Source: Phytoactinopolyspora halotolerans
Lineage (GTDB): Bacteria; Actinomycetota; Actinomycetes; Jiangellales; Jiangellaceae
DNA length: 64,000 nucleotides
Assembly: GCF_010550675.1 (NCBI RefSeq)
Contig: NZ_JAAGOA010000009.1
Span: 62,001-126,000 of the forward strand
Reading direction: 5' to 3'
How positions within the stretch are numbered: the stretch's first letter is position 1; each line of letters begins with the position of its first letter. Below the pieces are notes generated by a model. It made no database searches. It was not told the DNA's origin and was given only the letters and a program-made list of their open reading frames with translations. Below, one piece after another: positions 1 to 64,000 of this stretch. The translations under genes and the position numbers were made by a program.

Positions 1-855
1 GTCCTGCCGGTCGGCGCGATAGACGGCCGACGCCTCGAGCGGACGAGGACCGTCGGCGATGCGCCGGAGGACCACGCGATCGGGGTGGATCAGGCTTCGG
101 ACGCTCTCCGGCATGATCGAGACGTACAGGCCGGCGGTGATCAGGGGGATGGCCTCTTGCATGCTCGGCACATCCCGGATCCGTGGAGGCGGCAGCCCCG
201 CGCGCTCGAATGCGTAGAGCAGACCGACGCGGATGCCGTCCCGCATCGATCTCCCCGGAACCGCGAACTCCAGGTGGGCGATCTCGGAGAGGCGGATCGG
301 GCCGTCGCCCTGCTCGTACGACGGCGGCAGCACCGCGATCATCTCCAGTGTCGCGATGAAGTCGACGGCGATGCTCTCGTGATAGAGGGTGCGGATGTCC
401 TCCGTCGAGGATGTCGCCACCAGGCCGGCGTCGGTCTTCTGTGAGATCACCGCTTCGATGACCGTGAGCGGGTCGGCCTCGTGAACGGAGACGTCGAGGT
501 CAGCGCTGTCGCTGGTCAACTCCTGCAGCATCCGGGGGAGGAACGCGCCGCTCAGAGTCGGGGTGCAGCTGATCTCCAGCGTCCCCGATCGGCCGCTTTC
601 GATCGCCGCGATCCGCCTGCGCAGCTCTCGTTCCTGTACCAGCGCACGCTCGGCCAGCCGCAGGACCTCCGCGCCGGTCGCGGTCAACGTCACGCCGCGC
701 GAGGTCCGGGTGAGCAGCCGGCTGCCCAGATCCGACTCCAGCTGGGCGATCGCGGCGCTCAACGGTGGCTGGGTCATGTACAGCTCGGCGGCGGCACGGG
801 AGAAGGACCCCATGCGCGCGACGACGCTGAAATAGCGCAGCTGCCGTAGCTCCAT
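1..855 (-). CDS. LysR-family transcriptional regulator (C-terminus cut by window edge)
   Basis: 285 codons are open from the ATG at 855 to the window edge without a stop. The first 60 residues are a classic LysR winged helix: MELRQLRYFSVVARMGSFSRAA, then TQPPLSAAIAQLESDLGSRLLTR, written here in pieces. The rest matches the two-lobed effector domain, including a TLEISCTP segment that opens lobe I. Family members are about 300 aa, so only about 15 residues should be missing. The gene diverges from the ABC importer at 958, the usual layout for a LysR protein that controls its neighbour in response to a co-inducer. The inducer is unknown; by context it would be the importer substrate or a downstream metabolite. 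Confidence 0.93.
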   Translation of the reverse strand, partial: MELRQLRYFSVVARMGSFSRAAAELYMTQPPLSAAIAQLESDLGSRLLTRTSRGVTLTATGAEVLRLAERALVQERELRRRIAAIESGRSGTLEISCTPTLSGAFLPRMLQELTSDSADLDVSVHEADPLTVIEAVISQKTDAGLVATSSTEDIRTLYHESIAVDFIATLEMIAVLPPSYEQGDGPIRLSEIAHLEFAVPGRSMRDGIRVGLLYAFERAGLPPPRIRDVPSMQEAIPLITAGLYVSIMPESVRSLIHPDRVVLRRIADGPRPLEASAVYRADRQD

Positions 856-957
856 ACACAGACTATATAGCTGGTAGTGGTAAATGCGCCTTGCCGCAAT
901 AGCCCGGATGGACCACGGTTGAAGAGCCGGAGGTCAGCCGAGCGATGGAGCAGGCGA
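856..957. promoter_or_regulatory. Divergent promoter region between LysR gene and ABC importer
   Basis: This 102-bp intergenic stretch must hold the promoters of both divergent units. It contains a comparatively AT-rich patch with the 8-bp palindrome CTATATAG at 863-870, a plausible part of a LysR site. GGAG at 947-950 lies 7 nt before the ATG at 958 and decides that start. No full T-N11-A LysR box can be assigned with certainty. Confidence 0.4.
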
Positions 958-1773
958 ATGAGTCAGGTGGTCGTGAACCGACACCCCCGTGGGACGCTGT
1001 CCCGACAGGCGGAGCTGACGCTGGGCGCGGTCGGCCTCGCCGGCCTCATCCTGCTCTGGCAGGTCGCCAGCGTGGCCAGCCTGCTCTCCGAACGGGTCGT
1101 CCCCGCCCCCACCGACGTGGCCGGCGCGCTGGGACGGCTGTCCGTCACCGCCGACTTCTGGGGTGCGGTGTGGGCCACGGTGTCGATCACCGTCATCGCG
1201 ATGGTGGTGATCCTTCTCATCGCCGTCCCCACCGCGATGGCCATCCACGCCAGCCGGTTCGTCGAGCACTCCACCTGGTTCCTCATCGAGTTCCTCAAGC
1301 CGATCCCCGGTGTGGCGCTCATCCCGCTGGCGCTTCTGCTCTGGGGCCCCACCGACGGCGTCAAGCTCTTCCTCATCGTGTTCGGGTCTCTGTGGCCGAT
1401 GCTCACCCAACTCGTCTACGGTCTGCGTGAGATCCCCGGTCTCGCGCTGGAGATGGCGCGCGTCTACCGATTCGGGTTCTGGCAGCGTATCCACCGGATC
1501 ACCATCCCGAGCGTGCTGCCCTTCACGCTCACCGGGCTGCGGATCTCGGTGACGATCGCCCTGATCATCGCCATCGTCACCGAGTACATCGTCGGGATGT
1601 CGGGACTGGGCTCCCTGCTCGCGCTGGCACAGCTCAACGGCGTCGTCGACCAGGCCTTCGCGCTCCTGCTGGTCTCCGGGCTGCTCGGCCTCGGGTTCAG
1701 CGGCTCGGTGGCCGCTCTCTCGGGTCCGTTGCTGTTCTGGCACCCCTCGCAGCGCGAGAGGAGGAACGGATGA
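958..1773 (+). CDS. ABC importer permease, nitrate/sulfonate/taurine type
   Basis: 271-aa integral membrane protein of the binding-protein-dependent transport family (SsuC/TauC/NrtB class). About six hydrophobic segments are visible. The cytoplasmic EAA loop that docks the ATPase is seen around residues 160-200 (EMARVYRFGFWQRIHRITIP, then a Gly-Leu-Arg). I chose the ATG at 958 because GGAG sits 7 nt upstream; an in-frame GTG at 877 has no ribosome site. The stop overlaps the next start (ATGATGA), so the two permeases are translationally coupled and probably form a heterodimeric channel. No substrate-binding protein gene is in the window; it may lie left of the LysR gene or be encoded elsewhere. 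Substrate unknown. Confidence 0.88.
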   Translation: MSQVVVNRHPRGTLSRQAELTLGAVGLAGLILLWQVASVASLLSERVVPAPTDVAGALGRLSVTADFWGAVWATVSITVIAMVVILLIAVPTAMAIHASRFVEHSTWFLIEFLKPIPGVALIPLALLLWGPTDGVKLFLIVFGSLWPMLTQLVYGLREIPGLALEMARVYRFGFWQRIHRITIPSVLPFTLTGLRISVTIALIIAIVTEYIVGMSGLGSLLALAQLNGVVDQAFALLLVSGLLGLGFSGSVAALSGPLLFWHPSQRERRNG

Positions 1774-2564
1774 TGGCCACGACCACACCGGGCGGCTGGC
1801 GCCTGCTCCTGTTGCGCGGCTGGCTGCCTGTCACGCTCGTCGCGCTGTGGTGGACTCTCAGCGCGGGCAGCGAAGCGCTGTATTTCCCGCCGCTGCAGGA
1901 GATCCTCACCACCCTCGTGGACGAATGGATCCTCGGCCCGCGCTGGCGCAGCGACCTGCTGCCGAGTCTGGCGAACTTCACGATCGGCTTCGGCACCTCC
2001 GTCCTCCTCGGCACCGCGCTGGGTGTCCTGCTCGGTATGTCCCCGGTCATGCGAGCTCTGTTCGCGCCGGTGCTGACGTTCTTCCGGTCGCTGCCGTCTC
2101 CCGCCCTCATCCCGATCGTGCTCGGGATCCTCGGGCTCGGCGCGGGAATGAACGTCTCGCTCATCGTGCTGGGCGCCGTCTGGCCGATCCTGCTCAACAC
2201 CATCGACGGGGTACGCAGTGTGGACACCCAGCTGCGCGAGATGGTCCGCTCCTACCGCCTGTCCCGGCGGCAGATCATCACCCACGTGGTCCTCCCGAGC
2301 GCGGGGCCGCAGATCTTCGCCGGGTACCGCATCGGCCTCCAGATCGCGATCATCCTGATCGTCGTCAGCGAGATGGTCGGCGCCACTCATGGCCTGGGTT
2401 ACTACGTGCTCGAGTCGCAGCAACTGTTCATGATCACTCAGACCTGGGTCGGCACGATCCTGCTCGGCATCATCGGGTACCTGCTGACGTTGATCTTCCT
2501 GCGGATCGAGCGTCGAGTGCTGCGGTGGCAGATCCGGATGCGGCAGGCGACGGGGGCGTCGTGA
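1770..2564 (+). CDS. ABC importer permease, second subunit
   Basis: 264-aa permease of the same SsuC/TauC family as the gene it overlaps by 4 bp. A GAGGAGGAA ribosome site sits just before the start. The EAA loop reads EMVRSYRLSRRQIITHVVLP, followed by AGYRIGLQIAIILIVVSEMVG. Two different permeases plus one ATPase is a common actinobacterial arrangement for this family, whose classical members use a permease homodimer. The gene ends at TGA 2562-2564, overlapping the GTG of the ATPase gene. Substrate unassigned: the family takes alkylsulfonates, nitrate, riboflavin or pyrimidine precursors, and nothing in the sequence distinguishes them. Confidence 0.88.
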   Translation: MMATTTPGGWRLLLLRGWLPVTLVALWWTLSAGSEALYFPPLQEILTTLVDEWILGPRWRSDLLPSLANFTIGFGTSVLLGTALGVLLGMSPVMRALFAPVLTFFRSLPSPALIPIVLGILGLGAGMNVSLIVLGAVWPILLNTIDGVRSVDTQLREMVRSYRLSRRQIITHVVLPSAGPQIFAGYRIGLQIAIILIVVSEMVGATHGLGYYVLESQQLFMITQTWVGTILLGIIGYLLTLIFLRIERRVLRWQIRMRQATGAS

Positions 2565-3424
2565 ACGACACCACGAGAACGAAGGCGGACGGCATCATGG
2601 GCGCAGAACATCTCCTTGACCTCCAAGACCTCGGCAAGACGTATTCGACCGGCGCGGTCCGCGCACGGATTCTGGAGGGGGTCGAGTTCACCGTCGATCG
2701 CGGCGAGTTCGTCTGCGTGGTCGGACCGTCGGGCGCCGGGAAGACCACGCTGCTGAAGTGCATCGCCGGCCTGACCGCACCGACGACGGGACGTACCCTC
2801 TTCGAGGGCGAGAAGGTCACCGAACCACCGGCGAAGCTCGCGGTGATCTTCCAGGACTACTCACGCAGCCTGCTGCCGTGGCTCACGGTGGCGAAGAACA
2901 TCGAACTGCCGCTGCAGAAGGCACGCTTCCCGGCGAGGGAGCGACCGGGCATCATCGCCGAGGCGCTGGCGAACGTCGGCCTGGAGGGCAAGGGCGGCGT
3001 CTACCCGTGGGAGATGTCCGGCGGCATGCAACAGCGGGCGGCGATCGCCCGGGGGCTGGCCTATCAGCCCGACGTGCTGCTGATGGACGAGCCGTTCGCT
3101 GCCGTCGACGCGCAGACCCGCATCGATCTGGAGGATCTCGTGCTCGGCATGAGCCGACGTCTCGGAATGACCGTGCTGTTCGTGACGCACGACATCGACG
3201 AGGCGGTGTACATGGCGGACCGCGTCGTGGTGCTCTCCGGCACTCCGGCGGCGGTCGCGCGAGACATCACGGTGGACCTGCCCGGCGAACGGGACCAGGT
3301 GCAGACCAAGAACCTTCCCCGTTACGGGGAGCTGCGCGCCGAGGTCTTCGGCCTGATTCAGGCCGCCAAACGCCCCGCCATGCAGAGAACCGAGACCGTG
3401 CCCGCCCGAAGGATGGTGCCCTAG
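2561..3424 (+). CDS. ABC importer ATP-binding protein (SsuB/TauB type)
   Basis: 287-aa nucleotide-binding subunit. The Walker A motif GPSGAGKT is near residues 55-62, the signature SGGMQQR near 153-159, Walker B LLMDEP near 173-178 and the switch His in VTHD near 208-211. The GTG at 2561 overlaps the preceding stop, giving tight coupling; an in-frame ATG at 2597 is an alternative that would remove 12 residues. The C-terminal extension after the ATPase core is basic and without recognised motifs. It energises the two permeases upstream. The stop overlaps the GTG of the hydrolase gene, so all four genes are one transcriptional unit. Confidence 0.9.
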   Translation: MNDTTRTKADGIMGAEHLLDLQDLGKTYSTGAVRARILEGVEFTVDRGEFVCVVGPSGAGKTTLLKCIAGLTAPTTGRTLFEGEKVTEPPAKLAVIFQDYSRSLLPWLTVAKNIELPLQKARFPARERPGIIAEALANVGLEGKGGVYPWEMSGGMQQRAAIARGLAYQPDVLLMDEPFAAVDAQTRIDLEDLVLGMSRRLGMTVLFVTHDIDEAVYMADRVVVLSGTPAAVARDITVDLPGERDQVQTKNLPRYGELRAEVFGLIQAAKRPAMQRTETVPARRMVP

Positions 3425-4440
3425 TGACCGTGGACCGCCCGTACGTCGTCACTCTGGGAACCGCCGGTGGGCCGGTCTGGTGGCCCGGACACCACGGCCG
3501 CACCGGAATCTCCACCGCGGTGGTGGTGGGGGAGCGGACGTACATCGTCGACGCCGGCACGGGCGTGGGACGGCAGCTCATCCGCGCAGGCCTGTCGATG
3601 GCGAGCGTCCGGGCGATCTTCATCACCCACATGCACTCGGACCACGTGGTCGATCTCGGCAGCCTCGCGCTGTTCGGGATCATGCGGATGCCCGCCGACC
3701 CGACGCACACGGTCCAGATCGTCGGCCCCGGCGACCGCCAGGTGCTGCCGCCGGTGTCCTCCCGGGCCCCCGCCGGAGGTCTGACGCCGGTGTTCCCCGA
3801 CGAGCCGACCCCCGGCACGGCACGGATGTTCGACCTGCTGATGCGGGCGTATGCGACGGACATCAACGACCGACTCTTCGACTCGCTCCGTCCGACGCCG
3901 CGCGACTGGTTCCGCGCGCGGGACATCGTCGTCCCCCCGGAGGTGGGCTTTCATCCGAACGATCATCCGGCACCGGATATGGCGCCGTTCGCCGTGTACG
4001 AGGACGAGGCCGTGCGCGTGAGCGCCACACTGGTGCAGCACGCGCCGATGAGCCCCGCCTTCGGCTTCCGGTTCGACACCGAGGGCGGCTCGGTCGCGAT
4101 CTCCGGAGACACGGCGCGCACCGACAACATGGTGCGCCTCGCCGCAGGCGCCGACGTGTTGCTGCACGAGGCGGTCGACTTCGACTGGGTCGAGCGCCGG
4201 TACACCGAGCAGCGCGACGCTTCGGCGAAGGCCACCCGCGACCACCACTACGCAGCGCACACCTCGCCGCGAGAAGCCATCGACGTCGCGGAGAAGGCGG
4301 GGGTGCGCCGGCTCGGTCTGCACCACCTCGCGCCCGGACACACCCCGCGCGAGGTGTGGGAACGCGACGGGCACCTCTTCTCCGGCCACTTCAGCGTTCC
4401 CGCCGACCTCGACGTCATCCCGCTGCATCCCCGGGTGTGA
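3424..4440 (+). CDS. Metallo-beta-lactamase-fold hydrolase (RNase Z/arylsulfatase-like)
   Basis: 338-aa MBL-fold protein. The zinc motif HMHSDH is at residues 69-74, preceded by the strand IVDAGTGVGRQL. Further metal ligands are likely His in LVQHAPM, Asp in ISGDTA, and HEAVD plus LHHLAPG near the C-terminus. This arrangement (one domain, late HHLAPG motif) resembles RNase Z-like and alkylsulfatase/aryl hydrolase branches rather than true beta-lactamases. The start GTG overlaps the ATPase stop, so the enzyme is made with the importer. The natural reading is that it hydrolyses the imported compound or a derivative of it; that is inference. It is not preceded by a signal peptide, so it should be cytoplasmic. 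Confidence 0.85.
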   Translation: MTVDRPYVVTLGTAGGPVWWPGHHGRTGISTAVVVGERTYIVDAGTGVGRQLIRAGLSMASVRAIFITHMHSDHVVDLGSLALFGIMRMPADPTHTVQIVGPGDRQVLPPVSSRAPAGGLTPVFPDEPTPGTARMFDLLMRAYATDINDRLFDSLRPTPRDWFRARDIVVPPEVGFHPNDHPAPDMAPFAVYEDEAVRVSATLVQHAPMSPAFGFRFDTEGGSVAISGDTARTDNMVRLAAGADVLLHEAVDFDWVERRYTEQRDASAKATRDHHYAAHTSPREAIDVAEKAGVRRLGLHHLAPGHTPREVWERDGHLFSGHFSVPADLDVIPLHPRV

Positions 4441-4604
4441 TCGTGCCGGTTCGCGCATCTCCGGATCGGCACCTGCGCCACCACGTTCGCCCGTTCTTGT
4501 GCTAACCTTGCTCCCGCTATGCGGATCTGACACCTGTGCCGGCCCGTGTTCTGCGGTCGTCTCGACCCGGCGGGCATCGTACGACCCCATATCGGAGTCA
4601 TCAG
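4441..4604 (+). promoter_or_regulatory. 5' leader of the ABC-F gene with mini-ORF and SD-sequestering hairpin
   Basis: A TANNNT-type -10 (TAACCT, 4503-4508) is followed by a minimal ORF at 4519-4530 (ATG CGG ATC TGA, Met-Arg-Ile). The Shine-Dalgarno GGAG (4594-4597) lies in GGAGTC (4594-4599), which can pair with GACCCC (4583-4588; one mismatch, 5-nt loop) and would be hidden. GGTCG at 4555-4559 can pair either with CGACC at 4563-4567 (3-nt loop) or with CGACC at 4582-4586, which overlaps the SD-blocking arm. Alternative pairings of this kind are typical of attenuators before resistance ABC-F genes; the function here is inferred. Confidence 0.45.
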
Positions 4605-6221
<1,617 letters not shown>

Positions 6222-6231
6222 GATGGCGAAC

Positions 6232-6297
6232 ATGGCGGCAATCACACTCATCAACGGCACAGCCTCTTGCCGGCTGCGCCGCCGCGCGACGGCATAG
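6232..6297 (+). CDS. Erm leader peptide with RLR arrest motif
   Basis: A 21-codon ORF begins 10 nt after the ABC-F stop. AGGA at 6220-6223 lies 8 nt before its ATG; an in-frame ATG at 6223 would add three residues. The peptide contains ITLINGTASCRLRRR. The Arg-Leu-Arg at residues 14-16 is the known ribosome-arrest motif of macrolide-sensing leaders such as ErmDL. The segment LINGTASCRLR also resembles the corynebacterial ErmX leader as I remember it (LISGTAFLRLR). The ORF ends 138 nt before the methyltransferase start. It is predicted to stall a drug-bound ribosome at RLR and so switch the structure of the downstream RNA. Confidence 0.75.
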   Translation: MAAITLINGTASCRLRRRATA

Positions 6298-6434
6298 CCC
6301 GCTACCCACGGCTCGCATCTCAGCCAGTCTCGGTAGTCGGCGTATGCCGGTCTCCCGTGTCGATCTGACGACCGCGGTGAGCAGGTCCGGCTCTCGATGG
6401 ACCGCTCGTACGCACCGAGATCCCTGTGGTGAGC
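6288..6434 (+). promoter_or_regulatory. Candidate attenuator RNA between leader peptide and erm
   Basis: Several pairings are visible. GACGGCATA (6288-6296, just after the RLR codons) pairs with TATGCC-g-GTC (6343-6352). CCGGTC (6347-6352) can instead pair with GACCG-c-GG (6370-6377). AGC-a-GGTCC (6380-6388) pairs with GGACCGCT (6399-6406), extended by GGTG (6376-6379) with CACC (6413-6416). The 7-mer GGTGAGC occurs at 6376-6382 and again at 6428-6434 as the erm ribosome site, so both copies compete for the same GCT/CACC partner. Which state is 'on' cannot be decided by eye. Confidence 0.5.
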
Positions 6435-6435
6435 C

Positions 6436-7074
6436 ATGCCTTCGCGCACACATAGAAAATTCTCTTCCGATAACCGCCCCGGAATTCACATTCTCCGCGA
6501 TCGGGCCGTTCTGCGCCGACTTGTCCAGTCCGCGTCGCCAGGCGCCGGAGATATCGTCGTGGAGTTCGGCGCCGGGACCGGGGTATTGACCGCTGCCCTG
6601 GCTCAGACCGGCGCCCGGGTCATTGCCGTCGAGCGGAGCCCGGCCTTCGTCGCTCGCCTGCGACGACGGTTCCCGCCGCCGGGAAACGTCCGGGTGGTGC
6701 AGGCGGACGCCCGTGAGGTGATCCTCCCGCGACAGCCGTACGTGGTGGTGGCGAACATCCCCTACTCGATCTCCACCGCGCTGCTGCGCCGGTTGCTCAC
6801 CCCGACGGCAAGCGGGCTCACCGCCGCCGACCTGATCGTGGAGTGGGGCTTCGCCAAGCGTGTCACCGCAGCTGAGCCACGTGATTTCGAGGTGGCGTGG
6901 TGGCAGTTGCGATACCAGATCGAGATCGTCCGGCGCATACCACGGCGCAGCTTCACCCCGGAGCCCTCGGTGGACTCGGCTCAGTTGAGGATCCGGCGCC
7001 GTCGCGATCTCCGAGCTGCTGAGCTGGACCGTCGCCGGCGGGAGCTGCGCGCCGCCTATCGTCGTCGGCGCTGA
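6436..7074 (+). CDS. erm: Erm-type 23S rRNA (adenine-N6) methyltransferase, C-terminally short
   Basis: 212-aa SAM-dependent methyltransferase. Motif I EFGAGTG is at residues 43-49, the acidic VERS follows, and the catalytic NIPYS is at 107-111 (adenine flipped against the Asn-Ile-Pro-Tyr loop). RLR-type leader plus NIPY assigns it to the Erm family that methylates A2058 and blocks macrolides, lincosamides and streptogramin B. Typical Erm proteins are about 240-260 aa with a helical C-terminal domain. Here the protein ends soon after PEPSVDSAQLRIRRR with an Arg-rich tail, so most of that domain is absent, as in mycobacterial Erm(37). The usual N-terminal SQNFL signature is replaced by GIHILRD. 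Codons 5-20 include AGA, AAA, TCT and ATT, unusual here. Confidence 0.85.
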   Translation: MPSRTHRKFSSDNRPGIHILRDRAVLRRLVQSASPGAGDIVVEFGAGTGVLTAALAQTGARVIAVERSPAFVARLRRRFPPPGNVRVVQADAREVILPRQPYVVVANIPYSISTALLRRLLTPTASGLTAADLIVEWGFAKRVTAAEPRDFEVAWWQLRYQIEIVRRIPRRSFTPEPSVDSAQLRIRRRRDLRAAELDRRRRELRAAYRRRR

Positions 7075-7201
7075 GCTGACAGGCGGTGTTGCAGGAGACG
7101 TTGCTCCAGGTATTGAACTAAGGCAAGATCATTATGAGAAGTCCTTGACATCAATCTTACGGATGTGTCAGGGTTAATGACGAAGCAAGGCCCCCCAAAT
7201 G

Positions 7202-7249
7202 GCGGCGGTGCGGTTCTCATTGGGAGACTCCGTGCCGCCGCTTTCTTGT
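7202..7249 (+). terminator. Stem-loop with T-rich tail before rarA
   Basis: GCGGCGGTGCGG (7202-7213) pairs with CCGTGCCGCCGC (7230-7241) over 12 bp, with two G-T wobbles and a 16-nt loop, followed by TTTCTTGT. This is one of the few stem-loops here with a T-tract. It could end the erm transcript or, since it lies in the 5' region of rarA, act as an attenuator. Upstream, TGACA (7146-7150) and TGTCA (7166-7170) form an operator-like inverted repeat of unknown role. Confidence 0.55.
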
Positions 7250-7331
7250 ATCCGCACTCACACGTCGTGGGGATGAGTGCCGGCGTCGCCTCCCTCGCCA
7301 GGGTGTCCGGCTCACATCATAGGCTCGCGGT

Positions 7332-8693
7332 ATGGAACAAGAAGGCCTGTTTGGCGCCGCACCCGCGGTGACCGCCTCTGGTGGCTCACTGGCCGGAGCG
7401 GACGAGTCCTACGAGGGCCAGCCGCTGGCGGTGCGGATGCGCCCGCGGGCGCTGGACGAGGTGGTGGGCCAGGAACATCTGCTGGGTCCCGGCACGCCGC
7501 TGCGCCGGCTGGTCGAGGAAGACCAGCCGATGGCTCTGGTGCTGTGGGGCCCGCCGGGAACGGGCAAGACCACGCTGGCGTACGTGGTCAGCCGCGCCAC
7601 CCAGCGTCACTTCGTCGAGCTGTCGGCGGTGACGGCCGGCGTGAAGGACGTCCGCGAGGTGATGGAGCGCGCCCGCCGTGAACTGGTGCGCAGCGGCACC
7701 GGCACGGTGTTGTTCGTCGACGAGGTACACCGGTTCTCGAAGACCCAGCAGGACGCGCTGCTGCCCGGGGTGGAGAACCGCTGGGTGTCGCTGGTCGCCG
7801 CTACTACGGAGAATCCGTACTTCGCGCTGAACAGCCCGCTGCTTTCCCGATCGCTGCTACTGACGCTGGAGCCACTGGGGCCGGAGGGCATCGAGACGGT
7901 CTTCGACCGGGCGCTGGCAGATGAGCGTGGGCTCGGTGGCGCGGTGAAGATCGACGACGACGCGCGCGAGCATCTGGTCCGGCTATCCGGCGGCGACGCC
8001 CGGCGGGCCCTGACGTATCTGGAGGCGGCCGCCGGTGCGGCCGGTGCCACCGATGACGCGACGATCACGCTTTCCATCGCCGAGCACGCGGTCGACCGGG
8101 CCGCCGTCCGATACGACCGCGACGGCGACCAGCATTACGACGTGGCCAGCGCACTGATCAAATCGATCCGGGGAAGCGACGTCGACGCCGGACTGCATTA
8201 CCTGGCCCGGATGGCCGAGGCCGGGGAGGACCCGCGGTTTCTGGCCCGGCGGCTGGTGATCCTCGCCAGCGAGGACATCGGCATGGCGGATCCGTCCGCG
8301 CTGCAGACCGCCGTGGCGGCTGCGCAGGCGGTCCAGCTGATCGGCTGGCCGGAGGCGCAGATCACGCTGGCCCAGGCGGTGATCGCGTTGGCGCTGGCGC
8401 CGAAGTCGAACAGCGTGGTGAAGGCGATCGGCGCGGCAGTGGGTGACGTCCGGGCCGGGCTCGCCGGTGCGGTGCCGCCACACCTGCGCGACTCGCACTA
8501 TTCCGGATCGAAGAAGCTGGGCCACGGGACGTCGTACGCCTATGCGCACGACGATCCCCGTGGCGTCGTCCAGCAGCAGTATGCGCCCGACTCCGTGGCC
8601 GACAAGCAGTACTATCAGCCGGGCACTCGTGGAGCGGAGCGCGATTATGCCGAGCGCTACGCCCGCCTCCGCACCATCATTCGGGGCGAGTGA
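7332..8693 (+). CDS. rarA: Replication-associated recombination protein A (AAA+ ATPase)
   Basis: 453-aa AAA+ clamp-loader-like ATPase of the RarA/MgsA/WRNIP1 family. It acts at stalled replication forks and interacts with SSB. Walker A GPPGTGKT is at residues 73-80, the Walker B-like [10 protein letters not shown] near 125-134, and sensor 1 appears as [19 protein letters not shown]. The C-terminal tetramerisation domain is recognisable by [21 protein letters not shown] and later [12 protein letters not shown]. Length is normal. There is no strong Shine-Dalgarno sequence before the ATG, but the family N-terminus (LFG, then PLAVRMRP) supports it. In many actinobacteria rarA lies just upstream of the alaS group, as here, although other genes are inserted. 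Confidence 0.96.
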
Positions 8694-8979
8694 ACCGCTC
8701 GAACAAGGTCTTGACATCCCTATCGAGGTAGTCGATCTTCGTGGTCAGTCGGCTTTCAAGACTGTCCATCTTTGTCTCGAGGGTCTCGAACCGATGGTCG
8801 ATAGCCTCGAACCGGCCGTCCAAGCCCTCGAACCGGCCGTCCAAGCCCTCGAACCGGCCGTCGAAACGGTGACCGAGGCTTGAGATCTCGACCTTGACGA
8901 TGCGCAGTGTCATCGTGACCAGCGTCGCCATCACGGCGGCAAACAGCCCGATGATCGTCCATGTCTGCGCGTCGTTCAC
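8677..8979 (-). CDS. Small membrane-anchored coiled-coil protein
   Basis: 100-aa protein with one N-terminal membrane span (about residues 8-28, [20 protein letters not shown]). A soluble tail follows, built of 7-residue repeats of the type GRFEGLD, with hydrophobic residues at heptad spacing, continuing as a coiled coil to the C-terminus. I chose the GTG at 8979 because GGAGG lies 5 nt upstream; an ATG at 9027 has no such site. The 3' end overlaps the end of rarA on the other strand by 17 bp, so the two are convergent. Such short anchored coiled coils (DUF1640-like) have no assigned function. The heptads arise from a 21-bp tandem DNA repeat. Confidence 0.65.
8806..8866. repeat. 21-bp in-frame tandem repeat (about 2.8 copies)
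   Basis: The unit CTCGAACCGGCCGTCCAAGC plus C occurs at 8806-8826 and 8827-8847, with a partial third copy from 8848. It encodes the GRFEGLD heptads of the small coiled-coil protein. Because 21 bp equals one heptad, copy-number change would alter coiled-coil length without a frameshift. Confidence 0.85.
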
Positions 8980-9060
8980 AGTTACCTCCAGAAGTCGATC
9001 GTATGTGGCGCCCTCAATGTGGCGCAACAGATCAGCCTCATGGAAGGACTAACGCCAGAA

Positions 9061-9111
9061 TGTGGATAAGTCCCCACGCAGACGGGCGCTAGCAGGTTTA
9101 GCTGTGGACAA
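9061..9111. promoter_or_regulatory. Pair of perfect DnaA boxes
   Basis: In the intergenic stretch upstream of the small coiled-coil gene, TGTGGATAA at 9061-9069 is the complement of the DnaA box TTATCCACA. TGTGGACAA at 9103-9111 is the complement of TTGTCCACA, the high-GC actinobacterial consensus. Both have the same orientation, and their starts are 42 bp apart, about four helical turns. No dnaA, dnaN or further boxes surround them, so this is not the origin. Confidence 0.6.
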
Positions 9112-9161
9112 ACAGCGGCTTACCGCTGCAGTCCGCGCTAGTGAAAGGTTGAGTGCTGTCA

Positions 9162-10388
9162 TCACCAGTCGTGGACGGTGCCGTCGAGCAGGCGGTTGAC
9201 GGGTAGGTAGGCCGGGTCGTACGGGAACTTCTCCGCCAGCGCCTCGTCATACTCGATGCCCAGCCCAGGGGTGTCACCCGGATGGAGTAACCCGTCGGTG
9301 AAGGTGTAGCTGGTCCGGAACACCTCGAGCGTCTCCGGCGAGTGTCGCATGTACTCCTGGATGCCGAAGTTGTGGATGGCCAGGTCGAGATGGAGCGCGG
9401 CGGCCTGGCCGACGGGGGAGATGTCCGTCGGCCCGTGGATGCCCGACTTGATCTGGTAAAGCGCCGCGAAGTCGAACAGCTTCTTCATCGCGGTGATCCC
9501 GCCGGTGTGCGTGACCGCCGAGCGGACATAGTCGATCAGCTGCTCGGTGATCAACGTCTGGTAGTCGAAGGCGGTGTTGAAGATCTCGCCGATCGCCAGG
9601 GGAGTGGTGGTGTGCTGCCGGACCAGGCGCAACGCCTCCTGGTTCTCCGCCGGTGTGCAATCTTCCAGCCAGAACAGATCGTAGGGCTCGAGCGCTTTGC
9701 CGAGCTTCGCCGCCTGGATGGGCGTCATCCGGTGGTGGCCGTCGTGCAGCAGCGGCAGCTCGGGGCCGAACTCGTTGCGCACCGCCTCGAACACGGCTGG
9801 CAGGTGCCGCAGATAGGCACGGGTGTCCCACTGCTCCTCGCTGGGCACGGCCGAGCGCTGTGCCGGCTCGTAGTCATACCGCTTGCCGATCTGAGTGCTG
9901 GCCGATACGCCGTAGACCGAGTCGAGCCCGGGGACGCCGGTCTGGATCCGGATCGCCCGGTAGCCGAGTTCCAGGTGGGCACGGATGGAGTCGAAGAGTG
10001 CCTCCAGGTCGAAACCGCTCGCGTGCCCGTACGCCAATGCGCCTTTCCGGCTGGCACCGCCCAGCAGCTGGTACAGCGGAAGACCCGCCACCTTGGCCTT
10101 GATGTCCCACAGCGCCACGTCGACGGCGGCGATCGCGGCCATCGTCACCGGTCCGCGCCGCCAGTACGCACCCCGGTAGAGGTACTGCCAGGTGTCCTCG
10201 ATGCGATGCGGATCCCGACCGGTCAGCAACGGTACGACGTGATCGCTCAAGTACGCGGCGACCGCCAGTTCGCGGCCGTTCAACGTGGCGTCGCCGTATC
10301 CGACCACACCGTCGTCGGTGGTGATCCTCAAGGTGACGAAGTTGCGGCCGGGACTGGTGACGAGGACGTCTGCGTGGCTGATCTTCAT
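9162..10388 (-). CDS. manD: D-mannonate dehydratase-family protein (enolase superfamily)
   Basis: 408-aa enolase-superfamily enzyme of the ManD/RspA branch. The start [20 protein letters not shown] and the block [17 protein letters not shown] are family hallmarks. Metal ligands fall at Asp216, Glu242 and Glu268 in LLHDGHH, WLEDC and AIGEIF; His218 and Tyr159 match residues used by ManD to remove the proton and assist dehydration. High-activity members convert D-mannonate to 2-keto-3-deoxygluconate in glucuronate catabolism, while many homologues have low or no activity, so the substrate is not certain. No other uronate-pathway gene is adjacent. GGAG lies 5 nt before the ATG, and an 8-bp inverted repeat lies 46 bp upstream. 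Confidence 0.88.
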
Positions 10389-10433
10389 GGCTCTCCGTGC
10401 TGTGTAGGGTAGGTCTGGCTGCGTGCGGTTGTC

Positions 10434-10458
10434 GCGTCGATCCACAGAGTATCGACGC
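10434..10458. promoter_or_regulatory. Inverted repeat upstream of manD
   Basis: GCGTCGAT (10434-10441) and ATCGACGC (10451-10458) form perfect 8-bp arms around a 9-nt spacer, 46-70 bp upstream of the manD start. Size and position suit a repressor operator of the GntR or LacI kind. No regulator gene is adjacent. The rest of this 223-bp divergent region shows nothing else I can support. Confidence 0.4.
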
Positions 10459-10611
10459 ACGGCAGGCGTACGGCGGGCAACCGGTTGCCGACTCTTGCCA
10501 CGTCCGGAGGCATGATGGAAGTCGGGCTACGGCGGCGGTGCCGGCGCGGTAGGGTCGGGCTGAGACTTTGACCCCACAGGAGAACCATCCGCATGGAAGG
10601 GCGGCATATCC

Positions 10612-10983
10612 ATGTCCGTAGGCGAGATCGCCGGGCTGATCGCGGCCGTGGCTTTCGTCGCGCTCGTCGCCATCTGCGCCCTGCCGATCCTCAAGCTCGG
10701 CAAGACCGTCGACGAGTTGACGCACACCGTGCGCGACCTGCGTCTTGAGCACGTCGCCAAGACCGCGACCACCGTGGACGAGACCAATGAGCTGCTGGCG
10801 TCGACGAATGCGCAGCTGCAGCGGGTCGACGCGATCACCTCGAACGCGCAGACCGTCACGACCAACGTGGCGGCGATGTCCTCGCTGTTCGCGGCCACGC
10901 TCGGCGGTCCGATGGTGCGGGTGGCCGCGTTCACGTATGGGGTTCGCCGGGCCATGACCAAGCGCAAGGGCGATCGGCGATGA
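10612..10983 (+). CDS. DUF948-family membrane-anchored protein
   Basis: 123-aa protein with one N-terminal membrane span (about residues 5-28, EIAGLIAAVAFVALVAICALPILKL). A helical tail with regular Val/Leu/Thr spacing follows, typical of DUF948 proteins that resemble a minimal receptor-like coiled coil. It is regularly found just upstream of alaS in actinobacteria. It overlaps the next small gene by 4 bp (ATGA), so the two are co-translated. The function is unknown; the anchored helical form suggests a cell-envelope or scaffolding role, but this is a guess. Confidence 0.85.
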   Translation: MSVGEIAGLIAAVAFVALVAICALPILKLGKTVDELTHTVRDLRLEHVAKTATTVDETNELLASTNAQLQRVDAITSNAQTVTTNVAAMSSLFAATLGGPMVRVAAFTYGVRRAMTKRKGDRR

Positions 10984-11285
10984 AGCGGCTGTTCTGGATC
11001 GCGCTCGGCGCGACCGCCGGGGTCATCATCGTCCGCAAGGTCACCAAGGCGGCCGAGAGCATGACGCCCGAGGGCGCCGCCGACCGGCTGTCCAGCGCTT
11101 TGACGTCGGTGTCGCAGTCGATCCGCGAGTTCACCGACGAGGTGCGGGCCGGAATGGATGAGCGGGATAAAGAACTTCGCGAAGCGCTCGGTATCGCGGA
11201 CAATGGAGATGAGACACATGGCGGGCCGAATCTGGCCGCCGTGGAAGACCTTCTCGATCACAACCAGCGGAGAGGCACGTACTGA
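10980..11285 (+). CDS. Small conserved protein upstream of alaS (DUF6167-like)
   Basis: 101-aa protein with a hydrophobic N-terminus (MKRLFWIALGATAGVIIVRKV) that could be an anchor or an amphipathic segment. A charged helical part follows, with FTDEVRAGMDERDKELREALG. The N-terminal pattern is that of the small actinobacterial proteins annotated as DUF6167, encoded between the DUF948 gene and alaS. Its start overlaps the previous stop and its own stop is 2 nt before the alaS ATG, so it belongs to the alaS operon. Function unknown; conservation of place suggests a link with the envelope rather than with tRNA charging. Confidence 0.8.
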   Translation: MKRLFWIALGATAGVIIVRKVTKAAESMTPEGAADRLSSALTSVSQSIREFTDEVRAGMDERDKELREALGIADNGDETHGGPNLAAVEDLLDHNQRRGTY

Positions 11286-11287
11286 GC

Positions 11288-13969
11288 ATGGAGACCGCCG
11301 AGATCCGGCGCCGCTTCCTGGACCATTTCGAACGGAATGGTCACACGGTCGTCCCGAGCGCGTCGCTGATTTCTCCTGACCCGTCGCTGCTGTTCACAGT
11401 GGCCGGGATGGTTCCGTTCATCCCGTATCTGACCGGCCAGCAGGCAGCGCCGTATCCGCGGGCGACCAGCGTGCAGAAGTGCATCCGCACCGGCGACATC
11501 GACGAGGTCGGCAAGACCACACGCCACGGCACCTTCTTCCAGATGAACGGGAACTTCTCGTTCGGGGACTACTTCAAGGAAGGTGCGATCAGCTACGCGT
11601 GGGATCTGATCACGCGCTCGCAGGCCGACGGCGGATACGGGTTCGACCCGGCCAAGATCTGGGTCACGGTCTACCATGACGACGACGAGGCGGCGGCGTT
11701 GTGGAAGAGGATCGCCGACCTGCCCGATGAGCGGATCCAGCGCCGCGGTTTGATCGACAACTACTGGCACACGGGTCAGGCCGGGCCTGGCGGACCATGT
11801 AGCGAGATCTACGTCGACCGCGGTCCGGAATACGGACCCGACGGCGGTCCGGTGGTCGACGAGGACCGGTTCCTGGAGATCTGGAACCTGGTCTTCATGC
11901 AGGAGGAGATCACCGACGTCAAGGCGAAGGACGACTTCGTCGTGGTCGGTGAGCTGCCCGCGAAGAACATCGACACCGGCATGGGTATGGAGCGCGTCTC
12001 CTACCTGCTGCAGGGCGTCGACAACATGTACGAGATCGATCAGGTCTACCCGGTGATCGAGCGCGCGTCGGACCTAGCCGGCAAGCGGTACGGGAAGACG
12101 CACGAGGACGACGTGCGGATGCGCGTGGTGGCTGACCACATCCGCAGCTCGCTGATGCTGATCGGGGATGGTGTCACGCCGTCGAACGAAGGCCGCGGCT
12201 ACGTGCTGCGCCGGCTGTTGCGGCGCAGCGTGCGTGCGATGCGGTTGCTGGGCTTTGAGGACCGCGCCCTGCCCGAGCTTCTGCCGGTGAGCCGGGATGC
12301 GATGAAGGCGGCGTATCCGGAACTGGAGAGCGACTTCGCCCGGATCTCCACCATCGCGTACGCCGAAGAGGACACCTTCCGCAAGACGCTGCAGACCGGC
12401 ACCCAGATCTTCGACCTGGCGGCCGACCAGACGAAGCAGCGCGGAGCGGTGACCCTCGCCGGAGAGACCGCGTTCAAGCTGCACGACACCTACGGTTTCC
12501 CGATCGACCTCACCCTGGAGATGGCGGCGGAGCAGGGACTCTCCGTCGATCAGGACGAGTTCCGGCGGTTGATGACCGAACAACGCGAGCGCGCGAAGGC
12601 CGACGCCCGGGCGAAGAAGACCGGCCACGCGGACATGAGCGCCTACCGGGAACTCCGCGACGCGGGTCCGACGCCGTTCACCGGCTACGAGGAGCTCAGC
12701 ACCGACACGCGGGTCCGCGGCCTGATCCGCGACGGGGTGTCCATCCCGGTCGCGCAGGAAGGCGACATCGTCGAGCTGATCCTGGACCGTACCCCGTTCT
12801 ACGCGGAGTCCGGCGGCCAGGACAGCGACGCCGGCTTGATCACCGCCGACGGGACCGAACTCGAGGTGCTCGACGTCCAGCGCCCGATCAAGGGCCTGAT
12901 CGTGCACCGGGTCCGGGTGCGGAAGGGTGAGCTGCTCAGCGGCCAGGAAGTGCTGGCGCAGGTCGATCCGGAATGGCGCATCGGTGCCTGCCAGGCGCAC
13001 TCCGGCACGCACGTGGTGCACGCCGCGCTACGCGAGGTGCTGGGGCCGCAGGCGCTGCAGAGCGGCTCGTACAACAAGCCCGGTTATCTGCGGCTGGATT
13101 TTGCGTGGGGCCAGTCCCTGGGCCAGGAGACCCGTAGCGAGGTGGAGGAGGCGGCCAACCTCGGCATCCGCCGCAATCTGCCGGTCTCGGCCACCTACAT
13201 GCCGCTGGAGAAGGCGAAGGAGATCGGCGCGCTGGCGCTGTTCGGTGAGACCTACGACGAGGAGGTCCGCGTCGTCGAGATGGGCGGGGAGTGGTCGCGG
13301 GAGCTGTGCGGTGGCACCCACGTCCAGCGCTCGTCCCAGATCGGCCTGGTCACGCTGACCGGTGAGAGCTCCGTCGGTGCCGGCACCCGCCGGGTGGAGG
13401 CGTTCGTCGGGATCGAGGGTTTCCGGTACCTGGCCAAGGAGCGCACCCTGGTGAGCCAGCTGGCGGACACGCTGAACGTGCAGCCCGAGCAGCTGCCGGA
13501 GCGGGTCTCCCGGCTCGTCGGCCAGGTACGCGAGGCGGAGAAGAAACTCGCTCAGATGCAGCGTGCGGCGGCGCAGGCGCAGGCCGCCGAGCTCAGCGCG
13601 GGCGCGAAGAACCTCGAGGGCATGCGTTTCGTCGCCCACCAGGCCCCGTCCGGTACGAGCGCGGATGACCTGCGCACGCTGGTGCTGGACATCCGAGGAC
13701 GGCTGGGAGAGGCGGAACCCTCGACGGTGGTCGGCGCGGCGGTGGGCGAGAACGGACGTCCGGTCGTGGTCGTCGCCACCAACCAGCGGGCGCGTGATCA
13801 CGGTATCCGCGCCGGCGAGCTGGTCAAGGCCGCGGCGCAGACGCTCGGCGGAGGCGGCGGCGGCAAGGACGACGTCGCGCAGGGCGGCGGTTCGGACGCG
13901 TCCAAGGTCACCGACGCGCTGGGCCGGGTCGAGCACCTCGTCGGCGACGTCGCCGCGCGCCGCTCCTGA
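11288..13969 (+). CDS. alaS: Alanine--tRNA ligase
   Basis: 893-aa class II aminoacyl-tRNA synthetase that charges tRNA-Ala in the cytoplasm. The N-terminus METAEIRRRFLDHFERNGHTVVPSAS and the block TGDIDEVGKTTRHGTFFQMNGNFSFGDYFK are diagnostic. The editing domain, which hydrolyses Ser- and Gly-tRNA-Ala, has its zinc ligands in SGTHVVHAA (about residues 571-579) and CGGTHVQ (about 674-680). The C-terminal DHHA1-type part ends in a Gly-rich GGGGGGKDDVAQGGG. Length is normal for the family. Genes before and after are close or overlapping (2 nt upstream, about 17 nt downstream), so it is the core of a housekeeping operon. Confidence 0.98.
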   Translation: METAEIRRRFLDHFERNGHTVVPSASLISPDPSLLFTVAGMVPFIPYLTGQQAAPYPRATSVQKCIRTGDIDEVGKTTRHGTFFQMNGNFSFGDYFKEGAISYAWDLITRSQADGGYGFDPAKIWVTVYHDDDEAAALWKRIADLPDERIQRRGLIDNYWHTGQAGPGGPCSEIYVDRGPEYGPDGGPVVDEDRFLEIWNLVFMQEEITDVKAKDDFVVVGELPAKNIDTGMGMERVSYLLQGVDNMYEIDQVYPVIERASDLAGKRYGKTHEDDVRMRVVADHIRSSLMLIGDGVTPSNEGRGYVLRRLLRRSVRAMRLLGFEDRALPELLPVSRDAMKAAYPELESDFARISTIAYAEEDTFRKTLQTGTQIFDLAADQTKQRGAVTLAGETAFKLHDTYGFPIDLTLEMAAEQGLSVDQDEFRRLMTEQRERAKADARAKKTGHADMSAYRELRDAGPTPFTGYEELSTDTRVRGLIRDGVSIPVAQEGDIVELILDRTPFYAESGGQDSDAGLITADGTELEVLDVQRPIKGLIVHRVRVRKGELLSGQEVLAQVDPEWRIGACQAHSGTHVVHAALREVLGPQALQSGSYNKPGYLRLDFAWGQSLGQETRSEVEEAANLGIRRNLPVSATYMPLEKAKEIGALALFGETYDEEVRVVEMGGEWSRELCGGTHVQRSSQIGLVTLTGESSVGAGTRRVEAFVGIEGFRYLAKERTLVSQLADTLNVQPEQLPERVSRLVGQVREAEKKLAQMQRAAAQAQAAELSAGAKNLEGMRFVAHQAPSGTSADDLRTLVLDIRGRLGEAEPSTVVGAAVGENGRPVVVVATNQRARDHGIRAGELVKAAAQTLGGGGGGKDDVAQGGGSDASKVTDALGRVEHLVGDVAARRS

Positions 13970-13986
13970 CCCGCGGGTTGCCAAGG

Positions 13987-14442
13987 ATGCGTCGGGGTAC
14001 CAGGCTAGGCATTGACGTAGGCAAGGTTCGTATCGGCGTCGCCGCGTGCGATCCCGATGGGATGCTCGCCACCCCGGTCGAGAACGTCGCACGTGGGGAC
14101 GGCGACCTGGACCGGCTGGCGGAGCTGGCGAAGGAACGGGAGGTGATCGAGGTCGTCGTGGGCTTCCCCCGGAGCCTGAGTGGGCAGGAGGGCCCGGCCG
14201 CGCGAGAGGTCAGGGCCTTCGCTACCAATTTGACCCGATATGTGGAACCATGTCCTGTCCGTTTGGTCGACGAACGCATGACCACGTCCGTGGCGATGCG
14301 GGCTATGCAGGCGAGTGGAGTCTCGACGAGAAAGGGGCGCAAGTCCGTCGACCAAGCGGCCGCGATGATGATCTTGCAGCATGCGCTCGACGCTGAACGC
14401 GCGAATGGCGTGCCCCCTGGAGAGGTTGTGACCGAAGCCTGA
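13987..14442 (+). CDS. ruvX: YqgF/RuvX-type Holliday junction resolvase-like nuclease
   Basis: 151-aa RNase H-fold protein. LGIDVGKVRIGVAACD supplies the first catalytic Asp, VVGFPRSLSGQEG the family block, and VRLVDERMTT and SVDQAAAMMILQ the later acidic positions. The E. coli homologue YqgF acts in 16S rRNA 5' maturation, and RuvX proteins can resolve junctions; which role dominates in actinobacteria is unsettled. I chose the ATG at 13987; an in-frame TTG at 13978 is possible. The gene stands directly behind alaS and overlaps mltG (TGATG), the usual actinobacterial order. Confidence 0.94.
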   Translation: MRRGTRLGIDVGKVRIGVAACDPDGMLATPVENVARGDGDLDRLAELAKEREVIEVVVGFPRSLSGQEGPAAREVRAFATNLTRYVEPCPVRLVDERMTTSVAMRAMQASGVSTRKGRKSVDQAAAMMILQHALDAERANGVPPGEVVTEA

Positions 14443-15608
14443 TGAGCCACGCGGGTATCCCGGCCTTCGACGCGGAGACGCCGCCACGCCCACGCCGAGG
14501 CAGCCATCGGCACCGGCGAAAACGACGGAGGCGGCGGTTCGGATCGTTCATGGCGGTAGTGGTGTCTCTGGGCATCATCGGCGGTCTCCTCGCCGGGCTC
14601 TACTATGGCGGCAGTGCCGTGATGGGTTCACTCTCCGACGTGTTCGCCGATCCTGAGGACTACCCGGGTCCCGGCCACGGCGAGGTCGAGGTCACCATCG
14701 AGGAGAACTCCACGCTGCGGGCGATGGGCAACGTGCTGGAGGAGGCGGACGTCGTCGCCAGCCAGGAGGCCTTCGTCCAGGCCGCCGAGAGCAGTGGCGC
14801 GGTGATCCAGCCCGGCACCTACATGCTGGCCCAGCAGATGAGCGCCGAAGGTGCCGTGTCCGCCATGGCGGAAGGGCCCGGTGCGGCCGCCGGAGCCACG
14901 GTGCCGGAAGGGCTGCGTGTCCGGCAGACCTTGGAGCGGCTCGCCGACCAGACCGAGCTCGACGTCGCCGACTTCGAGCAGGCGCTGGAGGACATCGAAC
15001 TCCCGCAGTACACGGACGGCGAGGCCGAGGGCTTCCTCTTCCCGGCCACGTATGAGCTGCGCGACGGCACCACGGCAGAGTCGCTGTTGCAATCGATGGT
15101 GGACCGGTTCGAGCAGGCCGAACAGAACGTTGGGCTGCGGGCGTCCGCGCAGGAGCTGGACCTCACCGTCCGCGAGGCCGTGACGGTCGCCAGCATCATC
15201 CAGCGCGAGGTCAGCAACCCCGAGGACATGCCGCAGGTGGCCGAGGTGATCTACAACCGCGTCTCGGGTGAGTGCGCGTCCGCGGGGGTGCAGGACCGGC
15301 GGCTACAGATGGACTCGACCGTGCACTACGCGGTCGACGACTACTCGAGCGTGTTCACCTCGGACGAGATGCGCCAGGTCGAGTCGCCCTACAACACCTA
15401 CCGCAACCCGGGCTTGCCGCCGGGCCCGATCGCGTCACCGGGCGAGGCCGCGCTGGAGGCAGCGGTCAACCCGACCGATGGGGGCAACTGTTACTTCGTC
15501 ACGGTCAACCTGGAGACCGGCGAGACCAAGTTCGCCGACTCGCAGGAGGGGCATCAGGCGAACGTGGACGAGCTGCAGGCCTACTGCCGGGAGAGCGATG
15601 CCTGCTGA
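14442..15608 (+). CDS. mltG: Endolytic murein transglycosylase MltG
   Basis: 388-aa YceG-like protein. A basic cytoplasmic N-terminus (HRHRRKRRRRR) is followed by one membrane span (about residues 36-56), then the extracytoplasmic LysM-like and catalytic parts. The catalytic block VTVASIIQREVSNPEDMPQVAEVIYNR contains the conserved Glu in the position used by E. coli MltG. YNTYRNPGLPPGPIASPG and the late TKFADSQEGHQAN are further family marks. It cuts nascent glycan strands and so sets their length at the membrane. It is translated with ruvX (overlapping TGATG) and overlaps aroE by 11 bp. Confidence 0.95.
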   Translation: MSHAGIPAFDAETPPRPRRGSHRHRRKRRRRRFGSFMAVVVSLGIIGGLLAGLYYGGSAVMGSLSDVFADPEDYPGPGHGEVEVTIEENSTLRAMGNVLEEADVVASQEAFVQAAESSGAVIQPGTYMLAQQMSAEGAVSAMAEGPGAAAGATVPEGLRVRQTLERLADQTELDVADFEQALEDIELPQYTDGEAEGFLFPATYELRDGTTAESLLQSMVDRFEQAEQNVGLRASAQELDLTVREAVTVASIIQREVSNPEDMPQVAEVIYNRVSGECASAGVQDRRLQMDSTVHYAVDDYSSVFTSDEMRQVESPYNTYRNPGLPPGPIASPGEAALEAAVNPTDGGNCYFVTVNLETGETKFADSQEGHQANVDELQAYCRESDAC

Positions 15609-16443
15609 GTCGATGCGCAGGTGCGCGGTGCTGGGCTCGCCGATCGGGCATTCGCTGTCGCCGGTGATCCACCGCGCCGCGTACCGCGAGCTCGGCCTGG
15701 ACTGGCAGTACACGGCGCACGAGGTGGACGAGGCCGGCCTGGCCGCCTTCGTCGCCGGGCTGGACGCGAGCTGGCGGGGCCTATCGTTGACCATGCCGTT
15801 GAAGCGCGTCGTCTTCGACGTCGCCGACGAGGTGGTCGAGCCGGCCGGCACCGTCGGCGCCGCCAACACGCTGATCCGTGCGGATGATGGACGGCTGTCC
15901 GCGTACAACACCGACGTCCCCGGGCTGGTCGGGGCGCTGGCGGAGCGGGCGGTCGCGGCCGCGCCGCAGGTGGTCTGCGTCTGGGGTGGGGGAGCCACGG
16001 CCGCGAGCGTGCTGGCGGCGCTGGCCCAGTTGGACGCCGGCGACGTGCACGTGCATGCCCGCTCGCCCGAGCGGGCGCGTCCGGCGATCAGTGTGGGGGA
16101 GGCATCGGGCCTGCGCGTCGTGCATGCGTCGTGGGAGGTCGGGCCGGAATGCCGCGAAGCCGCGCTCACCGTGAACACGGCGCCGGCCGGCGCCCTCGAC
16201 CCGCTCGCGGAGACGCTGGCGGTCGGCGCCTCGGGCCGGGCGCTGTTCGACGTGGTCTACGACCCGTGGCCGACGGTGCCCGCGGCGCATTGGACTAAGG
16301 CCGGTGGTGACGTGGTCAACGGTCTCGACCTGCTGGTGCATCAGGCGCTCGGGCAGATCGAGCTGATGACCGGTCGCCTCGTTCCCATCGCCGTCCTGCG
16401 GGATGCGGCGGAGCGGGAGCTGGCGGCACGCGCCGCGCCGTGA
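15598..16443 (+). CDS. aroE: Shikimate dehydrogenase
   Basis: 281-aa enzyme that reduces 3-dehydroshikimate to shikimate with NADPH in the aromatic amino acid pathway. Substrate-site motifs are clear: GSPIGHSLSPVIHRAAY, the Lys in LSLTMPLKR and the Asp in AYNTDVPGL. The Rossmann part has VWGGGATAAS in place of the canonical GxGGxG. NGLDLLVHQALGQIELMTG is the C-terminal signature. I chose the ATG at 15598 because GGGAG sits 5 nt upstream; an ATG at 15613 is an alternative. The stop overlaps the GTG of the peptidase gene. The order mltG-aroE is common in actinobacteria. Confidence 0.95.
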   Translation: MPAESMRRCAVLGSPIGHSLSPVIHRAAYRELGLDWQYTAHEVDEAGLAAFVAGLDASWRGLSLTMPLKRVVFDVADEVVEPAGTVGAANTLIRADDGRLSAYNTDVPGLVGALAERAVAAAPQVVCVWGGGATAASVLAALAQLDAGDVHVHARSPERARPAISVGEASGLRVVHASWEVGPECREAALTVNTAPAGALDPLAETLAVGASGRALFDVVYDPWPTVPAAHWTKAGGDVVNGLDLLVHQALGQIELMTGRLVPIAVLRDAAERELAARAAP

Positions 16444-17132
16444 TCGCTATCCTGGCGGTCGCCGGTCTGCTCGCCGGCGCTACCCTGCCGTGGCTGATCG
16501 CGCGGATCCCAGACCGGGAACCCGCGGAGGACGAGCCACGACCGACGCCGTACCGCGAGCTCGCGGCGATGAGTGGGCTGCGTCCGCTCCTCGCGGCCGG
16601 CACCGCGGCCGCGTGGGCCCTTCTCGGCGTGGCCCGGGACGACCTGGGTGCGGCGTTGCCTGCCTATCTGGTGGTGGCGGCGCTGGGCGCGGCGATGGTC
16701 TATGTCGACATTCGCGAGCATCGGCTCCCGGATTGGCTGACCTTCCCGGCACTGGCTGCGGCGGCCGCCACGCTGGCCATCGCCGCCGGCGTGGACGGCG
16801 CGTGGGACGCCTATGGCCGCGCGTGCGCCGCCGCGGCGGTGAGCTTCGCGTTCTTCCTGGTCTTGGCCCTGCTGCGACCGTCGGATCTGGGCCTCGGGGA
16901 CGTGAAGCTGGCGGCGGTAGTGGGATTGCTGCTGGGGTGGATCGGGTGGCCGGTCCTGGTCGTGGGAATCTTCGGTGCGTTCCTCATCGGTGGCGTGGTC
17001 GGCGTGGTGCTGCTGACCGCCGGCCGGGCGGGCCGTCGCAGTGCCATCCCGTTCGGCCCGCCGATGCTCCTGGCGACGCTTGCCGTCACCGTCTGGGGCG
17101 ACTCGATCGCCGCGACATACCTCGGCTTCTGA
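16440..17132 (+). CDS. Type IV prepilin peptidase family protein (A24), lacking the methylase domain
   Basis: 230-aa polytopic membrane protein with about seven hydrophobic segments. The two catalytic aspartates of the A24 family are in VDIREHRLPD and GLGDVKLAA. The N-terminal cytosolic methyltransferase domain with four cysteines found in PilD is absent, as in many short Gram-positive forms. It would cut the leader of pilin-like (Tad/Flp or competence) proteins at the membrane; no pilin genes are in the window. The GTG start overlaps the aroE stop as GTGA, so it is the last gene of the alaS-aroE run. An inverted repeat begins about 50 bp downstream. Confidence 0.88.
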   Translation: MIAILAVAGLLAGATLPWLIARIPDREPAEDEPRPTPYRELAAMSGLRPLLAAGTAAAWALLGVARDDLGAALPAYLVVAALGAAMVYVDIREHRLPDWLTFPALAAAAATLAIAAGVDGAWDAYGRACAAAAVSFAFFLVLALLRPSDLGLGDVKLAAVVGLLLGWIGWPVLVVGIFGAFLIGGVVGVVLLTAGRAGRRSAIPFGPPMLLATLAVTVWGDSIAATYLGF

Positions 17133-17182
17133 CGCACGTCCTTTCGTCCGCATAGCGCGCCGCGCCGATCCCATCGCCCGGA

Positions 17183-17276
17183 CCTAAATGATCATGTGAA
17201 GTAGGTTTCCTCGTGCCGCAACAGGGCTGCAGACATGGTAGGGCACGAGAAAACCTACTTCACATGATCATTTAGG
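17183..17276. repeat. Long intergenic palindrome, 35-bp arms (ATGATCAT family)
   Basis: The arms 17183-17217 and 17242-17276 match in 34 of 35 positions around a 24-nt loop. Each arm carries the self-complementary ATGATCAT. The element lies between the end of the prepilin peptidase gene and the SoxR-like promoter of the ABC exporter. It may end the long alaS-to-peptidase transcript. Its core resembles the palindromes at 28167, 38915 and 55825. Confidence 0.85.
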
Positions 17277-17328
17277 GCGCGGTTGGGGGGTGGGGCGACC
17301 TGGTGGACGACGGTCCGCGGCGTCGGAC

Positions 17329-17359
17329 TTGACCTCAACAATAGTTCAGGTCTTAGCGT
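17329..17359 (+). promoter_or_regulatory. SoxR/MerR-type promoter of the ABC exporter
   Basis: The -35 TTGACC (17329-17334) and -10 TAGCGT (17354-17359) are separated by 19 bp, the long spacer typical of MerR-family activated promoters. The spacer holds the dyad ACCTCAACAATAGTTCAGGT, one mismatch from perfect and close to the SoxR box (CCTCAA followed by TTGAGG). It lies about 75 bp before the exporter ATG. The same design recurs at 31237. Confidence 0.75.
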
Positions 17360-17431
17360 GGCGACTCGACGATGGCCATCGGGAAGAACAAGGGTCCGTC
17401 GTGAGTTGAGCCGGTCGGGAGGAAGCTTGAT

Positions 17432-19372
17432 ATGAGCATGGAAGTGACGGCGTGGGAATCGCTGTACCACGCGATGCACGCCCAGGAGGACCGTCGGCCG
17501 TTCTCGAAGACCACGCTGAAGCGGATCGCCCGCTTCGCCCAGCCGCATCGCCGCCAGCTGGCCTGGTTCCTGGTGCTCAGCGCGGTGGGTGCGGGTCTGG
17601 CCGTGGCCACGCCGTTGCTCGCCGGCCGGGTGGTCGACCAGATCAGCGGCGACGGCTCGACCGACGTGGTGGCCGTGCTGGCGTTGATCATCGCGGCGAT
17701 CGCGATCGCTGAGGCCGGGTTCGGCATCGTCGAACGCTGGCTGTCCGCCCGCATCGGTGAGGGACTGATCCTGGACCTGCGCACGGCGGTCTTCGACCAC
17801 GTACAGAAGATGCCGGTGGCGTTCTTCACCCGCACCCGGACCGGCGCGCTGGTGAGCCGGCTGAACAACGACGTGATCGGGGCGCAGCGCGCATTCTCAG
17901 ACGTGCTCTCCAGGGTGGTCAGCAACCTCGTCATGCTGGTGCTCACGCTGATCGTCATGCTCAGCATCTCCTGGCAGATCACGGTCATCACCCTCGCCTT
18001 GCTGCCGGTGTTCGTCGTGCCGGCTCAGCGCATGGGACGGCGGCTGGCGCGGCTCGAGCGAGAGGCCGCGAATCACAACGCCACCATGAGCACCCAGATG
18101 ACCGAGCGTTTCTCCGCGCCCGGTGCGACGCTGGTGAAGCTGTTCGCCCGACCGGACCATGAGCTCTCCGAATTCGCCGTACGGGCCGGCCGGGTCCGCG
18201 ACATCGGGGTCAAGACAGCGATGGTGCAGTGGGTCTTCATCACCGCGCTCACGCTGGTCGGCGCGCTGGCGCTCGCACTGGTCTACGGGCTGGGCGGCTT
18301 CTACGCTCTCCGTGGTGACCTGGACGCCGGCGCCGTGGTCTCGCTGGCGCTGTTGCTCACCCGGTTGTACGCGCCGCTGACCGCCCTGGCCAGCGCCCGG
18401 GTGGAGGTCATGAGCGCGCTGGTGAGCTTCTCCCGCGTGTTCGAGGTGCTGGATCTCAAGCCGCTGATCACCGAGTCCGAACAGGCCCGCCCGGTGCCGG
18501 ACGGTCCCGCGTCGGTGGAGTTCGACGACGTGCACTTCGCGTATCCGACGGCGGAGAAGGTCTCACTCGCGTCGCTGGAAGAGGTCGCGCAACTGGACCT
18601 GCGCGGCGGCGAGGAGATCTTGCACGGTGTGTCGTTCCGGGCGGAACCGGGCGATGTGGTGGCCCTGGTCGGGTCGTCCGGAGCTGGGAAGTCGACCATC
18701 GCCCAGCTCATCCCTCGGCTGTACGACGTCGACAGTGGTGCCGTGCGGGTGGCCGGCGTGGACGTGCGTGACCTGAAGGCCGATTCGCTCCGCAAGACGG
18801 TCGGCATGGTGACCCAGGACGGGCACCTGTTCCACGACACGGTGCGGGCCAATCTGCTGCTGGCGCGGCCGGAATCGACCGAGGACGAGATGTGGGAGGC
18901 GATGCGCCGGGCGCGCATCGATGAGCTCGTCGCCTCCCTGCCGGCCGGCCTGGACACCATCGTCGGGGAGCGGGGGTACCGGCTGTCCGGCGGTGAGCGG
19001 CAACGGCTGACGATCGCGCGGCTGCTGCTGGCGCAGCCGCGGGTGGTGATTCTGGACGAGGCCACTGCGCATCTGGACTCGACCTCGGAGGCGGCCGTGC
19101 AGGCGGCGCTGACCGAGGCGCTCATCGGCCGGACCGCCGTCGTCATCGCCCACCGGCTGTCCACGGTCCGATCGGCGGATCAGATCCTCGTCGTCGACCA
19201 GGGTCGCGTCATCGAGCGCGGCACACACGCCGAGCTGCTGGCGCTCGGCGGCCGTTACGACGAGCTGTACCGGACCCAGTTCGAGCACCAGGCGGAGACA
19301 CCCGCGGCGGACGCGGAGACGGTAGCGCCCGGCGCAGCGACCGGCCCGGCAACCGCCGCCCAGCCCGCCTGA
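17432..19372 (+). CDS. ABC exporter (fused membrane and ATPase domains, MsbA/LmrA-like)
   Basis: 646-aa half-transporter that would work as a dimer to export a hydrophobic compound. The membrane domain covers about residues 35-330, with six spans. The ATPase has Walker A GSSGAGKST near 413-421, signature LSGGERQR near 515 and Walker B VVILDEAT near 540. Between the strand VEFDDVHFAYP and the next conserved EEILHGVSF is a longer insert than usual (about 20 residues). The C-terminus is an Ala-rich tail without motifs. GGAGGAA lies 8 nt before the ATG. The SoxR-like promoter upstream suggests induction by redox-active molecules; a SoxR-regulated ABC transporter is known in Streptomyces. Confidence 0.92.
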   Translation: MSMEVTAWESLYHAMHAQEDRRPFSKTTLKRIARFAQPHRRQLAWFLVLSAVGAGLAVATPLLAGRVVDQISGDGSTDVVAVLALIIAAIAIAEAGFGIVERWLSARIGEGLILDLRTAVFDHVQKMPVAFFTRTRTGALVSRLNNDVIGAQRAFSDVLSRVVSNLVMLVLTLIVMLSISWQITVITLALLPVFVVPAQRMGRRLARLEREAANHNATMSTQMTERFSAPGATLVKLFARPDHELSEFAVRAGRVRDIGVKTAMVQWVFITALTLVGALALALVYGLGGFYALRGDLDAGAVVSLALLLTRLYAPLTALASARVEVMSALVSFSRVFEVLDLKPLITESEQARPVPDGPASVEFDDVHFAYPTAEKVSLASLEEVAQLDLRGGEEILHGVSFRAEPGDVVALVGSSGAGKSTIAQLIPRLYDVDSGAVRVAGVDVRDLKADSLRKTVGMVTQDGHLFHDTVRANLLLARPESTEDEMWEAMRRARIDELVASLPAGLDTIVGERGYRLSGGERQRLTIARLLLAQPRVVILDEATAHLDSTSEAAVQAALTEALIGRTAVVIAHRLSTVRSADQILVVDQGRVIERGTHAELLALGGRYDELYRTQFEHQAETPAADAETVAPGAATGPATAAQPA

Positions 19373-19380
19373 CCGGGGCG

Positions 19381-20262
19381 TCAGCCGCCGCTGACCGCGC
19401 GCAAGGCGCCGGGCCGCCGGCCTTCGAGGCCGTCCAACGCCGCCGAGGTCGCGTCGTCGGCCGGAAGGTAGGTGCGCAGCTGGAGGCCATCGGAGTCCGG
19501 CGCGTCCAGTGTCTCGTAGACCAGGGACAGCTCGCCGGCCTCCGGGTGCGCCAGCCGCAGCAGCCCGGTGGGCTCCGGCACGGCGGCCAGCGCGGTGAAC
19601 CGCCCGGTGAACCGGGTGCCGGACTCCGCGGCCAGCATGTTGGCCAGCTCGAGAGCGTGCGGATCGCCGAGCATCGTGTGCGTCTTCAGCGCAGCGGCAT
19701 GCTGGTCGGCCGCGGCTGCCCAGTCCGGGAACGCGGTCAGCGCGCGCTCGTCGGCGAAGACATACCGCAGCAGGTTCGGCCGTTCATCGTCCAGCATCCC
19801 CAGCGGGCCGACGAGGTGCGCGAACCCTGACGTCCACGCGACCACGTCGGTGAGCCAGTTGAGCAGAACCGCCGGCGACGGCTCGAGCCGGTCCAGCAAC
19901 GCCCGCAGTGTCGGGCGGACAGTCTGTGCGGCGGGTTCTCCGGCCGGACAGAGGGAGCCCATGCCGCCCGCCGCTTTGATGGCCATGCGGAGCAGGTGAC
20001 GCTCACCGGGGGAGAGCCGGAGCGCGTCCGCGAGCGAACCGATCACCTGCGGCGACGGGTTGCGGTCCCGTCCCTGCTCCAGACGGGTGAGGTACTCGAC
20101 GCTGATGTCGGCCAGCATCGCCAGCTCGGTGCGGCGCAGACCGGGCGTGCGTCGTCGGTTACCGGCCGGAAGCCCCACCTCGGCGGGGGTGATGGCCTCC
20201 CGGCGGGCGCGCAGGAACGTGCCGAGCTCGTTGCCGGCCGTGAGCTCGTCGTGGATGGTCAC
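19381..20262 (-). CDS. HTH regulator with MmyB-like ligand-binding domain
   Basis: 293-aa protein. An XRE-type helix-turn-helix lies in residues 12-85 (GTFLRARREAITP, TPGLRRTELAMLADISVEYLTRLEQG). It is followed by the MmyB-like C-terminal domain (about 110-280), a PAS-like fold reported to bind fatty-acid-type ligands. This combination is very frequent in actinobacteria and usually regulates a divergent oxidoreductase, here the SDR gene at 20400. A perfect 13-bp hairpin sequence in the shared promoter region (20290-20320) is the obvious candidate operator. The gene converges on the ABC exporter, with only 8 bp between the stops. Confidence 0.9.
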   Translation of the reverse strand: MTIHDELTAGNELGTFLRARREAITPAEVGLPAGNRRRTPGLRRTELAMLADISVEYLTRLEQGRDRNPSPQVIGSLADALRLSPGERHLLRMAIKAAGGMGSLCPAGEPAAQTVRPTLRALLDRLEPSPAVLLNWLTDVVAWTSGFAHLVGPLGMLDDERPNLLRYVFADERALTAFPDWAAAADQHAAALKTHTMLGDPHALELANMLAAESGTRFTGRFTALAAVPEPTGLLRLAHPEAGELSLVYETLDAPDSDGLQLRTYLPADDATSAALDGLEGRRPGALRAVSGG

Positions 20263-20289
20263 CCCTCCAGGCTATCCGTGCCCCGACCC

Positions 20290-20320
20290 CTGAGGCTGGC
20301 CCTGCCGGGGCCAGCCTCAG
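20290..20320. promoter_or_regulatory. Perfect 13-bp palindrome in the MmyB-regulator/SDR promoter region
   Basis: CTGAGGCTGGCCC (20290-20302) and GGGCCAGCCTCAG (20308-20320) are exact complements around TGCCG. The palindrome lies 28 bp from the regulator start and 80 bp from the SDR start. Position in a divergent promoter favours an operator over a terminator. Confidence 0.6.
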
Positions 20321-20399
20321 CACGGTCTCCCTCCACCGCCGCGCCGGTGGGCAGTGTGGATCCGCACGTTCGCACCGACAGCAGACGAGGGAGAACACG

Positions 20400-21155
20400 A
20401 TGGATCTTGGACTCGACGGCCGCACCGTGATCGTCACCGGCGCCTCCGGCGGCATCGGGCGGCACATCGCCCGCGCGTTCGGAGCGGAGGGCGCCCACGT
20501 CGTCCTCACCTACCGGGACTCTCGGCACGAGGCCGATCAAGCGGCGAAGGAGATCGGGGACCGGGCGCTCGTGGTGCGCTATGACATGGCCGACGCCGAC
20601 GCGCCCGGTGCACTGGTCCAGGCCGCCCAGGAGTGGACCGGCCGGGTAGACGTGCTGGTGAACAATGCCGTGTATTGGGGTGACGAGGCGCCGCAGCCGG
20701 ACCTGCCGTTCGAGGACGTGCCGGATGAGGCGTGGCTGCGCGTATTCCGCCTGAACACAGAGGGCGCACTGCGGCTCAGCCGGGCGGTGGCCCCGCGGAT
20801 GCGCGAGCGCAGGTGGGGGAGGATCGTGCACATCTCGTCCAGTATCGCCACCGACGGCATGGCCGGAGGGGAGTACTACGGCGCCGCCAAGGCCGCCCTG
20901 CACGGGTTCAGCCGGTCGTCGGCGTTCAGCCTGGGCGCACACGGTGACATCCTGACCAATGTGGTCATGCCCGGGCTGACCCGGACGGATACGAACACCC
21001 ACATCGTGGACGCCGTCGGCGACCAGTACAGCGCGGTGGCTCCCATCGGCCGGCTGCTGGATGCGTCCGAGGTGGCGGGTCCGGTCGTCTATCTCGGCTC
21101 CGCCGCCAACTCCGGCATCACCGGACAGGTGATCTCCGTGACGGGCGGTGCCTGA
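20400..21155 (+). CDS. Short-chain dehydrogenase/reductase (FabG-like)
   Basis: 251-aa NAD(P)-dependent oxidoreductase. The cofactor loop TGASGGIGRH is at residues 14-23, NNAVYWG stands for the NNAG motif, and the catalytic Ser-Tyr-Lys is in HISSSIATDG and EYYGAAKAA (about 145-163). Length is that of classical SDRs. The C-terminal GITGQVISVTGG is the usual end strand. The substrate cannot be read from the sequence. Divergent pairing with the MmyB-type regulator suggests induction by the compound that regulator senses. Confidence 0.9.
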   Translation: MDLGLDGRTVIVTGASGGIGRHIARAFGAEGAHVVLTYRDSRHEADQAAKEIGDRALVVRYDMADADAPGALVQAAQEWTGRVDVLVNNAVYWGDEAPQPDLPFEDVPDEAWLRVFRLNTEGALRLSRAVAPRMRERRWGRIVHISSSIATDGMAGGEYYGAAKAALHGFSRSSAFSLGAHGDILTNVVMPGLTRTDTNTHIVDAVGDQYSAVAPIGRLLDASEVAGPVVYLGSAANSGITGQVISVTGGA

Positions 21156-21163
21156 CCGGGCCG

Positions 21164-21217
21164 CGTCACCGCTCAGCACGGCGTCACGGCTCAGGACGGC
21201 GTCACCGCTCAGGCGGT
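21164..21217. repeat. 18-bp tandem repeat, three copies
   Basis: CGTCACCGCTCAGCACGG (21164-21181), CGTCACGGCTCAGGACGG (21182-21199) and CGTCACCGCTCAGGCGGT (21200-21217) follow one another between the SDR gene and the convergent deacetylase gene. The third copy covers the deacetylase stop codon. No hairpin of note; probably slippage-derived. Confidence 0.8.
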
Positions 21218-22084
21218 GGGAAGGACAGGCTCGTATCCGGCGGCGCGCAGCGCGATGAGAACCTGGGCCAGCGCCTTGACCGTGTTGGATCGGTCGCCAC
21301 CGCCGTCGTGCAACAGGATGACATCGCCCGGCTGGACCTGGTCGAGGATGTCGGCGACGATGGTGGATGCGTCCGGGCGTTTCCAATCCCGGGTGTCGAG
21401 CGTCCAGTCGAGCACCGTGAGGCCCGCGTCCTCGACCACCGGCGCCACCTCGGGCGTGACGTACATCGCCGGCTGGCGGAAGAACGCGACGTCGGCGTCC
21501 GGTGCGGCCTCGGCGATGGCAGCGGCGGTGTCGGAGATCTCCTGCTCGATGGTCTCCACCGAGCGGGTCTTCAGCTCGGCATCGTGGCTGTAGGAGTGGT
21601 TGCACAAGGCATGACCCTCGTCGACGACGCGTCGCACCAGCTCCGGATGGCGGCGTACCTGCTCGCCGACCACGCAGAACACGGCCTTCGCCTCGTGCGC
21701 TGCGAGCATATCGAGGATCTGTGGCGTGTACGTGGGATGCGGGCCGTCGTCGAAGGTCAGTGTGACGGGGGAGCTGCCGCCCGGTCCGGCCGGCAGTTCC
21801 GGTACCTCGGCGCCGCCGGTATCGGGGAATCCGCCGCCGTCACCGCTCCCGCTCTCCGTGCCGTGCCGGTCCTCATCGGCGCCGTCGCCGCCGTCTCCGT
21901 CGTCTGAGCCGGATGAGCCGCCGCCGGAATCGTCGCTGTCGTCATCGTCGGTCTGCGCGTCGCTGGAGATGGCATCGTCGGAGCCGCTCGCCGCGTCGTC
22001 CCCATCGGCCGAGGTGTTGTTGCTCATGCTGAACAAGATCAGCCCTATCACCAGGCCAATGAGAATGGGACCCGAAGGCTTCAT
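21209..22084 (-). CDS. Membrane-anchored polysaccharide deacetylase (NodB domain)
   Basis: 291-aa carbohydrate esterase family 4 protein. Residues 5-22 form a signal anchor (GPILIGLVIGLILFSM). Residues 27-100 are an extremely Asp/Ser/Gly-rich linker. The NodB domain follows: TFDDGPHP has the catalytic base and metal Asp at 112-113, and HSYSH gives the metal His163 and His167. Later blocks are FFRQPAMY and LDWTLDTRDW. Family members deacetylate peptidoglycan GlcNAc/MurNAc or chitin-like glycans outside the cell. An ATG five codons upstream is possible but less likely. A strong terminator-like hairpin lies about 100 bp upstream. Confidence 0.92.
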   Translation of the reverse strand: MKPSGPILIGLVIGLILFSMSNNTSADGDDAASGSDDAISSDAQTDDDDSDDSGGGSSGSDDGDGGDGADEDRHGTESGSGDGGGFPDTGGAEVPELPAGPGGSSPVTLTFDDGPHPTYTPQILDMLAAHEAKAVFCVVGEQVRRHPELVRRVVDEGHALCNHSYSHDAELKTRSVETIEQEISDTAAAIAEAAPDADVAFFRQPAMYVTPEVAPVVEDAGLTVLDWTLDTRDWKRPDASTIVADILDQVQPGDVILLHDGGGDRSNTVKALAQVLIALRAAGYEPVLPTA

Positions 22085-22181
22085 GTGTCTCCCCAGCACC
22101 GAGCGCGTGTCCGGTGTCTCGATCGTAAACGATCATTGGGGAGTGGCGGGAGCGACTCGCCGCGATTCTCCCGAATCGTCC

Positions 22182-22217
22182 TGACCCACGGGCCGGCTGC
22201 GGCCGGCCCGTGGGTCA
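22182..22217. terminator. Perfect 16-bp hairpin
   Basis: TGACCCACGGGCCGGC (22182-22197) and its exact complement (22202-22217) enclose the 4-nt loop TGCG. No T-tract follows, as is common in high-GC actinobacteria. It stands just behind the stop of the DUF1918 gene on the minus strand and upstream of the deacetylase gene, so it most likely ends the DUF1918 transcript. Confidence 0.7.
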
Positions 22218-22228
22218 CCGTTCAGGGG

Positions 22229-22432
22229 TCAGCGGGATCCGCCGTTCTCCGCGGGCTGGACGTGCGCGTCCGGGCCGGGGTAGACGAGGGCTTCCGAGCC
22301 GCTGTCGGTCCACCGTACCAGGAACGGCGGCGCGCCTTGCGGGCCATGAGTCTCGAGGATCTCGCCATCGCGGCGAGCGACGCCGACCTTGGCCCCCTCG
22401 ATGACCAGATGATCTCCTGTCCGTGCGTGCAC
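22229..22432 (-). CDS. DUF1918 domain protein
   Basis: 67-aa protein that matches the small actinobacterial DUF1918 family over its whole length: MHARTGDHLVIEG, then ARRDGEILETHGPQGAPPFLVRW, then ALVYPGPDAHV. These proteins form a small SH3-like barrel and have no established function. The gene is alone, with a hairpin terminator behind it and about 128 bp in front. The short length is normal for the family. Confidence 0.88.
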   Translation of the reverse strand: MHARTGDHLVIEGAKVGVARRDGEILETHGPQGAPPFLVRWTDSGSEALVYPGPDAHVQPAENGGSR

Positions 22433-22560
22433 GTCACCCTCCTTCGACGTCTGCGAGCGGTTGTACGCTCCGACTTCACGGCCTCCTTGTTACCAGCCTG
22501 CGCCGTGAGACGCGGTGTCCGCAAGGTGGTCGACGGGTTTGGTCCAGGGTTCTCCGGCTC

Positions 22561-23079
22561 TTAACGTCCCTGTGGCCGCAATGCTGCAGCCGGACGATCA
22601 TCGAGGCTGATCAACAGCTTGCGCAACAGCGCCGCCAACTGTGCCTGCTCGTCGGGGGTGAGTTCCGCCAGTATCCGGTTCTCGTTCGCGACGTGATCGG
22701 CGAGGGTATCGTCGACGATCCGCTTCCCCTCATCCGTCAGCGTGATCCGGACACTACGACGGTTGTCCGGATCGACCTCTCTGCTCACCCAGCCCTTGGC
22801 GGCGAGCCGGTCGATCCGGTTCGTGATGGCACCCGACGTGACCATCGAGGCCTCGACCAGGGCTCCGGCCGAGAGGCGATATGGCGCGCCGGATCGGCGC
22901 AGCGTCGCCAGGATGTCGAACTCCCACCGTTGCATGCCGTGTGCGGCGAACGGCCCGCGCAGCTCGGTGTTGAGGAACTGCGCGGCCCGGGAGATCCGGC
23001 CGATGACGCCCATCGGAGAAGGATTGATGTCCGGCCGCTCGGCTCTCCACTGCTCCAAGATTCGGTCAACGGCGTCCAC
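22561..23079 (-). CDS. MarR-family transcriptional regulator
   Basis: 172-aa winged-helix repressor. The DNA-binding core is LSAGALVEASMVTSGAITNRIDRLAAKGWVSR followed by the wing DPDNRRSVRITLTDEG, with dimerisation helices at both ends. It diverges from the EamA transporter gene, and the 88-bp space between holds two similar 19-bp sites. It probably represses both itself and the EamA and reductase genes until a small, probably phenolic, ligand binds. The ligand is unknown. Confidence 0.93.
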   Translation of the reverse strand: MDAVDRILEQWRAERPDINPSPMGVIGRISRAAQFLNTELRGPFAAHGMQRWEFDILATLRRSGAPYRLSAGALVEASMVTSGAITNRIDRLAAKGWVSREVDPDNRRSVRITLTDEGKRIVDDTLADHVANENRILAELTPDEQAQLAALLRKLLISLDDRPAAALRPQGR

Positions 23080-23087
23080 GATACTCC

Positions 23088-23158
23088 TTAACGTTGAAGT
23101 ATTTGACTCTAAGATAACAGCTCGCTAGGCTTCTCAGCATTAAACATTTCAATGTTAA
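23088..23158. promoter_or_regulatory. Two MarR-type operators in the divergent promoter
   Basis: Site 1 at 23088-23106 reads TTAACGTTGAAGTATTTGA. Site 2 at 23140-23158 is its inverted counterpart, TTAACATTGAAATGTTTAA on the minus strand; 15 of 19 positions agree. Each overlaps the ribosome-site end of one of the two divergent genes. The region is far more AT-rich than its surroundings, as expected for a repressor-covered promoter. Confidence 0.7.
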
Positions 23159-23167
23159 GGAGTCGCT

Positions 23168-24127
23168 GTGACTACCCAGACAGCACTCGCCGCGGCCGAT
23201 ACCCCGGCGCCGCGCACCGTCGATGCATCCCACACGCCGAAGCCGGAATCCGCACTCGGTGATCCTTCGCGACCGTGGGGATTGATCGCGCTTACCGCCG
23301 TAGCGCCCGTCACCTGGGGGACCACCTACGTGGTGACGACGGAGTTGCTGCCGCCGGATCGTCCGCTGCTCTCGGGCGTCCTGCGCGCGCTACCGGCCGG
23401 GCTGGCTCTGCTCGCCTTCACCCGCGTGCTGCCGCGGGGGAGTTGGTGGTGGCGAGCGGCCGTTCTCGGCACGCTCAACATCGGCGCGTTCTTCGCGCTT
23501 CTCTTCGTCGCGGCATACCGGTTGCCCGGCGGTGTCGCGGCGACGCTCGGTGCCGTTCAACCGCTGATCGTCGCCGGTCTGGCCTTCGCGCTGCTACGTG
23601 AACGACCGACGCCGTGGCGGCTCGGCTGGGGAGTGGCCGGTGTGGGCGGAGTCGCGCTGATGGTGCTCCAGGGGGAGCTGCGGCTCGACACCATCGGCAT
23701 CGTCGCCGGAATCGCCGGTCCGGCGGCGATGGGCAGCGGAGTGGTGCTGACCAAACGGTGGGGTCGCCCGGAAGGCGTCGGGCTGCTGTCGTTCACCGGA
23801 TGGCAGCTGACCGCCGGCGGCCTGTTCCTGCTGCCCATCGCCCTGATCGCCGAGGGTATGCCGCCTGCGCTGGATGCGCCGGCGATCGCCGGATACGCGT
23901 GGCTGTCGATCGTCGGGACGCTGCTCGCCTACGCACTGTGGTTCCAAGGGCTGGGCCGGCTTCCGGTGGGGCCGACCTCGTTTCTCCCGCTGCTGTCTCC
24001 GGTTGTCGCCACGGTGCTGGGCTGGCTGATCCTCAACGAGGCGCTCACCCCCGCGCAGACGCTCGGATTCGCGCTCGCCCTGGTGTCCATCGCCGCCGCT
24101 CAACTGACCCCCAGACGGAAAGGATGA
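23168..24127 (+). CDS. EamA-family (DMT superfamily) exporter
   Basis: 319-aa membrane protein with about ten hydrophobic spans arranged as two EamA repeats. The first starts with VTWGTTYVVTTELLPPDRPLL, the second with WLSIVGTLLAYALWFQGLGRL and SPVVATVLGWLILNEAL. A hydrophilic 35-residue N-terminus precedes the first span. Members export amino acids, purines or drugs such as methyl viologen. GTTAAGGAG lies just before the GTG start and overlaps operator 2, so repressor binding would also hinder initiation. Overlaps the next gene by 4 bp (ATGA). Confidence 0.9.
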   Translation: MTTQTALAAADTPAPRTVDASHTPKPESALGDPSRPWGLIALTAVAPVTWGTTYVVTTELLPPDRPLLSGVLRALPAGLALLAFTRVLPRGSWWWRAAVLGTLNIGAFFALLFVAAYRLPGGVAATLGAVQPLIVAGLAFALLRERPTPWRLGWGVAGVGGVALMVLQGELRLDTIGIVAGIAGPAAMGSGVVLTKRWGRPEGVGLLSFTGWQLTAGGLFLLPIALIAEGMPPALDAPAIAGYAWLSIVGTLLAYALWFQGLGRLPVGPTSFLPLLSPVVATVLGWLILNEALTPAQTLGFALALVSIAAAQLTPRRKG

Positions 24128-24777
24128 ACCACATCATGCGCATCACTGTCATCGGAGCCACCGGCGACGTCGGCCGCCGGGTCACCACCGAGGCACTGTC
24201 CCGAGGTCACGACGTCACCGCCGTCGGACGCAGCGCGGCGCGACTGGCGGATCTCCCGGCCGGCGTCCGGACCCGCACCGGCGATGCCGGCCACGTGGAC
24301 ACCGTCGTCGCAGCGAGCTCGGGACAGGACGTGGTGGTCAGCGCCACCCGACCGAGCGCCGGGAACGAGCATGAGCTGGCCACGGTGACCAAGGCGCTAC
24401 TCGCCGGGCTGGCCGGCACCGGAACTCGCCTCATCGCGGTGGGCGGAGCGGCCAGCCTGGCCGTGCCGGACCGGCCCGGGGTGACCGCCGTCGACGATCC
24501 GCGCTGGGTGGCCGCCGAATACCGCGCGATCGCGCTGGCCTGCGCCGAACAGCACGAGGCCTATCGGGCCGACACCACCGTGGACTGGGTCTACGTCAGC
24601 CCGCCCGCGATGCTCGTACCCGGCCGGCGGACCGGCACCTACCGCACCGGGCGCGACGAGCTCCTGGTCGACGACGCGGGCCGGTCGGAGATCTCGATGG
24701 AAGACTTCGCCGTCGCCGTGCTGGATGAGATCGAGCGTCCGCGGCACCGTCGCACCCGGTTCACCGTCGCGTACTGA
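24124..24777 (+). CDS. NAD(P)-binding atypical SDR (NmrA/YwnB-like reductase)
   Basis: 217-aa Rossmann-fold protein. The cofactor loop GATGDVGRR lies at residues 11-19, VTAVGRS closes the second strand, and VDWVYVSPPAMLVPGRRTGTYR and SMEDFAVAVLDEIE are typical of the BVR-B/YwnB group. The catalytic Tyr-Lys pair of classical SDRs is not evident. It is translated with the EamA exporter and should be under the same MarR control; together they look like a detoxification pair (reduce, then export). Substrate unknown. Confidence 0.85.
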   Translation: MNHIMRITVIGATGDVGRRVTTEALSRGHDVTAVGRSAARLADLPAGVRTRTGDAGHVDTVVAASSGQDVVVSATRPSAGNEHELATVTKALLAGLAGTGTRLIAVGGAASLAVPDRPGVTAVDDPRWVAAEYRAIALACAEQHEAYRADTTVDWVYVSPPAMLVPGRRTGTYRTGRDELLVDDAGRSEISMEDFAVAVLDEIERPRHRRTRFTVAY

Positions 24778-24784
24778 GCCGGTG

Positions 24785-25690
24785 TCAGGCTGAGGGGAGC
24801 GTGGCGATCACCACGGCACCGCCGGCGTCGTGCGCGTCCACGGATCGAGCGTGCAGCCCGTGCCGGCTGAAGAGCTCGACGGCATCCGGCGTCTGGTCCC
24901 GCCCGGTCTCGACCAGGACGTGACCGCCCGGCCGCAGCCAGTGGCGCACATCGGCGGCGACGCGACGCTGAACATCCAGACCGTCCGGGCCGCCGTCGAG
25001 CGCGACCCGGGGTTCGTGCAGCCGGGCCTCGGCAGGCATCAGCGTGATCGCGCCGGTGGGGACGTACGGGGTGTTGGCGAGGAGCAGATCCACCTGTCCG
25101 CGCAGCCGATCGGGGAGCGGCTGGAACAGATCGCCGCGGTACACCTGACCACCGACCTGCGCCACGTTGCGGCGAGCGCACCGAACCGCCGCCGCGTCGA
25201 CGTCGGCGGCGTGCAGCTCGGCGTCGCCGAACCTGGCGTCGTGGAACCTGGCGTCGTGGAACCTGGCGTCGTGGAACCTGGCGTCGTGGAACCTGGCGTC
25301 GCGGAACCTGGCGGCCACCGCCACACCGATGGCGGCGGAACCGCAGCACAGGTCGACCAGGACCGGTCCGCCCGGGTGGTGGGGACTGCCCAGTCCGCCC
25401 GGGCGGTCGGCCATGGCGGAGAGCAGAGCACCGGCCTGATCGACGAGGAACTCGGTGCGGCGTCGCGGTACGAAGACGCCGGGCTCGACGGCGATGCGCA
25501 GTCCGCAGAACTCGGCCCAGCCGACGACGTGCTCAAGCGGTTCACCCTGGGCTCGGCGCCGCACCAGCCGGTCGAGCTCGTCCGGCCCGGCTGCGGACTC
25601 GATGAGCAGCCGGGCCTCGTCGTCGGCGAAGACGCAGCCTGCGGACCGCAGCCGTCGGGCGACCTCCTGAATCACCACCCGGCCATCCAA
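24785..25690 (-). CDS. PrmC-like protein N5-glutamine methyltransferase with repeat insertion
   Basis: 301-aa class I methyltransferase related to HemK/PrmC. A helical N-terminal domain (1-70) is followed by the SAM site VDLCCGSAAIG (about 112-122). The catalytic NPPY is changed to NTPY at 206-209; actinobacterial paralogues with NAPY also occur. Residues 129-155 are five copies of a five-residue unit (DARFH type) inserted between motif I and the strand AELHAADVD. They arise from a 15-bp DNA repeat. True PrmC methylates release-factor Gln; this paralogue may have another target. The start is uncertain (TTG at 25690, or GTG at 25678). Confidence 0.8.
   Translation of the reverse strand: MDGRVVIQEVARRLRSAGCVFADDEARLLIESAAGPDELDRLVRRRAQGEPLEHVVGWAEFCGLRIAVEPGVFVPRRRTEFLVDQAGALLSAMADRPGGLGSPHHPGGPVLVDLCCGSAAIGVAVAARFRDARFHDARFHDARFHDARFHDARFGDAELHAADVDAAAVRCARRNVAQVGGQVYRGDLFQPLPDRLRGQVDLLLANTPYVPTGAITLMPAEARLHEPRVALDGGPDGLDVQRRVAADVRHWLRPGGHVLVETGRDQTPDAVELFSRHGLHARSVDAHDAGGAVVIATLPSA
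25229..25310. repeat. 15-bp in-frame tandem repeat, five copies plus a partial copy
   Basis: GAACCTGGCGTCGTG starts at 25229, 25244, 25259, 25274 and 25289, with a truncated copy from 25304. The last full copy differs by one base. Because 15 bp is five codons, copy changes keep the reading frame of the PrmC-like gene. Confidence 0.92.
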
Positions 25691-25742
25691 CCACCCCGGA
25701 CGCGACCTGGTACCAGTCGACCCGGGCGTCGCCGGGAGTGCT

Positions 25743-26282
25743 TTACCCGGTCGGGACCCAGAATCGCAGCTTCCGCTCGATCTGATTCTCGAACACGCCG
25801 CCGTTGTTCTCGATCACCTTGCGGGAGGCGACGTTGTCGTCGTCGCACGTCACCAGGGCCTGCTCGATACCCAGGTCACGGGCGATCGGTAGCGCCGACT
25901 TCAGCATCGCGGTGGCGTGTCCCTGCCGACGGGCGCTGGGCCGCACGTCGTAGCCGATGTGCCCGCCCAAACGCCACAGGCTGTCGGTGAGCCGGTGCCG
26001 GATCGCTATCCGGCCCAGGTAATCCGTGCCGTCCACCCACCACATGGTCGTGGCCGGCACATGACCGCCGGGACGGGGGGACGACTCGAGCGACTGCGCC
26101 CGCAGCCACCGCACATACTTCTCGAAGACCTCGGGCGACTCCCAGGTCGCGCCGTAGACACGTAAGTCGTTCCCGATCATCGACCGATCGTCGGCGTCGC
26201 CCCGCCCCTCGGCCTCGAACTCGGCCATCGCGGCGAGGAAGGACCGGTGCACGTCTACTGTCGGTACGCTCAGTTCTGGCAC
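25743..26282 (-). CDS. GNAT-family N-acetyltransferase
   Basis: 179-aa protein with the Gcn5-related fold. WVDGTDYLGRIAIRHRLT gives the central strands, and IGYDVRPSARRQGHATAMLKSALPIARDLG contains the acetyl-CoA pyrophosphate loop (RRQGHAT). VTCDDDNVASRKVIENNGGVFEN is the conserved C-terminal Asn block. This is the YhbS/DUF-type subgroup often found alone. It transfers an acetyl group from acetyl-CoA to an amine that cannot be named from sequence. It diverges from the rhodanese gene at 26351. Confidence 0.88.
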   Translation of the reverse strand: MPELSVPTVDVHRSFLAAMAEFEAEGRGDADDRSMIGNDLRVYGATWESPEVFEKYVRWLRAQSLESSPRPGGHVPATTMWWVDGTDYLGRIAIRHRLTDSLWRLGGHIGYDVRPSARRQGHATAMLKSALPIARDLGIEQALVTCDDDNVASRKVIENNGGVFENQIERKLRFWVPTG

Positions 26283-26350
26283 ACATCAAGTGGTACCCGA
26301 TCGAGGCCGTCCGTGCACGCCTGCCGGACTTCCTGCGACACTTGAGCACT

Positions 26351-26671
26351 ATGGACGTACCCGAAGTCGATGTCAGCGCCGTGCCCGACGACGCCGCTCT
26401 GCTGGACGTGCGCGAACACCCCGAGTGGGAGGCTGGGCATGCTCCGCACGCCGTGCACGTGCCGATGAGCGAACTGCCCAGCCGGTTAGGTGAGCTTCCC
26501 GAGAGCGGGCGGGTGTACGTCGTCTGCAAGGTCGGCGGCCGATCGTGGCAGGTCGCCGCGTGGCTGAACGAGATGGGCCGGGACGCCGTCAACGTGGCCG
26601 GAGGGATGGCGTCGTGGGCTGCGGCGGGACGCCCGATGGTCAGCGACGCAGGAGACCCGTACGTGGCGTAG
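26351..26671 (+). CDS. Single-domain rhodanese-like protein
   Basis: 106-aa rhodanese domain, GlpE-sized. VPDDAALLDVREHPEWEAGHAPHAVHVPMSEL is the typical N-terminal half. The active-site loop is VVCKVGGRSWQVA with Cys near residue 58, and the last strand is VNVAGGMASWAAAG. It would move sulfane sulfur between a donor and thiols in the cytoplasm. The ATG at 26351 agrees with family length; a TTG nine bases earlier is possible. The methyltransferase gene follows after 35 bp on the same strand. Confidence 0.88.
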   Translation: MDVPEVDVSAVPDDAALLDVREHPEWEAGHAPHAVHVPMSELPSRLGELPESGRVYVVCKVGGRSWQVAAWLNEMGRDAVNVAGGMASWAAAGRPMVSDAGDPYVA

Positions 26672-26706
26672 AAATCGGTTGCTGTCGCGCGGCCGATCGT
26701 GGTGAC

Positions 26707-27420
26707 ATGCGTGACATGACCGCACGATGGATGGTTGACGAGCACGCCTACGCAGGTCCCGAGCACCTCGACGCTGAGTTCGCCGCCGGTTATGACCGCA
26801 AGCAGGGCTACCCGGACGCCGCGGATGACGTCGCCGTGCTGCGGCGCCACGGCGTAGGGGAGCGGTCGACGGTGATCGACTTCGGCGCCGGTACCGGCCA
26901 GTTCGCACTCGCCGCGGCGGAGGCGTTCGGGCGGGTGGTCGCCGTTGATGTGTCACCGATCATGCTGTCGCGGCTGTCCCAGGCTGCGAGCGACGGCGAA
27001 CTGCGCAATGTCGAGTGTGTGCAGGCAGGTTTCCTCAGCTACGAGCACGCAGGGCCGCCGGCCGAAGCGGTCTTCACCCGCAACGCGTTGCACCACCTGC
27101 CCGACTTCTTCAAGGCAGTGGCCTTGACCCGGATAGCCGGCATGGTGCCGCCAGGGGGAGTGCTGCGCCTGCACGACCTCATTTACGACTTCCGGCCAGA
27201 GGACGCCGACGCGATCTTCCAGCGATGGTTCGACGGTGCGGTCGACGATCCGGCGGTGGGCTACACGGCGGCGGACTACCTCGAGCACATCCAGACCGAA
27301 TACAGCACGTTCCGCTGGCTGCTCGAGCCGATGCTCGACGTGGCCGGGTTCGACATCGCCGACGTGACGTACAGCGGCTCGGTCTTCGGCGCCTACACCT
27401 GTATCCGCAGGCCAAGCTAA
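26707..27420 (+). CDS. Class I SAM-dependent methyltransferase
   Basis: 237-aa protein. Motif I is VIDFGAGTGQFALAAAEAFG (about residues 56-75), the acidic VAVDVSP follows, and motif IV is FTRNALHHLPDFFKAVAL, a UbiE-like fold in the small-molecule methyltransferase group. There is no hint of the substrate. ATGs at 26707 and 26716 are both possible; I give the first. It may be co-transcribed with the rhodanese gene 35 bp upstream. Confidence 0.85.
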   Translation: MRDMTARWMVDEHAYAGPEHLDAEFAAGYDRKQGYPDAADDVAVLRRHGVGERSTVIDFGAGTGQFALAAAEAFGRVVAVDVSPIMLSRLSQAASDGELRNVECVQAGFLSYEHAGPPAEAVFTRNALHHLPDFFKAVALTRIAGMVPPGGVLRLHDLIYDFRPEDADAIFQRWFDGAVDDPAVGYTAADYLEHIQTEYSTFRWLLEPMLDVAGFDIADVTYSGSVFGAYTCIRRPS

Positions 27421-27505
27421 GACAAGCCGGTGGCGCGGGGGCCGGCTGAGACGAGTCGGAGGGGGAGCGGGATGCTCGGGCGCGCCGATGTGGTGGCGCG
27501 GGGCA

Positions 27506-28078
27506 TCAGGGGTCGGCGGCGAGCCGAGCGTGCAGATGCATGTCGTGCCATCCGTCTTGGTGCAGGACCGCCTGCCGCAGCGTTCCCTCGTAGGCGAATC
27601 CGGCCTTCTCCGCGATACGGCACGACGCCTCGTTCAGCGTCGAATGGCGAAGCTCCAGACGGTGCAGCCCGATGTCTTGAAACAGCCATGTCGAGAGCCG
27701 GCGGGTGGCTCGGCCGGCGATGTTGTTGCCGCGAGCGGCCCGGGCCGTCCAGTACGCGATCTCGGCCGTGCCTTCGCGGAGATCGAGGATTCGCAGACCG
27801 ACGCGACCGGCGAGCGCGTCGTCACGGATGATCGCCCAGTCCGCGCCGGTTTCGGTGCGCCAACGAGCGGGCCAGGACGCCAGCCATTCGAGCGCCTCGG
27901 ATCGAGACATGGAGCGCACGTGCCAGCGTTGGATCTCGTCGTCCTCATAGGCGGCGACCAGCGCGTCGGCGTCGGCGGTGCGCCACGGCCGCATGACGAG
28001 CTCGTCCACTTCGAGCGTCGGCTGCGTGCGCGTGCCGAGCCGGCCGGGAGGGACAACCGGGGAGACGAAGACGGGCAT
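27506..28078 (-). CDS. GNAT N-acetyltransferase of the RimJ/RimL type
   Basis: 190-aa acetyltransferase. DELVMRPWRTADADALVAAYED opens the domain; GTAEIAYWTARAARGNNIAGRATRRLSTWLF has the acetyl-CoA loop (RGNNIAG), and LHRLELRHSTLNEASCRIAEKAGF is the usual C-terminal block. RimJ/RimL relatives acetylate ribosomal protein N-termini or small molecules, including antibiotics. A short inverted repeat (28089-28106) lies just upstream of its start. It converges on the methyltransferase gene, and the 85 bp between shows no other gene. Confidence 0.88.
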   Translation of the reverse strand: MPVFVSPVVPPGRLGTRTQPTLEVDELVMRPWRTADADALVAAYEDDEIQRWHVRSMSRSEALEWLASWPARWRTETGADWAIIRDDALAGRVGLRILDLREGTAEIAYWTARAARGNNIAGRATRRLSTWLFQDIGLHRLELRHSTLNEASCRIAEKAGFAYEGTLRQAVLHQDGWHDMHLHARLAADP

Positions 28079-28088
28079 GGCACCACTC

Positions 28089-28106
28089 TGTCATGCTAAC
28101 TTGACA
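28089..28106. promoter_or_regulatory. Short inverted repeat upstream of the GNAT gene
   Basis: TGTCA (28089-28093) and TGACA (28102-28106) are exact inverted copies with an 8-bp spacer, 11 bp upstream of the acetyltransferase start, in an AT-rich patch. It may be an operator; no regulator is adjacent. Confidence 0.35.
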
Positions 28107-28166
28107 TAATGTAAATTATCGGCGATAGATCAGAAGCCGCGGGAGCGCGGACCAGACCCACCCAAC

Positions 28167-28223
28167 CCCATGATCATGAACACTTCCCGTTCACATAGCA
28201 CGGGAAGTGTTCATGATCATGGG
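28167..28223. repeat. Perfect 24-bp-arm palindrome (ATGATCATGAACACT family)
   Basis: Arms 28167-28190 and 28200-28223 are exact complements with a 9-nt loop. The arm begins CCCATGATCATGAACACT. It stands 16 bp behind the stop of the two-component remnant and upstream of the GNAT gene on the same strand, so it could terminate the exporter operon. It is nearly the same sequence as the palindrome at 55825-55884. Confidence 0.9.
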
Positions 28224-28238
28224 AGCGGAACGGTGCGT

Positions 28239-28557
28239 TCATGACGCCAGGTACCTGAGCACGGCCAGAACCCGGCGGTTCGCGTCGTCGGCCGCCGGCA
28301 GGCCGAGCTTGGCGAAAACCGCGGCCACATGTTTCTCCACGGTGCCTGCCGAGACGACGAGCGCCTGCGCGATCCCGGCGTTCGAACACCGCTCCGATCA
28401 GCGAGACGGTGAACCCGGTGCCGAGGGCCAGCAGCACGAGCACCGCGACGAAACCGACGACGCCGACGGGCGCGCCGAGCACGCAGTACGCGATCTCGGC
28501 CCACGCACGTCCGGTGACGGGCGTGCGCAGAACGGTGCCGAGCCGGAGATCACGCAT
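28239..28557 (-). pseudogene. Two-component system remnant: histidine kinase start joined to response regulator end
   Basis: From ATG 28557 the first about 57 codons encode the membrane start of a sensor kinase (GRAWAEIAYCVLGAPVGVVGFVAVL, then GTGFTVSLIGAVF, split here), as in the putative-sensor-domain kinases of actinobacteria. At about 28381-28390 the coding potential switches frame to the end of a LuxR/NarL regulator: SNAGIAQALVVSAGTVEKH, then VAAVFAKLGLPAADDANRRV, then a stop at 28239. The kinase core, receiver domain and linker are gone. An out-of-frame internal deletion of some 1.5 kb explains this. The gene order exporter-kinase-regulator is the usual one, so the exporter has lost its control. 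Confidence 0.8.
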
Positions 28558-29347
28558 CGCGACGCGCCGACATCCAGCCTCCGGCCGCGAGCGCGACCGA
28601 CACGTACAGGCACAGCACCGCGAAACCGGCCCACGGCGACAAGACGTCGTCCGCCGGCTCGGTCACGGCCAGCGAGTTCCCCGCGATCATGGTCGGGAAG
28701 AACTTCGCCACCGTCGTCCCGGTCAGCCCGGCCAGCACACCCGGGACGACGAACAGCACGCCGGCCAGTGTCCCGATGGCCGCCGCCGTGTGCCGTAGCA
28801 CGGCTCCCAGCGCGATGCCGATCAGCCCGACCATGGCCAGGTACACGCCAAAGAGCACCAGGGCGCGTATGACTCCGGGATCGCCGAGGCCGGGACGCGC
28901 CACCGCCTCGGTGAGCGCGAGCCGTCCGGCGAAGAACGTGCCGAACGTGACCAGCTCCCCCACCACCAGCGCGGCCGCACCGAACACCCCGGCCTTGGCC
29001 GCAAGCAGCAGCCGCCGGTTCGGGATCGCGGCGAGGGTGGAGCGGATCGCGCCGGACGAGTACTCCCCCGTGACCACCAGCACCCCGAGCCCGCCGATGA
29101 GGAGCTGACCGAGGATGAGTCCGGCGAGCAGGTTGTTCAGCGGGTCGACCGGCTCCGCCGCGGCTGCCTGAGGTGCCTCGGTGGCGGCAATCGTCACGAT
29201 CCCGATCACGATCATCCCGGCAGCGGTGGTGGCGAGCACCCACACCGACGAGCGCAGGCTGCGCAGTTTGATCCATTCCATCCGTGCCGCGTGCCTGAAT
29301 CCGTACCGGCCGGCGAGCAGCTCGGCCCTGTGCGATATCGCGGTCAC
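28550..29347 (-). CDS. ABC-2 type exporter permease
   Basis: 265-aa membrane protein with about six spans and the ABC-2 pattern: a cytoplasmic N-terminus with EWIKLRSLRSSVW, then GGLGVLVVTGEYSSGAIRSTLAAIPNR, the typical loop after the second span. It pairs with the ATPase encoded immediately upstream (4-bp overlap). The last 8 bp overlap the start of the truncated kinase. Systems like this often export lantibiotics, other peptides or lipid-active drugs; the substrate is unknown. Confidence 0.88.
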   Translation of the reverse strand: MTAISHRAELLAGRYGFRHAARMEWIKLRSLRSSVWVLATTAAGMIVIGIVTIAATEAPQAAAAEPVDPLNNLLAGLILGQLLIGGLGVLVVTGEYSSGAIRSTLAAIPNRRLLLAAKAGVFGAAALVVGELVTFGTFFAGRLALTEAVARPGLGDPGVIRALVLFGVYLAMVGLIGIALGAVLRHTAAAIGTLAGVLFVVPGVLAGLTGTTVAKFFPTMIAGNSLAVTEPADDVLSPWAGFAVLCLYVSVALAAGGWMSARRDA

Positions 29348-30087
29348 CGCGTCCTCCTGTGCTGGGCGTGATCGTTGCCACGGTACTCTGCGCTGTCGCC
29401 GGTGAGCTCGAAGAACGCCTCTTCGAGCGAGCGGCCCTCGCGGGTGAGCTCGGCCACGCTGCTGTCGGCGAGCAACGCTCCGCGGCCGATGACGATCAGG
29501 CGGTCGGCCGTCAGCGCCATCTCACTGATCAGGTGACTGGAGAGCAGGACGGTGCGTCCTTCGGCGGCCAGCGACGTGACCAGGCCCCGGAGCCACCGCA
29601 CGCCCTCCGGGTCCAAGCCGTTCACCGGTTCGTCGAACAGGAGCACCGGCGGGTCACCGAGCAATGCGGCGGCGATGCCGAGCCGCTGTGACATGCCCAG
29701 GGAGAAGCCGCCCGCCCGCCGTGCGGCGACGTCGGAGAGCCCGACCGTGTCCAGCACGGCCCGGACCCGGGCGCGCGGGATGCCGTTGCCGGCGGCCAGC
29801 GCGGCGAGGTGGTTCTCGGCGCTGCGGCCGGGGTGAAACGTCCTCGCCTCGAGCAGCGCCCCGACCTCCCGCAACGGCCAGGCCAGCCGATGGTACGGCG
29901 TGCCGTTGATGTGAGCGGTCCCCGCGTCCGGGCGATCCAGTCCGATGATCATTCGCATGGTGGTGGACTTGCCCGAACCGTTGGGGCCGAGGAACCCGGT
30001 GACGACACCGGGACGGACGTCGAAGTCGAGACCTCCGACGGCGACGGTGGAACCGTAGCGTTTGGTGAGCCCGCGGACTTCGATCAC
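29344..30087 (-). CDS. ABC exporter ATP-binding protein (DrrA/BcrA-like)
   Basis: 247-aa ATPase. Walker A GPNGSGKST is at residues 34-42, signature FSLGMSQRLGIA, Walker B VLLFDEPVNGLDPEG and switch SSHLISE. The changed signature (SLGMSQR for SGGQ) is usual in the BcrA/DrrA group that powers ABC-2 permeases. It is the first gene of the minus-strand unit ATPase-permease-kinase-regulator, of which the last two are now a remnant. It faces the rhodanese gene at 30277 across a 189-bp divergent region that shows no other recognisable signal. Confidence 0.92.
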   Translation of the reverse strand: MIEVRGLTKRYGSTVAVGGLDFDVRPGVVTGFLGPNGSGKSTTMRMIIGLDRPDAGTAHINGTPYHRLAWPLREVGALLEARTFHPGRSAENHLAALAAGNGIPRARVRAVLDTVGLSDVAARRAGGFSLGMSQRLGIAAALLGDPPVLLFDEPVNGLDPEGVRWLRGLVTSLAAEGRTVLLSSHLISEMALTADRLIVIGRGALLADSSVAELTREGRSLEEAFFELTGDSAEYRGNDHAQHRRTR

Positions 30088-30276
30088 GGTTGTGTCCAGG
30101 TGAGTGTTCTCATGCCACCCACGCTACGAACGCGCGAGTGCGGCCAGAAGCCGGCTTTCCTCCGTCTCGCCTGGGGGTTCTCCCCCAGACGGGCGGGAGC
30201 GACGTGGCAGCATACCGCCCTCGGATGGCAGCCGGACCCATGCCGGACGCGGGCACGGCGCGGCTACGGTACGACT

Positions 30277-30723
30277 ATGACGGTGAACACCGATGGCCTC
30301 GCTTCGTCGGGCCGCCCCAGGGTCAGTGGTTCGGCGGTGTCGGCCACGCCGGCCGCGGCGAGCGAAGCCGCGGCGGCGCATTTCGCCTCGCTACTGGCGT
30401 TCGAGACGGACTGCTGGGATGTCCGCGACGCCATGAGCCGGGATGCGATGGACTTCGTGCTACTCGATGTCCGCAGCCCCGAACTGTTCGCGGCCGGGCA
30501 TGTACCGGGCGCCGACAATCTTCCGCATGGCCGGATCAACGAGCGCAACCTGGCGACGTACCCGGCGGACACGCTGTTCGTCGTCTATTGCGCCGGTCCG
30601 CACTGTAACGGCGCCGACAAGGCCGCGCTGCGGTTGGCCCGGCTCGGCCGGCCGGTGAAGAAGATGATCGGCGGCATCACCGGGTGGCTCGACGAGGGCT
30701 TCGAATTGACGACGACGTCGTGA
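30277..30723 (+). CDS. Rhodanese-like protein with N-terminal extension
   Basis: 148-aa protein. An Ala/Ser-rich N-terminus of about 45 residues precedes a rhodanese domain: FVLLDVRSPELFAAGHVPGADNLPHGRI, an active-site loop VVYCAGPHCNGADKAA with Cys near residue 107, then IGGITGWLDEGF. The loop with CAGPHCNGA is that of the persulfide-type single-domain rhodaneses often linked to stress regulators. The role is presumably cytoplasmic sulfur transfer. The gene is followed by an 8-bp-stem hairpin terminator. Confidence 0.87.
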   Translation: MTVNTDGLASSGRPRVSGSAVSATPAAASEAAAAHFASLLAFETDCWDVRDAMSRDAMDFVLLDVRSPELFAAGHVPGADNLPHGRINERNLATYPADTLFVVYCAGPHCNGADKAALRLARLGRPVKKMIGGITGWLDEGFELTTTS

Positions 30724-30729
30724 CGGGAC

Positions 30730-30750
30730 GGGACGGGTCAGCCCCGTCCC
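30730..30750. terminator. Hairpin between convergent genes
   Basis: GGGACGGG (30730-30737) and CCCGTCCC (30743-30750) form an 8-bp GC stem with the loop TCAGC. It starts 7 bp after the rhodanese stop and lies 7 bp before the stop of the opposing small gene, so it can serve both strands. Confidence 0.65.
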
Positions 30751-30756
30751 CCGCGG

Positions 30757-30963
30757 TCATTCACCCCAGTCGTCAAGTGTCCATGCCGGCTCGACCATCT
30801 CGGTGCCGCCGGGACCGATCTGGACGATCTGGTTCCCGTGCCGCTCGATCGGACGTACCAGCCAGCTGTGATTCTGTGCGTTCCAGGTCAACACGTACTC
30901 CGTGTCCCGGCGCAACATCAGTGTTCCTCCCGAATCCCCGTCGCGGACGGTGGCGACGGTCAC
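30757..30963 (-). CDS. Small hypothetical protein
   Basis: 68 aa if started at the GTG at 30963 (VTVATVRDGDSGG); the frame stays open further upstream to 31185. The peptide is a mixed beta-type sequence with WNAQNHSWLVRPI and ends EPAWTLDDWGE. I do not recognise a family. Codon bias with GC-rich third positions supports coding up to about the chosen start. No clear Shine-Dalgarno sequence is seen, so both the start and the reality of the gene are uncertain. The position between a terminator hairpin and a long upstream gap fits a single small gene. Confidence 0.45.
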   Translation of the reverse strand: MTVATVRDGDSGGTLMLRRDTEYVLTWNAQNHSWLVRPIERHGNQIVQIGPGGTEMVEPAWTLDDWGE

Positions 30964-31236
30964 TGAACTGTGCCTGTGCTCGCCCCACACCGACGTCCGG
31001 ACCGTGCGGTGTGAACCTGCACTCTGGTAGCGTGCCAGGTCGGCGGGGCATTGTTGACCGGCTCTATGAAGATATGTCCGTTCAGTGGTGCGTGATACGA
31101 CCGAACGGATGAGGGCGGCGCCGTCCTTGAGCACGTAGCCTCGATCTTTTCGCCGCCACGGACGTACAGGTGTTCGACGCTGCACGTCGCAATCGTCTCG
31201 AATCGTCGGGCCTGAAAGATGACCCGAAATCGTCCC
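30964..31236. other. Intergenic stretch without a supported gene
   Basis: This region lies between a doubtful small gene and the SoxR-like promoter. It holds a stem-loop with CACACCG (30986-30992) and CGGTGTG (31007-31013) around the inner palindrome GTCCGGAC. Open frames through it have poor codon bias for this genome and no ribosome sites. If the small gene at 30757 starts far upstream, its 5' part would lie here. Confidence 0.5.
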
Positions 31237-31267
31237 TTGACCTCAACATTTGTTGAGGTCTTAGCCT
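31237..31267 (+). promoter_or_regulatory. SoxR/MerR-type promoter of the hemerythrin-like gene
   Basis: TTGACC (31237-31242) and TAGCCT (31262-31267) are 19 bp apart. The dyad ACCTCAACATTTGTTGAGGT is a perfect 8-bp inverted repeat centred in the spacer. It is the better-preserved twin of the promoter at 17329. SoxR-type regulators bind such 18-bp boxes and untwist the long spacer when oxidised. Confidence 0.8.
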
Positions 31268-31309
31268 GGATGCACAGTTGTGACCAGCGCGGACGGTAAA
31301 GGTGATGAC

Positions 31310-31858
31310 ATGTCGGAAAGCTACGCCCAGCGGCCGGATGCCGATGTCGAGCGGGCTCAGGCCTTCGGTGAACAACTGGTCGAGGTTCACGGGTGGCTGC
31401 GAGCCGAGTTGTCCTCCATTCGTCGCGAGGTAGACGAGTTCGTCGCCGGCCGGGCGGATGCCCCGGCAGCCACACGCACGCCCCCTTCCCTCACCGTCCA
31501 GCTGCGCACACGCTGCCTGGAGTTCTGTGCGGACCTGCACCATCACCATACGGGTGAAGACGGCATCCTCTTCCCCGCCCTAGCGGAGGACGTTCCCGAA
31601 CTGGTGCCGGTACTCCCCAAGCTTCAGCAGCAGCACATGGCCGTCGGCCGCATCCTCGACGCGCTGCAGGCGACGCTCCAGGATGCCGCCGACACCGACC
31701 CGGCGTGGGTCCGTGCGGAACTGGCGAGGCTCTCCGCCGAACTCGAGGCACACCTGTCTGATGAGGAGGCGCAGATCGTCGACGCCATGAACGCGATGCG
31801 ACAGGAGCGCGTCGACGCGTTGACGGCGGCCGCCGAGGCACAAGCCGCGCAGGAGTGA
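31310..31858 (+). CDS. Hemerythrin HHE-domain protein
   Basis: 182-aa four-helix protein with a hemerythrin-like metal site. Candidate ligands are His27 (EVHGWL), the cluster HHHHTGED (His77-80, Glu83), His109 (QQQHMAV), and His148 and Glu152 (AHLSDEEAQ). Such proteins bind a di-iron centre and handle oxygen, peroxide or nitric oxide. I chose the ATG at 31310 (AGGTGAT just before it) over a GTG at 31280. Transcription from the SoxR-like promoter 43 bp upstream would link it to redox stress, which fits the protein type. Confidence 0.87.
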   Translation: MSESYAQRPDADVERAQAFGEQLVEVHGWLRAELSSIRREVDEFVAGRADAPAATRTPPSLTVQLRTRCLEFCADLHHHHTGEDGILFPALAEDVPELVPVLPKLQQQHMAVGRILDALQATLQDAADTDPAWVRAELARLSAELEAHLSDEEAQIVDAMNAMRQERVDALTAAAEAQAAQE

Positions 31859-31895
31859 CGAGTCCTGGCACGTGAGCCGACGGATCGGCTACATG

Positions 31896-32126
31896 TCAGG
31901 ACTTGTCCCGGTACTTCGGCACGTCCGGTGCCTCATCGAGGTCATCGAGGTCGCGGCCGGGCGCGTCCGAGCTGATACCCATGCCGCTGACCGGCCGCTG
32001 TCCGTGCACGAGACCGTCCTGAGCCTCCTGCTCCTTGAGCGCTCGCTCAGTGGTTCGCTCACGGTCGATCTCGCGCGGATCCTCACCGGGCGTCGGTGTT
32101 TCCTTGGTTCGCCGGTCCTCAGCCAT
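31896..32126 (-). CDS. Small hydrophilic hypothetical protein
   Basis: 76-aa very charged protein (start MAEDRRTKETPTPGEDPREI, end APDVPKYRDKS) with no hydrophobic segment, probably disordered. The frame is open further upstream to 32282, but that part runs into the promoter of the regulator at 32270 and has less typical codons, so I take the ATG at 32126. No family is recognised. It converges on the hemerythrin gene with 37 bp between. Confidence 0.5.
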   Translation of the reverse strand: MAEDRRTKETPTPGEDPREIDRERTTERALKEQEAQDGLVHGQRPVSGMGISSDAPGRDLDDLDEAPDVPKYRDKS

Positions 32127-32269
32127 GTGCTGCCCGGTACCCGGATCACGCCGACGACACACGTCCGGCGTGATGCGGACAACAGCAACGGGCACGCGGG
32201 AAATCTGATTCACCGGGCACGCCGGACGTCGTAGGATCAGGTACGTCGTCTGCGACGAAGGAGTATCAG

Positions 32270-33385
32270 GTGCTGGCCGCACATCGCCGCGAGCTCATTC
32301 TCGACACGGTCCGCAGCCGGGGCACGGTGCGCCTGCGCGATCTGACCGACGAGCTCGACGTCTCGATCGCCACCGTGCGCCGCGACGTCACCGAACTCGC
32401 CGAACGAGGGCTGCTGGCCAGGGTGCACGGAGCCATCAAACCCGCTCACGGGCAGAACGGCGACGGGGGTGCCGGAACCGTCGCCGCGAGTCAGTCCAGC
32501 GCCGCATCTCCCGGCTCCGGACTGACCATCGGCATGCTGGTGCCGTCGACGACGTACTACTACCCCGAGGTGATCCGCGGCGCACGCGCGGCGGCGGAGG
32601 ACCTGGGTGCGCGGCTGGTGCTGGGCATGTCGTACTACAACCCCGAGGTCGAGCCGCAGCGCGTGCAGGAGCTGCTGGCCGGAGATATCGACGGCCTGCT
32701 CGTCACGATCAGCACGCAGATCGTCGGCGACGCCCGCTCCCGCCTGGACTGGCTCGCCGCGTTGGACGTGCCCATCGTGCTCGTCGAGCGCCCGGCCGGG
32801 CTCGGTACGGGGTTCGAGCACCTGGACTCGGTGTACTCGGACCACGTCTACGGCGCCTGCCTGGGCGTCAGGCACCTGGCCTCGCTGGGACACGGCTCGG
32901 TCGGCCTGGTCACCCGGCGCGACAGCCCGAACCGGGCGCTCATCGAGGCGGGGCACGGTGCGGGCCTGCGGGAGATCGGCGTGGAGCCGGGGCCACCGGT
33001 CACCACCCCGCATCCCGAGGTGGATGTCGCCGCCTTCGACGACGCCATCCGGGTGGTCACCGAGGATGTCGCCGGTGGGCGGATCAGTGCCTTACTCGTC
33101 CACAATGACCAGGATGCGATCGTGTTGATGCAGCGGCTGCACGCCCGGGGTATCCGCGTCCCGGACGACGTCGCGCTGGTCGCCTACGACGACGAGTCGG
33201 CCGCACTGGTCGACACTCCCCTGACGGCGATCGCGCCCGCGAAACGGGACGTCGGGAGGACAGCCGTGGAGCTGCTGATCGCTCGAATCGCTCATCCCGA
33301 TGAGCGACCACGTCGGCATGTCGCGCTACTCCCCGAGTTGAAGGTTCGGGAGTCGTGCGGTGCCACAACCGTCGGCACCCGCTGA
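32270..33385 (+). CDS. Chimeric regulator: DeoR-type HTH with LacI-type sugar-binding domain
   Basis: 371-aa protein. Residues 1-57 are a DeoR winged helix (MLAAHRRELILDTVRSRGTV, RLRDLTDELDVSIATVRRDV). After a Gly/Ser/Ala linker, residues 85-365 are a LacI/ribose-binding fold (GLTIGMLVPSTTYYYPEVIR, VALVAYDDESAALVDTPLTAI). Classical DeoR proteins carry a sugar-phosphate isomerase-like domain and LacI proteins a different HTH, so this is the mixed type found in some actinobacteria. AAGGAG lies 7 nt before the GTG. It precedes the dehydrogenase-importer operon and probably controls it; the palindrome GCGTTAACGC at 33544 is a candidate site. Confidence 0.9.
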   Translation: MLAAHRRELILDTVRSRGTVRLRDLTDELDVSIATVRRDVTELAERGLLARVHGAIKPAHGQNGDGGAGTVAASQSSAASPGSGLTIGMLVPSTTYYYPEVIRGARAAAEDLGARLVLGMSYYNPEVEPQRVQELLAGDIDGLLVTISTQIVGDARSRLDWLAALDVPIVLVERPAGLGTGFEHLDSVYSDHVYGACLGVRHLASLGHGSVGLVTRRDSPNRALIEAGHGAGLREIGVEPGPPVTTPHPEVDVAAFDDAIRVVTEDVAGGRISALLVHNDQDAIVLMQRLHARGIRVPDDVALVAYDDESAALVDTPLTAIAPAKRDVGRTAVELLIARIAHPDERPRRHVALLPELKVRESCGATTVGTR

Positions 33386-33543
33386 TACCCACGACATATG
33401 TCGGGGTCAACCAGGTATTTCGGCCCGACAGTACGGTCCGCGGCGGCACTGGTGCTACGTATGCGCCACACCCGCGTTACGGTTCTGTAATCGAATCAGT
33501 GCCGCTTCGGGGCTAGACAACAGCCCTCTGCTGAGTGAATGAT

Positions 33544-33553
33544 GCGTTAACGC
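33544..33553. promoter_or_regulatory. Palindromic operator candidate GCGTTAACGC
   Basis: A perfect 10-bp palindrome 31 bp before the dehydrogenase ATG, in an AT-enriched stretch. The other 190 bp of this intergenic region show no other clear signal. It is placed to control the operon from 33585 onward by the regulator encoded just upstream. Confidence 0.5.
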
Positions 33554-33584
33554 TCACATCGCTCACGACGACGTGGAGGAGCCT

Positions 33585-34595
33585 ATGCACCGGCAGCGCC
33601 CCCGTACCCTTCTCGCGATGGGCCGCGGCACAGCGCAGCGGGTTCTGAGCGGCCCGGTGGTCGACCGGCTTGTCGAAGTCGCCTACGTCGACCCCGCCCT
33701 GGTCGCATCGGACTTTTACCATCCGGAGATCCGGGCGGCGCTGGCCGACACGGAGGTGCTGCTGACGTCCTGGGGTTGCCCACCGCTGACGGAGGATGTG
33801 GTCAACGCCGCACCCCGGCTCCAGGCGGTGGTGCATGCGGCCGGAACGGTGAAGATGCATGTCACCGCGGCGTGCTGGGAGCGGGGCATCCGCGTCTCAT
33901 CCGCGGCGACCGCGAACGCGATGCCCGTCGCCGAGTACACCGTCGCCGCGATCCTGTGGGCCAACAAGCGCGTCCTGGAGATCGCGGCCGACTATCGCGA
34001 TCGGCGTGACTTCACCGACTGGGGAGGCAACCCCAGGATCGGGAACTTCCGCAAGACCGTCGGCGTCGTCGGCGCCTCTCGGGTGGGTCGGCGCGTGCTG
34101 GAGCTGTTGCGCATGTTCGACGTCGACGTGCTGTTGTCCGATCCGTACGTACACGGTGACGAGGGCGCCGCGCTCGGTGCCCGCGTCGTGCCGTTGCCGG
34201 AGCTGATGCAGGCGAGCGACGTGGTCAGCGTGCACGCCCCGGACCTGCCCACGACCAGGCACATGATCGGCGCGCCCGAACTGGCCTTGATGCGCGACGG
34301 CGGCATCCTGATCAACACCGCCAGGCCGGCGGTGATTGATCAGAAAGCGCTTACCAAGGAGCTGGTCGCTCGTCGCCTGAGCGCGATCCTCGACGTCACC
34401 GAACCGGAACCACTACCGGCCGACTCGGTCCTGTTCGATCTGGAGAACGTCTTCCTGACCCCGCACATCGCCGGGTCGCTCGGGGGCGAGCTGGCCAGGA
34501 TCGCCGACGCCGCCGTCGACGAGCTCGAGCGCTACTCGCTCGGACTCCCCTTCGCCCACGAGGTCAAGCCAGAGGAGCTTGAACGCTCGGCGTGA
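33585..34595 (+). CDS. D-isomer-specific 2-hydroxyacid dehydrogenase
   Basis: 336-aa NAD-dependent dehydrogenase. The Rossmann loop is GVVGASRVGRRV (residues 160-171, second Gly replaced by Ala). The catalytic residues are Arg247 (NTARP), Glu near 273 (LDVTEPEPLP) and His293 (LTPHIAGS). It interconverts a 2-hydroxy acid and a 2-keto acid; the substrate is open. GGAGGAG precedes the ATG at 33585. It is the first gene of the importer operon, so it probably acts on the imported compound or on a sugar acid derived from it. Confidence 0.92.
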   Translation: MHRQRPRTLLAMGRGTAQRVLSGPVVDRLVEVAYVDPALVASDFYHPEIRAALADTEVLLTSWGCPPLTEDVVNAAPRLQAVVHAAGTVKMHVTAACWERGIRVSSAATANAMPVAEYTVAAILWANKRVLEIAADYRDRRDFTDWGGNPRIGNFRKTVGVVGASRVGRRVLELLRMFDVDVLLSDPYVHGDEGAALGARVVPLPELMQASDVVSVHAPDLPTTRHMIGAPELALMRDGGILINTARPAVIDQKALTKELVARRLSAILDVTEPEPLPADSVLFDLENVFLTPHIAGSLGGELARIADAAVDELERYSLGLPFAHEVKPEELERSA

Positions 34596-34662
34596 GCGCA
34601 CGCGCGCTGCTGCGCCGGCCCGAACCATCCATCCGCACATCACAGGGACAAGGAGGCCCCAG

Positions 34663-36678
34663 ATGACCACCAAGAACGGGCTCAAGTTGTGGACGCGCCG
34701 GGACATGTTGCGAGCCGGCGGCGGGAGTGCGCTCCTGCTGACCATGTCGCTGGCCGGTTGCGCCGGATCGGGCGACTCCGATTCGGAGTCGGATGCCGAC
34801 GACGACGGCAACGGCGCGCAGGAACCGGACCCGGATCGCCCGCTCGAATCGCCGATGCTCACCGAGCAGGTTGAGGCCGGCGAGTTGCCGCCGCTGGAGG
34901 AGCGGCTGCCGGTGGAGGCGGATCGCCTGGTGGTGGAGGCGCCGGAACTGGGCACCTACGGCGGGACCTACCACGGCGCGGTGCTCGGCCAGGGCGACGA
35001 CCCCTGGCTGGAGCGGATGATCGCCTACGAGCCGATGCTCCGCGCCGACGCCCAGCTGGAGGAGATCGGCCCCGGCACATTCAAGGACATCGAGCGCAAT
35101 GAGGATGCGACCGAGTTCACCATCCATATGCGTCAGGGCATGCGCTGGTCCGACGGCGAGCCGGTGACCGCGGACGACGTGATGTTCGCGATCGAGAATG
35201 TGTTCTTCAACGAAGACCTCCATCCGAACCTGCCGACCCTGCTCAGCGTCAATAATGAGGCGTGCACGGCGGAACCGGTCGACGACTTCACTGTGCGGCT
35301 CACGTTCCCGCAGTCCAAGGGCGATCTCATCGACGAGGCATCGCGAGCCGCGCAGTGGTGGGCGACCAATCTGCTCTTCTTCCCGAAGCACTACCTGCAG
35401 GACTTCCTCCCTGAGCTCAACCCGGACGCCGAGCAACTCGCCGAGGACGCAGGGTTCGGCGACTGGACGGAGTACTGGGAGGACCGGGTCCAGTGGTGGA
35501 ACAACCCCGAGAGGCCGGTGCTGTACCCCTGGGTGATCACCGACCCGCTCAACGCCGGCAACGTCGCCGTCGCCGAGCGCAACCCGTACTACTGGAAGGT
35601 CGACTCCGGCGGCGCCCAGCTCCCCTACATCGACCGGCTCGAGTTCGAGGTCGTGCAGGAGGAGGAGGTGATGCTCCTCAAGGGCGTCAACGGCGAGCTG
35701 GACTTCCACTCGCGGCACTTCAACAACGACCAGAACAAGCCGGTGCTGGCCGAGGGCCGCGAGGACGGCGGCTACGACTTCGTCACCGTCGAGACCACCT
35801 CGATGAACGTGATGATCATCTCGCTCAACCTGAACCACAAGGACGAGGAGTTGCGGGAGATCTTCCAGAACAAGGACTTCCGGATCGGGCTGTCGCACGC
35901 CATCGACCGGCAGGACATCATCGACACCGTCTACCAGCGCCAGGGCGAGCCGTGGCAGGGTGCACCACATCCGAACTCGGAGTTCTACGACGAGGAGTTC
36001 GCCAAGCAGTACACCGAGTACGACGTCGACCTGGCCAACCAGCACCTGGACGCGGCCGGGCTTACTGAGAAAGACGGTTCCGGCTTCCGGCTGCGCCCGA
36101 ACGGCGAGCGGCTGCGGTTCTCCATCGACGTCACCAACCTCTTTCCGCAGTGGGCCGACGCGGCGGACCTGGTGACCCAGTACTGGGCGGAGGTTGGCGT
36201 CGACGCCGCCGTCAATCCGATCGAACGGACCCTGTTCTACGAGCGCAAAGAGGTCGACGCCAACGAGTACGATGCCAACGTCTGGGCCGGCGACGGCGGG
36301 CAGAAGATCGAGATGCTGGAAACCCGCTGGTGGTTCCCGTCCGGCGGGGAATCGAACTATGCCGTCCGCTGGGCGGACTACTACACCAGCAGAGGCACCG
36401 GCGAGCACTCCCTGGAGCCTCCGGCCGAGGCGCTGGAGCAGATGGAGCTGGCCTGGCAGATCCCGCTCGAGCCGGATCCGGAGAAGCAGAAGGAGCTGTT
36501 CCGGCAGATCCTGCAGATCTCGAAGGAGCAGTTCTACGTGATCGGGATCGCGTTGCCCGCCGACGGTTACGCGATCGCGAAGAACAACCTGCGCAACGTG
36601 GTCGAGAGCTTCCCGGACTCGTGGCTGTATCTGACCCCGGGGCCGATCGACATCCCGACCTGGTACTTCGCCGACTGA
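34663..36678 (+). CDS. Extracellular solute-binding lipoprotein, peptide/oligosaccharide type (family 5)
   Basis: 671-aa protein with a Tat-type signal (TRRDMLRAGGGSALLLTMSL) and a lipobox ending at Cys33 (LAGC), so it is an exported lipid-anchored receptor. An acidic Asp/Ser stretch follows. Family 5 marks are FTIHMRQGMRWSDGEPVTADDVMF, DFRIGLSHAIDRQDII and a C-terminal block. It is longer than oligopeptide OppA (about 540 aa). Such large versions in actinobacteria are often linked to plant-oligosaccharide uptake. AGGAGG lies before the ATG. It delivers substrate to the two permeases encoded next. Confidence 0.9.
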   Translation: MTTKNGLKLWTRRDMLRAGGGSALLLTMSLAGCAGSGDSDSESDADDDGNGAQEPDPDRPLESPMLTEQVEAGELPPLEERLPVEADRLVVEAPELGTYGGTYHGAVLGQGDDPWLERMIAYEPMLRADAQLEEIGPGTFKDIERNEDATEFTIHMRQGMRWSDGEPVTADDVMFAIENVFFNEDLHPNLPTLLSVNNEACTAEPVDDFTVRLTFPQSKGDLIDEASRAAQWWATNLLFFPKHYLQDFLPELNPDAEQLAEDAGFGDWTEYWEDRVQWWNNPERPVLYPWVITDPLNAGNVAVAERNPYYWKVDSGGAQLPYIDRLEFEVVQEEEVMLLKGVNGELDFHSRHFNNDQNKPVLAEGREDGGYDFVTVETTSMNVMIISLNLNHKDEELREIFQNKDFRIGLSHAIDRQDIIDTVYQRQGEPWQGAPHPNSEFYDEEFAKQYTEYDVDLANQHLDAAGLTEKDGSGFRLRPNGERLRFSIDVTNLFPQWADAADLVTQYWAEVGVDAAVNPIERTLFYERKEVDANEYDANVWAGDGGQKIEMLETRWWFPSGGESNYAVRWADYYTSRGTGEHSLEPPAEALEQMELAWQIPLEPDPEKQKELFRQILQISKEQFYVIGIALPADGYAIAKNNLRNVVESFPDSWLYLTPGPIDIPTWYFAD

Positions 36679-36731
36679 CGAGGTGATGACCCCGGAACTG
36701 GTCGAGCTCATGTCAAAGGCGGTGTGTGCAG

Positions 36732-37724
36732 ATGCTCCGATACATCGGACGCCGGTTGCTGATCCTGATTCCCACGCTGTGGGCGATCTCGGTCGTGACG
36801 TTCATCATCATCCAGCTTCCGCCGGGTGATTACCTCACGACGGTGCGTGCGCGGCTGTCGGCGCAAGGCGACGGGAGCCTCGGAGCTCAGGAACTGGCCC
36901 GGCTGACCGAACGCTACGGTCTGGACGAGCCGGTGCTGGTGCAGTACTGGAAGTGGTTCAGCAACATCATCTTCCACGGTGACTTCGGGGACTCGTTCGA
37001 CTTCGGCCGCCCGGTCTCGGCGTTGCTGGCCGAGCGGCTTCCGCTCACCATCACCCTGTCCGTGCTGACGTTGCTGTTCATCTGGGCGGTGTCGTTCCCG
37101 ATCGGGGTGTACTCGGCGATGCGCCAATACTCCGTCGGGGACTACTCGTTCACCTTCCTCGGCTACCTGGGTCTGGCGGTGCCGAACTTCCTGATCGCGC
37201 TGGTACTGATGTGGATCAGCCTGCGCTACTTCGGGATGAGCGTGGGCGGGTTGTTCTCTCCGGAGTATCGGGACGCGCCGTGGAGCCTGGCGAAGTTCGG
37301 GGACATGCTGGCACACCTGTGGATCCCGGTGGTGATCTGGGGCACCGCCGGGACCGCGGCCAACATCCGGGTGCTGCGCGCGAACCTGCTGGATGAGCTG
37401 CGCAAACCGTACGTGGTCGCGGCCCGGGCACGCGGGATGAAGAAGAACTGGATGACGATCAAGTATCCGGTGCGGGTCGCGATGAACCCGTTCTTCTCCA
37501 CCATCGGCTGGATCCTGCCCGGGCTGATCGCCGCGGACGCGATCACCTCGCAGGTGCTGAACCTCAACACCACCGGGCCGCTGCTGCTGCGCTCGCTGCT
37601 GGCCCAGGACATGTACCTGGCCGGGTCGATCCTGCTGATCAGCGCCGTGCTCGTGGTGATCGGCACGCTGATCTCGGACCTGGCGCTGGCCTGGCTGGAC
37701 CCGCGCGTGCGGCTGCGCTACTAG
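36732..37724 (+). CDS. ABC importer permease, OppB/DppB type
   Basis: 330-aa permease. The N-terminal span (RYIGRRLLILIPTLWAISVVTF) is followed by the family block LTERYGLDEPVLVQYWKW. Cytoplasmic motifs are LRANLLDELRKPYVVAARARGM and NPFFSTIGWILPGL. The start is ATG 36732 or the GTG two codons earlier; AAGGCGG is upstream. It forms the channel with the OppC-type subunit encoded 13 bp downstream. An ~80-residue periplasmic loop after the first span is normal for this family. Confidence 0.92.
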   Translation: MLRYIGRRLLILIPTLWAISVVTFIIIQLPPGDYLTTVRARLSAQGDGSLGAQELARLTERYGLDEPVLVQYWKWFSNIIFHGDFGDSFDFGRPVSALLAERLPLTITLSVLTLLFIWAVSFPIGVYSAMRQYSVGDYSFTFLGYLGLAVPNFLIALVLMWISLRYFGMSVGGLFSPEYRDAPWSLAKFGDMLAHLWIPVVIWGTAGTAANIRVLRANLLDELRKPYVVAARARGMKKNWMTIKYPVRVAMNPFFSTIGWILPGLIAADAITSQVLNLNTTGPLLLRSLLAQDMYLAGSILLISAVLVVIGTLISDLALAWLDPRVRLRY

Positions 37725-37736
37725 AGGAGACGCGAG

Positions 37737-38909
37737 ATGACTCAACCGTTCACCACCGGCGGGCCATCGCCGCTGGACGGGCCCGGCCTCGCCGCGGACG
37801 CGGAGAGCGCGCTCGATCGCGACGAGCAGGAACTCGCGCTCGCCTCGCAATGGAAGCTGATCTGGTGGGGGTTCAAGAAGCACCGGCTGGCGTTCGTCTG
37901 CGGCATCATCACCGTGCTGATCTACCTGGTGGCGGTGTTCGCCCCGTTCCTGGCGCCGTACTCGTCGTCGGCTCACAACGCCGACTACACCTACGCTCCC
38001 CCGCAGGGCCTGAACCTGTTCGACGACGGTTCGTTCAGCCCGCACGTCAACGGCTACACCTACGAGCAGGACCCGGAGACGCTGGCGCTGACGTTCACCC
38101 TCGACGAGGAGTCCACCGTCCCGATCGGGTTCTTCGTCAAAGGCGAGGAGTACAAGCTTCTCGGGTTCATACCGTGGGACCGGCACCTGATCGGCCCCAA
38201 AGACTACGACGGGCAGCCGATGTACCTGCTCGGCGCGGACTCCAACGGCCGCGACGTGCTCTCGCGCATCATCCACGGCACCACCGTGTCCATGTCGATC
38301 GGCCTGGTGGGGGTGTTGCTCTCACTGTTCCTCGGCGTCGTGCTCGGCGGCATCTCCGGCTACTTCGGCGGCAAGATCGACACGGCGATCCAGCGGCTGA
38401 TCGAGTTCATCATCGCCATCCCCACCATCCCGTTGTGGATGGCTCTGTTCGCCGCCGTGCCCGACGGTTGGAGCCAGATTCAGCGTTACTTCGCGCTCAC
38501 CGTGGTGATCTCCCTGGTGGGCTGGGTGGGTATGGCCCGCGAAGTCCGCGGCAAGTTCTACGCCGTACGCAGCGACGACTATGTCACCGCCGCCATCGCC
38601 GACGGCGCCGGTCAGACCCGGGTGATGTTCCGGCACATGCTGCCCTCGTTCACCAGCCACATCATCGCCAACCTGTCCCTGTCCATCCCGACCATCATCC
38701 TGGCCGAGACGGCGCTGTCCTTCATCGGACTCGGACTGCAGCCACCCACCGTCAGCTGGGGTGTACTGCTGCAAGAGGCACAGAACATCCGGGCGGTCTC
38801 CACCGCACCGTGGATCCTCATCCCCGGCATCGCCGTCGTCATCACCGTGCTGGCGATGAACTTCTTCGGCGACGGCCTGCGCGACGCCGCCGACCCCTAC
38901 AAGAACTGA
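37737..38909 (+). CDS. ABC importer permease, OppC/DppC type, with large periplasmic insert
   Basis: 390-aa permease. The first span is in HRLAFVCGIITVLIYLVAVFAP. It is followed by an unusually long extracytoplasmic region of about 120 residues (NADYTYAPPQGLNLFDDG to PKDYDGQPMYLLGADSNGRD), where short family members have about 50. The rest is standard: ISRIIHGTTVSMSIGLVGV-type start and the EAA loop DYVTAAIADGAGQTRVMFRHMLP. The long insert is typical of partners of the large family 5 receptors. AGAGGAG lies before the ATG. Confidence 0.92.
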   Translation: MTQPFTTGGPSPLDGPGLAADAESALDRDEQELALASQWKLIWWGFKKHRLAFVCGIITVLIYLVAVFAPFLAPYSSSAHNADYTYAPPQGLNLFDDGSFSPHVNGYTYEQDPETLALTFTLDEESTVPIGFFVKGEEYKLLGFIPWDRHLIGPKDYDGQPMYLLGADSNGRDVLSRIIHGTTVSMSIGLVGVLLSLFLGVVLGGISGYFGGKIDTAIQRLIEFIIAIPTIPLWMALFAAVPDGWSQIQRYFALTVVISLVGWVGMAREVRGKFYAVRSDDYVTAAIADGAGQTRVMFRHMLPSFTSHIIANLSLSIPTIILAETALSFIGLGLQPPTVSWGVLLQEAQNIRAVSTAPWILIPGIAVVITVLAMNFFGDGLRDAADPYKN

Positions 38910-38914
38910 CCAAG

Positions 38915-38967
38915 CCCATGATCATGAACGATCTCTGGGGCGTGCACGACACACGTGCTTCATGATC
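38915..38967. repeat. Degenerate ATGATCATGAAC palindrome
   Basis: The left arm starts CCCATGATCATGAAC, as in the palindromes at 28167 and 55825. Only 9 bp (GATCATGAA at 38920-38928, TTCATGATC at 38959-38967) remain complementary. It lies between the OppC-type and fused ATPase genes of the same operon, so here it does not need to be a full terminator. Confidence 0.65.
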
Positions 38968-38995
38968 TCGCCGCTTTCAGAAGGAAGTCACCGAC

Positions 38996-41329
38996 ATGGA
39001 TACCGACACAGGCACCACGGCCGGCACCGACCTGAGCGCGGGCACCACCACGGCCAAAGACACGGGCACGGCCAAAGACACCGGCGGCGGCACCACAACC
39101 GGTAACGGCGGCACCACAACCGGCACCGAGCGGGTCAGGCCGAGCGCGCGGCCGCACAACCAGGGCGAGGAGCCGCTGCTGCGCATCGAAGGGCTGCACA
39201 CGCACTTCTCCACCCCGGACGGTGTGGTCAAGTCCGTCGACGGCGTCGACCTGAGCGTGCACGCCGGCCGGACCCTGTGTGTGGTCGGCGAGTCCGGCTG
39301 CGGCAAGTCCGTCACCGCCCGGTCCATCCTGCAGCTCGTCGACGCCCCCGGGAGGATCGTCGACGGATCGATCCTCTGGCGTCCCAACGGGCACGACCCC
39401 ATCGACCTCGCCGCCGTCGACCCCGACGGCGAGGAGATCCGCCGCATCCGCGGCGGCGAGATCGGCATGGTCTTCCAGGAACCCATGGCCTCGCTGTCCC
39501 CCATGTACACCATCGGCGCCCAGCTGTCCGAGGCGATCCGGCTGCACCGCGGCGTCAGCAAGGAGGAGGCACGCGAGATCGGCATCGACCTGCTGCGCCG
39601 CGTCGGCATCCCCCAGCCGGAGAACCGCCTCGATGTCTATCCGTTCCAGCTCTCCGGCGGCATGTGCCAGCGCGTCATGATCGCCATCGCGCTGTCCTGC
39701 AACCCCGCCCTGCTCATCGCCGACGAACCCACCACCGCCCTGGACGTGACCACCCAGGCCCGCATCCTCGACCTGCTCAAAGACCTGCAGCAGGAGACCG
39801 GCATGGCGATGATGTTCATCACGCACGACCTCGGCGTCGTCGCGGAGATCGCCGACGAGGTCACCGTCATGTACCTCGGCCGCGTCGCCGAGCACGGCAG
39901 CGTCGAACAGATCTTCACCGACCCCAAGCATCCCTACACCCAGGCGCTGCTACGCTCCATCCCCACCATGCGTCACGGCCGGCGCGAGCCCTTGGCCGCC
40001 ATCCGCGGCATGGTCCCGCATCCACAGCGCCGCCCCGCCGGATGTCCGTTCCGCACCCGCTGCGACCACGCCATGCCCGGCGTCTGCGACGTCGACGCAC
40101 CACCCGCCAGCCGGTTCACCGCCGACCACCTGACCTACTGCCATCTCTACAGCCACCCCGGCGCACTCCCCATATCACCGGTCCCCGACCGGGTGGACAC
40201 GGCCGGGGGCGAACCCGCCCACCCCCGCGCCGTCGTCAGCACTCCCACAGACGCCGACGCACCCACCGACGCCGGCGCCCACACAGACGCTCGCGCCCAG
40301 GCGCCGGCAACGCCGCTACTCGAAGTGCGCAACCTCACCAAGCACTACACGCTGGGCGGCGGCATGTTCCGCCGGCAGAAGGGCGTCGTACGCGCCGTCG
40401 ACGACGTCGACCTCACCATCCACCCGGGCGAGACCCTCGGCCTCGTGGGCGAGTCCGGCTGCGGCAAGACCACGCTCGGCCGCTGCATCGCCCGCCTGCT
40501 CGACGCGAGCTCTGGCGAGATCCGCTACCGCGAGGCCGACGGCACCCAGGTCGATCTCGCCCAGCTCCACGGCCGGGCACTGCAGAAATACCGATCCCAG
40601 GTGCGGGTGATCTTCCAGGATCCGTTCTCCTCGCTCAATCCGAGGATGACCCTGGAACAGATCGTCGGCGAACCGCTGCGGGTCAACGGGCTTGCCAGCG
40701 GAAGCGCGCTCAAGGATCGGGTGGCGCGGATGCTCTCCCGGGTGGGTCTCCGCCCGGAGTACATGCCTCGCTACCCGCACGCCTTCTCCGGCGGGGAACG
40801 CCAACGCATCAACATCGCACGCGCCCTGATCACCGAGCCCCGCCTCGTCATCGCCGACGAGCCGGTATCGGCCCTGGACGTCTCCGTCCGTGCGCAGATC
40901 CTCAACCTGCTCACCGAGCTCCAGGAGGAGTTCGGACTGACCTACCTGTTCATCTCCCACGACCTCTCCGTCGTCGAACACGTCAGCGACCGCGTGACGG
41001 TGATGTACCTCGGCAAGATCGCCGAACAGGCGAACACCGCCGACCTCTACCGCCGGCCGCACCACCCCTACACCGAGACCCTGCTGCACGCCGTCCCGCT
41101 CCCCGACCCGAACCGCCGGCGCACTCGCCAGGAGCGCGCGACCACCGACGACCTGCCGGACCCGGCGAACCCGCCGTCCGGGTGCCTGTTCCATACCCGC
41201 TGCCCGCACGCCTCCACCCAGCTCTGCCCCACCCAGGTGCCCGAACTACGTCCCACCGGGGACGGACGTCGCGCCGCCTGCCACTACGCCGACGAGCTCA
41301 CCCTCTCCGGCGTCGCCACCGACGACTAG
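38996..41329 (+). CDS. Fused dual ATPase of an Opp-type importer (OppD-OppF fusion)
   Basis: 777-aa protein that combines both ATPases of the importer. The first domain has GESGCGKSV at residues 98-106, [12 protein letters not shown] and [12 protein letters not shown]. The second, from about residue 440, has GESGCGKTT near 484-492, [12 protein letters not shown] and [12 protein letters not shown]. Each ends with the Cys-rich oligopeptide C-terminal domain ([15 protein letters not shown] and [15 protein letters not shown]). Residues 1-45 are a Thr/Gly-rich repetitive leader, and the inter-domain linker is also low-complexity with Thr-Asp-Ala repeats. It completes the operon begun at 33585. Confidence 0.94.
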
Positions 41330-41353
41330 CTCAACTCGCGTCGATGCCGGCGT

Positions 41354-41977
41354 TCATACTGTCCGTTGTGCACGCAGGACCGTGTCGTGAGTGTGGTGGG
41401 TACCCGCCGGCGCGGGCGCTTCTCGCGGGCGTCTCTGGTTGATCAGGACTGTCCATGCGTCGTCGAGGATCCCGGCGATATCGTCGGGCTGATAGTAGTC
41501 ACGGAAGTCCACGCCGTTTCCGTGCCGTGCGGGCAGGTCGGCGAGGTCGTGGCTGACGACGATCAGGGTGCCGCCGGGGGCGACGGCGTCAAGCAACGCG
41601 TGCAACGCTGCGTGATCAGGTTGTCGCGGAAGGGGAAAGTACGGCACGGACACCAGGTCGAACGCGGCTGCCGGCGGCGGAGTGGCGACCAGGTCGCCGT
41701 GCGTCCACGCCACCCGATCGGCGACATCCGCGCCCGCGGCGGCGGCACGTTCCAGCGCGACGCGTGAGATGTCGACCGCGGTGACTCGCCAGCCACGCCG
41801 GGCCAGCCAGATCGCGTCCGCTCCTTCACCGCATCCGACGTCGAGCGCTTGCCCAGGCGGCAGGTCGGCGGCCTCCGTGGCCAGCACCGGGTTCGGGGAC
41901 CCGCTGAAGACCTGGTCGCGGCCGCGATACATCTCGTCCCAATGCTCCGAATCCATCCGTGGTCGCTGAATCATCAT
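41354..41977 (-). CDS. Class I SAM-dependent methyltransferase
   Basis: 207-aa methyltransferase of the thiopurine/tellurite-resistance-like subgroup. SEHWDEMYRGRDQVFSGSPN precedes motif I ALDVGCGEGADAIWLARRGW, followed by VTAVDISRVAL; FDLVSVPYFPL stands for motif IV. The start ATG at 41977 has GGAGG 5 nt upstream. Another ATG follows directly. It is divergent from an XRE-cupin regulator, a pairing seen repeatedly in actinobacteria, and the space between them carries three TTTGCG half-sites. Substrate unknown; members often detoxify small molecules. Confidence 0.88.
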   Translation of the reverse strand: MMIQRPRMDSEHWDEMYRGRDQVFSGSPNPVLATEAADLPPGQALDVGCGEGADAIWLARRGWRVTAVDISRVALERAAAAGADVADRVAWTHGDLVATPPPAAAFDLVSVPYFPLPRQPDHAALHALLDAVAPGGTLIVVSHDLADLPARHGNGVDFRDYYQPDDIAGILDDAWTVLINQRRPREAPAPAGTHHTHDTVLRAQRTV

Positions 41978-42018
41978 GAACACCTCCGGCGTCAATCTCG
42001 CCGCGCCGAGCAGCTTTT

Positions 42019-42045
42019 CGCAAAATGCTTTGCGGAAACCGCAAA
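42019..42045. promoter_or_regulatory. Operator with three TTTGCG half-sites
   Basis: CGCAAA (42019-42024), TTTGCG (42029-42034) and CGCAAA (42040-42045) alternate in orientation. The last two form the perfect palindrome TTTGCGGAAACCGCAAA (42029-42045). It lies 18 bp before the regulator ATG and 41 bp from the divergent methyltransferase ATG, so the XRE-cupin protein could repress both. Confidence 0.7.
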
Positions 42046-42063
42046 CCGTGGCACGGTGAACGT

Positions 42064-42651
42064 ATGAGCGACGAGTTCGACGCCGTGCTGAGCTCGGTCG
42101 GACCGCGGCTGCGCGATTTGCGACGTCGCAGCGGAGCCACCCTGGCGACGCTGTCGGAGAGCACCGGTATCCCGATCAGCACCCTGTCCCGGCTGGAATC
42201 CGGGCAACGCAAGCCGGGCTTGGAACTGTTGCTCCCGCTGGCGAAGGCCTACCACGTGCCCCTCGACGAACTCGTCGGCGCCCCGGCCAGCGGCGACCCC
42301 CGGGTGCATCCACGCCCGTTCAACCACAACGGCATGACCGTCATCCCGCTGACACGTAAACCCGGTGGCTTGCAGGTGCGCAAGCAGATTCTCCCGGCTG
42401 GCCTGACCGACCGTCTCGAGCCCGATCTGCGCTCCCATGAGGGATATCACTGGCTGTATGTCCTCAGCGGGCGGCTGCGGATGATCCTCGGCAGCCAGGA
42501 CTTCGTCCTCGCCGCCGGAGAGGTCGCCGAGTTCGACACGCATCTCCCGCACTGGTTCGGCAATGCCGACGCCGACCCGGTGGAGTTCCTGAGCATTCTC
42601 GGTCCCCAGGGCGAACGTTTCCATGTCAAGGCCCGCTATCGACCCGGATGA
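42064..42651 (+). CDS. XRE-family regulator with C-terminal cupin domain
   Basis: 195-aa regulator. The helix-turn-helix is GPRLRDLRRRSGATLATLSE plus STGIPISTLSRLESGQRKPG (residues 13-52). The cupin_2 barrel covers about 100-190: HEGYHWLYVLSGRLRMILG is the ligand-sensing strand pair, and THLPHWFGN carries the second metal His. Such proteins sense a small molecule in the barrel and control adjacent metabolic genes, here the divergent methyltransferase. Start ATG 42064. Confidence 0.92.
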   Translation: MSDEFDAVLSSVGPRLRDLRRRSGATLATLSESTGIPISTLSRLESGQRKPGLELLLPLAKAYHVPLDELVGAPASGDPRVHPRPFNHNGMTVIPLTRKPGGLQVRKQILPAGLTDRLEPDLRSHEGYHWLYVLSGRLRMILGSQDFVLAAGEVAEFDTHLPHWFGNADADPVEFLSILGPQGERFHVKARYRPG

Positions 42652-42754
42652 CCTGGCCTCCCCGGCCGGATGCGCGCCGGGTGACGCGTGCGGGACGAGT
42701 GACGCGTGCGGGGCGGGTCGCCGAAGACGCCGTCGTTGCGACCTCCCGCTCCGG

Positions 42755-43711
42755 CTATGACGTGGCGGCGCGTGCGAGCAGGCCGCTCAGCTCGCGGCAG
42801 TACTCGGTGAACTCCGGCGGCTGCTCGACGGTGAAGTCGATGCCGCGGATCGCCACGATGACGGCCAGCCACTCGAGGGAGTCCACCCACGCCGTGTACC
42901 GGCACCGAGCGTCGTCGATCGACTCCAGCACGCCGTCGCGGGGGAAGAACCGGTTGCCAACCTGATCGATCGGTGCGTGGAAGGTGATGACCGCGCGAAT
43001 CCTGGGCTCGCGGAAGGATGCCTCGACGTACTCAGCAGCCGTGTCCGCGGGCAGCCGCCGCGGCGCGAAGTTCCGGCCGGTCGCCTCGACGTCGCTGATC
43101 CGGTCCAGCCGGAAGGTGCGCCAGCCGTGCCGTTCGAGGTCCCACGCCAGCAGGTACCAGCGCTGTCGGGAGAGCACCTGCCGGTACGGCTCGACATCGC
43201 GACGGCTGGCGGCACCCTCGCGATCGGTGTAGACGAACCGGATCCGTTCACGTCGCTGGATCGCCCGGCCCACGGCGCTGAGCACCTCGATCCGCACCTC
43301 GGCCGGCGCTCGGCCGGCGCCGGTCTCGGTGGCCTCGAGCACGGCGGCCATCGTGCGTCGCAGCCGTGCCGGCAGCACCTGCTCGAGCTTGCGCAACGCG
43401 CCGCTCGCCGCGTCGTCGGCGGACTCCCCCAGCGACACCTGTGCGGCGAGCCGGAGACCGAGGCCGACCGCCACCGCCTCGTCGTCGTTGAGCAACAGCG
43501 GCGGCATGGCCGAGCCCGCCACCAGACGGTAGTAGCCGCCCGGCCCAGCCTGCGTCTGTACCGGGTACCCCAGCTCACGCAGCCGCTCGACGTCGCGACG
43601 CAAGGTGCGCGGGCTGGTCTCCAGCCTGCGCGCGAGTTCCGCGCCGCTGAATTCTTGGCCGTTCTGCAGCACCGATAGCAGCGCGAGCATGCGCCGGCTC
43701 GGATCGCTCAT
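42755..43711 (-). CDS. WYL-domain regulator (DeoR-like HTH, YafY type)
   Basis: 318-aa regulator. MSDPSRRMLALLSVLQNGQE and ARRLETSPRTLRRDVERLRE form the N-terminal helix-turn-helix. The WYL domain follows from about 145 (RIRFVYTDREGAASRRDVEPYR, then RWYLLAWDLERHGWRTFRLDRI), then the WCX extension. WYL domains bind nucleic acid or small ligands and regulate DNA-damage or stress genes. It diverges from the UvrA-like gene at 43829 and may regulate it. The 103 bp beyond its stop holds two copies of GTGACGCGTGCGGG, otherwise nothing. Confidence 0.9.
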   Translation of the reverse strand: MSDPSRRMLALLSVLQNGQEFSGAELARRLETSPRTLRRDVERLRELGYPVQTQAGPGGYYRLVAGSAMPPLLLNDDEAVAVGLGLRLAAQVSLGESADDAASGALRKLEQVLPARLRRTMAAVLEATETGAGRAPAEVRIEVLSAVGRAIQRRERIRFVYTDREGAASRRDVEPYRQVLSRQRWYLLAWDLERHGWRTFRLDRISDVEATGRNFAPRRLPADTAAEYVEASFREPRIRAVITFHAPIDQVGNRFFPRDGVLESIDDARCRYTAWVDSLEWLAVIVAIRGIDFTVEQPPEFTEYCRELSGLLARAATS

Positions 43712-43828
43712 GGATGCATCGCCGTTCGAACTCCGAGGGCGAACTCCCCGGCTCGATGAACGTCCCCGGGGCCCTTTCCTCGCTAGTTGTGGACAGAATC
43801 TGGCCACAACACTACCTAGCCTCGAGGT

Positions 43829-46165
43829 ATGGCAACAACACGAAACCCGGGACCGCGCCGCCAGCCGGACCCGCCGCTCGGTGCTACGCGCGACCGCATC
43901 ACTGTCGTCGGCGCCCGCGAGAACAACCTGAAGAACCTCACCGTCGAGATCCCGAAGGACGCCGTCACGGTTGTCACCGGCGTGTCCGGATCCGGAAAAT
44001 CGTCACTGGTATTCGACACGATCGCCGCCGAGTCGCAGCGCCAGCTGAACGAGACCTTCCCGGCGTTCGTACGCAACCGGTTGCCGCACCACCGCCAGCC
44101 CGACGTGGACACGATGCACAACCTGCCGCCCGCGATCGTCGTCGACCAGCGTCCTCTCGGCCGCAACGCCCGGTCCACCGTAGGCACCGCCACCGAGGCG
44201 TACACCCTGCTGCGACTGCTCTACTCGCGGGCGAGCACACCGTTCGTCGGCTACTCCCCCGCGTTCTCGTTCAACGATCCCAGCGGCATGTGCCCGCGTT
44301 GCCAGGGCCTCGGTGCCGTCGACGACATCGACATCGACCGTCTCATCGACCGTGACCGTTCGCTCATCGACGGCGCCATCCGGTTCCCGACGTTCCTGCC
44401 CGGCACGGTGCGCTGGAAGCGCTACATCGACTGCGGGCTGTTCGACAACCACAAGCCGCTGCGCGATTACACCGACGACGAGTGGCACACGCTGCTGCAC
44501 GGTGAGGGGTTCAAACCGCCGGATCCCTCCCCCGGCTGGCCGCCGAGCTCCCACTACGAGGGAGTGCTGCCCCGGTTCCGGCGCATGTACCTCGCGGTTA
44601 ATCAGGACAAGCTGCCCGCCCACGTCGTGGACGCGATCGACGACGTCGTCACCCGCCGGGTCTGCCCCGGCTGCGGCGGGGCCAGGCTGACGCAGGCCGC
44701 CCTGACCGCGACGGTCGAGGGTCGCACCATCGCCGAGTGCGTGACGATGGAGGTGCGCGATCTGGCCGCCGCGTTGCGCCGTGTCGACATCCCACCGGTG
44801 AAGACGGTCGTCGCCGCCCTGGTGGACCGGCTCGAGGCGTTGGTCGACGTCGGGCTCGGATACCTGACCCTGAACCGGGAGACGCCCAGTCTCTCCGGCG
44901 GCGAGGCGCAGCGGGTGAAACTCGTCCGGCACCTCGGCTCCAGCCTCAGCGGCCTGCTCTACGTGCTGGACGAGCCGAGCATCGGGCTGCACCCGCACGA
45001 CATCGGGCGGCTGAACCGGCTGATCCGCCGGCTGCGCGACAAAGGCAACACGGTCCTGCTGGTCGAGCACGATCCCGAGGTCATCCGCGTCGCCGACCAC
45101 CTGATCGAGCTCGGCCCGGGGGCCGGCACCGCAGGCGGCGAGATCCTCTACAACGGGGACCTCGACGGTGCTCGAGCGTCGAACACCCCCACCGGCGCGG
45201 CGCTGCGACAGCGACCGGTCATCAAGCCGCGGCCGAGAACCGCCACCGGTGGGATCGAGATCACCCATGCACGGCGGCACAACCTCGCCGACGTCACCGT
45301 CAGCATCCCGCGCGGCGTTCTGACGGTGGTGACCGGGGTGGCCGGCTCCGGTAAGAGCAGCCTGGTCACCGGGGTATTGCCGCGCGTGTGCCCAGACGTG
45401 GTCATCGTCGACCAATCGGCCGTGCACGGCTCGCGGCGTTCCACCCCGGCCAGTTTCACCGGGGTGCTCGACCCGATCCGCCGGTTGTTCGCCCGCGTCA
45501 ACGGCGTACGCCCCGCGTTGTTCAGCGCCAACTCCGAGGGCGGGTGCCCGCGGTGTCGCGGCCTCGGCGTGATCGAGACCGACCTGGCGTTCCTGGAGTC
45601 CGTCAGCACCGTCTGCGACGAGTGCGGCGGATCCCGCTACGCGCCGGCCGCGCTGGCGCACACCGTGCACGGCCGGACCATCGTCGACGTGCTGGGCTCG
45701 ACCGCGGCCGACGCGGCCGGGTTCTTCGACGCGGCGGGCGACGACGGAGCGATCGTCGAACCGCTGCGCCGCCTGGTGGACGTCGGACTCGGCTACCTCA
45801 CCCTCGACCAGCCCGTGAGCACCCTCTCCGGCGGCGAGCGGCAGCGGATCAAGCTCGCCCGCGAACTCGACGTCACCGGTCAGGTATACGTCTTCGACGA
45901 GCCGACGACGGGACTGCACCGCGCGGACACCATCCGGCTGATGGAGATCCTCGACGGCCTGGTGGATCAGGGTGCGACCGTGGTGGTCATCGAGCACGAT
46001 CCGGACGTCGTCGCCGGTGCCGACTGGGTGATCGAGCTAGGGCCGGGCGCGGGACACGACGGTGGCCGGGTCGTCGCCGCCGGCACACCGGCAGACCTGC
46101 TTGCCCACCCGCGGTCGCTCTCGGCCGAGTACCTCGGTGCTCCCCCCGGCGACGCCGCGAACTGA
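43829..46165 (+). CDS. UvrA-like ABC ATPase of the short drug-resistance type
   Basis: 778-aa relative of excinuclease subunit A. Both ATPase halves are present ([10 protein letters not shown] and [10 protein letters not shown]; signatures [11 protein letters not shown] and [15 protein letters not shown]). Zinc-type CxxC pairs are visible ([28 protein letters not shown]). True UvrA is about 950 aa with a UvrB-binding domain; this is the shorter UvrA2/DrrC class, known from daunorubicin self-resistance, which is thought to remove DNA-bound drugs. It stands alone, divergent from the WYL regulator; no uvrB or uvrC is near. Confidence 0.9.
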
Positions 46166-46187
46166 CCGATCAGCGACGAGTGCCCGG

Positions 46188-47810
46188 CTAGCGGCCCAGG
46201 ACGGCCATCGCCGCGGCACGCCCGGGTATCCCGCTGACGCCGCCGCCGCGGCGCGCGCCCGCGCCACAGATCAGCACGCGGGGGTGTGCCGTCTCCACCC
46301 CCCAGCGGCCAGGACCGTCGCCGGGCACGCCGGTCTCCTCCGCGTGCGGCCAGGACAGGTTCCGGTGGAAGATGTGCCCGCCGGGCAGGCCGATCTCGTC
46401 CTCCAGGTCCAGCGGGGTCCGGGCCTCCACGCATGGCCGCCCGTCGGAATCCGTGTACAGGCAGTCCTCGATCGGCTCGGCCAGCACGTCGTCGAGCGAA
46501 CGGAACACCGAGCGCAGCGCGACGTCACGGGCGCGCTCGTTCCGTCCGCGGAACAGGCGGGCCGGCATGTGCAGGGCGAACAACGTCAGCGTGTGCACAC
46601 CCTCGGCGCGCAGCCCCGGACCGAGCACGGACGCGTCGGTGAGCGAGTGGCAGTACACCTCGCAGGGCGCGAGGTCGGGGACCCAGCCCGCCTCCGCCTG
46701 CGCGTACGCGGCACGCAGCTGTGTCATCCGCTCGTTGACGTGAAGCGTCCCGGCGAACGCGCTGGCCGGGTCGACGTCGCTGCGTAGCCGCGGCAGCCGC
46801 CGCAGCAGCATGTTGACCTTCAGTTGGGATCCTTCCGGTTCCCGCCGATCCGGTTCGGGACTGTCCCCCGGCTCAGGGCTGCCGTCCAGGTCAGAGCCGT
46901 CATCCGGTTCGGTGCTGTCCGCCTGCTCGCCCAGCAGCCGGCGCATCGTCGCCGGGGCGCATCCGAACAGGACATGACCGGCGCCGACCCGTCGCTGGTT
47001 GCCGTCCGCGTCGGTGAAGACCACCTCGCCCTCCGGATCCACCGCCGTCACCTCGGCGCGGACGCGGATGTCCGCCCCCGCGCTCAACGCCGCCTCGTGC
47101 AACCCCTCCGTGACCGCTCCCATACCGCCCACGGGCACGTCCCAGCTTCCGGTGCCGTTGCCGATCACGTGGTAGAGAAAGCAGCGGTTCCCCAGGAGCT
47201 CCGGGTCGTCGTCGAGGTCGGCGAAGGTGCCGATCAGAGCATCGGTCAACACGGTGCCACGCACCGCGTCGTGCGCGAAGCGACGGCTCACCGAGGCCGC
47301 GAGCGGCTCCTCGAACAGCATCCGCCACGTGTCGTCGTCATCGACGACGGCGCGCAGCTGCGAGCGCGACATCAGCGGCTCGACCATGGTCGGGAACAGG
47401 CGCGTCGCGGCGCGGCCGAGCCGGCCGTAGAACTCCCGCCAGGCCGCATACTCGCGCTCGTCGCCAGTGATCTTGGCGAACGAGGTGCCGGTGCGGCCGT
47501 CGTCGGCACCGTCCACCAGCAGACCAGCGTCGCCGACCGGTGTGTACGACGAGATCTGCCGACGACGCAGCTCGACCGGCAGCCGGAGCTCGGAGATGAT
47601 CTGCCGCGGCAGCAACGAGACCAGGTATGAGTAGCGGGACAGCCGCGCGTCGGCACCCGGGAAGACCGCCGCCGACACCGCCGCGCCGCCGACGCGGTCC
47701 AGCCGTTCCAGCACCAGCACGCTCCGGCCTGCCCTCGCCAGGTAGGCGGCCGCGGTCAGCCCGTTGTGGCCGCCGCCGACCACGACGGCGTCGTAATATC
47801 CGGCCGTCAT
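46188..47810 (-). CDS. FAD-dependent oxidoreductase of the phytoene desaturase/PYROXD2 type
   Basis: 540-aa flavoprotein. The dinucleotide site is VVVGGGHNGLTAAAYLARAG (about residues 9-28), then VLERLDRVGG. Late blocks GGHIFHRNLSW and GVSGIPGRAAAMAVL are those of the CrtI-like NAD(P)/FAD group. A low-complexity acidic insert of about 35 residues (STEPDDGSDLDGSPEPGD and beyond) sits in the middle and is unusual. It probably oxidises or isomerises a hydrophobic compound; no carotenoid genes are near. The start ATG at 47810 is 22 codons into a longer open frame. Divergent from the sensor kinase gene across 289 bp with no other gene. Confidence 0.88.
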   Translation of the reverse strand: MTAGYYDAVVVGGGHNGLTAAAYLARAGRSVLVLERLDRVGGAAVSAAVFPGADARLSRYSYLVSLLPRQIISELRLPVELRRRQISSYTPVGDAGLLVDGADDGRTGTSFAKITGDEREYAAWREFYGRLGRAATRLFPTMVEPLMSRSQLRAVVDDDDTWRMLFEEPLAASVSRRFAHDAVRGTVLTDALIGTFADLDDDPELLGNRCFLYHVIGNGTGSWDVPVGGMGAVTEGLHEAALSAGADIRVRAEVTAVDPEGEVVFTDADGNQRRVGAGHVLFGCAPATMRRLLGEQADSTEPDDGSDLDGSPEPGDSPEPDRREPEGSQLKVNMLLRRLPRLRSDVDPASAFAGTLHVNERMTQLRAAYAQAEAGWVPDLAPCEVYCHSLTDASVLGPGLRAEGVHTLTLFALHMPARLFRGRNERARDVALRSVFRSLDDVLAEPIEDCLYTDSDGRPCVEARTPLDLEDEIGLPGGHIFHRNLSWPHAEETGVPGDGPGRWGVETAHPRVLICGAGARRGGGVSGIPGRAAAMAVLGR

Positions 47811-48099
47811 GCCAGACCGTTCCTCTCCGGCGCCTCTGCGTAAGGCTGCCAGAGCTATCGTGCCCCACAAAGCCATGGTTGTCTCCGGCCCTCGCCTGTG
47901 CCAGTCGATCGACGCTGTCGTCGCGTTGTCGTCGTCGGGATCGTCTCGTCGGGATCATCGTCGAGATCAGCCTGCTGAGCCGGACCGCCGCTGCTCAACC
48001 CCTAATCCGGGGAGTTCAGGGGAACCCCAGGGATCACCCTGATCCAGTGGTGGGGATACCTCCAGTGCGCACCCGGGCGGGGTCCGGCAGGATGAGACC

Positions 48100-49428
48100 G
48101 TGCAAGCTCTCACGGGCGTGACTCGGGCGGCTGCGCGGCAGCGGCTCCGGCTGACCGTGCGGGCGGCCGGGCTGATGTTCGCCTCCTGTGCGGGTCTGCT
48201 GCTCGGTTCGGTGCTCATCACCGCCATCGGCATGGCATGGTTCGTGGTGCTCCTCCCGGTGTTGCCGATCCTGGTGGCGACGGTGCGCAGATTCGCCGAC
48301 GCGCATCGCCGCTGGGCCGCAGAGCTGCTGGGCACGCCGATCCCGGCGCCGTACCGGCCGCTTCCGGACGGTCGGCTGTTTCCGCGGCTGCGCGTCCTGG
48401 CCGGCGACCCCGCCACCTGGCGGGATCTCGCCTGGCTGTTCGTCAACGCGACGGCCGGCTTGCTGTTGACCGGCGTCGCGTTCTCCCTCGCGCTGTCGAC
48501 GCTGGGCTTCGCCGGGCTGCCCCTCACCTGGCCGATCCTGCCTGTGGAGTTCACGGCGCCTCCAGACGGCCAAGAGCTGCGCTCACTCACCGGTGACTGG
48601 GGCCTGGTGGTGGTGAGCGACTGGCCGTCCGCGCTGCTCGCGTCGGTCCAGGCGATCCCGATGGCCGCGCTCTGGTGGTGGGCGACGCCGCACCTGATGC
48701 GCGTGCATGCCCGGATGACGCGGGCGCTGCTGGCGCCCACGGACGCGGCCATGCTCACCGCACGCGTGGAGCAGCTCGCCGAGTCGCGGGCCGAGACCGT
48801 CGACACCCAGGCGGCTGAGCTGCGGCGGATCGAACGCGACCTGCACGACGGCGCACAGGCGCGGCTGGTCTCGCTCGGCATGAGTCTGGGGCTGGCCGAG
48901 GAGATTCTCGCCAACAACCCGGAGGCGGCGCGTGAGCTGTTGGCCGAGGCACGCGAGTCGACCGGTCAGGCGCTCGCCGAGCTACGGGATCTGGTGCGCG
49001 GGATCCATCCGCCGGTGCTGGCCGATCGTGGCCTGGCCGGTGCGGTGCAGGCCGTCGCGCTCGCGCACCCGGGCGAGGTGGACGTCACGGTGGAGCTGCC
49101 CGGACGTCCGGACGCGCCGGTGGAGTCGGCCGCGTATTTCGCCGTCGCGGAGGCGCTGACCAATGTCGCCAAACACGCGCACGCGAACCGGGCGTGGGTG
49201 CAGATCTGGTACGACGGCGGCCTGCTCAAGCTCGCCGTCGGCGACGACGGCCGCGGTGGTGCCCGGGTCCAGCCGGGTGGCGGGCTGCACGGACTGGAGC
49301 GTCGTCTGGCAGCATTCGATGGGACACTCTCGGTCACCAGTCCGCCGGGCGGGCCGACCGTCATCACCATGGAGCTGCCGTGCGCGTTGTCATCGCCGAA
49401 GACCTCGCCCTTCTCCGCGACGGATTGA
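48100..49428 (+). CDS. Sensor histidine kinase (NarL/DesK-type)
   Basis: 442-aa membrane kinase. Four spans lie in residues 20-210, matching the putative sensor domain. The HisKA_3 box RRIERDLHDGAQARLVSLGMS holds the phospho-His at 249 (split: LHDGAQ). The ATPase domain has ALTNVAKHAHANRAWVQI and VGDDGRGGA. The protein autophosphorylates on His and passes the group to the regulator encoded next. GTG start at 48100. It overlaps the regulator gene by 49 bp. It is the intact counterpart of the kinase remnant at 28239-28557. Confidence 0.93.
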   Translation: MQALTGVTRAAARQRLRLTVRAAGLMFASCAGLLLGSVLITAIGMAWFVVLLPVLPILVATVRRFADAHRRWAAELLGTPIPAPYRPLPDGRLFPRLRVLAGDPATWRDLAWLFVNATAGLLLTGVAFSLALSTLGFAGLPLTWPILPVEFTAPPDGQELRSLTGDWGLVVVSDWPSALLASVQAIPMAALWWWATPHLMRVHARMTRALLAPTDAAMLTARVEQLAESRAETVDTQAAELRRIERDLHDGAQARLVSLGMSLGLAEEILANNPEAARELLAEARESTGQALAELRDLVRGIHPPVLADRGLAGAVQAVALAHPGEVDVTVELPGRPDAPVESAAYFAVAEALTNVAKHAHANRAWVQIWYDGGLLKLAVGDDGRGGARVQPGGGLHGLERRLAAFDGTLSVTSPPGGPTVITMELPCALSSPKTSPFSATD

Positions 49429-50024
49429 TCCGGCTGCTCGAGGCGCACGGCATGCAGGTGGTCGAGGCGGTGGACAACGGACCGTCACTGCTGCGGGCGC
49501 TGCTCACCCACCGGCCGGATGTGGCGGTCGTCGACGTACGGCTGCCGCCCGACCACACCGACGAGGGTCTGCGCACGGCGATCGAGGCTCGTCGCCAGGT
49601 GCCTGGCCTTCCGGTGCTGATCCTCTCCCAGTACGTCGAGCAGCTGTACGCGCGGGAGCTGCTCGCGGCCCAGGAGGGCGGCGTCGGCTACCTGCTGAAG
49701 GAACGTGTCTCCGACGTCGCCCAGTTCGTCGATGCGGTGCGCCGGGTCGCCGACGGCGGCACCGCCATGGACCCCGAGGTGGTTCACCAACTGCTGTCCA
49801 AGCGCGCGCACGACGAGCCGCTCAGCCGGCTGACCGCCAGGGAGCACGAGGTGCTGACGTTGATGGCCGAAGGCCGGACGAACGCGGCGATCGCGGCCCG
49901 GCTGTCGGTCACCCTCAAGGCGGTCGACAAGCACGTCGGCAACATCTTTCTCAAGCTGGGCCTGCCGGCATCCGAGGACGACAACCGTCGCGTCCTGGCC
50001 GTCCTCGCCTATCTGGAGAAGTAA
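49380..50024 (+). CDS. LuxR/NarL-family response regulator
   Basis: 214-aa regulator. The receiver domain begins VRVVIAEDLALLRDGLIRLL; the phospho-acceptor is Asp52 (VAVVDVRLPP) and Lys is in YLLKERV. The LuxR helix-turn-helix is in LTAREHEVLTLMAEGRTNAA to KAVDKHVGNIFLKLGL (about 148-200). GTG start at 49380 with GGAG upstream, within the kinase gene. It pairs with the kinase; targets are not evident. Its C-terminus resembles the orphan regulator end at 28239, which helped to identify that remnant. Confidence 0.94.
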   Translation: MRVVIAEDLALLRDGLIRLLEAHGMQVVEAVDNGPSLLRALLTHRPDVAVVDVRLPPDHTDEGLRTAIEARRQVPGLPVLILSQYVEQLYARELLAAQEGGVGYLLKERVSDVAQFVDAVRRVADGGTAMDPEVVHQLLSKRAHDEPLSRLTAREHEVLTLMAEGRTNAAIAARLSVTLKAVDKHVGNIFLKLGLPASEDDNRRVLAVLAYLEK

Positions 50025-50041
50025 CGGCGGGGACCGTCACG

Positions 50042-50103
50042 TCGTGGGCTCACGTCACGTGTGGACGGGCTGGGGATGCGCCAAGCGTGACGTGAGCCCA
50101 CGA
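50042..50103. terminator. 18-bp-arm palindrome between convergent genes
   Basis: Arms 50042-50059 and 50086-50103 are exact complements (CGTGGGCTCACGTCACG type) with a 26-nt loop. It begins 18 bp behind the response-regulator stop and ends 9 bp before the stop of the opposing methyltransferase, so it is suited to end transcription from both sides. The sequence is not related to the ATGATCAT family. Confidence 0.7.
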
Positions 50104-50111
50104 GGTTCACG

Positions 50112-51167
50112 TCACCGCCGGGCACGGAAGGTCGCGACGGACACGGACGCGGTGACGTTCGTCCGCGCCCCGCCGGCCGCGGCGTCGGCTACCAGCGTCT
50201 CCCGCAGCGTCGCGTCGTCCACGTGATGCGCGCTCGGTCCCATCCGGATCAGGCGCGCGACGTTGTCGGGATCAAGCTCGAGGGAGAAGGTCAGTTCGTC
50301 GCGCGACACCGGGGCGAACCTCTCTCCCAGCGCCTGCTCGACACGCTCGTCCTTGCGCTCGTCCACGGAGAGCATGCCGGACGCCCCGAACCTGCCGACC
50401 AGCTCGGCCAGGTGCGCTGACGTCGGCGTCACCACGACGAGCACGCCGTCCGGACTCAGGACGCGGTGGAACTCGGCGGCGTTGCGGGGCGCGAACACGT
50501 CCAGGATCGCTGTCGCCGCGCCGTCCGCGACCGGCAGCACGTCCCAGGCGTCCGCGCCCACGGCGGCGATGCGCGGATGCGCCTTGGCCGCACGGCGCAG
50601 CGCGTACGTCGAGACGTCGATGGCCACACCCCATGGGGCGCGCCCACCGGCCGCGGGCCGGGCATCCAGCCCACGCTCGAGCACGTCCAGCGTTCGCCGG
50701 AGGTAGTAGCCGGTCCCCGCGCCTATGTCGACCACCAGGGGCGGCGCAGGATCGGCACCGGCGGCATCGTCCCGCACGGTGTTCCCCACGGCGCGCGCGA
50801 CGGCGTCGGCGATCGGCGCGTAGTGCCCTGCGTCCAGGAACTCGGTGCGGGCGGCGACCATGTCCGCGGTGTCCGCCGTGCCCCGGGGTTTGCGGCCGGA
50901 GCGTAGGTTGACATAACCCTGCCGGGCGACGTCGAAGGAATGCCCGGACGCGCACCGCAGCGCCGACCCGGCCGTCCGTACCGTCGCCTCCGCCTCCGGC
51001 GCGCCACCGCCCGGGCTTGCGCGCACGACGGTCAGCCGGGCACGGCACACCGGGCAGGCCAACGCATCGACCAGCTTCGCCTCCAGCACCGCCGGGCCGC
51101 CGACAGCGCCATTGCCGGTGAGCGGTCCGACGACGTCATCAGAGGTCACAATCGTCGATCCTGCCAC
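50112..51167 (-). CDS. RlmA-family 23S rRNA (guanine-N1) methyltransferase-like protein
   Basis: 351-aa protein. A zinc-finger-like module has Cys38 and Cys41 (CPVC), then Cys72 and His76 (RCASGHSFDVARQGYVNL). The SAM domain follows with VDIGAGTGYYLRRT and FAPRNAAEFHRVL. This is the RlmA layout: RlmA(I) methylates G745 and the Gram-positive RlmA(II)/TlrB G748, and TlrB gives tylosin resistance. The protein is about 70 residues longer than TlrB. A later start (GTG at the VLEAKL segment, near residue 27) would bring it closer. Whether it protects against macrolides or is a housekeeping enzyme cannot be told. Confidence 0.85.
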   Translation of the reverse strand: MAGSTIVTSDDVVGPLTGNGAVGGPAVLEAKLVDALACPVCRARLTVVRASPGGGAPEAEATVRTAGSALRCASGHSFDVARQGYVNLRSGRKPRGTADTADMVAARTEFLDAGHYAPIADAVARAVGNTVRDDAAGADPAPPLVVDIGAGTGYYLRRTLDVLERGLDARPAAGGRAPWGVAIDVSTYALRRAAKAHPRIAAVGADAWDVLPVADGAATAILDVFAPRNAAEFHRVLSPDGVLVVVTPTSAHLAELVGRFGASGMLSVDERKDERVEQALGERFAPVSRDELTFSLELDPDNVARLIRMGPSAHHVDDATLRETLVADAAAGGARTNVTASVSVATFRARR

Positions 51168-51182
51168 GTGTCCGTTCGCCGG

Positions 51183-52016
51183 TCAGCTCGTGGTCCGGCG
51201 ACGGAACAGCCGCGCGGACACGGGGATGACGATGACGAGGATGCCGACGGTCCAGACAACCGCTTGCCACGCGCTGTCGCCGATCGGCGTGCCCATGAGC
51301 AGGCCCCGGACCGTCTCGATGATCGGGGTGATCGGCTGGTGCTCGCTGAAGCCGCGCAAGGCGGCGGGCATCGTCTCGACCGGGACGAACGCGCTGCTCA
51401 TATAGGGCAGGAAGAGAATGAAGAAGGTGAAACCGCTTGCGGCATCCGCGCTCTTCGCGATCAGGCCGAACATCACCGATACCCAGGTCATCATCAGGAT
51501 GAACAGGGAGATCACCCCGACGGCGGCGACCCAGTCCAGGAACGAGGCGCTGGGCCGGAACCCGATCAGCAGCGCCACGCCGACCACCAGCGCCGTGGAG
51601 AACAGGTTGCGGGCCAGGCTGGCGACCACGTGTCCGAGAACGACGATCCAGTTCGTGATGGGCAGCGAACGGAACCGGTCCATCACGCCGGTGGTCATGT
51701 CCGTGGTGACGCTGACGGCGGTGGTCGCGGCGCTGAACCCGGCGGTGAGCAGGATGACGCCGGGGACGACGTAGTCGACATAGTCCGACTGGGCGATGCC
51801 CGCCTCGAGCGCACCGCCGAAGACGTAGACGAAGAGCAGCAGCAACATCATCGGCAGGAACACACCCATGAAGAGGGCGTCCCCGTTGCGCACGGTGTGC
51901 CGCAGGCTCCGGCCGATCAGCACCCAGGCGTCGGCGATGTTCCACGCCAGGCTGGGCCGGGGCGCCGGGTGCCGCTGGTGCCGACGGGTGGGTTCTGCGT
52001 ATGTCGTGGTGGTCAT
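51183..52016 (-). CDS. ABC-2 type drug exporter permease (DrrB-like)
   Basis: 277-aa membrane protein with six spans. HTVRNGDALFMGVFLPMML opens the first; FSAATTAVSVTTDMTTGVMDRFRSLP is the loop typical of DrrB-like permeases, and SSAFVPVETMPAALRGFSEHQPITP follows the fifth span. Its start overlaps the ATPase stop by 4 bp. With the ATPase it forms an exporter controlled by the divergent TetR gene. The family exports anthracyclines and other hydrophobic drugs. Confidence 0.92.
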   Translation of the reverse strand: MTTTTYAEPTRRHQRHPAPRPSLAWNIADAWVLIGRSLRHTVRNGDALFMGVFLPMMLLLLFVYVFGGALEAGIAQSDYVDYVVPGVILLTAGFSAATTAVSVTTDMTTGVMDRFRSLPITNWIVVLGHVVASLARNLFSTALVVGVALLIGFRPSASFLDWVAAVGVISLFILMMTWVSVMFGLIAKSADAASGFTFFILFLPYMSSAFVPVETMPAALRGFSEHQPITPIIETVRGLLMGTPIGDSAWQAVVWTVGILVIVIPVSARLFRRRTTS

Positions 52017-53056
52017 CGTGCCTGTGCTCCAGAGTTCGAGAGGGTCTGCGGGTGGGTGTCGGTGCCGGGGCGGGCGCCGGTCGGGGTGCCGTCCTCCGCG
52101 GGCGTCGGTGGATGTGGCGCGTGCGTGCCGGTCAGGGTGAAGAACACGTCGTCCAGGCTCGGTTTGGACAACCCGATCCCGTTGACCGGGACCGACGCTG
52201 CGGCCAGGGCGTTCAGGACGTGGCGGACGTCGTCCGGGGCGTCCACCGGCAGGCTGAGGCGCGTCGCGTCGTCGTGCAGGTGCGCGGTGTCGGTCCGGTC
52301 GACGACGTGCAGCGCCGCACGGGCGTCGTCGGCGCTGGCGAAGGTCAGCTCGACACGTTCCGTGCCGACCCGCTCCTTCAACTCCGCCGCCGTGCCGTCG
52401 GCGATGATCCGGCCGTCGTCGATGACCGCCACGCGATCGGCGAGCTGGTCCGCCTCCTCGAGGTACTGCGTGGTGAGCAGGATGGTGGTCCCGCCGCGCA
52501 GCAGGTCGCGGATCACGTCCCACATCTGCTGCCGGCTGCGCGGATCGAGGCCGGTGGTCGGCTCGTCGAGGAAGATGATCGGCGGCGCGGCGATCAGGCT
52601 GGCGGCCAGGTCCAGCCGCCGCCGCATCCCGCCGGAGTAGGTCTTGACCGCGCGGTCGGCCGCGTCGGCGAGGTTGAACTGGTGCAATAGCTGATCGGCG
52701 CGGTCCCGGGCGCGCGCCCGGCCAAGGTGGTAGAGGCGGCCGATCATCACCAGGTTCTCCCGTCCGGTCAGGATCTCGTCCACGCTCGCGTACTGGCCGG
52801 TCAGGCCGAGCACGTGCCGTACCCCTCCGGGCTCGCGGGCCACGTCGTAGCCGCCGACGGTGGCTTCTCCCCCGTCGAACGGCAGCAGCGTGCTGAGGAT
52901 GCGCACGGTGGTGGTCTTGCCGGCGCCGTTCGGGCCGAGCAGCGCGAGCATGGTGCCTTCGGGTACGGCCAGGTCGACTCCGTCGAGCACGGTCGCGCCC
53001 TTGAACGCCTTTTTCAGGCCGCTGGCGCGGATCGCGTAGTCGTGCGAGTTGGTCAC
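52013..53056 (-). CDS. Drug exporter ATP-binding protein (DrrA-like)
   Basis: 347-aa ATPase. Walker A GPNGAGKTT is at about residues 43-51, signature YSGGMRRRLDLAASL, Walker B IIFLDEPTTGLDPRS. The DrrA-type C-terminal region (ADDARAALHVVDRTDTAHLH, then VNGIGLSKPSLDDVFFTLTG) is complete and followed by a Pro-rich tail. I chose the GTG at 53056 (AGAGGA in front); the longer open frame would run through the operator. First gene of the exporter operon. Confidence 0.93.
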   Translation of the reverse strand: MTNSHDYAIRASGLKKAFKGATVLDGVDLAVPEGTMLALLGPNGAGKTTTVRILSTLLPFDGGEATVGGYDVAREPGGVRHVLGLTGQYASVDEILTGRENLVMIGRLYHLGRARARDRADQLLHQFNLADAADRAVKTYSGGMRRRLDLAASLIAAPPIIFLDEPTTGLDPRSRQQMWDVIRDLLRGGTTILLTTQYLEEADQLADRVAVIDDGRIIADGTAAELKERVGTERVELTFASADDARAALHVVDRTDTAHLHDDATRLSLPVDAPDDVRHVLNALAAASVPVNGIGLSKPSLDDVFFTLTGTHAPHPPTPAEDGTPTGARPGTDTHPQTLSNSGAQAR

Positions 53057-53092
53057 GGTGGTTCCTCTCCGATCCGGTGAGTCAGTACGAGT

Positions 53093-53150
53093 AACTGTAT
53101 ATTGCATAAACTGTATGCAGTGTACACTATGGTTTATGCTATACACAGTT
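53093..53150. promoter_or_regulatory. Large AT-rich inverted repeat, TetR operator region
   Basis: AACTGT at 53093 and ACAGTT ending at 53150 bound a 58-bp imperfect palindrome. The arms share AACTGT, ATA, GCATAAAC and GTGTACAC (centre 53120-53127). It lies between the divergent exporter and TetR genes and is by far the most AT-rich spot nearby. Two overlapping TetR dimers could sit here and silence both promoters. Confidence 0.7.
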
Positions 53151-53187
53151 CTAGGATGGTCGTCAATCTTCACAGCGAAAGGACCGT

Positions 53188-54027
53188 ATGAGCGCCGACC
53201 AATCGCCGGCTCAGGAACCAGTCCGGATGCTCGAGCTGCTGTGGGGGACGGCGACCCCGCCGAGCCGCGGCCCGAAGCCGGCGTTGAGCCTGGCCAAGAT
53301 CGTTGACACCGCCGTCGCGATCGCCGACGCCGAAGGGCTGGCCGCGGTGTCGATGCGCCGGGTCGCCGAGGAGCTCGGATTCACCACGATGTCGCTGTAC
53401 CGGTACGTCCCGAGCAAAGAGGACCTGCTGGAGCTGATGCAGGACGCCGCGGCCGTACCGCCGCCGGACGTGGACCTGGACAGCATGCCGGACCATTGGC
53501 GCGATGCCGCCCGCTGGTGGGCGACGCACAACATCGAGATGTTCCGCCGTCACCCCTGGTTCCTGGATATCCCGCTCAGCGGCCCTCCGATGGGACCCAA
53601 TCAAGTGCGCTGGATGGACCGGCTGCTAGGAGCGTTGGCCGGGACCGGTCTCGCCCCAGGCGAGAAGATGGGTGTGCTGACCCTGCTCAGCACCTGGGCG
53701 CTCAGCGCCGGCCGGCTCGAGCTGTCATTGACCGAGGGCGCGTCGCGGACCGGCATCGAACCGGACGACTGGGATCCGATCTACGGCGAGCTGCTCGCCA
53801 AGGTCGTCGATGCCGAGGAGTTCCCCGCTCTGGCCGAGGTCATCCAGTCGGGCATCTTCAGCGGGCCACAGTCCGACCACGACGACGGCGGTGCCGTCAG
53901 CTCCGACGCCGACGGTCACACTGACGGAGGTGTCGGTGAGGACCTCGGGGATGACATGACGTTCGGCCTCGAGGTGATCCTCGACGGCGTCGAGGCATTG
54001 GTCGAACGCCGTCGCACCTCCCCCTGA
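53188..54027 (+). CDS. TetR-family regulator of the drug exporter (TetR_C-type)
   Basis: 279-aa repressor. The helix-turn-helix is ALSLAKIVDTAVAIADAEGL, then SMRRVAEELGFTTMSLYRYV (about residues 31-75). The ligand domain is the TetR_C type (WRDAARWWATHNIEMFRRHPW, MDRLLGALAGTGLAPGEKM). A disordered Asp/Gly-rich insert lies near residues 230-250 (SDHDDGGAVSSDADGHTDGG). AAAGGA lies before the ATG. It is divergent from the DrrAB-like exporter and surely its regulator: drug binding would free the 53093-53150 operator. Confidence 0.93.
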   Translation: MSADQSPAQEPVRMLELLWGTATPPSRGPKPALSLAKIVDTAVAIADAEGLAAVSMRRVAEELGFTTMSLYRYVPSKEDLLELMQDAAAVPPPDVDLDSMPDHWRDAARWWATHNIEMFRRHPWFLDIPLSGPPMGPNQVRWMDRLLGALAGTGLAPGEKMGVLTLLSTWALSAGRLELSLTEGASRTGIEPDDWDPIYGELLAKVVDAEEFPALAEVIQSGIFSGPQSDHDDGGAVSSDADGHTDGGVGEDLGDDMTFGLEVILDGVEALVERRRTSP

Positions 54028-54030
54028 GCT

Positions 54031-55815
54031 CTAGCGGCCGACGGCGTAGCCCTGCATGCCGCGCGGATTGGCCGCGGCCCGCAGCAGACCGTCGCCGGCC
54101 CGGCTCGCCGCGGAGAGCCGGCCCAGGCTCCACTCCCCCTCGACGACGACGTCGTGCCCGCGTTCGCGCAGCGCTCGCACCGTCGCCTCCCCGATCCGCG
54201 CCTCCACGTGCACCCGCCCCAGAAAGGCGCTACGTGGGTAGAACGACGACGTGAAGTGAGTGGTGTGCCACGATGGCGCGTCGATCGCCTCCTGCATGTC
54301 CATGCCATGGTGGACCCGGCGCAGGAACCACAAGAGCGACCATTGATCCTGCTGGTCACCACCGGGCGTACCGAAGGCGGTGATCTCGCCGTCGGCCACC
54401 GCGAGCGACGGTGTCAGCGTGGTACGCGGCCGTTTGCCCGGCGCCAGCGAGTTCGGCAGCCCTTCGTCCAGCCAGAACATCTGAGCGCGCGTGCCCAGGC
54501 AGAAGCCGAGTCCGGGAATGGTCGGCGCGCCGTGCAGCCACCCACCGCTCGGCGTCGCGGACACCACGTTGCCGTGCCGGTCGACCACGTCCAAGTGGCA
54601 GGTGTCCCCCTTGACTGGCCCCAAGGTGGGCTCGCCGACCCACGTCTCCCCGAAGCTGTCCGGCACCGGTCGCGCGGCGGGCAGCCGGGGTTCCCGCCCG
54701 CCAGGGCTCCCGGGGCGCAGGTCCCCGACGTCGGCCGCGTCCCCGATCAGTGTGCGCCGTCGCTCGGCGTACTCGCGAGAGAGCAGCGCATCCAGAGGCA
54801 CGTCGGCGAACGCGGGATCTCCGTAGAACGCCTCCCGGTCGGCGAAGGCGAGCTTGGCGCATTCGACCACGGTGTGCACGAACTCCGGCCCGGACGGGTC
54901 CATCGATGCCAGGTCGAAGCCCTCGAGGAGCGCCAGCTGCTGCAAGAACACCGGAGCCTGGCTCCACGGACCGGCTTTGTACACCGTCCGTCCGTGATAG
55001 TCGAACGAGATCGGCTCCTCGACGGTGGATCGCCACGCTGCCAGATCGTCGTGGCTGAGCAGGCCGCGGTGCGCCCGCCCACTCTCGTCCATCACCTCGG
55101 TGGCCGCGAACTTGGCGACCGCCTCGGCGACGAAGCCTTCGTAGAACGAGCGGCGGGCGTGCTCGATCTGCTCGTCGCGGTCGTGCGAGGCGGCCGTCGC
55201 CTCGTCGGCGATGCGCTGGTAGGTCTGGGCGAGTTCATGGTTGATGAACCGGCCGCCGGGCGTCGGCGGAGTGTCGCCGTTCAGCCACAACGACGCCGAG
55301 CTCGGCCAATGCTCGCGGAACCACGGCGCGACCCGGGCGATGACGCTCACCGCCGAGCGGCCGATCGGAAATCCTGCGCCGGCGTACTCGATCGCGTACC
55401 GCAACACGTCCGCCGGGCCGAGCGTGCCGTACCGCTGGAGCAGCAGCATCCACGCGCCGAACGAACCCGGCACACACGCCGGCAGCTGTCCCGTCCCGGG
55501 CACCAGGTCAAGCCCGAGCTCCCGGAAGGTCGCGATGTCGGCCGCGGCGGGCGCGCTGCCCTGCCCGCACACGACGAACGGACGCTGCTCGCGTGCGTCC
55601 CAGGCGACGAGCGGGACCTCGCCCCCTGGACCGTTCATCTCCGGCTCGACCACCTGCAGGACGAACCCGGCGGCCACTGCCGCGTCGAACGCGTTCCCGC
55701 CACGTTCGAGGACGGCCATCCCCGCCTGTGACGCGAGCCAATGGGTGGAGGCCACCATCCCAAAGGTTCCGGTCAGCACTGGACGTGTGGTGAACGCCGA
55801 GCTCTGCACAGCCAT
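54031..55815 (-). CDS. Gamma-glutamyltransferase family protein
   Basis: 594-aa Ntn-hydrolase precursor. The autoprocessing nucleophile is probably Thr405 in the block VKGDTCHLDVVDRHGNVVS, which would give a large subunit of 404 and a small one of 190 residues. GGNAFDAAVAAGFVLQVVEPEMNG is the typical N-terminal block. No signal peptide is seen, although many family members are exported. It cleaves or transfers gamma-glutamyl groups from glutathione-like or related compounds; nonclassical members act on other amides. The ribosome site GGGAGG overlaps the edge of the palindrome at 55825. It ends 3 bp from the TetR stop. Confidence 0.9.
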   Translation of the reverse strand: MAVQSSAFTTRPVLTGTFGMVASTHWLASQAGMAVLERGGNAFDAAVAAGFVLQVVEPEMNGPGGEVPLVAWDAREQRPFVVCGQGSAPAAADIATFRELGLDLVPGTGQLPACVPGSFGAWMLLLQRYGTLGPADVLRYAIEYAGAGFPIGRSAVSVIARVAPWFREHWPSSASLWLNGDTPPTPGGRFINHELAQTYQRIADEATAASHDRDEQIEHARRSFYEGFVAEAVAKFAATEVMDESGRAHRGLLSHDDLAAWRSTVEEPISFDYHGRTVYKAGPWSQAPVFLQQLALLEGFDLASMDPSGPEFVHTVVECAKLAFADREAFYGDPAFADVPLDALLSREYAERRRTLIGDAADVGDLRPGSPGGREPRLPAARPVPDSFGETWVGEPTLGPVKGDTCHLDVVDRHGNVVSATPSGGWLHGAPTIPGLGFCLGTRAQMFWLDEGLPNSLAPGKRPRTTLTPSLAVADGEITAFGTPGGDQQDQWSLLWFLRRVHHGMDMQEAIDAPSWHTTHFTSSFYPRSAFLGRVHVEARIGEATVRALRERGHDVVVEGEWSLGRLSAASRAGDGLLRAAANPRGMQGYAVGR

Positions 55816-55824
55816 ACCTCATCC

Positions 55825-55884
55825 TCCCATGATCATGAACACTAACCTGTGTTATGCGCACGGTAAGTGTTCATGATCATGGGA
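55825..55884. repeat. ATGATCATGAACACT palindrome, 23-bp arms
   Basis: Arms 55825-55847 and 55862-55884 agree in 22 of 23 positions around a 14-nt loop. The outer 19 bases match the palindrome at 28167-28223. It lies 3 bp behind the permease stop and 10 bp before the gamma-glutamyltransferase ATG on the same strand, so it could end the sugar-importer transcript and also affect initiation of the next gene. Confidence 0.9.
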
Positions 55885-55887
55885 ACG

Positions 55888-56826
55888 TCACTTCAGCACT
55901 CCGGCGGTGAGGCCGGACTGGACCTGCTTCTGGAACAGGAGGTAGACGATGAGCACCGGCATCAGGGCGATGACGAGCCCCGCGAACAGCGCCGTATAGT
56001 CCGCCCGGAACCCGGTGTTGGCAGCAAGCGTGCCCAGACCCTGGGCGAGAACACGCTTGTCGCCGTCCTGCATGATGACCAGCGGCAGCACGTACTGGTT
56101 CCAGTGGCCCAGGAAGTTGAACAGCGCCAGGCTGATGATGCCGGGCTTCGCCATCGGGAGCATGACCCGGAAGAACAGCGAGAAGTGCGTGCAGCCGTCC
56201 ATGATGCCGGCCTCGGCGACCGACGTCGGCAGAGTGCGGAAGAACGCGGTCAGGAAGAACACCGTGAACGGCATAGAGAACGCGACGTATACCAGCGCCA
56301 GGCTGAGGTAGCTGTTCAGACCGAGGAACTGGCCGATCAATGGGATGTCGCCGGTGTTGCGGACCACGAAGAACATCGGCACCAGCGCCAGGAACACCGG
56401 CAGGATCAGCCCACCGATGAACATGAAGTAGACGATGCGGTTGCCTGGGAAGTCGTAACGCGCGAGCACATACGCACCCATCGCCCCGAACAGCATCGTC
56501 ATCGTCAGGGACATGGCCACGACGATGACGCTGTTCAGGAAGTACTGCCCGATGTTGGCGGCGTTCCATGCTCGGGCGAAGTTGTCCCATTCGATGCCGC
56601 CCGGCAACCCCATCGGGTCGGTGCGGAACTCGCCGTTGGTCTTGAACGACGACAGGATCGCCCACACCAGCGGCAGCGTGGTGATCAGGCCCCAGAACAG
56701 CAGGAACCCGCCGTTCAGCAGACCGATGGCGCGGCCGCGGCCGCCCACGCCGGGTTGGCGGATGCGTGTCTCGCGCGCAGGCGTGTCCGTGCTCGAGCCC
56801 TGGGGGCCGGCCTGAGTCGCGGTCAT
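55888..56826 (-). CDS. Sugar ABC importer permease, NgcG-like
   Basis: 312-aa permease of the MalG type with six spans. The EAA loop is SVAEAGIMDGCTHFSLFFRVMLPMAKP, and TLPLVWAILSSFKTNGEF is the usual N-terminal part. The start overlaps the stop of the partner permease by 4 bp. By gene order and receptor type it is part of an N-acetylglucosamine or chitobiose importer (NgcEFG of Streptomyces). No ATPase gene is in the cluster; such systems borrow a shared MsiK-type ATPase. Confidence 0.9.
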   Translation of the reverse strand: MTATQAGPQGSSTDTPARETRIRQPGVGGRGRAIGLLNGGFLLFWGLITTLPLVWAILSSFKTNGEFRTDPMGLPGGIEWDNFARAWNAANIGQYFLNSVIVVAMSLTMTMLFGAMGAYVLARYDFPGNRIVYFMFIGGLILPVFLALVPMFFVVRNTGDIPLIGQFLGLNSYLSLALVYVAFSMPFTVFFLTAFFRTLPTSVAEAGIMDGCTHFSLFFRVMLPMAKPGIISLALFNFLGHWNQYVLPLVIMQDGDKRVLAQGLGTLAANTGFRADYTALFAGLVIALMPVLIVYLLFQKQVQSGLTAGVLK

Positions 56827-57755
56827 GCCAGCTCCACCCTCTCCCGGCGCAGTACACGAAAGAACAGCACGACGATGGTCATGGTCAGCACCAGCATCAA
56901 CACTCCGATTGCCGCGGCGTAGCCGAAGTCGCTCTGGGCGAAGGCCGCTCGGTAGATCGCCACGCCCAGCACGTCGCCGGCTCCCTGCACGCCACCGTTG
57001 ACGCCGAGCATGATGTGCACGATCGCGAAACCGTCCATCGCCTGGATAGCCATGTACACCCAGCCGACCTGCACGGTGTCCCACACCAGTGGCAGCGTCA
57101 CCTTGCGGAACGTGGTCATCCGGTTCGCGCCGTCCAGCAGCGCGGCCTCATAGATGTCCTTCGGGATCGACTGCATGGCCGCGGAGAACAGCACCACGTA
57201 GAAGCCGACGAACGCCCAGGTCATCACCAGCACGACGATCCAGATGAGATACTTCGGCTCGCCGAGCCACAGCTGTGTCAGGTTCCCGAGCCCGATAGCC
57301 TCGAGGATGTTGTTCAGGATGCCGCCGGCGTTCTCGGGCGCGAACACGTACGCGAACACGATGGCGACGATCGCGTGCGGCAGAACCTGCGGGAAGAAGT
57401 AGACGACCTTGTAGATCGACGATCCCCGCACCCCGGTGATCGCCTGGCCGCGGCCACGGCCGCCGACATTGAGCATCGAGGCGAAGAACAGAGCGAGCAT
57501 TACGGTGAGGACGGGAACGACGACCAGCAGGATCAGGTTGTTGCGCAACGCGGTACGCAGCTGATCGTCGTTCCACATCTCCACGTAGTTGTCGAACCCG
57601 ATGAAGGTCTGGCTTGCGGTCAGCCCGCTCCAGTCGGTCAGCGAGATGTAGATCGCCTGCACGTACGGCGACAACATGTACAACACATAGATCCCGACCG
57701 GCGGCAGCAGGAAAGCCAGGATGAATGGATACTTGCCGTGCCGTAATGCGGTCAT
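56823..57755 (-). CDS. Sugar ABC importer permease, NgcF-like
   Basis: 310-aa permease of the MalF type with six spans. The EAA loop is KDIYEAALLDGANRMTTFRKVTLPLVWDTV (seen in pieces). It lies 5 bp behind the receptor gene and overlaps the second permease gene. It forms the membrane channel with that protein. Family and neighbourhood point to amino-sugar uptake. Confidence 0.9.
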   Translation of the reverse strand: MTALRHGKYPFILAFLLPPVGIYVLYMLSPYVQAIYISLTDWSGLTASQTFIGFDNYVEMWNDDQLRTALRNNLILLVVVPVLTVMLALFFASMLNVGGRGRGQAITGVRGSSIYKVVYFFPQVLPHAIVAIVFAYVFAPENAGGILNNILEAIGLGNLTQLWLGEPKYLIWIVVLVMTWAFVGFYVVLFSAAMQSIPKDIYEAALLDGANRMTTFRKVTLPLVWDTVQVGWVYMAIQAMDGFAIVHIMLGVNGGVQGAGDVLGVAIYRAAFAQSDFGYAAAIGVLMLVLTMTIVVLFFRVLRRERVELA

Positions 57756-57760
57756 GTCTC

Positions 57761-59251
57761 TCAGGCCTCGCGGGTCTGCTTGGAGATGGAGTCGTCGTTG
57801 CGGATCTCCGCCGTGGCCGCCTCACACTGCTCGACCCACTCGTCGACGGTGATGTCGGCACGCAGCAGTGCACCGGTGGCCTGGTCGATGCCGGGGTTCT
57901 CCAACGTCGGATACCAGCTCGGGTACAGCCAGTTGATGACGTTGTCGCCGGCGGCGGTGAGCGCCTGCTGCGCCGACGAAAGCCCGGGCGCCTCGAACTC
58001 TACGCCCTCGTTCGCCGCGGCCACCGACGTCAGGCTGGTGACCGTCTCGGTGAAGCCCCGTGCGCCCTCCACCGACAGCATGGCTCGCATGTATTCCATG
58101 GCCGCTCGCGGGTTGGCTGCGTCGGCCGGGATGAGGTACGGCTCACCCGCGGTGGCGCGGATCGTCTCCAGCGGCATGACCGCGTCCTCGGAGAGCAGCG
58201 GCTCCGGCATCATGGCCAGCTCGAACGTCGGGTCCTCGGCGATCGCGTCGGCCTCTTCATTCTCGATCCAGGAACCGGACGGGCAGAACACCGCGTCGCC
58301 CCTGGCCCACAGCCCCTGGGCATCGCGGAACTCCATCCCCTCGACGCCGGGCAGGAAGTAGTCGTTCTCCTTCAGGCTCCGCAGCGCGGCCGCGGACTCC
58401 CGGATGGCCTCGTGCCCCCAGGCGCCCTCCTCGAGGTTGTCCAGCGGCACTAGGATCTCCGGCCCGGCCAGCTTGGTCGCCATGGTCAGCAGTGGCCAGT
58501 TCATGTACCGCGGCGCGGTGACGCCCTGATACACCCAGGGCGCGATGCCGGACGCCTTGATGTCGGCGCAGACGTCCATCATCTCCTGCCAGGTGGTCGG
58601 CACCGGCCAGCCGTTCTCGTCCATGAGCGTCTTGTTGTACCACAGGCCGAACACCGTGAACGCGTAGTTCAGCACGTACGGCACGCCGTCGCGGGTGCCG
58701 CTCTCGATCGTGCCCGGAATCAGCGTGTCGCGTACCGTCACCGCGGGGTCGTCCCAACTCGGGGCGTCGAACAGTTCGGTCAGGTCGTACAACTGCCCAT
58801 CGCTGGCCAACTGAGCGGTATCCATGCTGCCGTCGCCCGAGTTGTTCACGAAGTCCGGCGGGTCGCCGGCCACGAACCGGGCCTGCAGCTCCGAGCCGAT
58901 GTCGACGGCCGCATTGTGGTTGATCTCCACATCCGGCCACTTTTCGCTGAAGATCGGCTGGTGCACCTGGGTGGCGTACTCGTCACCGAAACCGCCGTCG
59001 AAGATGTAGATCTCCACCGGCTGGTCCTCTGCGATGCCCAGCGGGTTGTCCTCGGTGACATCCGCCTGCGAGCCACCGTCGCCGGAGTCGGTCTCGTCGT
59101 CATCGTCATCGCCTCCGGTGGCGCAGGACGCGAGCAGAGCCGCTCCCGGTCCCACCGCCAGTCCTCCGGCCGCCACCTGCTGCAGGAATGTGCGGCGTGT
59201 GGGCGATGCGGACGTCTTGCGTGCACTGTTCTTCACTGTGCTCCTCACCAT
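57761..59251 (-). CDS. Sugar-binding lipoprotein, NgcE-like
   Basis: 496-aa receptor. RRTFLQQVAAGGLAVGPGAA is a Tat-like signal that leads to a lipobox at LLASC (Cys near residue 43), followed by an Asp-rich stretch. The mature part is a family 1 sugar receptor: FGLWYNKTLMDENGWPVPTTW is the hinge block and FCPSGSWIENE a sugar-site block. NgcE of Streptomyces binds GlcNAc and chitobiose; the same type with the SIS, MurR and kinase genes supports that substrate. A 120-bp gap before it could hold its own promoter. Confidence 0.88.
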   Translation of the reverse strand: MVRSTVKNSARKTSASPTRRTFLQQVAAGGLAVGPGAALLASCATGGDDDDDETDSGDGGSQADVTEDNPLGIAEDQPVEIYIFDGGFGDEYATQVHQPIFSEKWPDVEINHNAAVDIGSELQARFVAGDPPDFVNNSGDGSMDTAQLASDGQLYDLTELFDAPSWDDPAVTVRDTLIPGTIESGTRDGVPYVLNYAFTVFGLWYNKTLMDENGWPVPTTWQEMMDVCADIKASGIAPWVYQGVTAPRYMNWPLLTMATKLAGPEILVPLDNLEEGAWGHEAIRESAAALRSLKENDYFLPGVEGMEFRDAQGLWARGDAVFCPSGSWIENEEADAIAEDPTFELAMMPEPLLSEDAVMPLETIRATAGEPYLIPADAANPRAAMEYMRAMLSVEGARGFTETVTSLTSVAAANEGVEFEAPGLSSAQQALTAAGDNVINWLYPSWYPTLENPGIDQATGALLRADITVDEWVEQCEAATAEIRNDDSISKQTREA

Positions 59252-59371
59252 CTCCGTGCTCCCTTCCTGTTCTCGTCTACTTGGTCTTGTCGTTGGAGCC
59301 GCAGCCGCTCACCGTGGTCGCGAGGGTCTGGCCGCGGCGTCCGGTACGATCTGCCTGCCCCGATCGCGAGG

Positions 59372-60154
59372 TCAGCTCCCCCGGCGGATCCGGCCCTCGT
59401 ATCGCTTGAGTAGTGCGTCATTGTGGGCGTCCCCTTCCGGCACGTTCGCGGAGAGGTAGACAGGGGGTTGTTCGCCGGCGTCCAGCAGCCGCCGCACTAC
59501 CTCTGCCGTGAGGAACTGAGCCAGTAGCGCCGACGTGATCGTCGACACCGCGCACACCGCGCCGCCGCCGGGAAGCGGCAGCACCGCGTCCCCGAACGGC
59601 CCACCGTTGTCCAGCACCACGTCCGCGAAGTCGGACAGCTTGCCGCCGGACGGATGGCGCGACTCCACCTGCTGACTGTGCTGCAGCGAGGTGATCGCGA
59701 TCAGCGGGTGTCCGCGCTCCTTGGCGATGGCCGCGAGCCCGACGATGCTTCCGTTGATCCCGGAGTTCGACGCGATGACGAACACGTCCGCGGGATCCAC
59801 CGGGGTGGCGTTGTACAGGCGCTGCGCCAGCTGCGGATCGCGTTCCAGCCGAGGATCGTTCAGCACCGACGGCGGTTCGCCGTCCTCGACCACCAGATCG
59901 CGCAACGCGATCCGGTTCGATGGGATCAAGCCGCCGGCGCGTCCGGCGATCTCCATCGCGATCGCCTGCGAATGCCCGGTCCCGAAGGCCTGAATCACAC
60001 CACCACGGCGGATTCCCTCGGCCATCAGGTCGGCCGCCCGCGCTACGCCTTCGGCTTGGCTGGACGCCACCTCCTCTATCGCTTCCCGGACCCGCTCAAG
60101 GTAGGCCTCCGCGCTGATCGCGCTCGTGTCGTTCACTGGCTCGTCGGTACGCAC
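59372..60154 (-). CDS. SIS-domain sugar-phosphate protein
   Basis: 260-aa protein with one SIS domain. GGVIQAFGTGHSQAIAMEIAGRAGG and FVIASNSGINGSIVGLAAIAKERGHPLIAITS (shown as family blocks) resemble the UPF0309/YckE-type group that accompanies amino-sugar importers. It probably isomerises or cleaves a phospho-amino sugar; MurQ etherase activity is another option but MurQ motifs are not complete. Start GTG 60154 (AGAGGA upstream) or GTG 60136. It sits between the regulator and the receptor gene on the same strand. Confidence 0.85.
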   Translation of the reverse strand: MRTDEPVNDTSAISAEAYLERVREAIEEVASSQAEGVARAADLMAEGIRRGGVIQAFGTGHSQAIAMEIAGRAGGLIPSNRIALRDLVVEDGEPPSVLNDPRLERDPQLAQRLYNATPVDPADVFVIASNSGINGSIVGLAAIAKERGHPLIAITSLQHSQQVESRHPSGGKLSDFADVVLDNGGPFGDAVLPLPGGGAVCAVSTITSALLAQFLTAEVVRRLLDAGEQPPVYLSANVPEGDAHNDALLKRYEGRIRRGS

Positions 60155-60228
60155 TCCGGTCCTCTCACTACAGCCGTCCCCGTGTCGTGACTGCACTTGT
60201 CGTGACTGCACTTGTTGTCACTGCGCTA

Positions 60229-61242
60229 TCACTGCGCTCCCTTGGAGGGGAGTTGTCTTCGGTGTCCGCTGACGGCGTCGGCGGTCACCTTCAGCGCAGC
60301 GATGGTCTGCTCGTGCCGTCGCTGCGCCACTGCCACGTAGACCAGATCGAGCACGATGGTCTGTGGAAGACGGGATGCGTGCGGAGCCGGCCGGAACGTC
60401 GTCTCGTGCGCGGCCGTGGTCAGGACGATGTCGGCCACCTCGGCCAGCGGCGCCTCGGGCGAACTCGTCACGGCGACCGTCGTCGCGCCGCTGCTGGCGG
60501 CCACGGACAGCATCTCGAACGTCTCCCGGGTGGTGCCGGAGTGTGAGATTCCGACGGCAACGTCGCCCGGCTTGAGCAGCACGCCGCTGGTGAGCCCCGA
60601 GTGGACGTCCGCCCAGGTCCACGTGGGGACACCGATGCGGTGCAGGCTGAGCTGCGTCTTCTGCGCCATCAGCGCGCTGCCGCCCATGCCGTACAGCTCG
60701 ACGCGGCGGGCGGCGTCGATCGCGTCCGCCGCGCGCTCGACCGCCTCCAGGTCCAGTTGCGCCATCGTCTCTTGAATCGCCCGGATCTCCGCGGTGGCGA
60801 TCAGGCTGGCGACGCGGTCGATCGGATCGGTGGGGCTGATCGCCCGGCCGATGTCGATCTCCCAGCCCGCCACCGACGACGACCGGCCGGTCTCCTCGGC
60901 CATGGCCAGCCGGAGATCGGCGTACCCGGCCAGCCCGATCGCACGGCAGAAGCGGGTGACCGTCGCCGGGGACGTGCCACTGCGCTCGGCGGTCTCCAGG
61001 ATGGTCGAGCGAGCGATCGCCGCGGGCGCGGACAGCACCTGCTCCCCGACGCGGAGCAGCGCGGCGGGGAGGGTGGGAAGCAGGGCGCGGGTGCGGGCCA
61101 GGATGGCGTCGCCGCTGAGTCGCTCGCCGGCGACCGACGTCGGTGCGGCGGCGGGCTCCGGAACCGGGGCTGCTTCTAGCACCGGGCCGTGCTCTGGCTC
61201 CGGGCCGTGCTCCGGCTCGGACGCCGGTGCGTCGTCGGACAC
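60229..61242 (-). CDS. MurR/RpiR-family regulator
   Basis: 337-aa regulator. An unusual N-terminus of about 45 residues with repeated EPEHGP precedes the RpiR helix-turn-helix (SAPAAIARSTILETAERSGT, SPATVTRFCRAIGLAGYADL). The SIS sensor domain follows (YGMGGSALMAQKTQLSLHRI and VAVGISHSGTTRETFEM). MurR-type proteins sense MurNAc- or GlcNAc-phosphates. It diverges from the kinase gene and precedes the SIS and ngc genes, so it probably controls both directions. Confidence 0.92.
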   Translation of the reverse strand: MSDDAPASEPEHGPEPEHGPVLEAAPVPEPAAAPTSVAGERLSGDAILARTRALLPTLPAALLRVGEQVLSAPAAIARSTILETAERSGTSPATVTRFCRAIGLAGYADLRLAMAEETGRSSSVAGWEIDIGRAISPTDPIDRVASLIATAEIRAIQETMAQLDLEAVERAADAIDAARRVELYGMGGSALMAQKTQLSLHRIGVPTWTWADVHSGLTSGVLLKPGDVAVGISHSGTTRETFEMLSVAASSGATTVAVTSSPEAPLAEVADIVLTTAAHETTFRPAPHASRLPQTIVLDLVYVAVAQRRHEQTIAALKVTADAVSGHRRQLPSKGAQ

Positions 61243-61380
61243 CCTCGCACCCCTTTCGCGCCGTTACACTGTCGGTTTCACGCCGTGGTGACGCGTCGTC
61301 ACCCCGGCGACACGCGCTACCGGGACCAGGCACCCGAGGTCTGATTGCAAATTTCACGACTGCCCAGATCGGTTAATGTG

Positions 61381-61396
61381 CTGAAAACTATTTCTG
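61381..61396. promoter_or_regulatory. RpiR-type operator candidate in the divergent promoter
   Basis: CTGAAAACTATTTCTG is an imperfect palindrome (GAAA, 4-6 nt, TTTC) in an AT-rich patch between the MurR/RpiR and kinase genes. GAAA-TTTC sites are known for RpiR-family regulators. It lies about 83 bp before the kinase GTG. Another AT-rich spot is near 61345-61355; nothing else is seen in this 236-bp region. Confidence 0.45.
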
Positions 61397-61478
61397 AACG
61401 TTGAGCGTGTCAAGAGTTCGCCGCCAGCTTGGCGAAGCTGTGACATGCTGGCGACGCAACGGAAACGAGAGGAACTCC

Positions 61479-62558
61479 GTGACGACAGCGGACGCACTGG
61501 TCCTAGGGCTGGATATCGGTGGAACATCCACCCGGGCGCTGGTCGCCGGGCTGGATGGTGAGCGTGTCGCCACCGGCCGGGGCCCTGGGGCGAACATCAC
61601 CTCACACGCGCCGGAGACGGCGATCGCCGCCATCGAATCCGCGCTGCGGGCAGCGCTGACCCATGTCGACGACCCCACCCGGATTCAGCGGGCCGTCATC
61701 GGAACGGCGGGCAATTCGAACCTGCTCCAGCCGACCGTGGCTGAGGCGCTTCGGCAGACCTGGTCAGCCGTGGGCCTGACCTGCTCGTACGGCATCGTCT
61801 CGGACGCGATGGTGGCCTTCATCGCAGGGACACCGGAGCCGGACGGAACGCTCCTGCTGGCGGGCACCGGGGCGCTGGCCACCGCGTTCCGGCGGCGGCA
61901 GCGGATGCGCACCGCCGACGGCCACGGCTGGCTGCTCGGTGACCTCGGCTCCGGGTTCTGGTTGGGAAAGGAAGCGGTCCGTTCCACGCTCGCGGCGCTG
62001 GAGCGCCATGAGGTGCCCGGACCGCTGGGCCTGGCGGTCCTGCATGCGCACCTCTGGCCGGACGACGATCCGTCCGCGACGCGCGAGCGGGTCGCGGACA
62101 TCGTGCATACCGAGGCCGTCTCGACGACGCTCGACCGCGGCGACAGCTTGGTGGCGCGACTGATCGTCGCCGCGCACGCCCGTCCGCCGGTCACCCTGGC
62201 TGGCCTCGCGCCTCTGGTGAGCTCGACGGCGGGTGCCGACCCGGAGGCCGATCGCATTCTCGCCGAGGCCGCCGGTCATCTGCTCGACGCCGTGGCCACC
62301 GTCCGTGCCACAGGCGACGCGAATCCGATCGTGCTCGCCGGCTCGTTGCTCACGACCGATAACCCGGTACGGCGCCTGGTCCAGCCGGAGCTCGCGGCGC
62401 GATGGCCCGACGCCCCGATCACCACAGCTCTCGACGGTGCCGCGGGCGCCGCCTGGCTTGCCGCGGGCGCGTTGCTCGGCCCGACCACGCTCGACGCCGC
62501 CGAGTTGCACACCCGTCTGCTCGGCCGCCAGAGCGTGAGCGAGGGTTCTCGGCCATAA
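61479..62558 (+). CDS. BadF/BadG-type sugar kinase, probable N-acetylglucosamine kinase
   Basis: 359-aa ASKHA-fold kinase. The phosphate-1 loop is VLGLDIGGTSTRALVAG (residues 8-24), phosphate-2 is LLLAGTGALATAF and the block GWLLGDLGSGFWLGKEA is that of the eukaryotic-type GlcNAc kinases (NAGK) within the BcrAD_BadFG family. It would phosphorylate incoming amino sugar at C6. GTG at 61479 has GAGAGGA 5 nt upstream; an ATG upstream at 61401 lacks one. Divergent from the MurR/RpiR regulator. Confidence 0.9.
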   Translation: MTTADALVLGLDIGGTSTRALVAGLDGERVATGRGPGANITSHAPETAIAAIESALRAALTHVDDPTRIQRAVIGTAGNSNLLQPTVAEALRQTWSAVGLTCSYGIVSDAMVAFIAGTPEPDGTLLLAGTGALATAFRRRQRMRTADGHGWLLGDLGSGFWLGKEAVRSTLAALERHEVPGPLGLAVLHAHLWPDDDPSATRERVADIVHTEAVSTTLDRGDSLVARLIVAAHARPPVTLAGLAPLVSSTAGADPEADRILAEAAGHLLDAVATVRATGDANPIVLAGSLLTTDNPVRRLVQPELAARWPDAPITTALDGAAGAAWLAAGALLGPTTLDAAELHTRLLGRQSVSEGSRP

Positions 62559-62585
62559 CCGACGCGCACTGGGGATCGACGCGTC

Positions 62586-62635
62586 GATGGGACGCGGGTT
62601 CAGGGCGCTCTGACGCCCGGAACCCGCATCCCATC
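62586..62635. terminator. Bidirectional hairpin between kinase and glyA
   Basis: Arms 62586-62601 and 62620-62635 pair in 15 of 16 positions (GATGGGACGCGGGTTC type), with extra pairing inside. It lies 27 bp behind the kinase stop and 16 bp before the stop of the convergent glyA, so it can end both transcripts. No T-tract. Confidence 0.75.
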
Positions 62636-62651
62636 CTCAGCGGTACAGCAT

Positions 62652-63926
62652 TCAGCGGTCCAGCCCTGGAACCGGAAAGCGGCCGGTGATCTCGTTGACC
62701 TCACCACGCACGTGGCTCACGGCCTTCTCGACCGTGTCCTCGTCGCCGGACGCCAGCGCAGTCACGACCTCGTCCATCCAGCGAGCCACCTCGCGCATCT
62801 CGCTTTCGCCCATCCCCCGGCTGGTGAGCGCCGCCGTGCCGAGCCGCAGCCCGGACGGATCGAACGGCTTGCGCGGGTCGTACGGGATCGTGTTGTAGTT
62901 GGTCTCCAGCCCGGCCCGGTCGAGCGCCTGAGCTGCCGGCTTGCCAGCGACGCCCTTCGGGGTCAGGTCGAGCAGGATCAGGTGGTTGTCGGTTCCGCCG
63001 GAGACGAGTTCGAACCCGCGGCCGGCCAGTTCCTCGGCCAGAGTCACGGCATTGGCCACGATCTGCCGGGCGTACCGGGAGAACTCCGGCTGCGCCGCCT
63101 CGTGCAGCGCCACCGCGATGCCGGCCGTGGTGTGATTGTGCGGACCGCCCTGCAGTCCCGGGAAGACCGCCTTGTCGATCGCCTTCGCGTACGGCTCGGT
63201 CGCCAGGATCATCGCGCCGCGCGGACCGCGGAGCGTCTTGTGCGTGGTGGTGGTGATGATGTCGGCATGGCCGACCGGCGACGGGTGCGCACCTCCGGCC
63301 ACCAGGCCGGCGATGTGCGCGATGTCGGCCACCAGCACGGCACCCACCTCACGCGCGATCTCTGCGAACGCCGGGAAGTCGATGGTGCGCGGGATCGCCG
63401 TGCCGCCGCAGAAGATCAGCTTCGGCCGCTCCTTGCGGGCCAGGTCGCGGACCTGATCCATGTCCACCCGGCCGGACTCCTTGCCGACCTCGTAGTGGAC
63501 CGCGTTGAACCACTTGCCGGTGGCGGAGACGGACCAGCCGTGAGTGAGGTGCCCGCCCATCGGCAGCGCCATGCCCATGACCGTGTCGCCGGGGTTGACC
63601 GTCGCCAGGTAGACCGCGAGGTTTGCCGGCGAACCCGAGTAGGGCTGCACGTTGGCGTGGTCGGTACCGAAGACCGCCTTGGCCCGGTCGATGGCGACGG
63701 TCTCGATCTGGTCGATGACCTGCTGGCCCTCGTAGTACCGACGGCCCGCGTAGCCCTCCGAGTACTTGTTGGTCAGCACCGTCCCAGTGGCCTGCAGTAC
63801 CGCCGCCGAGACGTAGTTCTCCGAGGCGATCAGCTTCAGCGTGTCGCGCTGGCGGGTCTCCTCGGCGTTGATCAGCTCCGCCAGTTCAGGGTCCACTGCA
63901 CGTAGCGAGTTGGGGGTGGTGGTCAT
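62652..63926 (-). CDS. glyA: Serine hydroxymethyltransferase
   Basis: 424-aa PLP enzyme that interconverts serine and glycine with tetrahydrofolate. The PLP Lys is 230 in ITTTTHKTLRGPRG. KLIASENYVSAAVLQA and NKYSEGYAGRRYYEGQQVID are diagnostic, and ADIAHIAGLVAGG gives the pyridine-binding Asp. The segment FCGGTAIPRTIDF replaces the more usual GGSAYPR type, so this may be a separate actinobacterial subgroup. Start ATG 63926 or the ATG five codons earlier, which directly abuts AAAGG. The upstream leader seems to be a ZTP riboswitch. Confidence 0.96.
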   Translation of the reverse strand: MTTTPNSLRAVDPELAELINAEETRQRDTLKLIASENYVSAAVLQATGTVLTNKYSEGYAGRRYYEGQQVIDQIETVAIDRAKAVFGTDHANVQPYSGSPANLAVYLATVNPGDTVMGMALPMGGHLTHGWSVSATGKWFNAVHYEVGKESGRVDMDQVRDLARKERPKLIFCGGTAIPRTIDFPAFAEIAREVGAVLVADIAHIAGLVAGGAHPSPVGHADIITTTTHKTLRGPRGAMILATEPYAKAIDKAVFPGLQGGPHNHTTAGIAVALHEAAQPEFSRYARQIVANAVTLAEELAGRGFELVSGGTDNHLILLDLTPKGVAGKPAAQALDRAGLETNYNTIPYDPRKPFDPSGLRLGTAALTSRGMGESEMREVARWMDEVVTALASGDEDTVEKAVSHVRGEVNEITGRFPVPGLDR

Positions 63927-63965
63927 GGCGCTAGGCCACATCCTTTCCGTATTCCGGCGTCTGTC

Positions 63966-64000
63966 GGAGTCCCCAGGCGCGCGGTAACTCCATCGTCAGC
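63966..64000 (-). promoter_or_regulatory. 3' part of a probable ZTP (pfl) riboswitch upstream of glyA
   Basis: Read on the minus strand, the leader contains ACCGCGCGCCTGGGGACTCC about 45-60 nt before the glyA start. It resembles the conserved 3' half of the pfl motif, as I remember it, in which an ACCGC-GCCTGGG core pairs with the upstream GGC stem. The 5' half would lie beyond the window edge. ZTP riboswitches commonly control glyA and other folate one-carbon genes in actinobacteria, which supports the call. Confidence 0.5.

Follow-up and report, generated by a model that had tools for sequence, protein, structure and literature searches.

Probable leaderless Arg-X-Arg leader peptide ahead of an erm gene in Phytoactinopolyspora halotolerans and related loci across the Actinomycetes

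A 21-codon open reading frame (ORF) in the genome of Phytoactinopolyspora halotolerans is likely an erm leader of the Arg-X-Arg (RLR, or +X+) class that attenuates the adjacent erm gene, and one of leaderless form. An Arg-X-Arg erm leader is ordinary in principle, and this one is real and conserved. From sequence comparisons, the leaderless form appears to be the rule for actinobacterial erm leaders. On balance we also favor a wider reading, in which most erm genes of the Actinomycetes would have a WhiB7/WblC-type promoter with a transcript starting at a leaderless Arg-X-Arg ORF, so that ribosomes working without a Shine-Dalgarno (SD) sequence sense the drug. In the lineage studied here, this switch would have come to lie at the end of ABC-F, and its hairpin spacer would have given way to a direct mechanism in which the leader 3′ end itself sequesters the erm start. 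Most of what is known about macrolide-arrest leaders comes from Firmicutes, in which strong ribosome-binding sites precede them. The features below lie in the window, that is, the whole 64,000-nucleotide stretch that was analyzed.

4503-4530, + strand: candidate −10 box TAACCT (4503-4508) and three-codon uORF, Met-Arg-Ile-stop (4519-4530), before the ABC-F gene; aligned in relatives
4605-6221, + strand: ABC-F ribosomal protection-like gene, TlrC/CarA/OleB/SrmB group (NCBIfam NF000171, 496 bits, short of the curated cut-off of 800)
6219-6224, + strand: −10 hexamer TAGGAT of the leader promoter; TANNNT at the equivalent distance in 20/20 orthologues and 53 other loci
6232-6297, + strand: leader ORF, MAAITLINGTASCRLRRRATA and stop, 21 codons, ATG 6232 to TAG 6297; presumed leaderless
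6271-6279, + strand: Arg-Leu-Arg codons, residues 14-16; presumed macrolide arrest site (+X+ motif)
6284-6305, + strand: switch arm 2, comprising the last leader codons, the stop, and the following bases (duplex energies; conserved CGGCRTA core)
6331-6350, + strand: element 3, which would pair with arm 2 on induction; a 2:3 helix is possible in 20/20 orthologues
6426-6447, + strand: ribosome-binding site and AUG of erm, which arm 2 is predicted to sequester in the absence of induction (shuffle test)
6436-7074, + strand: erm, 23S rRNA (A2058) methyltransferase-like, 212 amino acids (Pfam PF00398; NCBIfam NF000499, 1.3e-49, below cut-off)

The leader ORF and its conservation within the order

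The gene behind the leader has an RrnaAD domain above the Pfam cut-off, and the broad Erm model NF000499 is its best-scoring NCBIfam model, at 168.8 bits against a curated cut-off of 212 bits. It encodes a short form of Erm, without the C-terminal domain present in most relatives, and its product presumably acts as an A2058 methyltransferase. The genome has a separate, better-scoring KsgA gene that is distinct from it, and a scan of the genome contigs with the Erm protein returned one locus.

The original prediction had placed a 21-codon ORF with RLR at residues 14 to 16 ahead of this gene, 138 nt from leader stop to erm ATG (6436), and all of these coordinates were confirmed. A second in-frame ATG lies upstream, at 6223; the start at 6232 is preferred on account of the relatives and the spacing from the −10 box. 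As a short ORF upstream of erm with an Arg/Lys-X-Arg/Lys motif, the leader fits the RLR (+X+) class of Erm leaders by sequence, and an Rfam search gave no match. By itself the motif is unconvincing, since a bare R-[LIP]-R ORF occurs in 12% of shuffled upstream regions and 28 times in the 64-kb window. The full pattern, composed of the −10 box, its spacing, and R-X-R five residues from the stop, is found a single time across both strands of the window, at this leader, and in 0.015% of dinucleotide shuffles (1.5e-4 per locus).

The sample of the order comprised 22 genomes, all from one family and all with an Erm-like match, and yielded 20 good orthologues (58 to 100% identity across nearly the whole Erm protein). 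Each of the 20 orthologous loci has a short ORF 138 to 310 nt upstream of the Erm match, and in every one of them exactly five residues separate Arg-X-Arg from the stop. The middle residue X is Leu in 7 loci, Pro in 10, and Ile in 3. Neither Arg varies; the first is encoded by CGG, CGT, CGC, or AGG, and X is written with five codons, which shows that Arg-X-Arg itself is what is kept. Relatives that lacked the ORF or the RLR had been put forward as evidence against an RLR arrest-type erm leader; with the ORF and both Arg residues retained in 20/20 orthologues, that assignment is supported at the level of sequence. In two small metagenome-assembled genomes of the family, the Erm-like gene is short and divergent (about 43% identity), and no such leader precedes it.

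Identity between the window and its nearest relative was 92% in the leader, 88% in the 138-nt spacer, and 73% in both erm and the end of the ABC-F gene. Purifying selection on the whole leader peptide was considered and not found in the 12-genome genus, within which the leader had a pN/pS of 1.48. Because of this value, our conservation claim is restricted to the two Arg positions, and RNA structure seems to constrain the leader codons as much as the peptide does.

Promoter signature and probable leaderless start

The original prediction also gave the ORF its own ribosome site. This part was not upheld: the purine-rich stretch in question is TAGGAT, a −10 hexamer at an invariant position, and the SD reading was rejected because relatives conserve TANNNT and not the purines or an SD sequence. 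In the window, the TAG of TAGGAT doubles as the ABC-F stop codon (6219-6221), and the hexamer is followed by 7 nt and then the leader ATG. WblC promoters follow a measured rule, GAAAWY/TKGMNN/TANNNT with starts 7 to 8 bp downstream, their −35 elements are often weak, and the Streptomyces coelicolor WblC regulon includes an Erm(O)-type gene (PMC7157823). The AAA box, TKG −35, TANNNT −10, and start spacing of WblC/WhiB7 promoters are common to the aligned erm leaders, whereas the window copy has no AAA/TTG part and no recognizable −35 and so falls outside the full definition (GAAAWY, 3 nt, TKGMNN, 16 to 19 bp, TANNNT). This part is also missing in two other genomes with the leader behind ABC-F and is present in most relatives. 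A gene elsewhere in the same genome specifies a WhiB7/WblC-like protein that contains EPWGVWGGELF and an AT-hook, RGRPRK.

Judged by these signals, the window leader is probably translated from a leaderless mRNA. It may instead lie inside a transcript that spans ABC-F, leader, and erm and arises by read-through from the ABC-F promoter, with ribosomes coming off ABC-F reinitiating at the leader and the −10 box left as a relic of an ancestral leaderless promoter; we regard this as a serious but less likely alternative. Only 10 nt separate the ABC-F stop from the leader ATG, no sigma-70 consensus promoter was found in the window stretch, and the AAA/TTG part is missing in the window and in two other genomes where ABC-F is adjacent. 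Since the leader keeps its −10 but not AAA/TTG, read-through is plausible in the window, and the leader, if co-transcribed with ABC-F, would then not be leaderless. Against the internal ORF, however, the window copy keeps TAGGATG and the C preceding the ATG exactly, weak −35 elements are common in WblC promoters (PMC7157823), and direct adjacency of ABC-F and leader was seen in just four of the genomes inspected, those of the window and three congeners. In two genomes of another genus, ABC-F lies about 700 nt or less from the leader, and for several others the upstream DNA that was sampled does not contain it.

The ABC-F gene has a candidate mini-uORF of its own, which makes two separate drug-responsive controls plausible; one transcript may carry both, as the original prediction proposed. 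A −10-like box lies 10 nt before this Met-Arg-Ile-stop uORF, whose counterparts read MRI or MLI before the stop in three congeners (MLI in one) and ATG-TGA in two further genomes. A comparable case is are5sc of S. coelicolor, with its MLV/MRS leaders (PMC12421871). A GC-rich hairpin-like stretch follows the uORF, which is a candidate second attenuator.

Proposed RNA switch between leader and erm

In 20/20 genomes, the leader 3′ end (CGGCRTAR and a few bases) can pair either with its own 5′ part (1:2) or with element 3 (2:3), which is placed 83 to 118 nt into the transcript. The 2:3 core has one fully compensatory exchange (A-U to G-C) on six distinct rows, which is modest evidence. The distance from X to the stop is identical in every orthologous genome, and for this reason the 2:3 arm would sit just past a ribosome whose P site held X at the stall.

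For the window and its nearest relative, leader:erm-start pairing and a competing pairing, which together define an erm translational attenuator, were both found in silico. Pairing of arm 2 with the erm start, which takes in the ribosome site, the AUG, and the codons after it, reached −32.0 kcal/mol in the window (shuffle mean, −16.3; SD, 2.4) and −29.1 kcal/mol in the nearest relative (shuffle mean, −19.0). Trimming for a stalled ribosome lowered it to −19.1 and −14.2, respectively, and the competing pairing of arm 2 with element 3 remained at −26.6 and −28.7. On stalling, the modelled unpaired probability of the window erm AUG rose from 0.09 to 0.73-0.87; the SD was modelled as paired in both states (unpaired probability, 0.18 and 0.12), such that the AUG alone was freed. 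The window RNA fold was more stable than shuffles (z = −3.15). As a general rule, sequestration of the erm ribosome-binding site by arm 2 was tested on 20 loci and rejected for 18, and no consistent stall-dependent change in modelled accessibility of the whole ribosome-binding site was seen across the set.

We infer drug-dependent arrest, a transcription start at the ATG, and induction of erm, in the following way. RNA polymerase would start at or next to the A of the leader ATG, and a ribosome would begin at the bare 5′ end. Without drug, the leader would be read through, and 6284-6305 would fold onto the erm ribosome-binding site and AUG. A macrolide-bound ribosome would halt once Leu15 reached the P site, since Arg14 is incompatible with Arg16 as the next residue to enter. 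It would hide the 5′ half of arm 2, and the exposed half would switch to element 3 (6331-6350), which would free the erm AUG. As the RNA is being transcribed, element 3 becomes available to arm 2 earlier than the erm start does, and the off state may for that reason need time or the 1:2 hairpin.

Attenuation could, less probably, be mainly transcriptional, with a terminator hairpin between leader and erm that forms unless the ribosome stalls. Such attenuation, mediated by ribosomes, has been reported for Streptomyces ABC-F genes (PMC12421871), and a strong hairpin (about −26 to −37 kcal/mol) follows element 3 in 18/20 orthologues, some with TTTT. Yet the T-run is poor in most of these relatives, the hairpin and the 2:3 helix are not mutually exclusive, and in the window and its nearest relative the hairpin is absent; no terminator-like site was found in the window stretch.

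Leaders of other actinomycete erm genes and known systems

A search of 394 genomes of the class with the broad Erm model gave 69 erm genes above the cut-off, all outside the order, and the upstream DNA of each was inspected. Fifty-three of the 69 have a short ORF with Arg-X-Arg and TANNNT 6 to 8 nt before its start, compared with 1.2 expected from shuffles (about 0.02 per locus), and several further erm leaders emerge under relaxed length or distance limits. The same pattern was found upstream of none of 16 ksgA control paralogues; its rate in random windows, 7%, is inflated by the true leaders of minus-strand loci that it includes. Outside the order, Ile, Pro, Leu, Met, and Asp account for most X residues, typically within [F/Y/S]-[V/I/W]-R-X-R-R.

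That the ORF arose by chance, or that the locus is RNA structure only and the peptide has no role, is very improbable: bare R-[LIP]-R ORFs are indeed frequent in GC-rich DNA (12% of shuffles) and hairpin pairing constrains the leader codons, but the full pattern is present at 20/20 loci in the order and 53/69 outside it, where chance predicts about 0.0002 and 0.02 per locus, and Arg is retained via different codons while the residue between varies.

Pooling the 20 leaders of the order with the 53 others, TANNNT lies 6 to 8 nt before the start in 73/73 and at 7 nt in 56; the −10 box and start codon were selection criteria for the 53, and the other features of the logo were not selected. When the 56 leaders with 7-nt spacing were aligned on their starts, AAA appeared at −44 to −42, TTG near −36, and TANNNTG at −13 to −7, with C at −1 in 54/56 and a purine at +1. 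This pooled logo agrees with the published WblC/WhiB7 promoter consensus and start-site spacing (PMC7157823), and given that fit, the aligned leaders are predicted to be leaderless, transcript and ORF starting together. Pairing with the anti-SD sequence is weak at the leaders (median, −4.0) versus the erm starts (−11.3).

If the class-wide leaderless version is true, drug sensing would act on ribosomes initiating on leaderless mRNA, and the WhiB7/WblC stress response would be tied to leader-peptide sensing on one transcript. It would also supply a natural Arg-X-Arg series (X = I, P, L, M, D, and others) for testing the arrest rule and a straightforward way to recognize inducible erm genes among actinobacteria, those of the soil resistance reservoir included.

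The closest known counterpart is the ErmX leader, MLISGTAFLRLRTNR, of Corynebacterium, Glutamicibacter, and other actinobacterial plasmids, which was recovered in 13 actinobacterial plasmid records. The likeness to it that the original prediction had proposed is supported (8 identities, anchored on RLR; shuffle P = 7e-4), and both leaders have RLR and an upstream LI-x-GTA-x-x. ErmX resembles the window further in having a short ORF before erm, an alternative pairing of the leader 3′ end, and a TATAAT 6 to 7 nt before the ATG, like the −10 arrangement of the window; from this spacing, the ErmX leader is probably leaderless too. It differs in that three residues follow RLR, against five in the window leader, and in that ErmX is mobile, whereas the window erm is chromosomal and present throughout the order. 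The erm proteins are distant, and a tblastn search with the window Erm at 1e-8 found no ErmX. The erm(X) leader has been described as a possible translational attenuator (PMC3350403).

ErmDL of Bacillus, MTHSMRLRFPTLNQ, the model RLR leader, shares the +X+ arrest motif, which was biochemically proved for ErmDL (PMC8298421); there, RLR arrest occurs with Leu in the P site, and the Arg-X-Arg effect predominates with ketolides, whereas with erythromycin it is only one factor (PMC8298421). In contrast to the window leader, which has none, ErmDL has a classical AGGAGG ribosome site. Leaderless cysteine-rich short ORFs act as attenuators in mycobacteria (Canestrari et al. 2020, as cited in PMC9094748) and, like the window leader, are leaderless short ORFs regulating the gene behind them; as that citation presents them, they sense cysteine supply via Cys codons rather than a tunnel-bound drug. 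A review from 2022 on leaderless translation leaves macrolides, leader peptides, and stalling unmentioned. Individual Streptomyces erm leaders have been described in subscription journals. Our literature search, which had most subscription journals outside its reach, found no description of leaderless macrolide-arrest leaders.

Among the surveyed loci were longer leaders of 29 to 32 codons that end in RPRS or RLRS...DR/GR/HR, and others that end in FRDRRA or VRDRRA before the stop (12 loci, 8 from one family). These endings offer naturally occurring variation of X at the presumed P-site position. Upstream of erm(46), a leaderless-type ORF, MGNTNIAVTEFRRF and stop, lies at about 1178-1222 (TAGGGT, 6 nt, GTG); it lacks Arg-X-Arg, has a strong alternative hairpin behind it, and represents the leader design with a different motif.

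Follow-up and report, generated by a model that had tools for sequence, protein, structure and literature searches.

The window analysed here is a 64,000-nt stretch of Phytoactinopolyspora halotolerans DNA (GCF_010550675.1, contig NZ_JAAGOA010000009.1, positions 62,001 to 126,000 of the forward strand), and whole-genome scans covered the 7.3-Mb genome of the same organism (labelled G000). Within the window, a gene for a hemerythrin HHE-domain protein lies behind a promoter with an over-long spacer that carries an inverted repeat, and a gene for an ABC exporter follows a closely similar promoter (Table 1). The nearest ORF downstream of the hemerythrin gene is small, 87% identical in P. endophytica (G018) and located on the opposite strand, so that the hemerythrin gene appears to be transcribed on its own.

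Table 1. Features of the hemerythrin locus and of the second SoxR-type site in the window.
Feature	Position	Strand	Basis and remarks
Further SoxR-type promoter (TTGACC-N19-TAGCGT) with one dyad base changed	17329-17359	+	Pattern scans, reading
ABC exporter with its membrane domain and its ATPase domain on a single chain	17432-19372	+	Pfam, homology; regulon partner
-35 element TTGACC	31237-31242	+	Direct sequence reading
SoxR-type dyad (soxbox) GACCTCAAC-ATTT-GTTGAGGTC	31239-31260		Reading, pattern scans, P. endophytica conservation
-10 element TAGCCT	31262-31267	+	19 bp past -35; sequence reading
RBS-like AAAGGT	31298-31303	+	Inferred by eye
182-aa protein with a hemerythrin HHE domain; gene apparently monocistronic	31310-31858	+	ORF list, Pfam PF01814

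Direct reading of the hemerythrin promoter bore out the predicted succession of TTGACC, a 19-bp spacer and TAGCCT across 31237-31267 with a perfect dyad, where the word perfect applies to the arms. The spacer is TCAACATTTGTTGAGGTCT (19 bp, 31243-31261), and the 9-bp arms GACCTCAAC (31239-31247) and GTTGAGGTC (31252-31260) match each other without exception around a central ATTT that is not self-complementary; the promoter ends 43 bp upstream of the ATG at 31310. SoxR promoters place 19-20 bp between the -35 and -10 elements with a dyad in between, and the hemerythrin promoter has this arrangement, with 19 bp between its elements, the dyad lying in that interval and the soxbox pattern ACCTCAA-N6-TTGAGGT contained within it. 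A sigma-70 consensus scan of 30700-32200, which was limited to 16-18-nt spacers, returned no promoter-like site, and an Rfam scan of 30000-33000 gave no match. The pattern ACCTCAACN4GTTGAGGT occurs twice in the window at up to three mismatches, against 0.12 matches expected, and at the same tolerance the longer TGACCTCAACN4GTTGAGGTC yields seven forward matches in the 7.3-Mb genome compared with none for the reversed control. The dyad before the hemerythrin gene very probably serves as an operator for SoxR.

The second of the two window sites stands before the ABC exporter gene and consists of TTGACC (17329-17334), a 19-bp spacer and TAGCGT (17354-17359). A matching promoter about 14 kb from the first had been foreseen and is indeed present, with one base of the dyad changed, and the accompanying proposal of a joint regulon of the hemerythrin gene and the exporter draws support from SoxR-type sites in front of both. 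Just upstream of the exporter promoter lies a separate feature, a 94-bp near-perfect palindrome (17183-17276) with 47-nt arms that are 87% complementary. Its core has about 85 copies per strand in P. halotolerans, 6 in P. endophytica and 1 in G017, and none in the remaining 19 genomes searched; it resembles a small mobile or REP-like element that has expanded.

Beyond the window, the P. halotolerans genome contains both the candidate regulator and a wider set of candidate targets. Among 32 matches to MerR-type domains, two exceed the curated SoxR cut-off, with 220.9 and 184.2 bits against a family threshold of 116.9, and both proteins carry the CX2CXCX5C motif. SoxR1 (C1:219005) aligns with the SoxR structure 2zhg over nearly its full length (6e-52) with all four cysteines aligned, and a dyad with the same perfect arms lies directly upstream of soxR1. 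The SoxR2 gene (L038, G000:C16:69101-69520) lies in a locus where no dyad could be recognised with as many as 4 mismatches allowed, and it is next to an overlapping ORF of opposite orientation that, by eye, resembles an NAD(P)-binding reductase. Seven ACCTCAA-N6-TTGAGGT dyads with at most one mismatch are present in the genome, and the genes behind them encode SoxR1, a PPOX-like flavin/F420 protein, the hemerythrin, an MFS exporter, two quinone oxidoreductase-like proteins and the ABC exporter. One of these box-linked quinone oxidoreductase genes (L001, G000:C10, 5304-6268) is split into two overlapping frames, by a frameshift or an assembly error. Five further dyads carry two mismatches, a level at which the reversed control also gives 3 matches per strand; genes were assigned to two of them, one preceding a transketolase gene pair and the other, with good -35 and -10 elements, a gene for a 106-aa protein, while the remaining three are at C5:10452, C18:107431 and C34:82872. 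The transketolase pair behind its two-mismatch box (L005, G000:C12:62650) represents a split gene, and boxes in the congeners G019 (L209) and G020 (L211) also adjoin a transketolase gene. Overall, about seven further SoxR-type sites stand before typical SoxR targets, namely ABC and MFS exporters, quinone oxidoreductases and transketolase.

We then considered the box and its presumed regulator across 393 genomes of the class, with the box defined as exact TTGACCTCAA-N6-TTGAGGT and SoxR as a TIGR01950 match at E <=1e-25. The box is present in 125 of these genomes, with no occurrence of the reversed control pattern among the matches listed, and SoxR is present in 224. Co-occurrence is pronounced, as SoxR is found in 124 of the 125 box genomes (the single exception being G057) and in 100 of the 268 box-free genomes (Fisher p 5.5e-38, relatedness uncorrected). 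The association holds among genomes of at least 5 Mb (98/99 with the box versus 58/65 without, p 0.0068) and among those below 5 Mb (26/26 versus 42/203, p 3e-16). At the 109 box loci among the matches listed, homologues of the P. halotolerans targets include MFS exporters (19), soxR (16), ABC exporters (11), quinone oxidoreductases (8-9) and transketolase (2), with none for the hemerythrin, the PPOX-like protein or the 106-aa protein; a hemerythrin frame of any kind was likewise not found at these 109 loci. The downstream gene was assigned by a fixed rule, which took, on the strand that reads TTGACC, the longest of the ORFs with a start no more than 350 bp away; L133 and L177 had no such ORF and L132 was left out, so that 106 of 107 ORFs were scanned. 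Pfam assigned these 106 ORFs to MFS (25), ABC membrane (11), zinc dehydrogenase (8), DUF4440/SnoaL-like (8), luciferase-like (7), PPOX (5), flavin reductase (3) and transketolase (2) families, among others.

It is conceivable that a MerR-family regulator other than SoxR reads the hemerythrin dyad in response to another signal, as about 30 of the 32 MerR-type domains matched in P. halotolerans lie outside SoxR and many boxes in Jiangella-like relatives are paired with a -10 element unlike TAGCNT, which suggests that the users of the box may be mixed. We nevertheless regard this as improbable, given the near-universal presence of SoxR in box genomes (124/125), the perfect dyad before soxR1 together with soxR homologues beside 16 of 109 boxes, and the close match between the recognition region of SoxR1 and that of SoxR in 2zhg. 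SoxR is favoured as the regulator because of its co-occurrence with the box, the soxR1 dyad and box neighbours that are typical of SoxR targets.

The sole close orthologue of the hemerythrin is that of P. endophytica, with 57% identity; no close orthologue was found in G017, G019 or G020 (three of five congeners). Besides P. endophytica, two congeners have the flanking rhodanese gene without an adjoining hemerythrin gene. The P. endophytica promoter (TTGACATCAACATTTGTTGAGGTTTTAGCGT), with a 19-bp spacer and the -10 element TAGCGT, agrees with the P. halotolerans promoter at 28 of 31 bases. Its surroundings have diverged, with 42% identity over the 123 bases upstream and 33% over the 42 bases downstream, and in a blastn comparison the promoter stands out as a lone 30-base match. 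Proteins encoded nearby share 75-94% identity between the two species, and among the seven proteins compared the hemerythrin shows the lowest conservation. The site is judged to be conserved because 28 of the 31 promoter bases are kept in otherwise diverged intergenic DNA.

Within that intergenic region, the dyad might instead serve the divergent 53-aa ORF (30760-30918, minus strand; 94% identical in P. endophytica, no NCBIfam match), with the hemerythrin gene adjacent by chance. Despite the strong conservation of this ORF, we reject such an arrangement as very unlikely, since the -35/-10 pair is oriented toward the hemerythrin gene and the 53-aa gene has a conserved block of its own, 123 poorly conserved bases away from the dyad. 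This block (31018-31113), upstream of the 53-aa ORF, is 81% identical in P. endophytica, contains an inverted repeat (31077-31089 / 31097-31109) and is possibly another operator or RNA element.

More distant homologues present a different picture. The dyad was sought at 134 homologue loci, assembled from sets of 26, 60, 28 and 20 between which genomes may recur, and it was found only at the window gene and at the P. endophytica gene, which accounts for two of the loci, leaving 0 of 131 others. The 26- and 20-locus sets were scanned at up to 5 mismatches, with a few 5-mismatch matches far from the gene in the former; the 28-locus set at up to 4, with one unrelated 3-mismatch match far downstream in L262; and the 60-locus set with a limit of 4 mismatches inside 700 bp and of 3 for the locus as a whole, with an unrelated downstream match in L087. 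Absence of the dyad at these loci would fit a non-functional site in P. halotolerans that arose by chance or has decayed, an explanation we reject as exceedingly improbable in view of the two window matches against 0.12 expected and the 28 of 31 promoter bases retained amid diverged DNA. Retention of the dyad in front of orthologues, originally suggested as a check, is seen for the only close orthologue and is not general (0/131 other homologue loci), and among close orthologues, which comprise two species only, no conserved gene was seen to have lost its dyad. With 0 of 131 homologue loci carrying the dyad and 0 of 109 boxes adjoining a hemerythrin gene, conservation rests on two congeneric species, and the predicted link between SoxR and hemerythrin looks real but confined to these two.

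The protein itself belongs to the hemerythrin HHE-domain family, its PF01814 match scoring 67.5 bits where the curated threshold is 25.3. The ligands of a hemerythrin HHE domain follow the pattern H, HxxxE, H, HxxxE, and the 182-aa protein supplies H27, H79-x3-E83, H109 and H148-x3-E152; all except H27 are invariant in 25 alignment rows, several of which end before H27. The AlphaFold model is a helical bundle of five helices (mean pLDDT 87.2) whose best fold match is 2p0n (Z 16.0, rmsd 2.7, 154 aligned), while 6q09 gives Z 13.2, rmsd 2.9 and 140 aligned residues at 21% identity; only such top matches count, since unrelated helical bundles reach Z of about 12.5. A sequence search of solved structures produced no convincing match, the best hemerythrin-like hit being 2p0n at E 0.24. 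Membership in the RIC/YtfE repair family (TIGR03652) was considered and rejected, the match being weak and partial with 29.9 bits against a cut-off of 204.7.

Related domains offer a clue to function. Counting plus-strand frames only, an HHE domain is fused C-terminal to an F420H2-dependent quinone reductase in 30 of the 96 hemerythrin frames at 114 loci (11 of the 30 had themselves served to train the small HMM) and to a luciferase-like oxidoreductase in 4 of the 96, the query L120 included; Pfam confirmed one fusion of each type, L072 and L120, respectively. The luciferase-like proteins with a C-terminal hemerythrin domain (L051, L055, L064, L120) come from Phytoactinopolyspora and relatives. 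P. endophytica encodes a stand-alone protein of the F420H2-dependent quinone reductase family two genes upstream of its hemerythrin gene. As the HHE fusions tie the domain to the chemistry of the usual SoxR targets, an enzyme partner is preferred over a sensor, and we tentatively suggest that the hemerythrin could be a di-iron oxidoreductase or peroxidase-like partner in the detoxification of quinones and redox drugs.

The idea of di-iron redox sensing, with which the regulon had originally been associated, is not supported, as nothing found marks the protein as a sensor and the fusions in relatives point to a quinone/F420 redox enzyme or its partner. A hemerythrin that itself senses redox state or oxygen and feeds into regulation has a precedent in the actinobacterial hemerythrin-like MsmHr, which, according to the available excerpts on that protein, modulates a SigF-dependent peroxide response. 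Such a function is nonetheless unlikely here, as the P. halotolerans protein is a lone HHE domain without an output domain and the related domains in the fusions found are joined to oxidoreductases rather than to signalling domains.

SoxR is a bacterial sensor of redox-cycling antibiotics that twists DNA and activates transcription upon oxidation of its cluster. Our sequence analysis supports a model, to which we assign a probability of roughly 85%, in which a SoxR operator activates the hemerythrin gene together with exporters and quinone reductases under redox-cycling compounds. In this model, SoxR would occupy the operator between the -35 and -10 elements of a MerR-type promoter whose 19-bp spacer exceeds the usual length and, as long as the SoxR [2Fe-2S] cluster is reduced, would keep the promoter weak. 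Redox-cycling compounds would oxidise the cluster, and oxidised SoxR would twist the DNA such that the hemerythrin gene is transcribed, alongside the exporters and quinone reductases encoded elsewhere in the genome. The hemerythrin gene is thus probably a member of the SoxR response, an unusual target rather than a new kind of target, and apparently a lineage-restricted addition to a known regulator. A broader scenario, which we offer as speculation, is that a di-iron hemerythrin enzyme came under SoxR control in two species of Phytoactinopolyspora, having been drawn from the domain found in other actinobacteria as a fusion to F420H2-dependent quinone reductases, so that the SoxR response, beyond exporting and modifying redox-active compounds, might also handle the peroxide, oxygen or nitric oxide chemistry that these compounds cause. 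If SoxR control is borne out, a di-iron protein would join the non-enteric SoxR targets, and, given the fusion of related hemerythrin domains with F420H2-dependent quinone reductases, a testable role would be available for a large family of actinobacterial hemerythrin-like proteins.

The view that hemerythrins are not described SoxR targets agrees with the open-licence literature, in which, among the matches listed, we found no report of such a regulator-target link; nor did that literature yield a paper connecting hemerythrin to F420 and quinone reductase, or one on SoxR in Phytoactinopolyspora. A review of RIC proteins (PMC9268430) does not mention SoxR in its main text, and the excerpted text of PMC4295536 mentions SoxR among sensors missing from M. 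tuberculosis. As given in the available portions of PMC4146615, non-enteric SoxR regulons comprise transporters and small-molecule-modifying enzymes, with typical oxidative-stress detoxification proteins absent from the putative targets there.

The Streptosporangium fusion L072, a PF04075 quinone reductase with a C-terminal hemerythrin, shares the homologous domain and the same histidine/glutamate pattern, whereas the P. halotolerans protein stands alone behind a SoxR-type promoter and the dyad was not found at the loci of such fusions. The M. kansasii HLP, an Rv2633c homologue (6q09) described in the accessible text of PMC8913304 as a nitric oxide peroxidase, has a hemerythrin-like helical bundle in common with the P. 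halotolerans model, at 21% identity. As a regulatory system, the closest counterpart is the S. coelicolor SoxR regulon, which on the excerpted account in PMC4146615 likewise combines a CX2CXCX5C SoxR, soxbox promoters and targets encoding an ABC transporter, a quinone oxidoreductase and an oxidoreductase. The two differ in that no hemerythrin gene is among the S. coelicolor targets given in that excerpt, and in that P. halotolerans has two SoxR genes with a perfect soxbox at soxR1, while S. coelicolor soxR is reported there to be non-autoregulated. The box-linked transketolase of P. halotolerans, in turn, resembles the soxbox-bearing transketolase SAV_1623 of S. avermitilis described in the same source.
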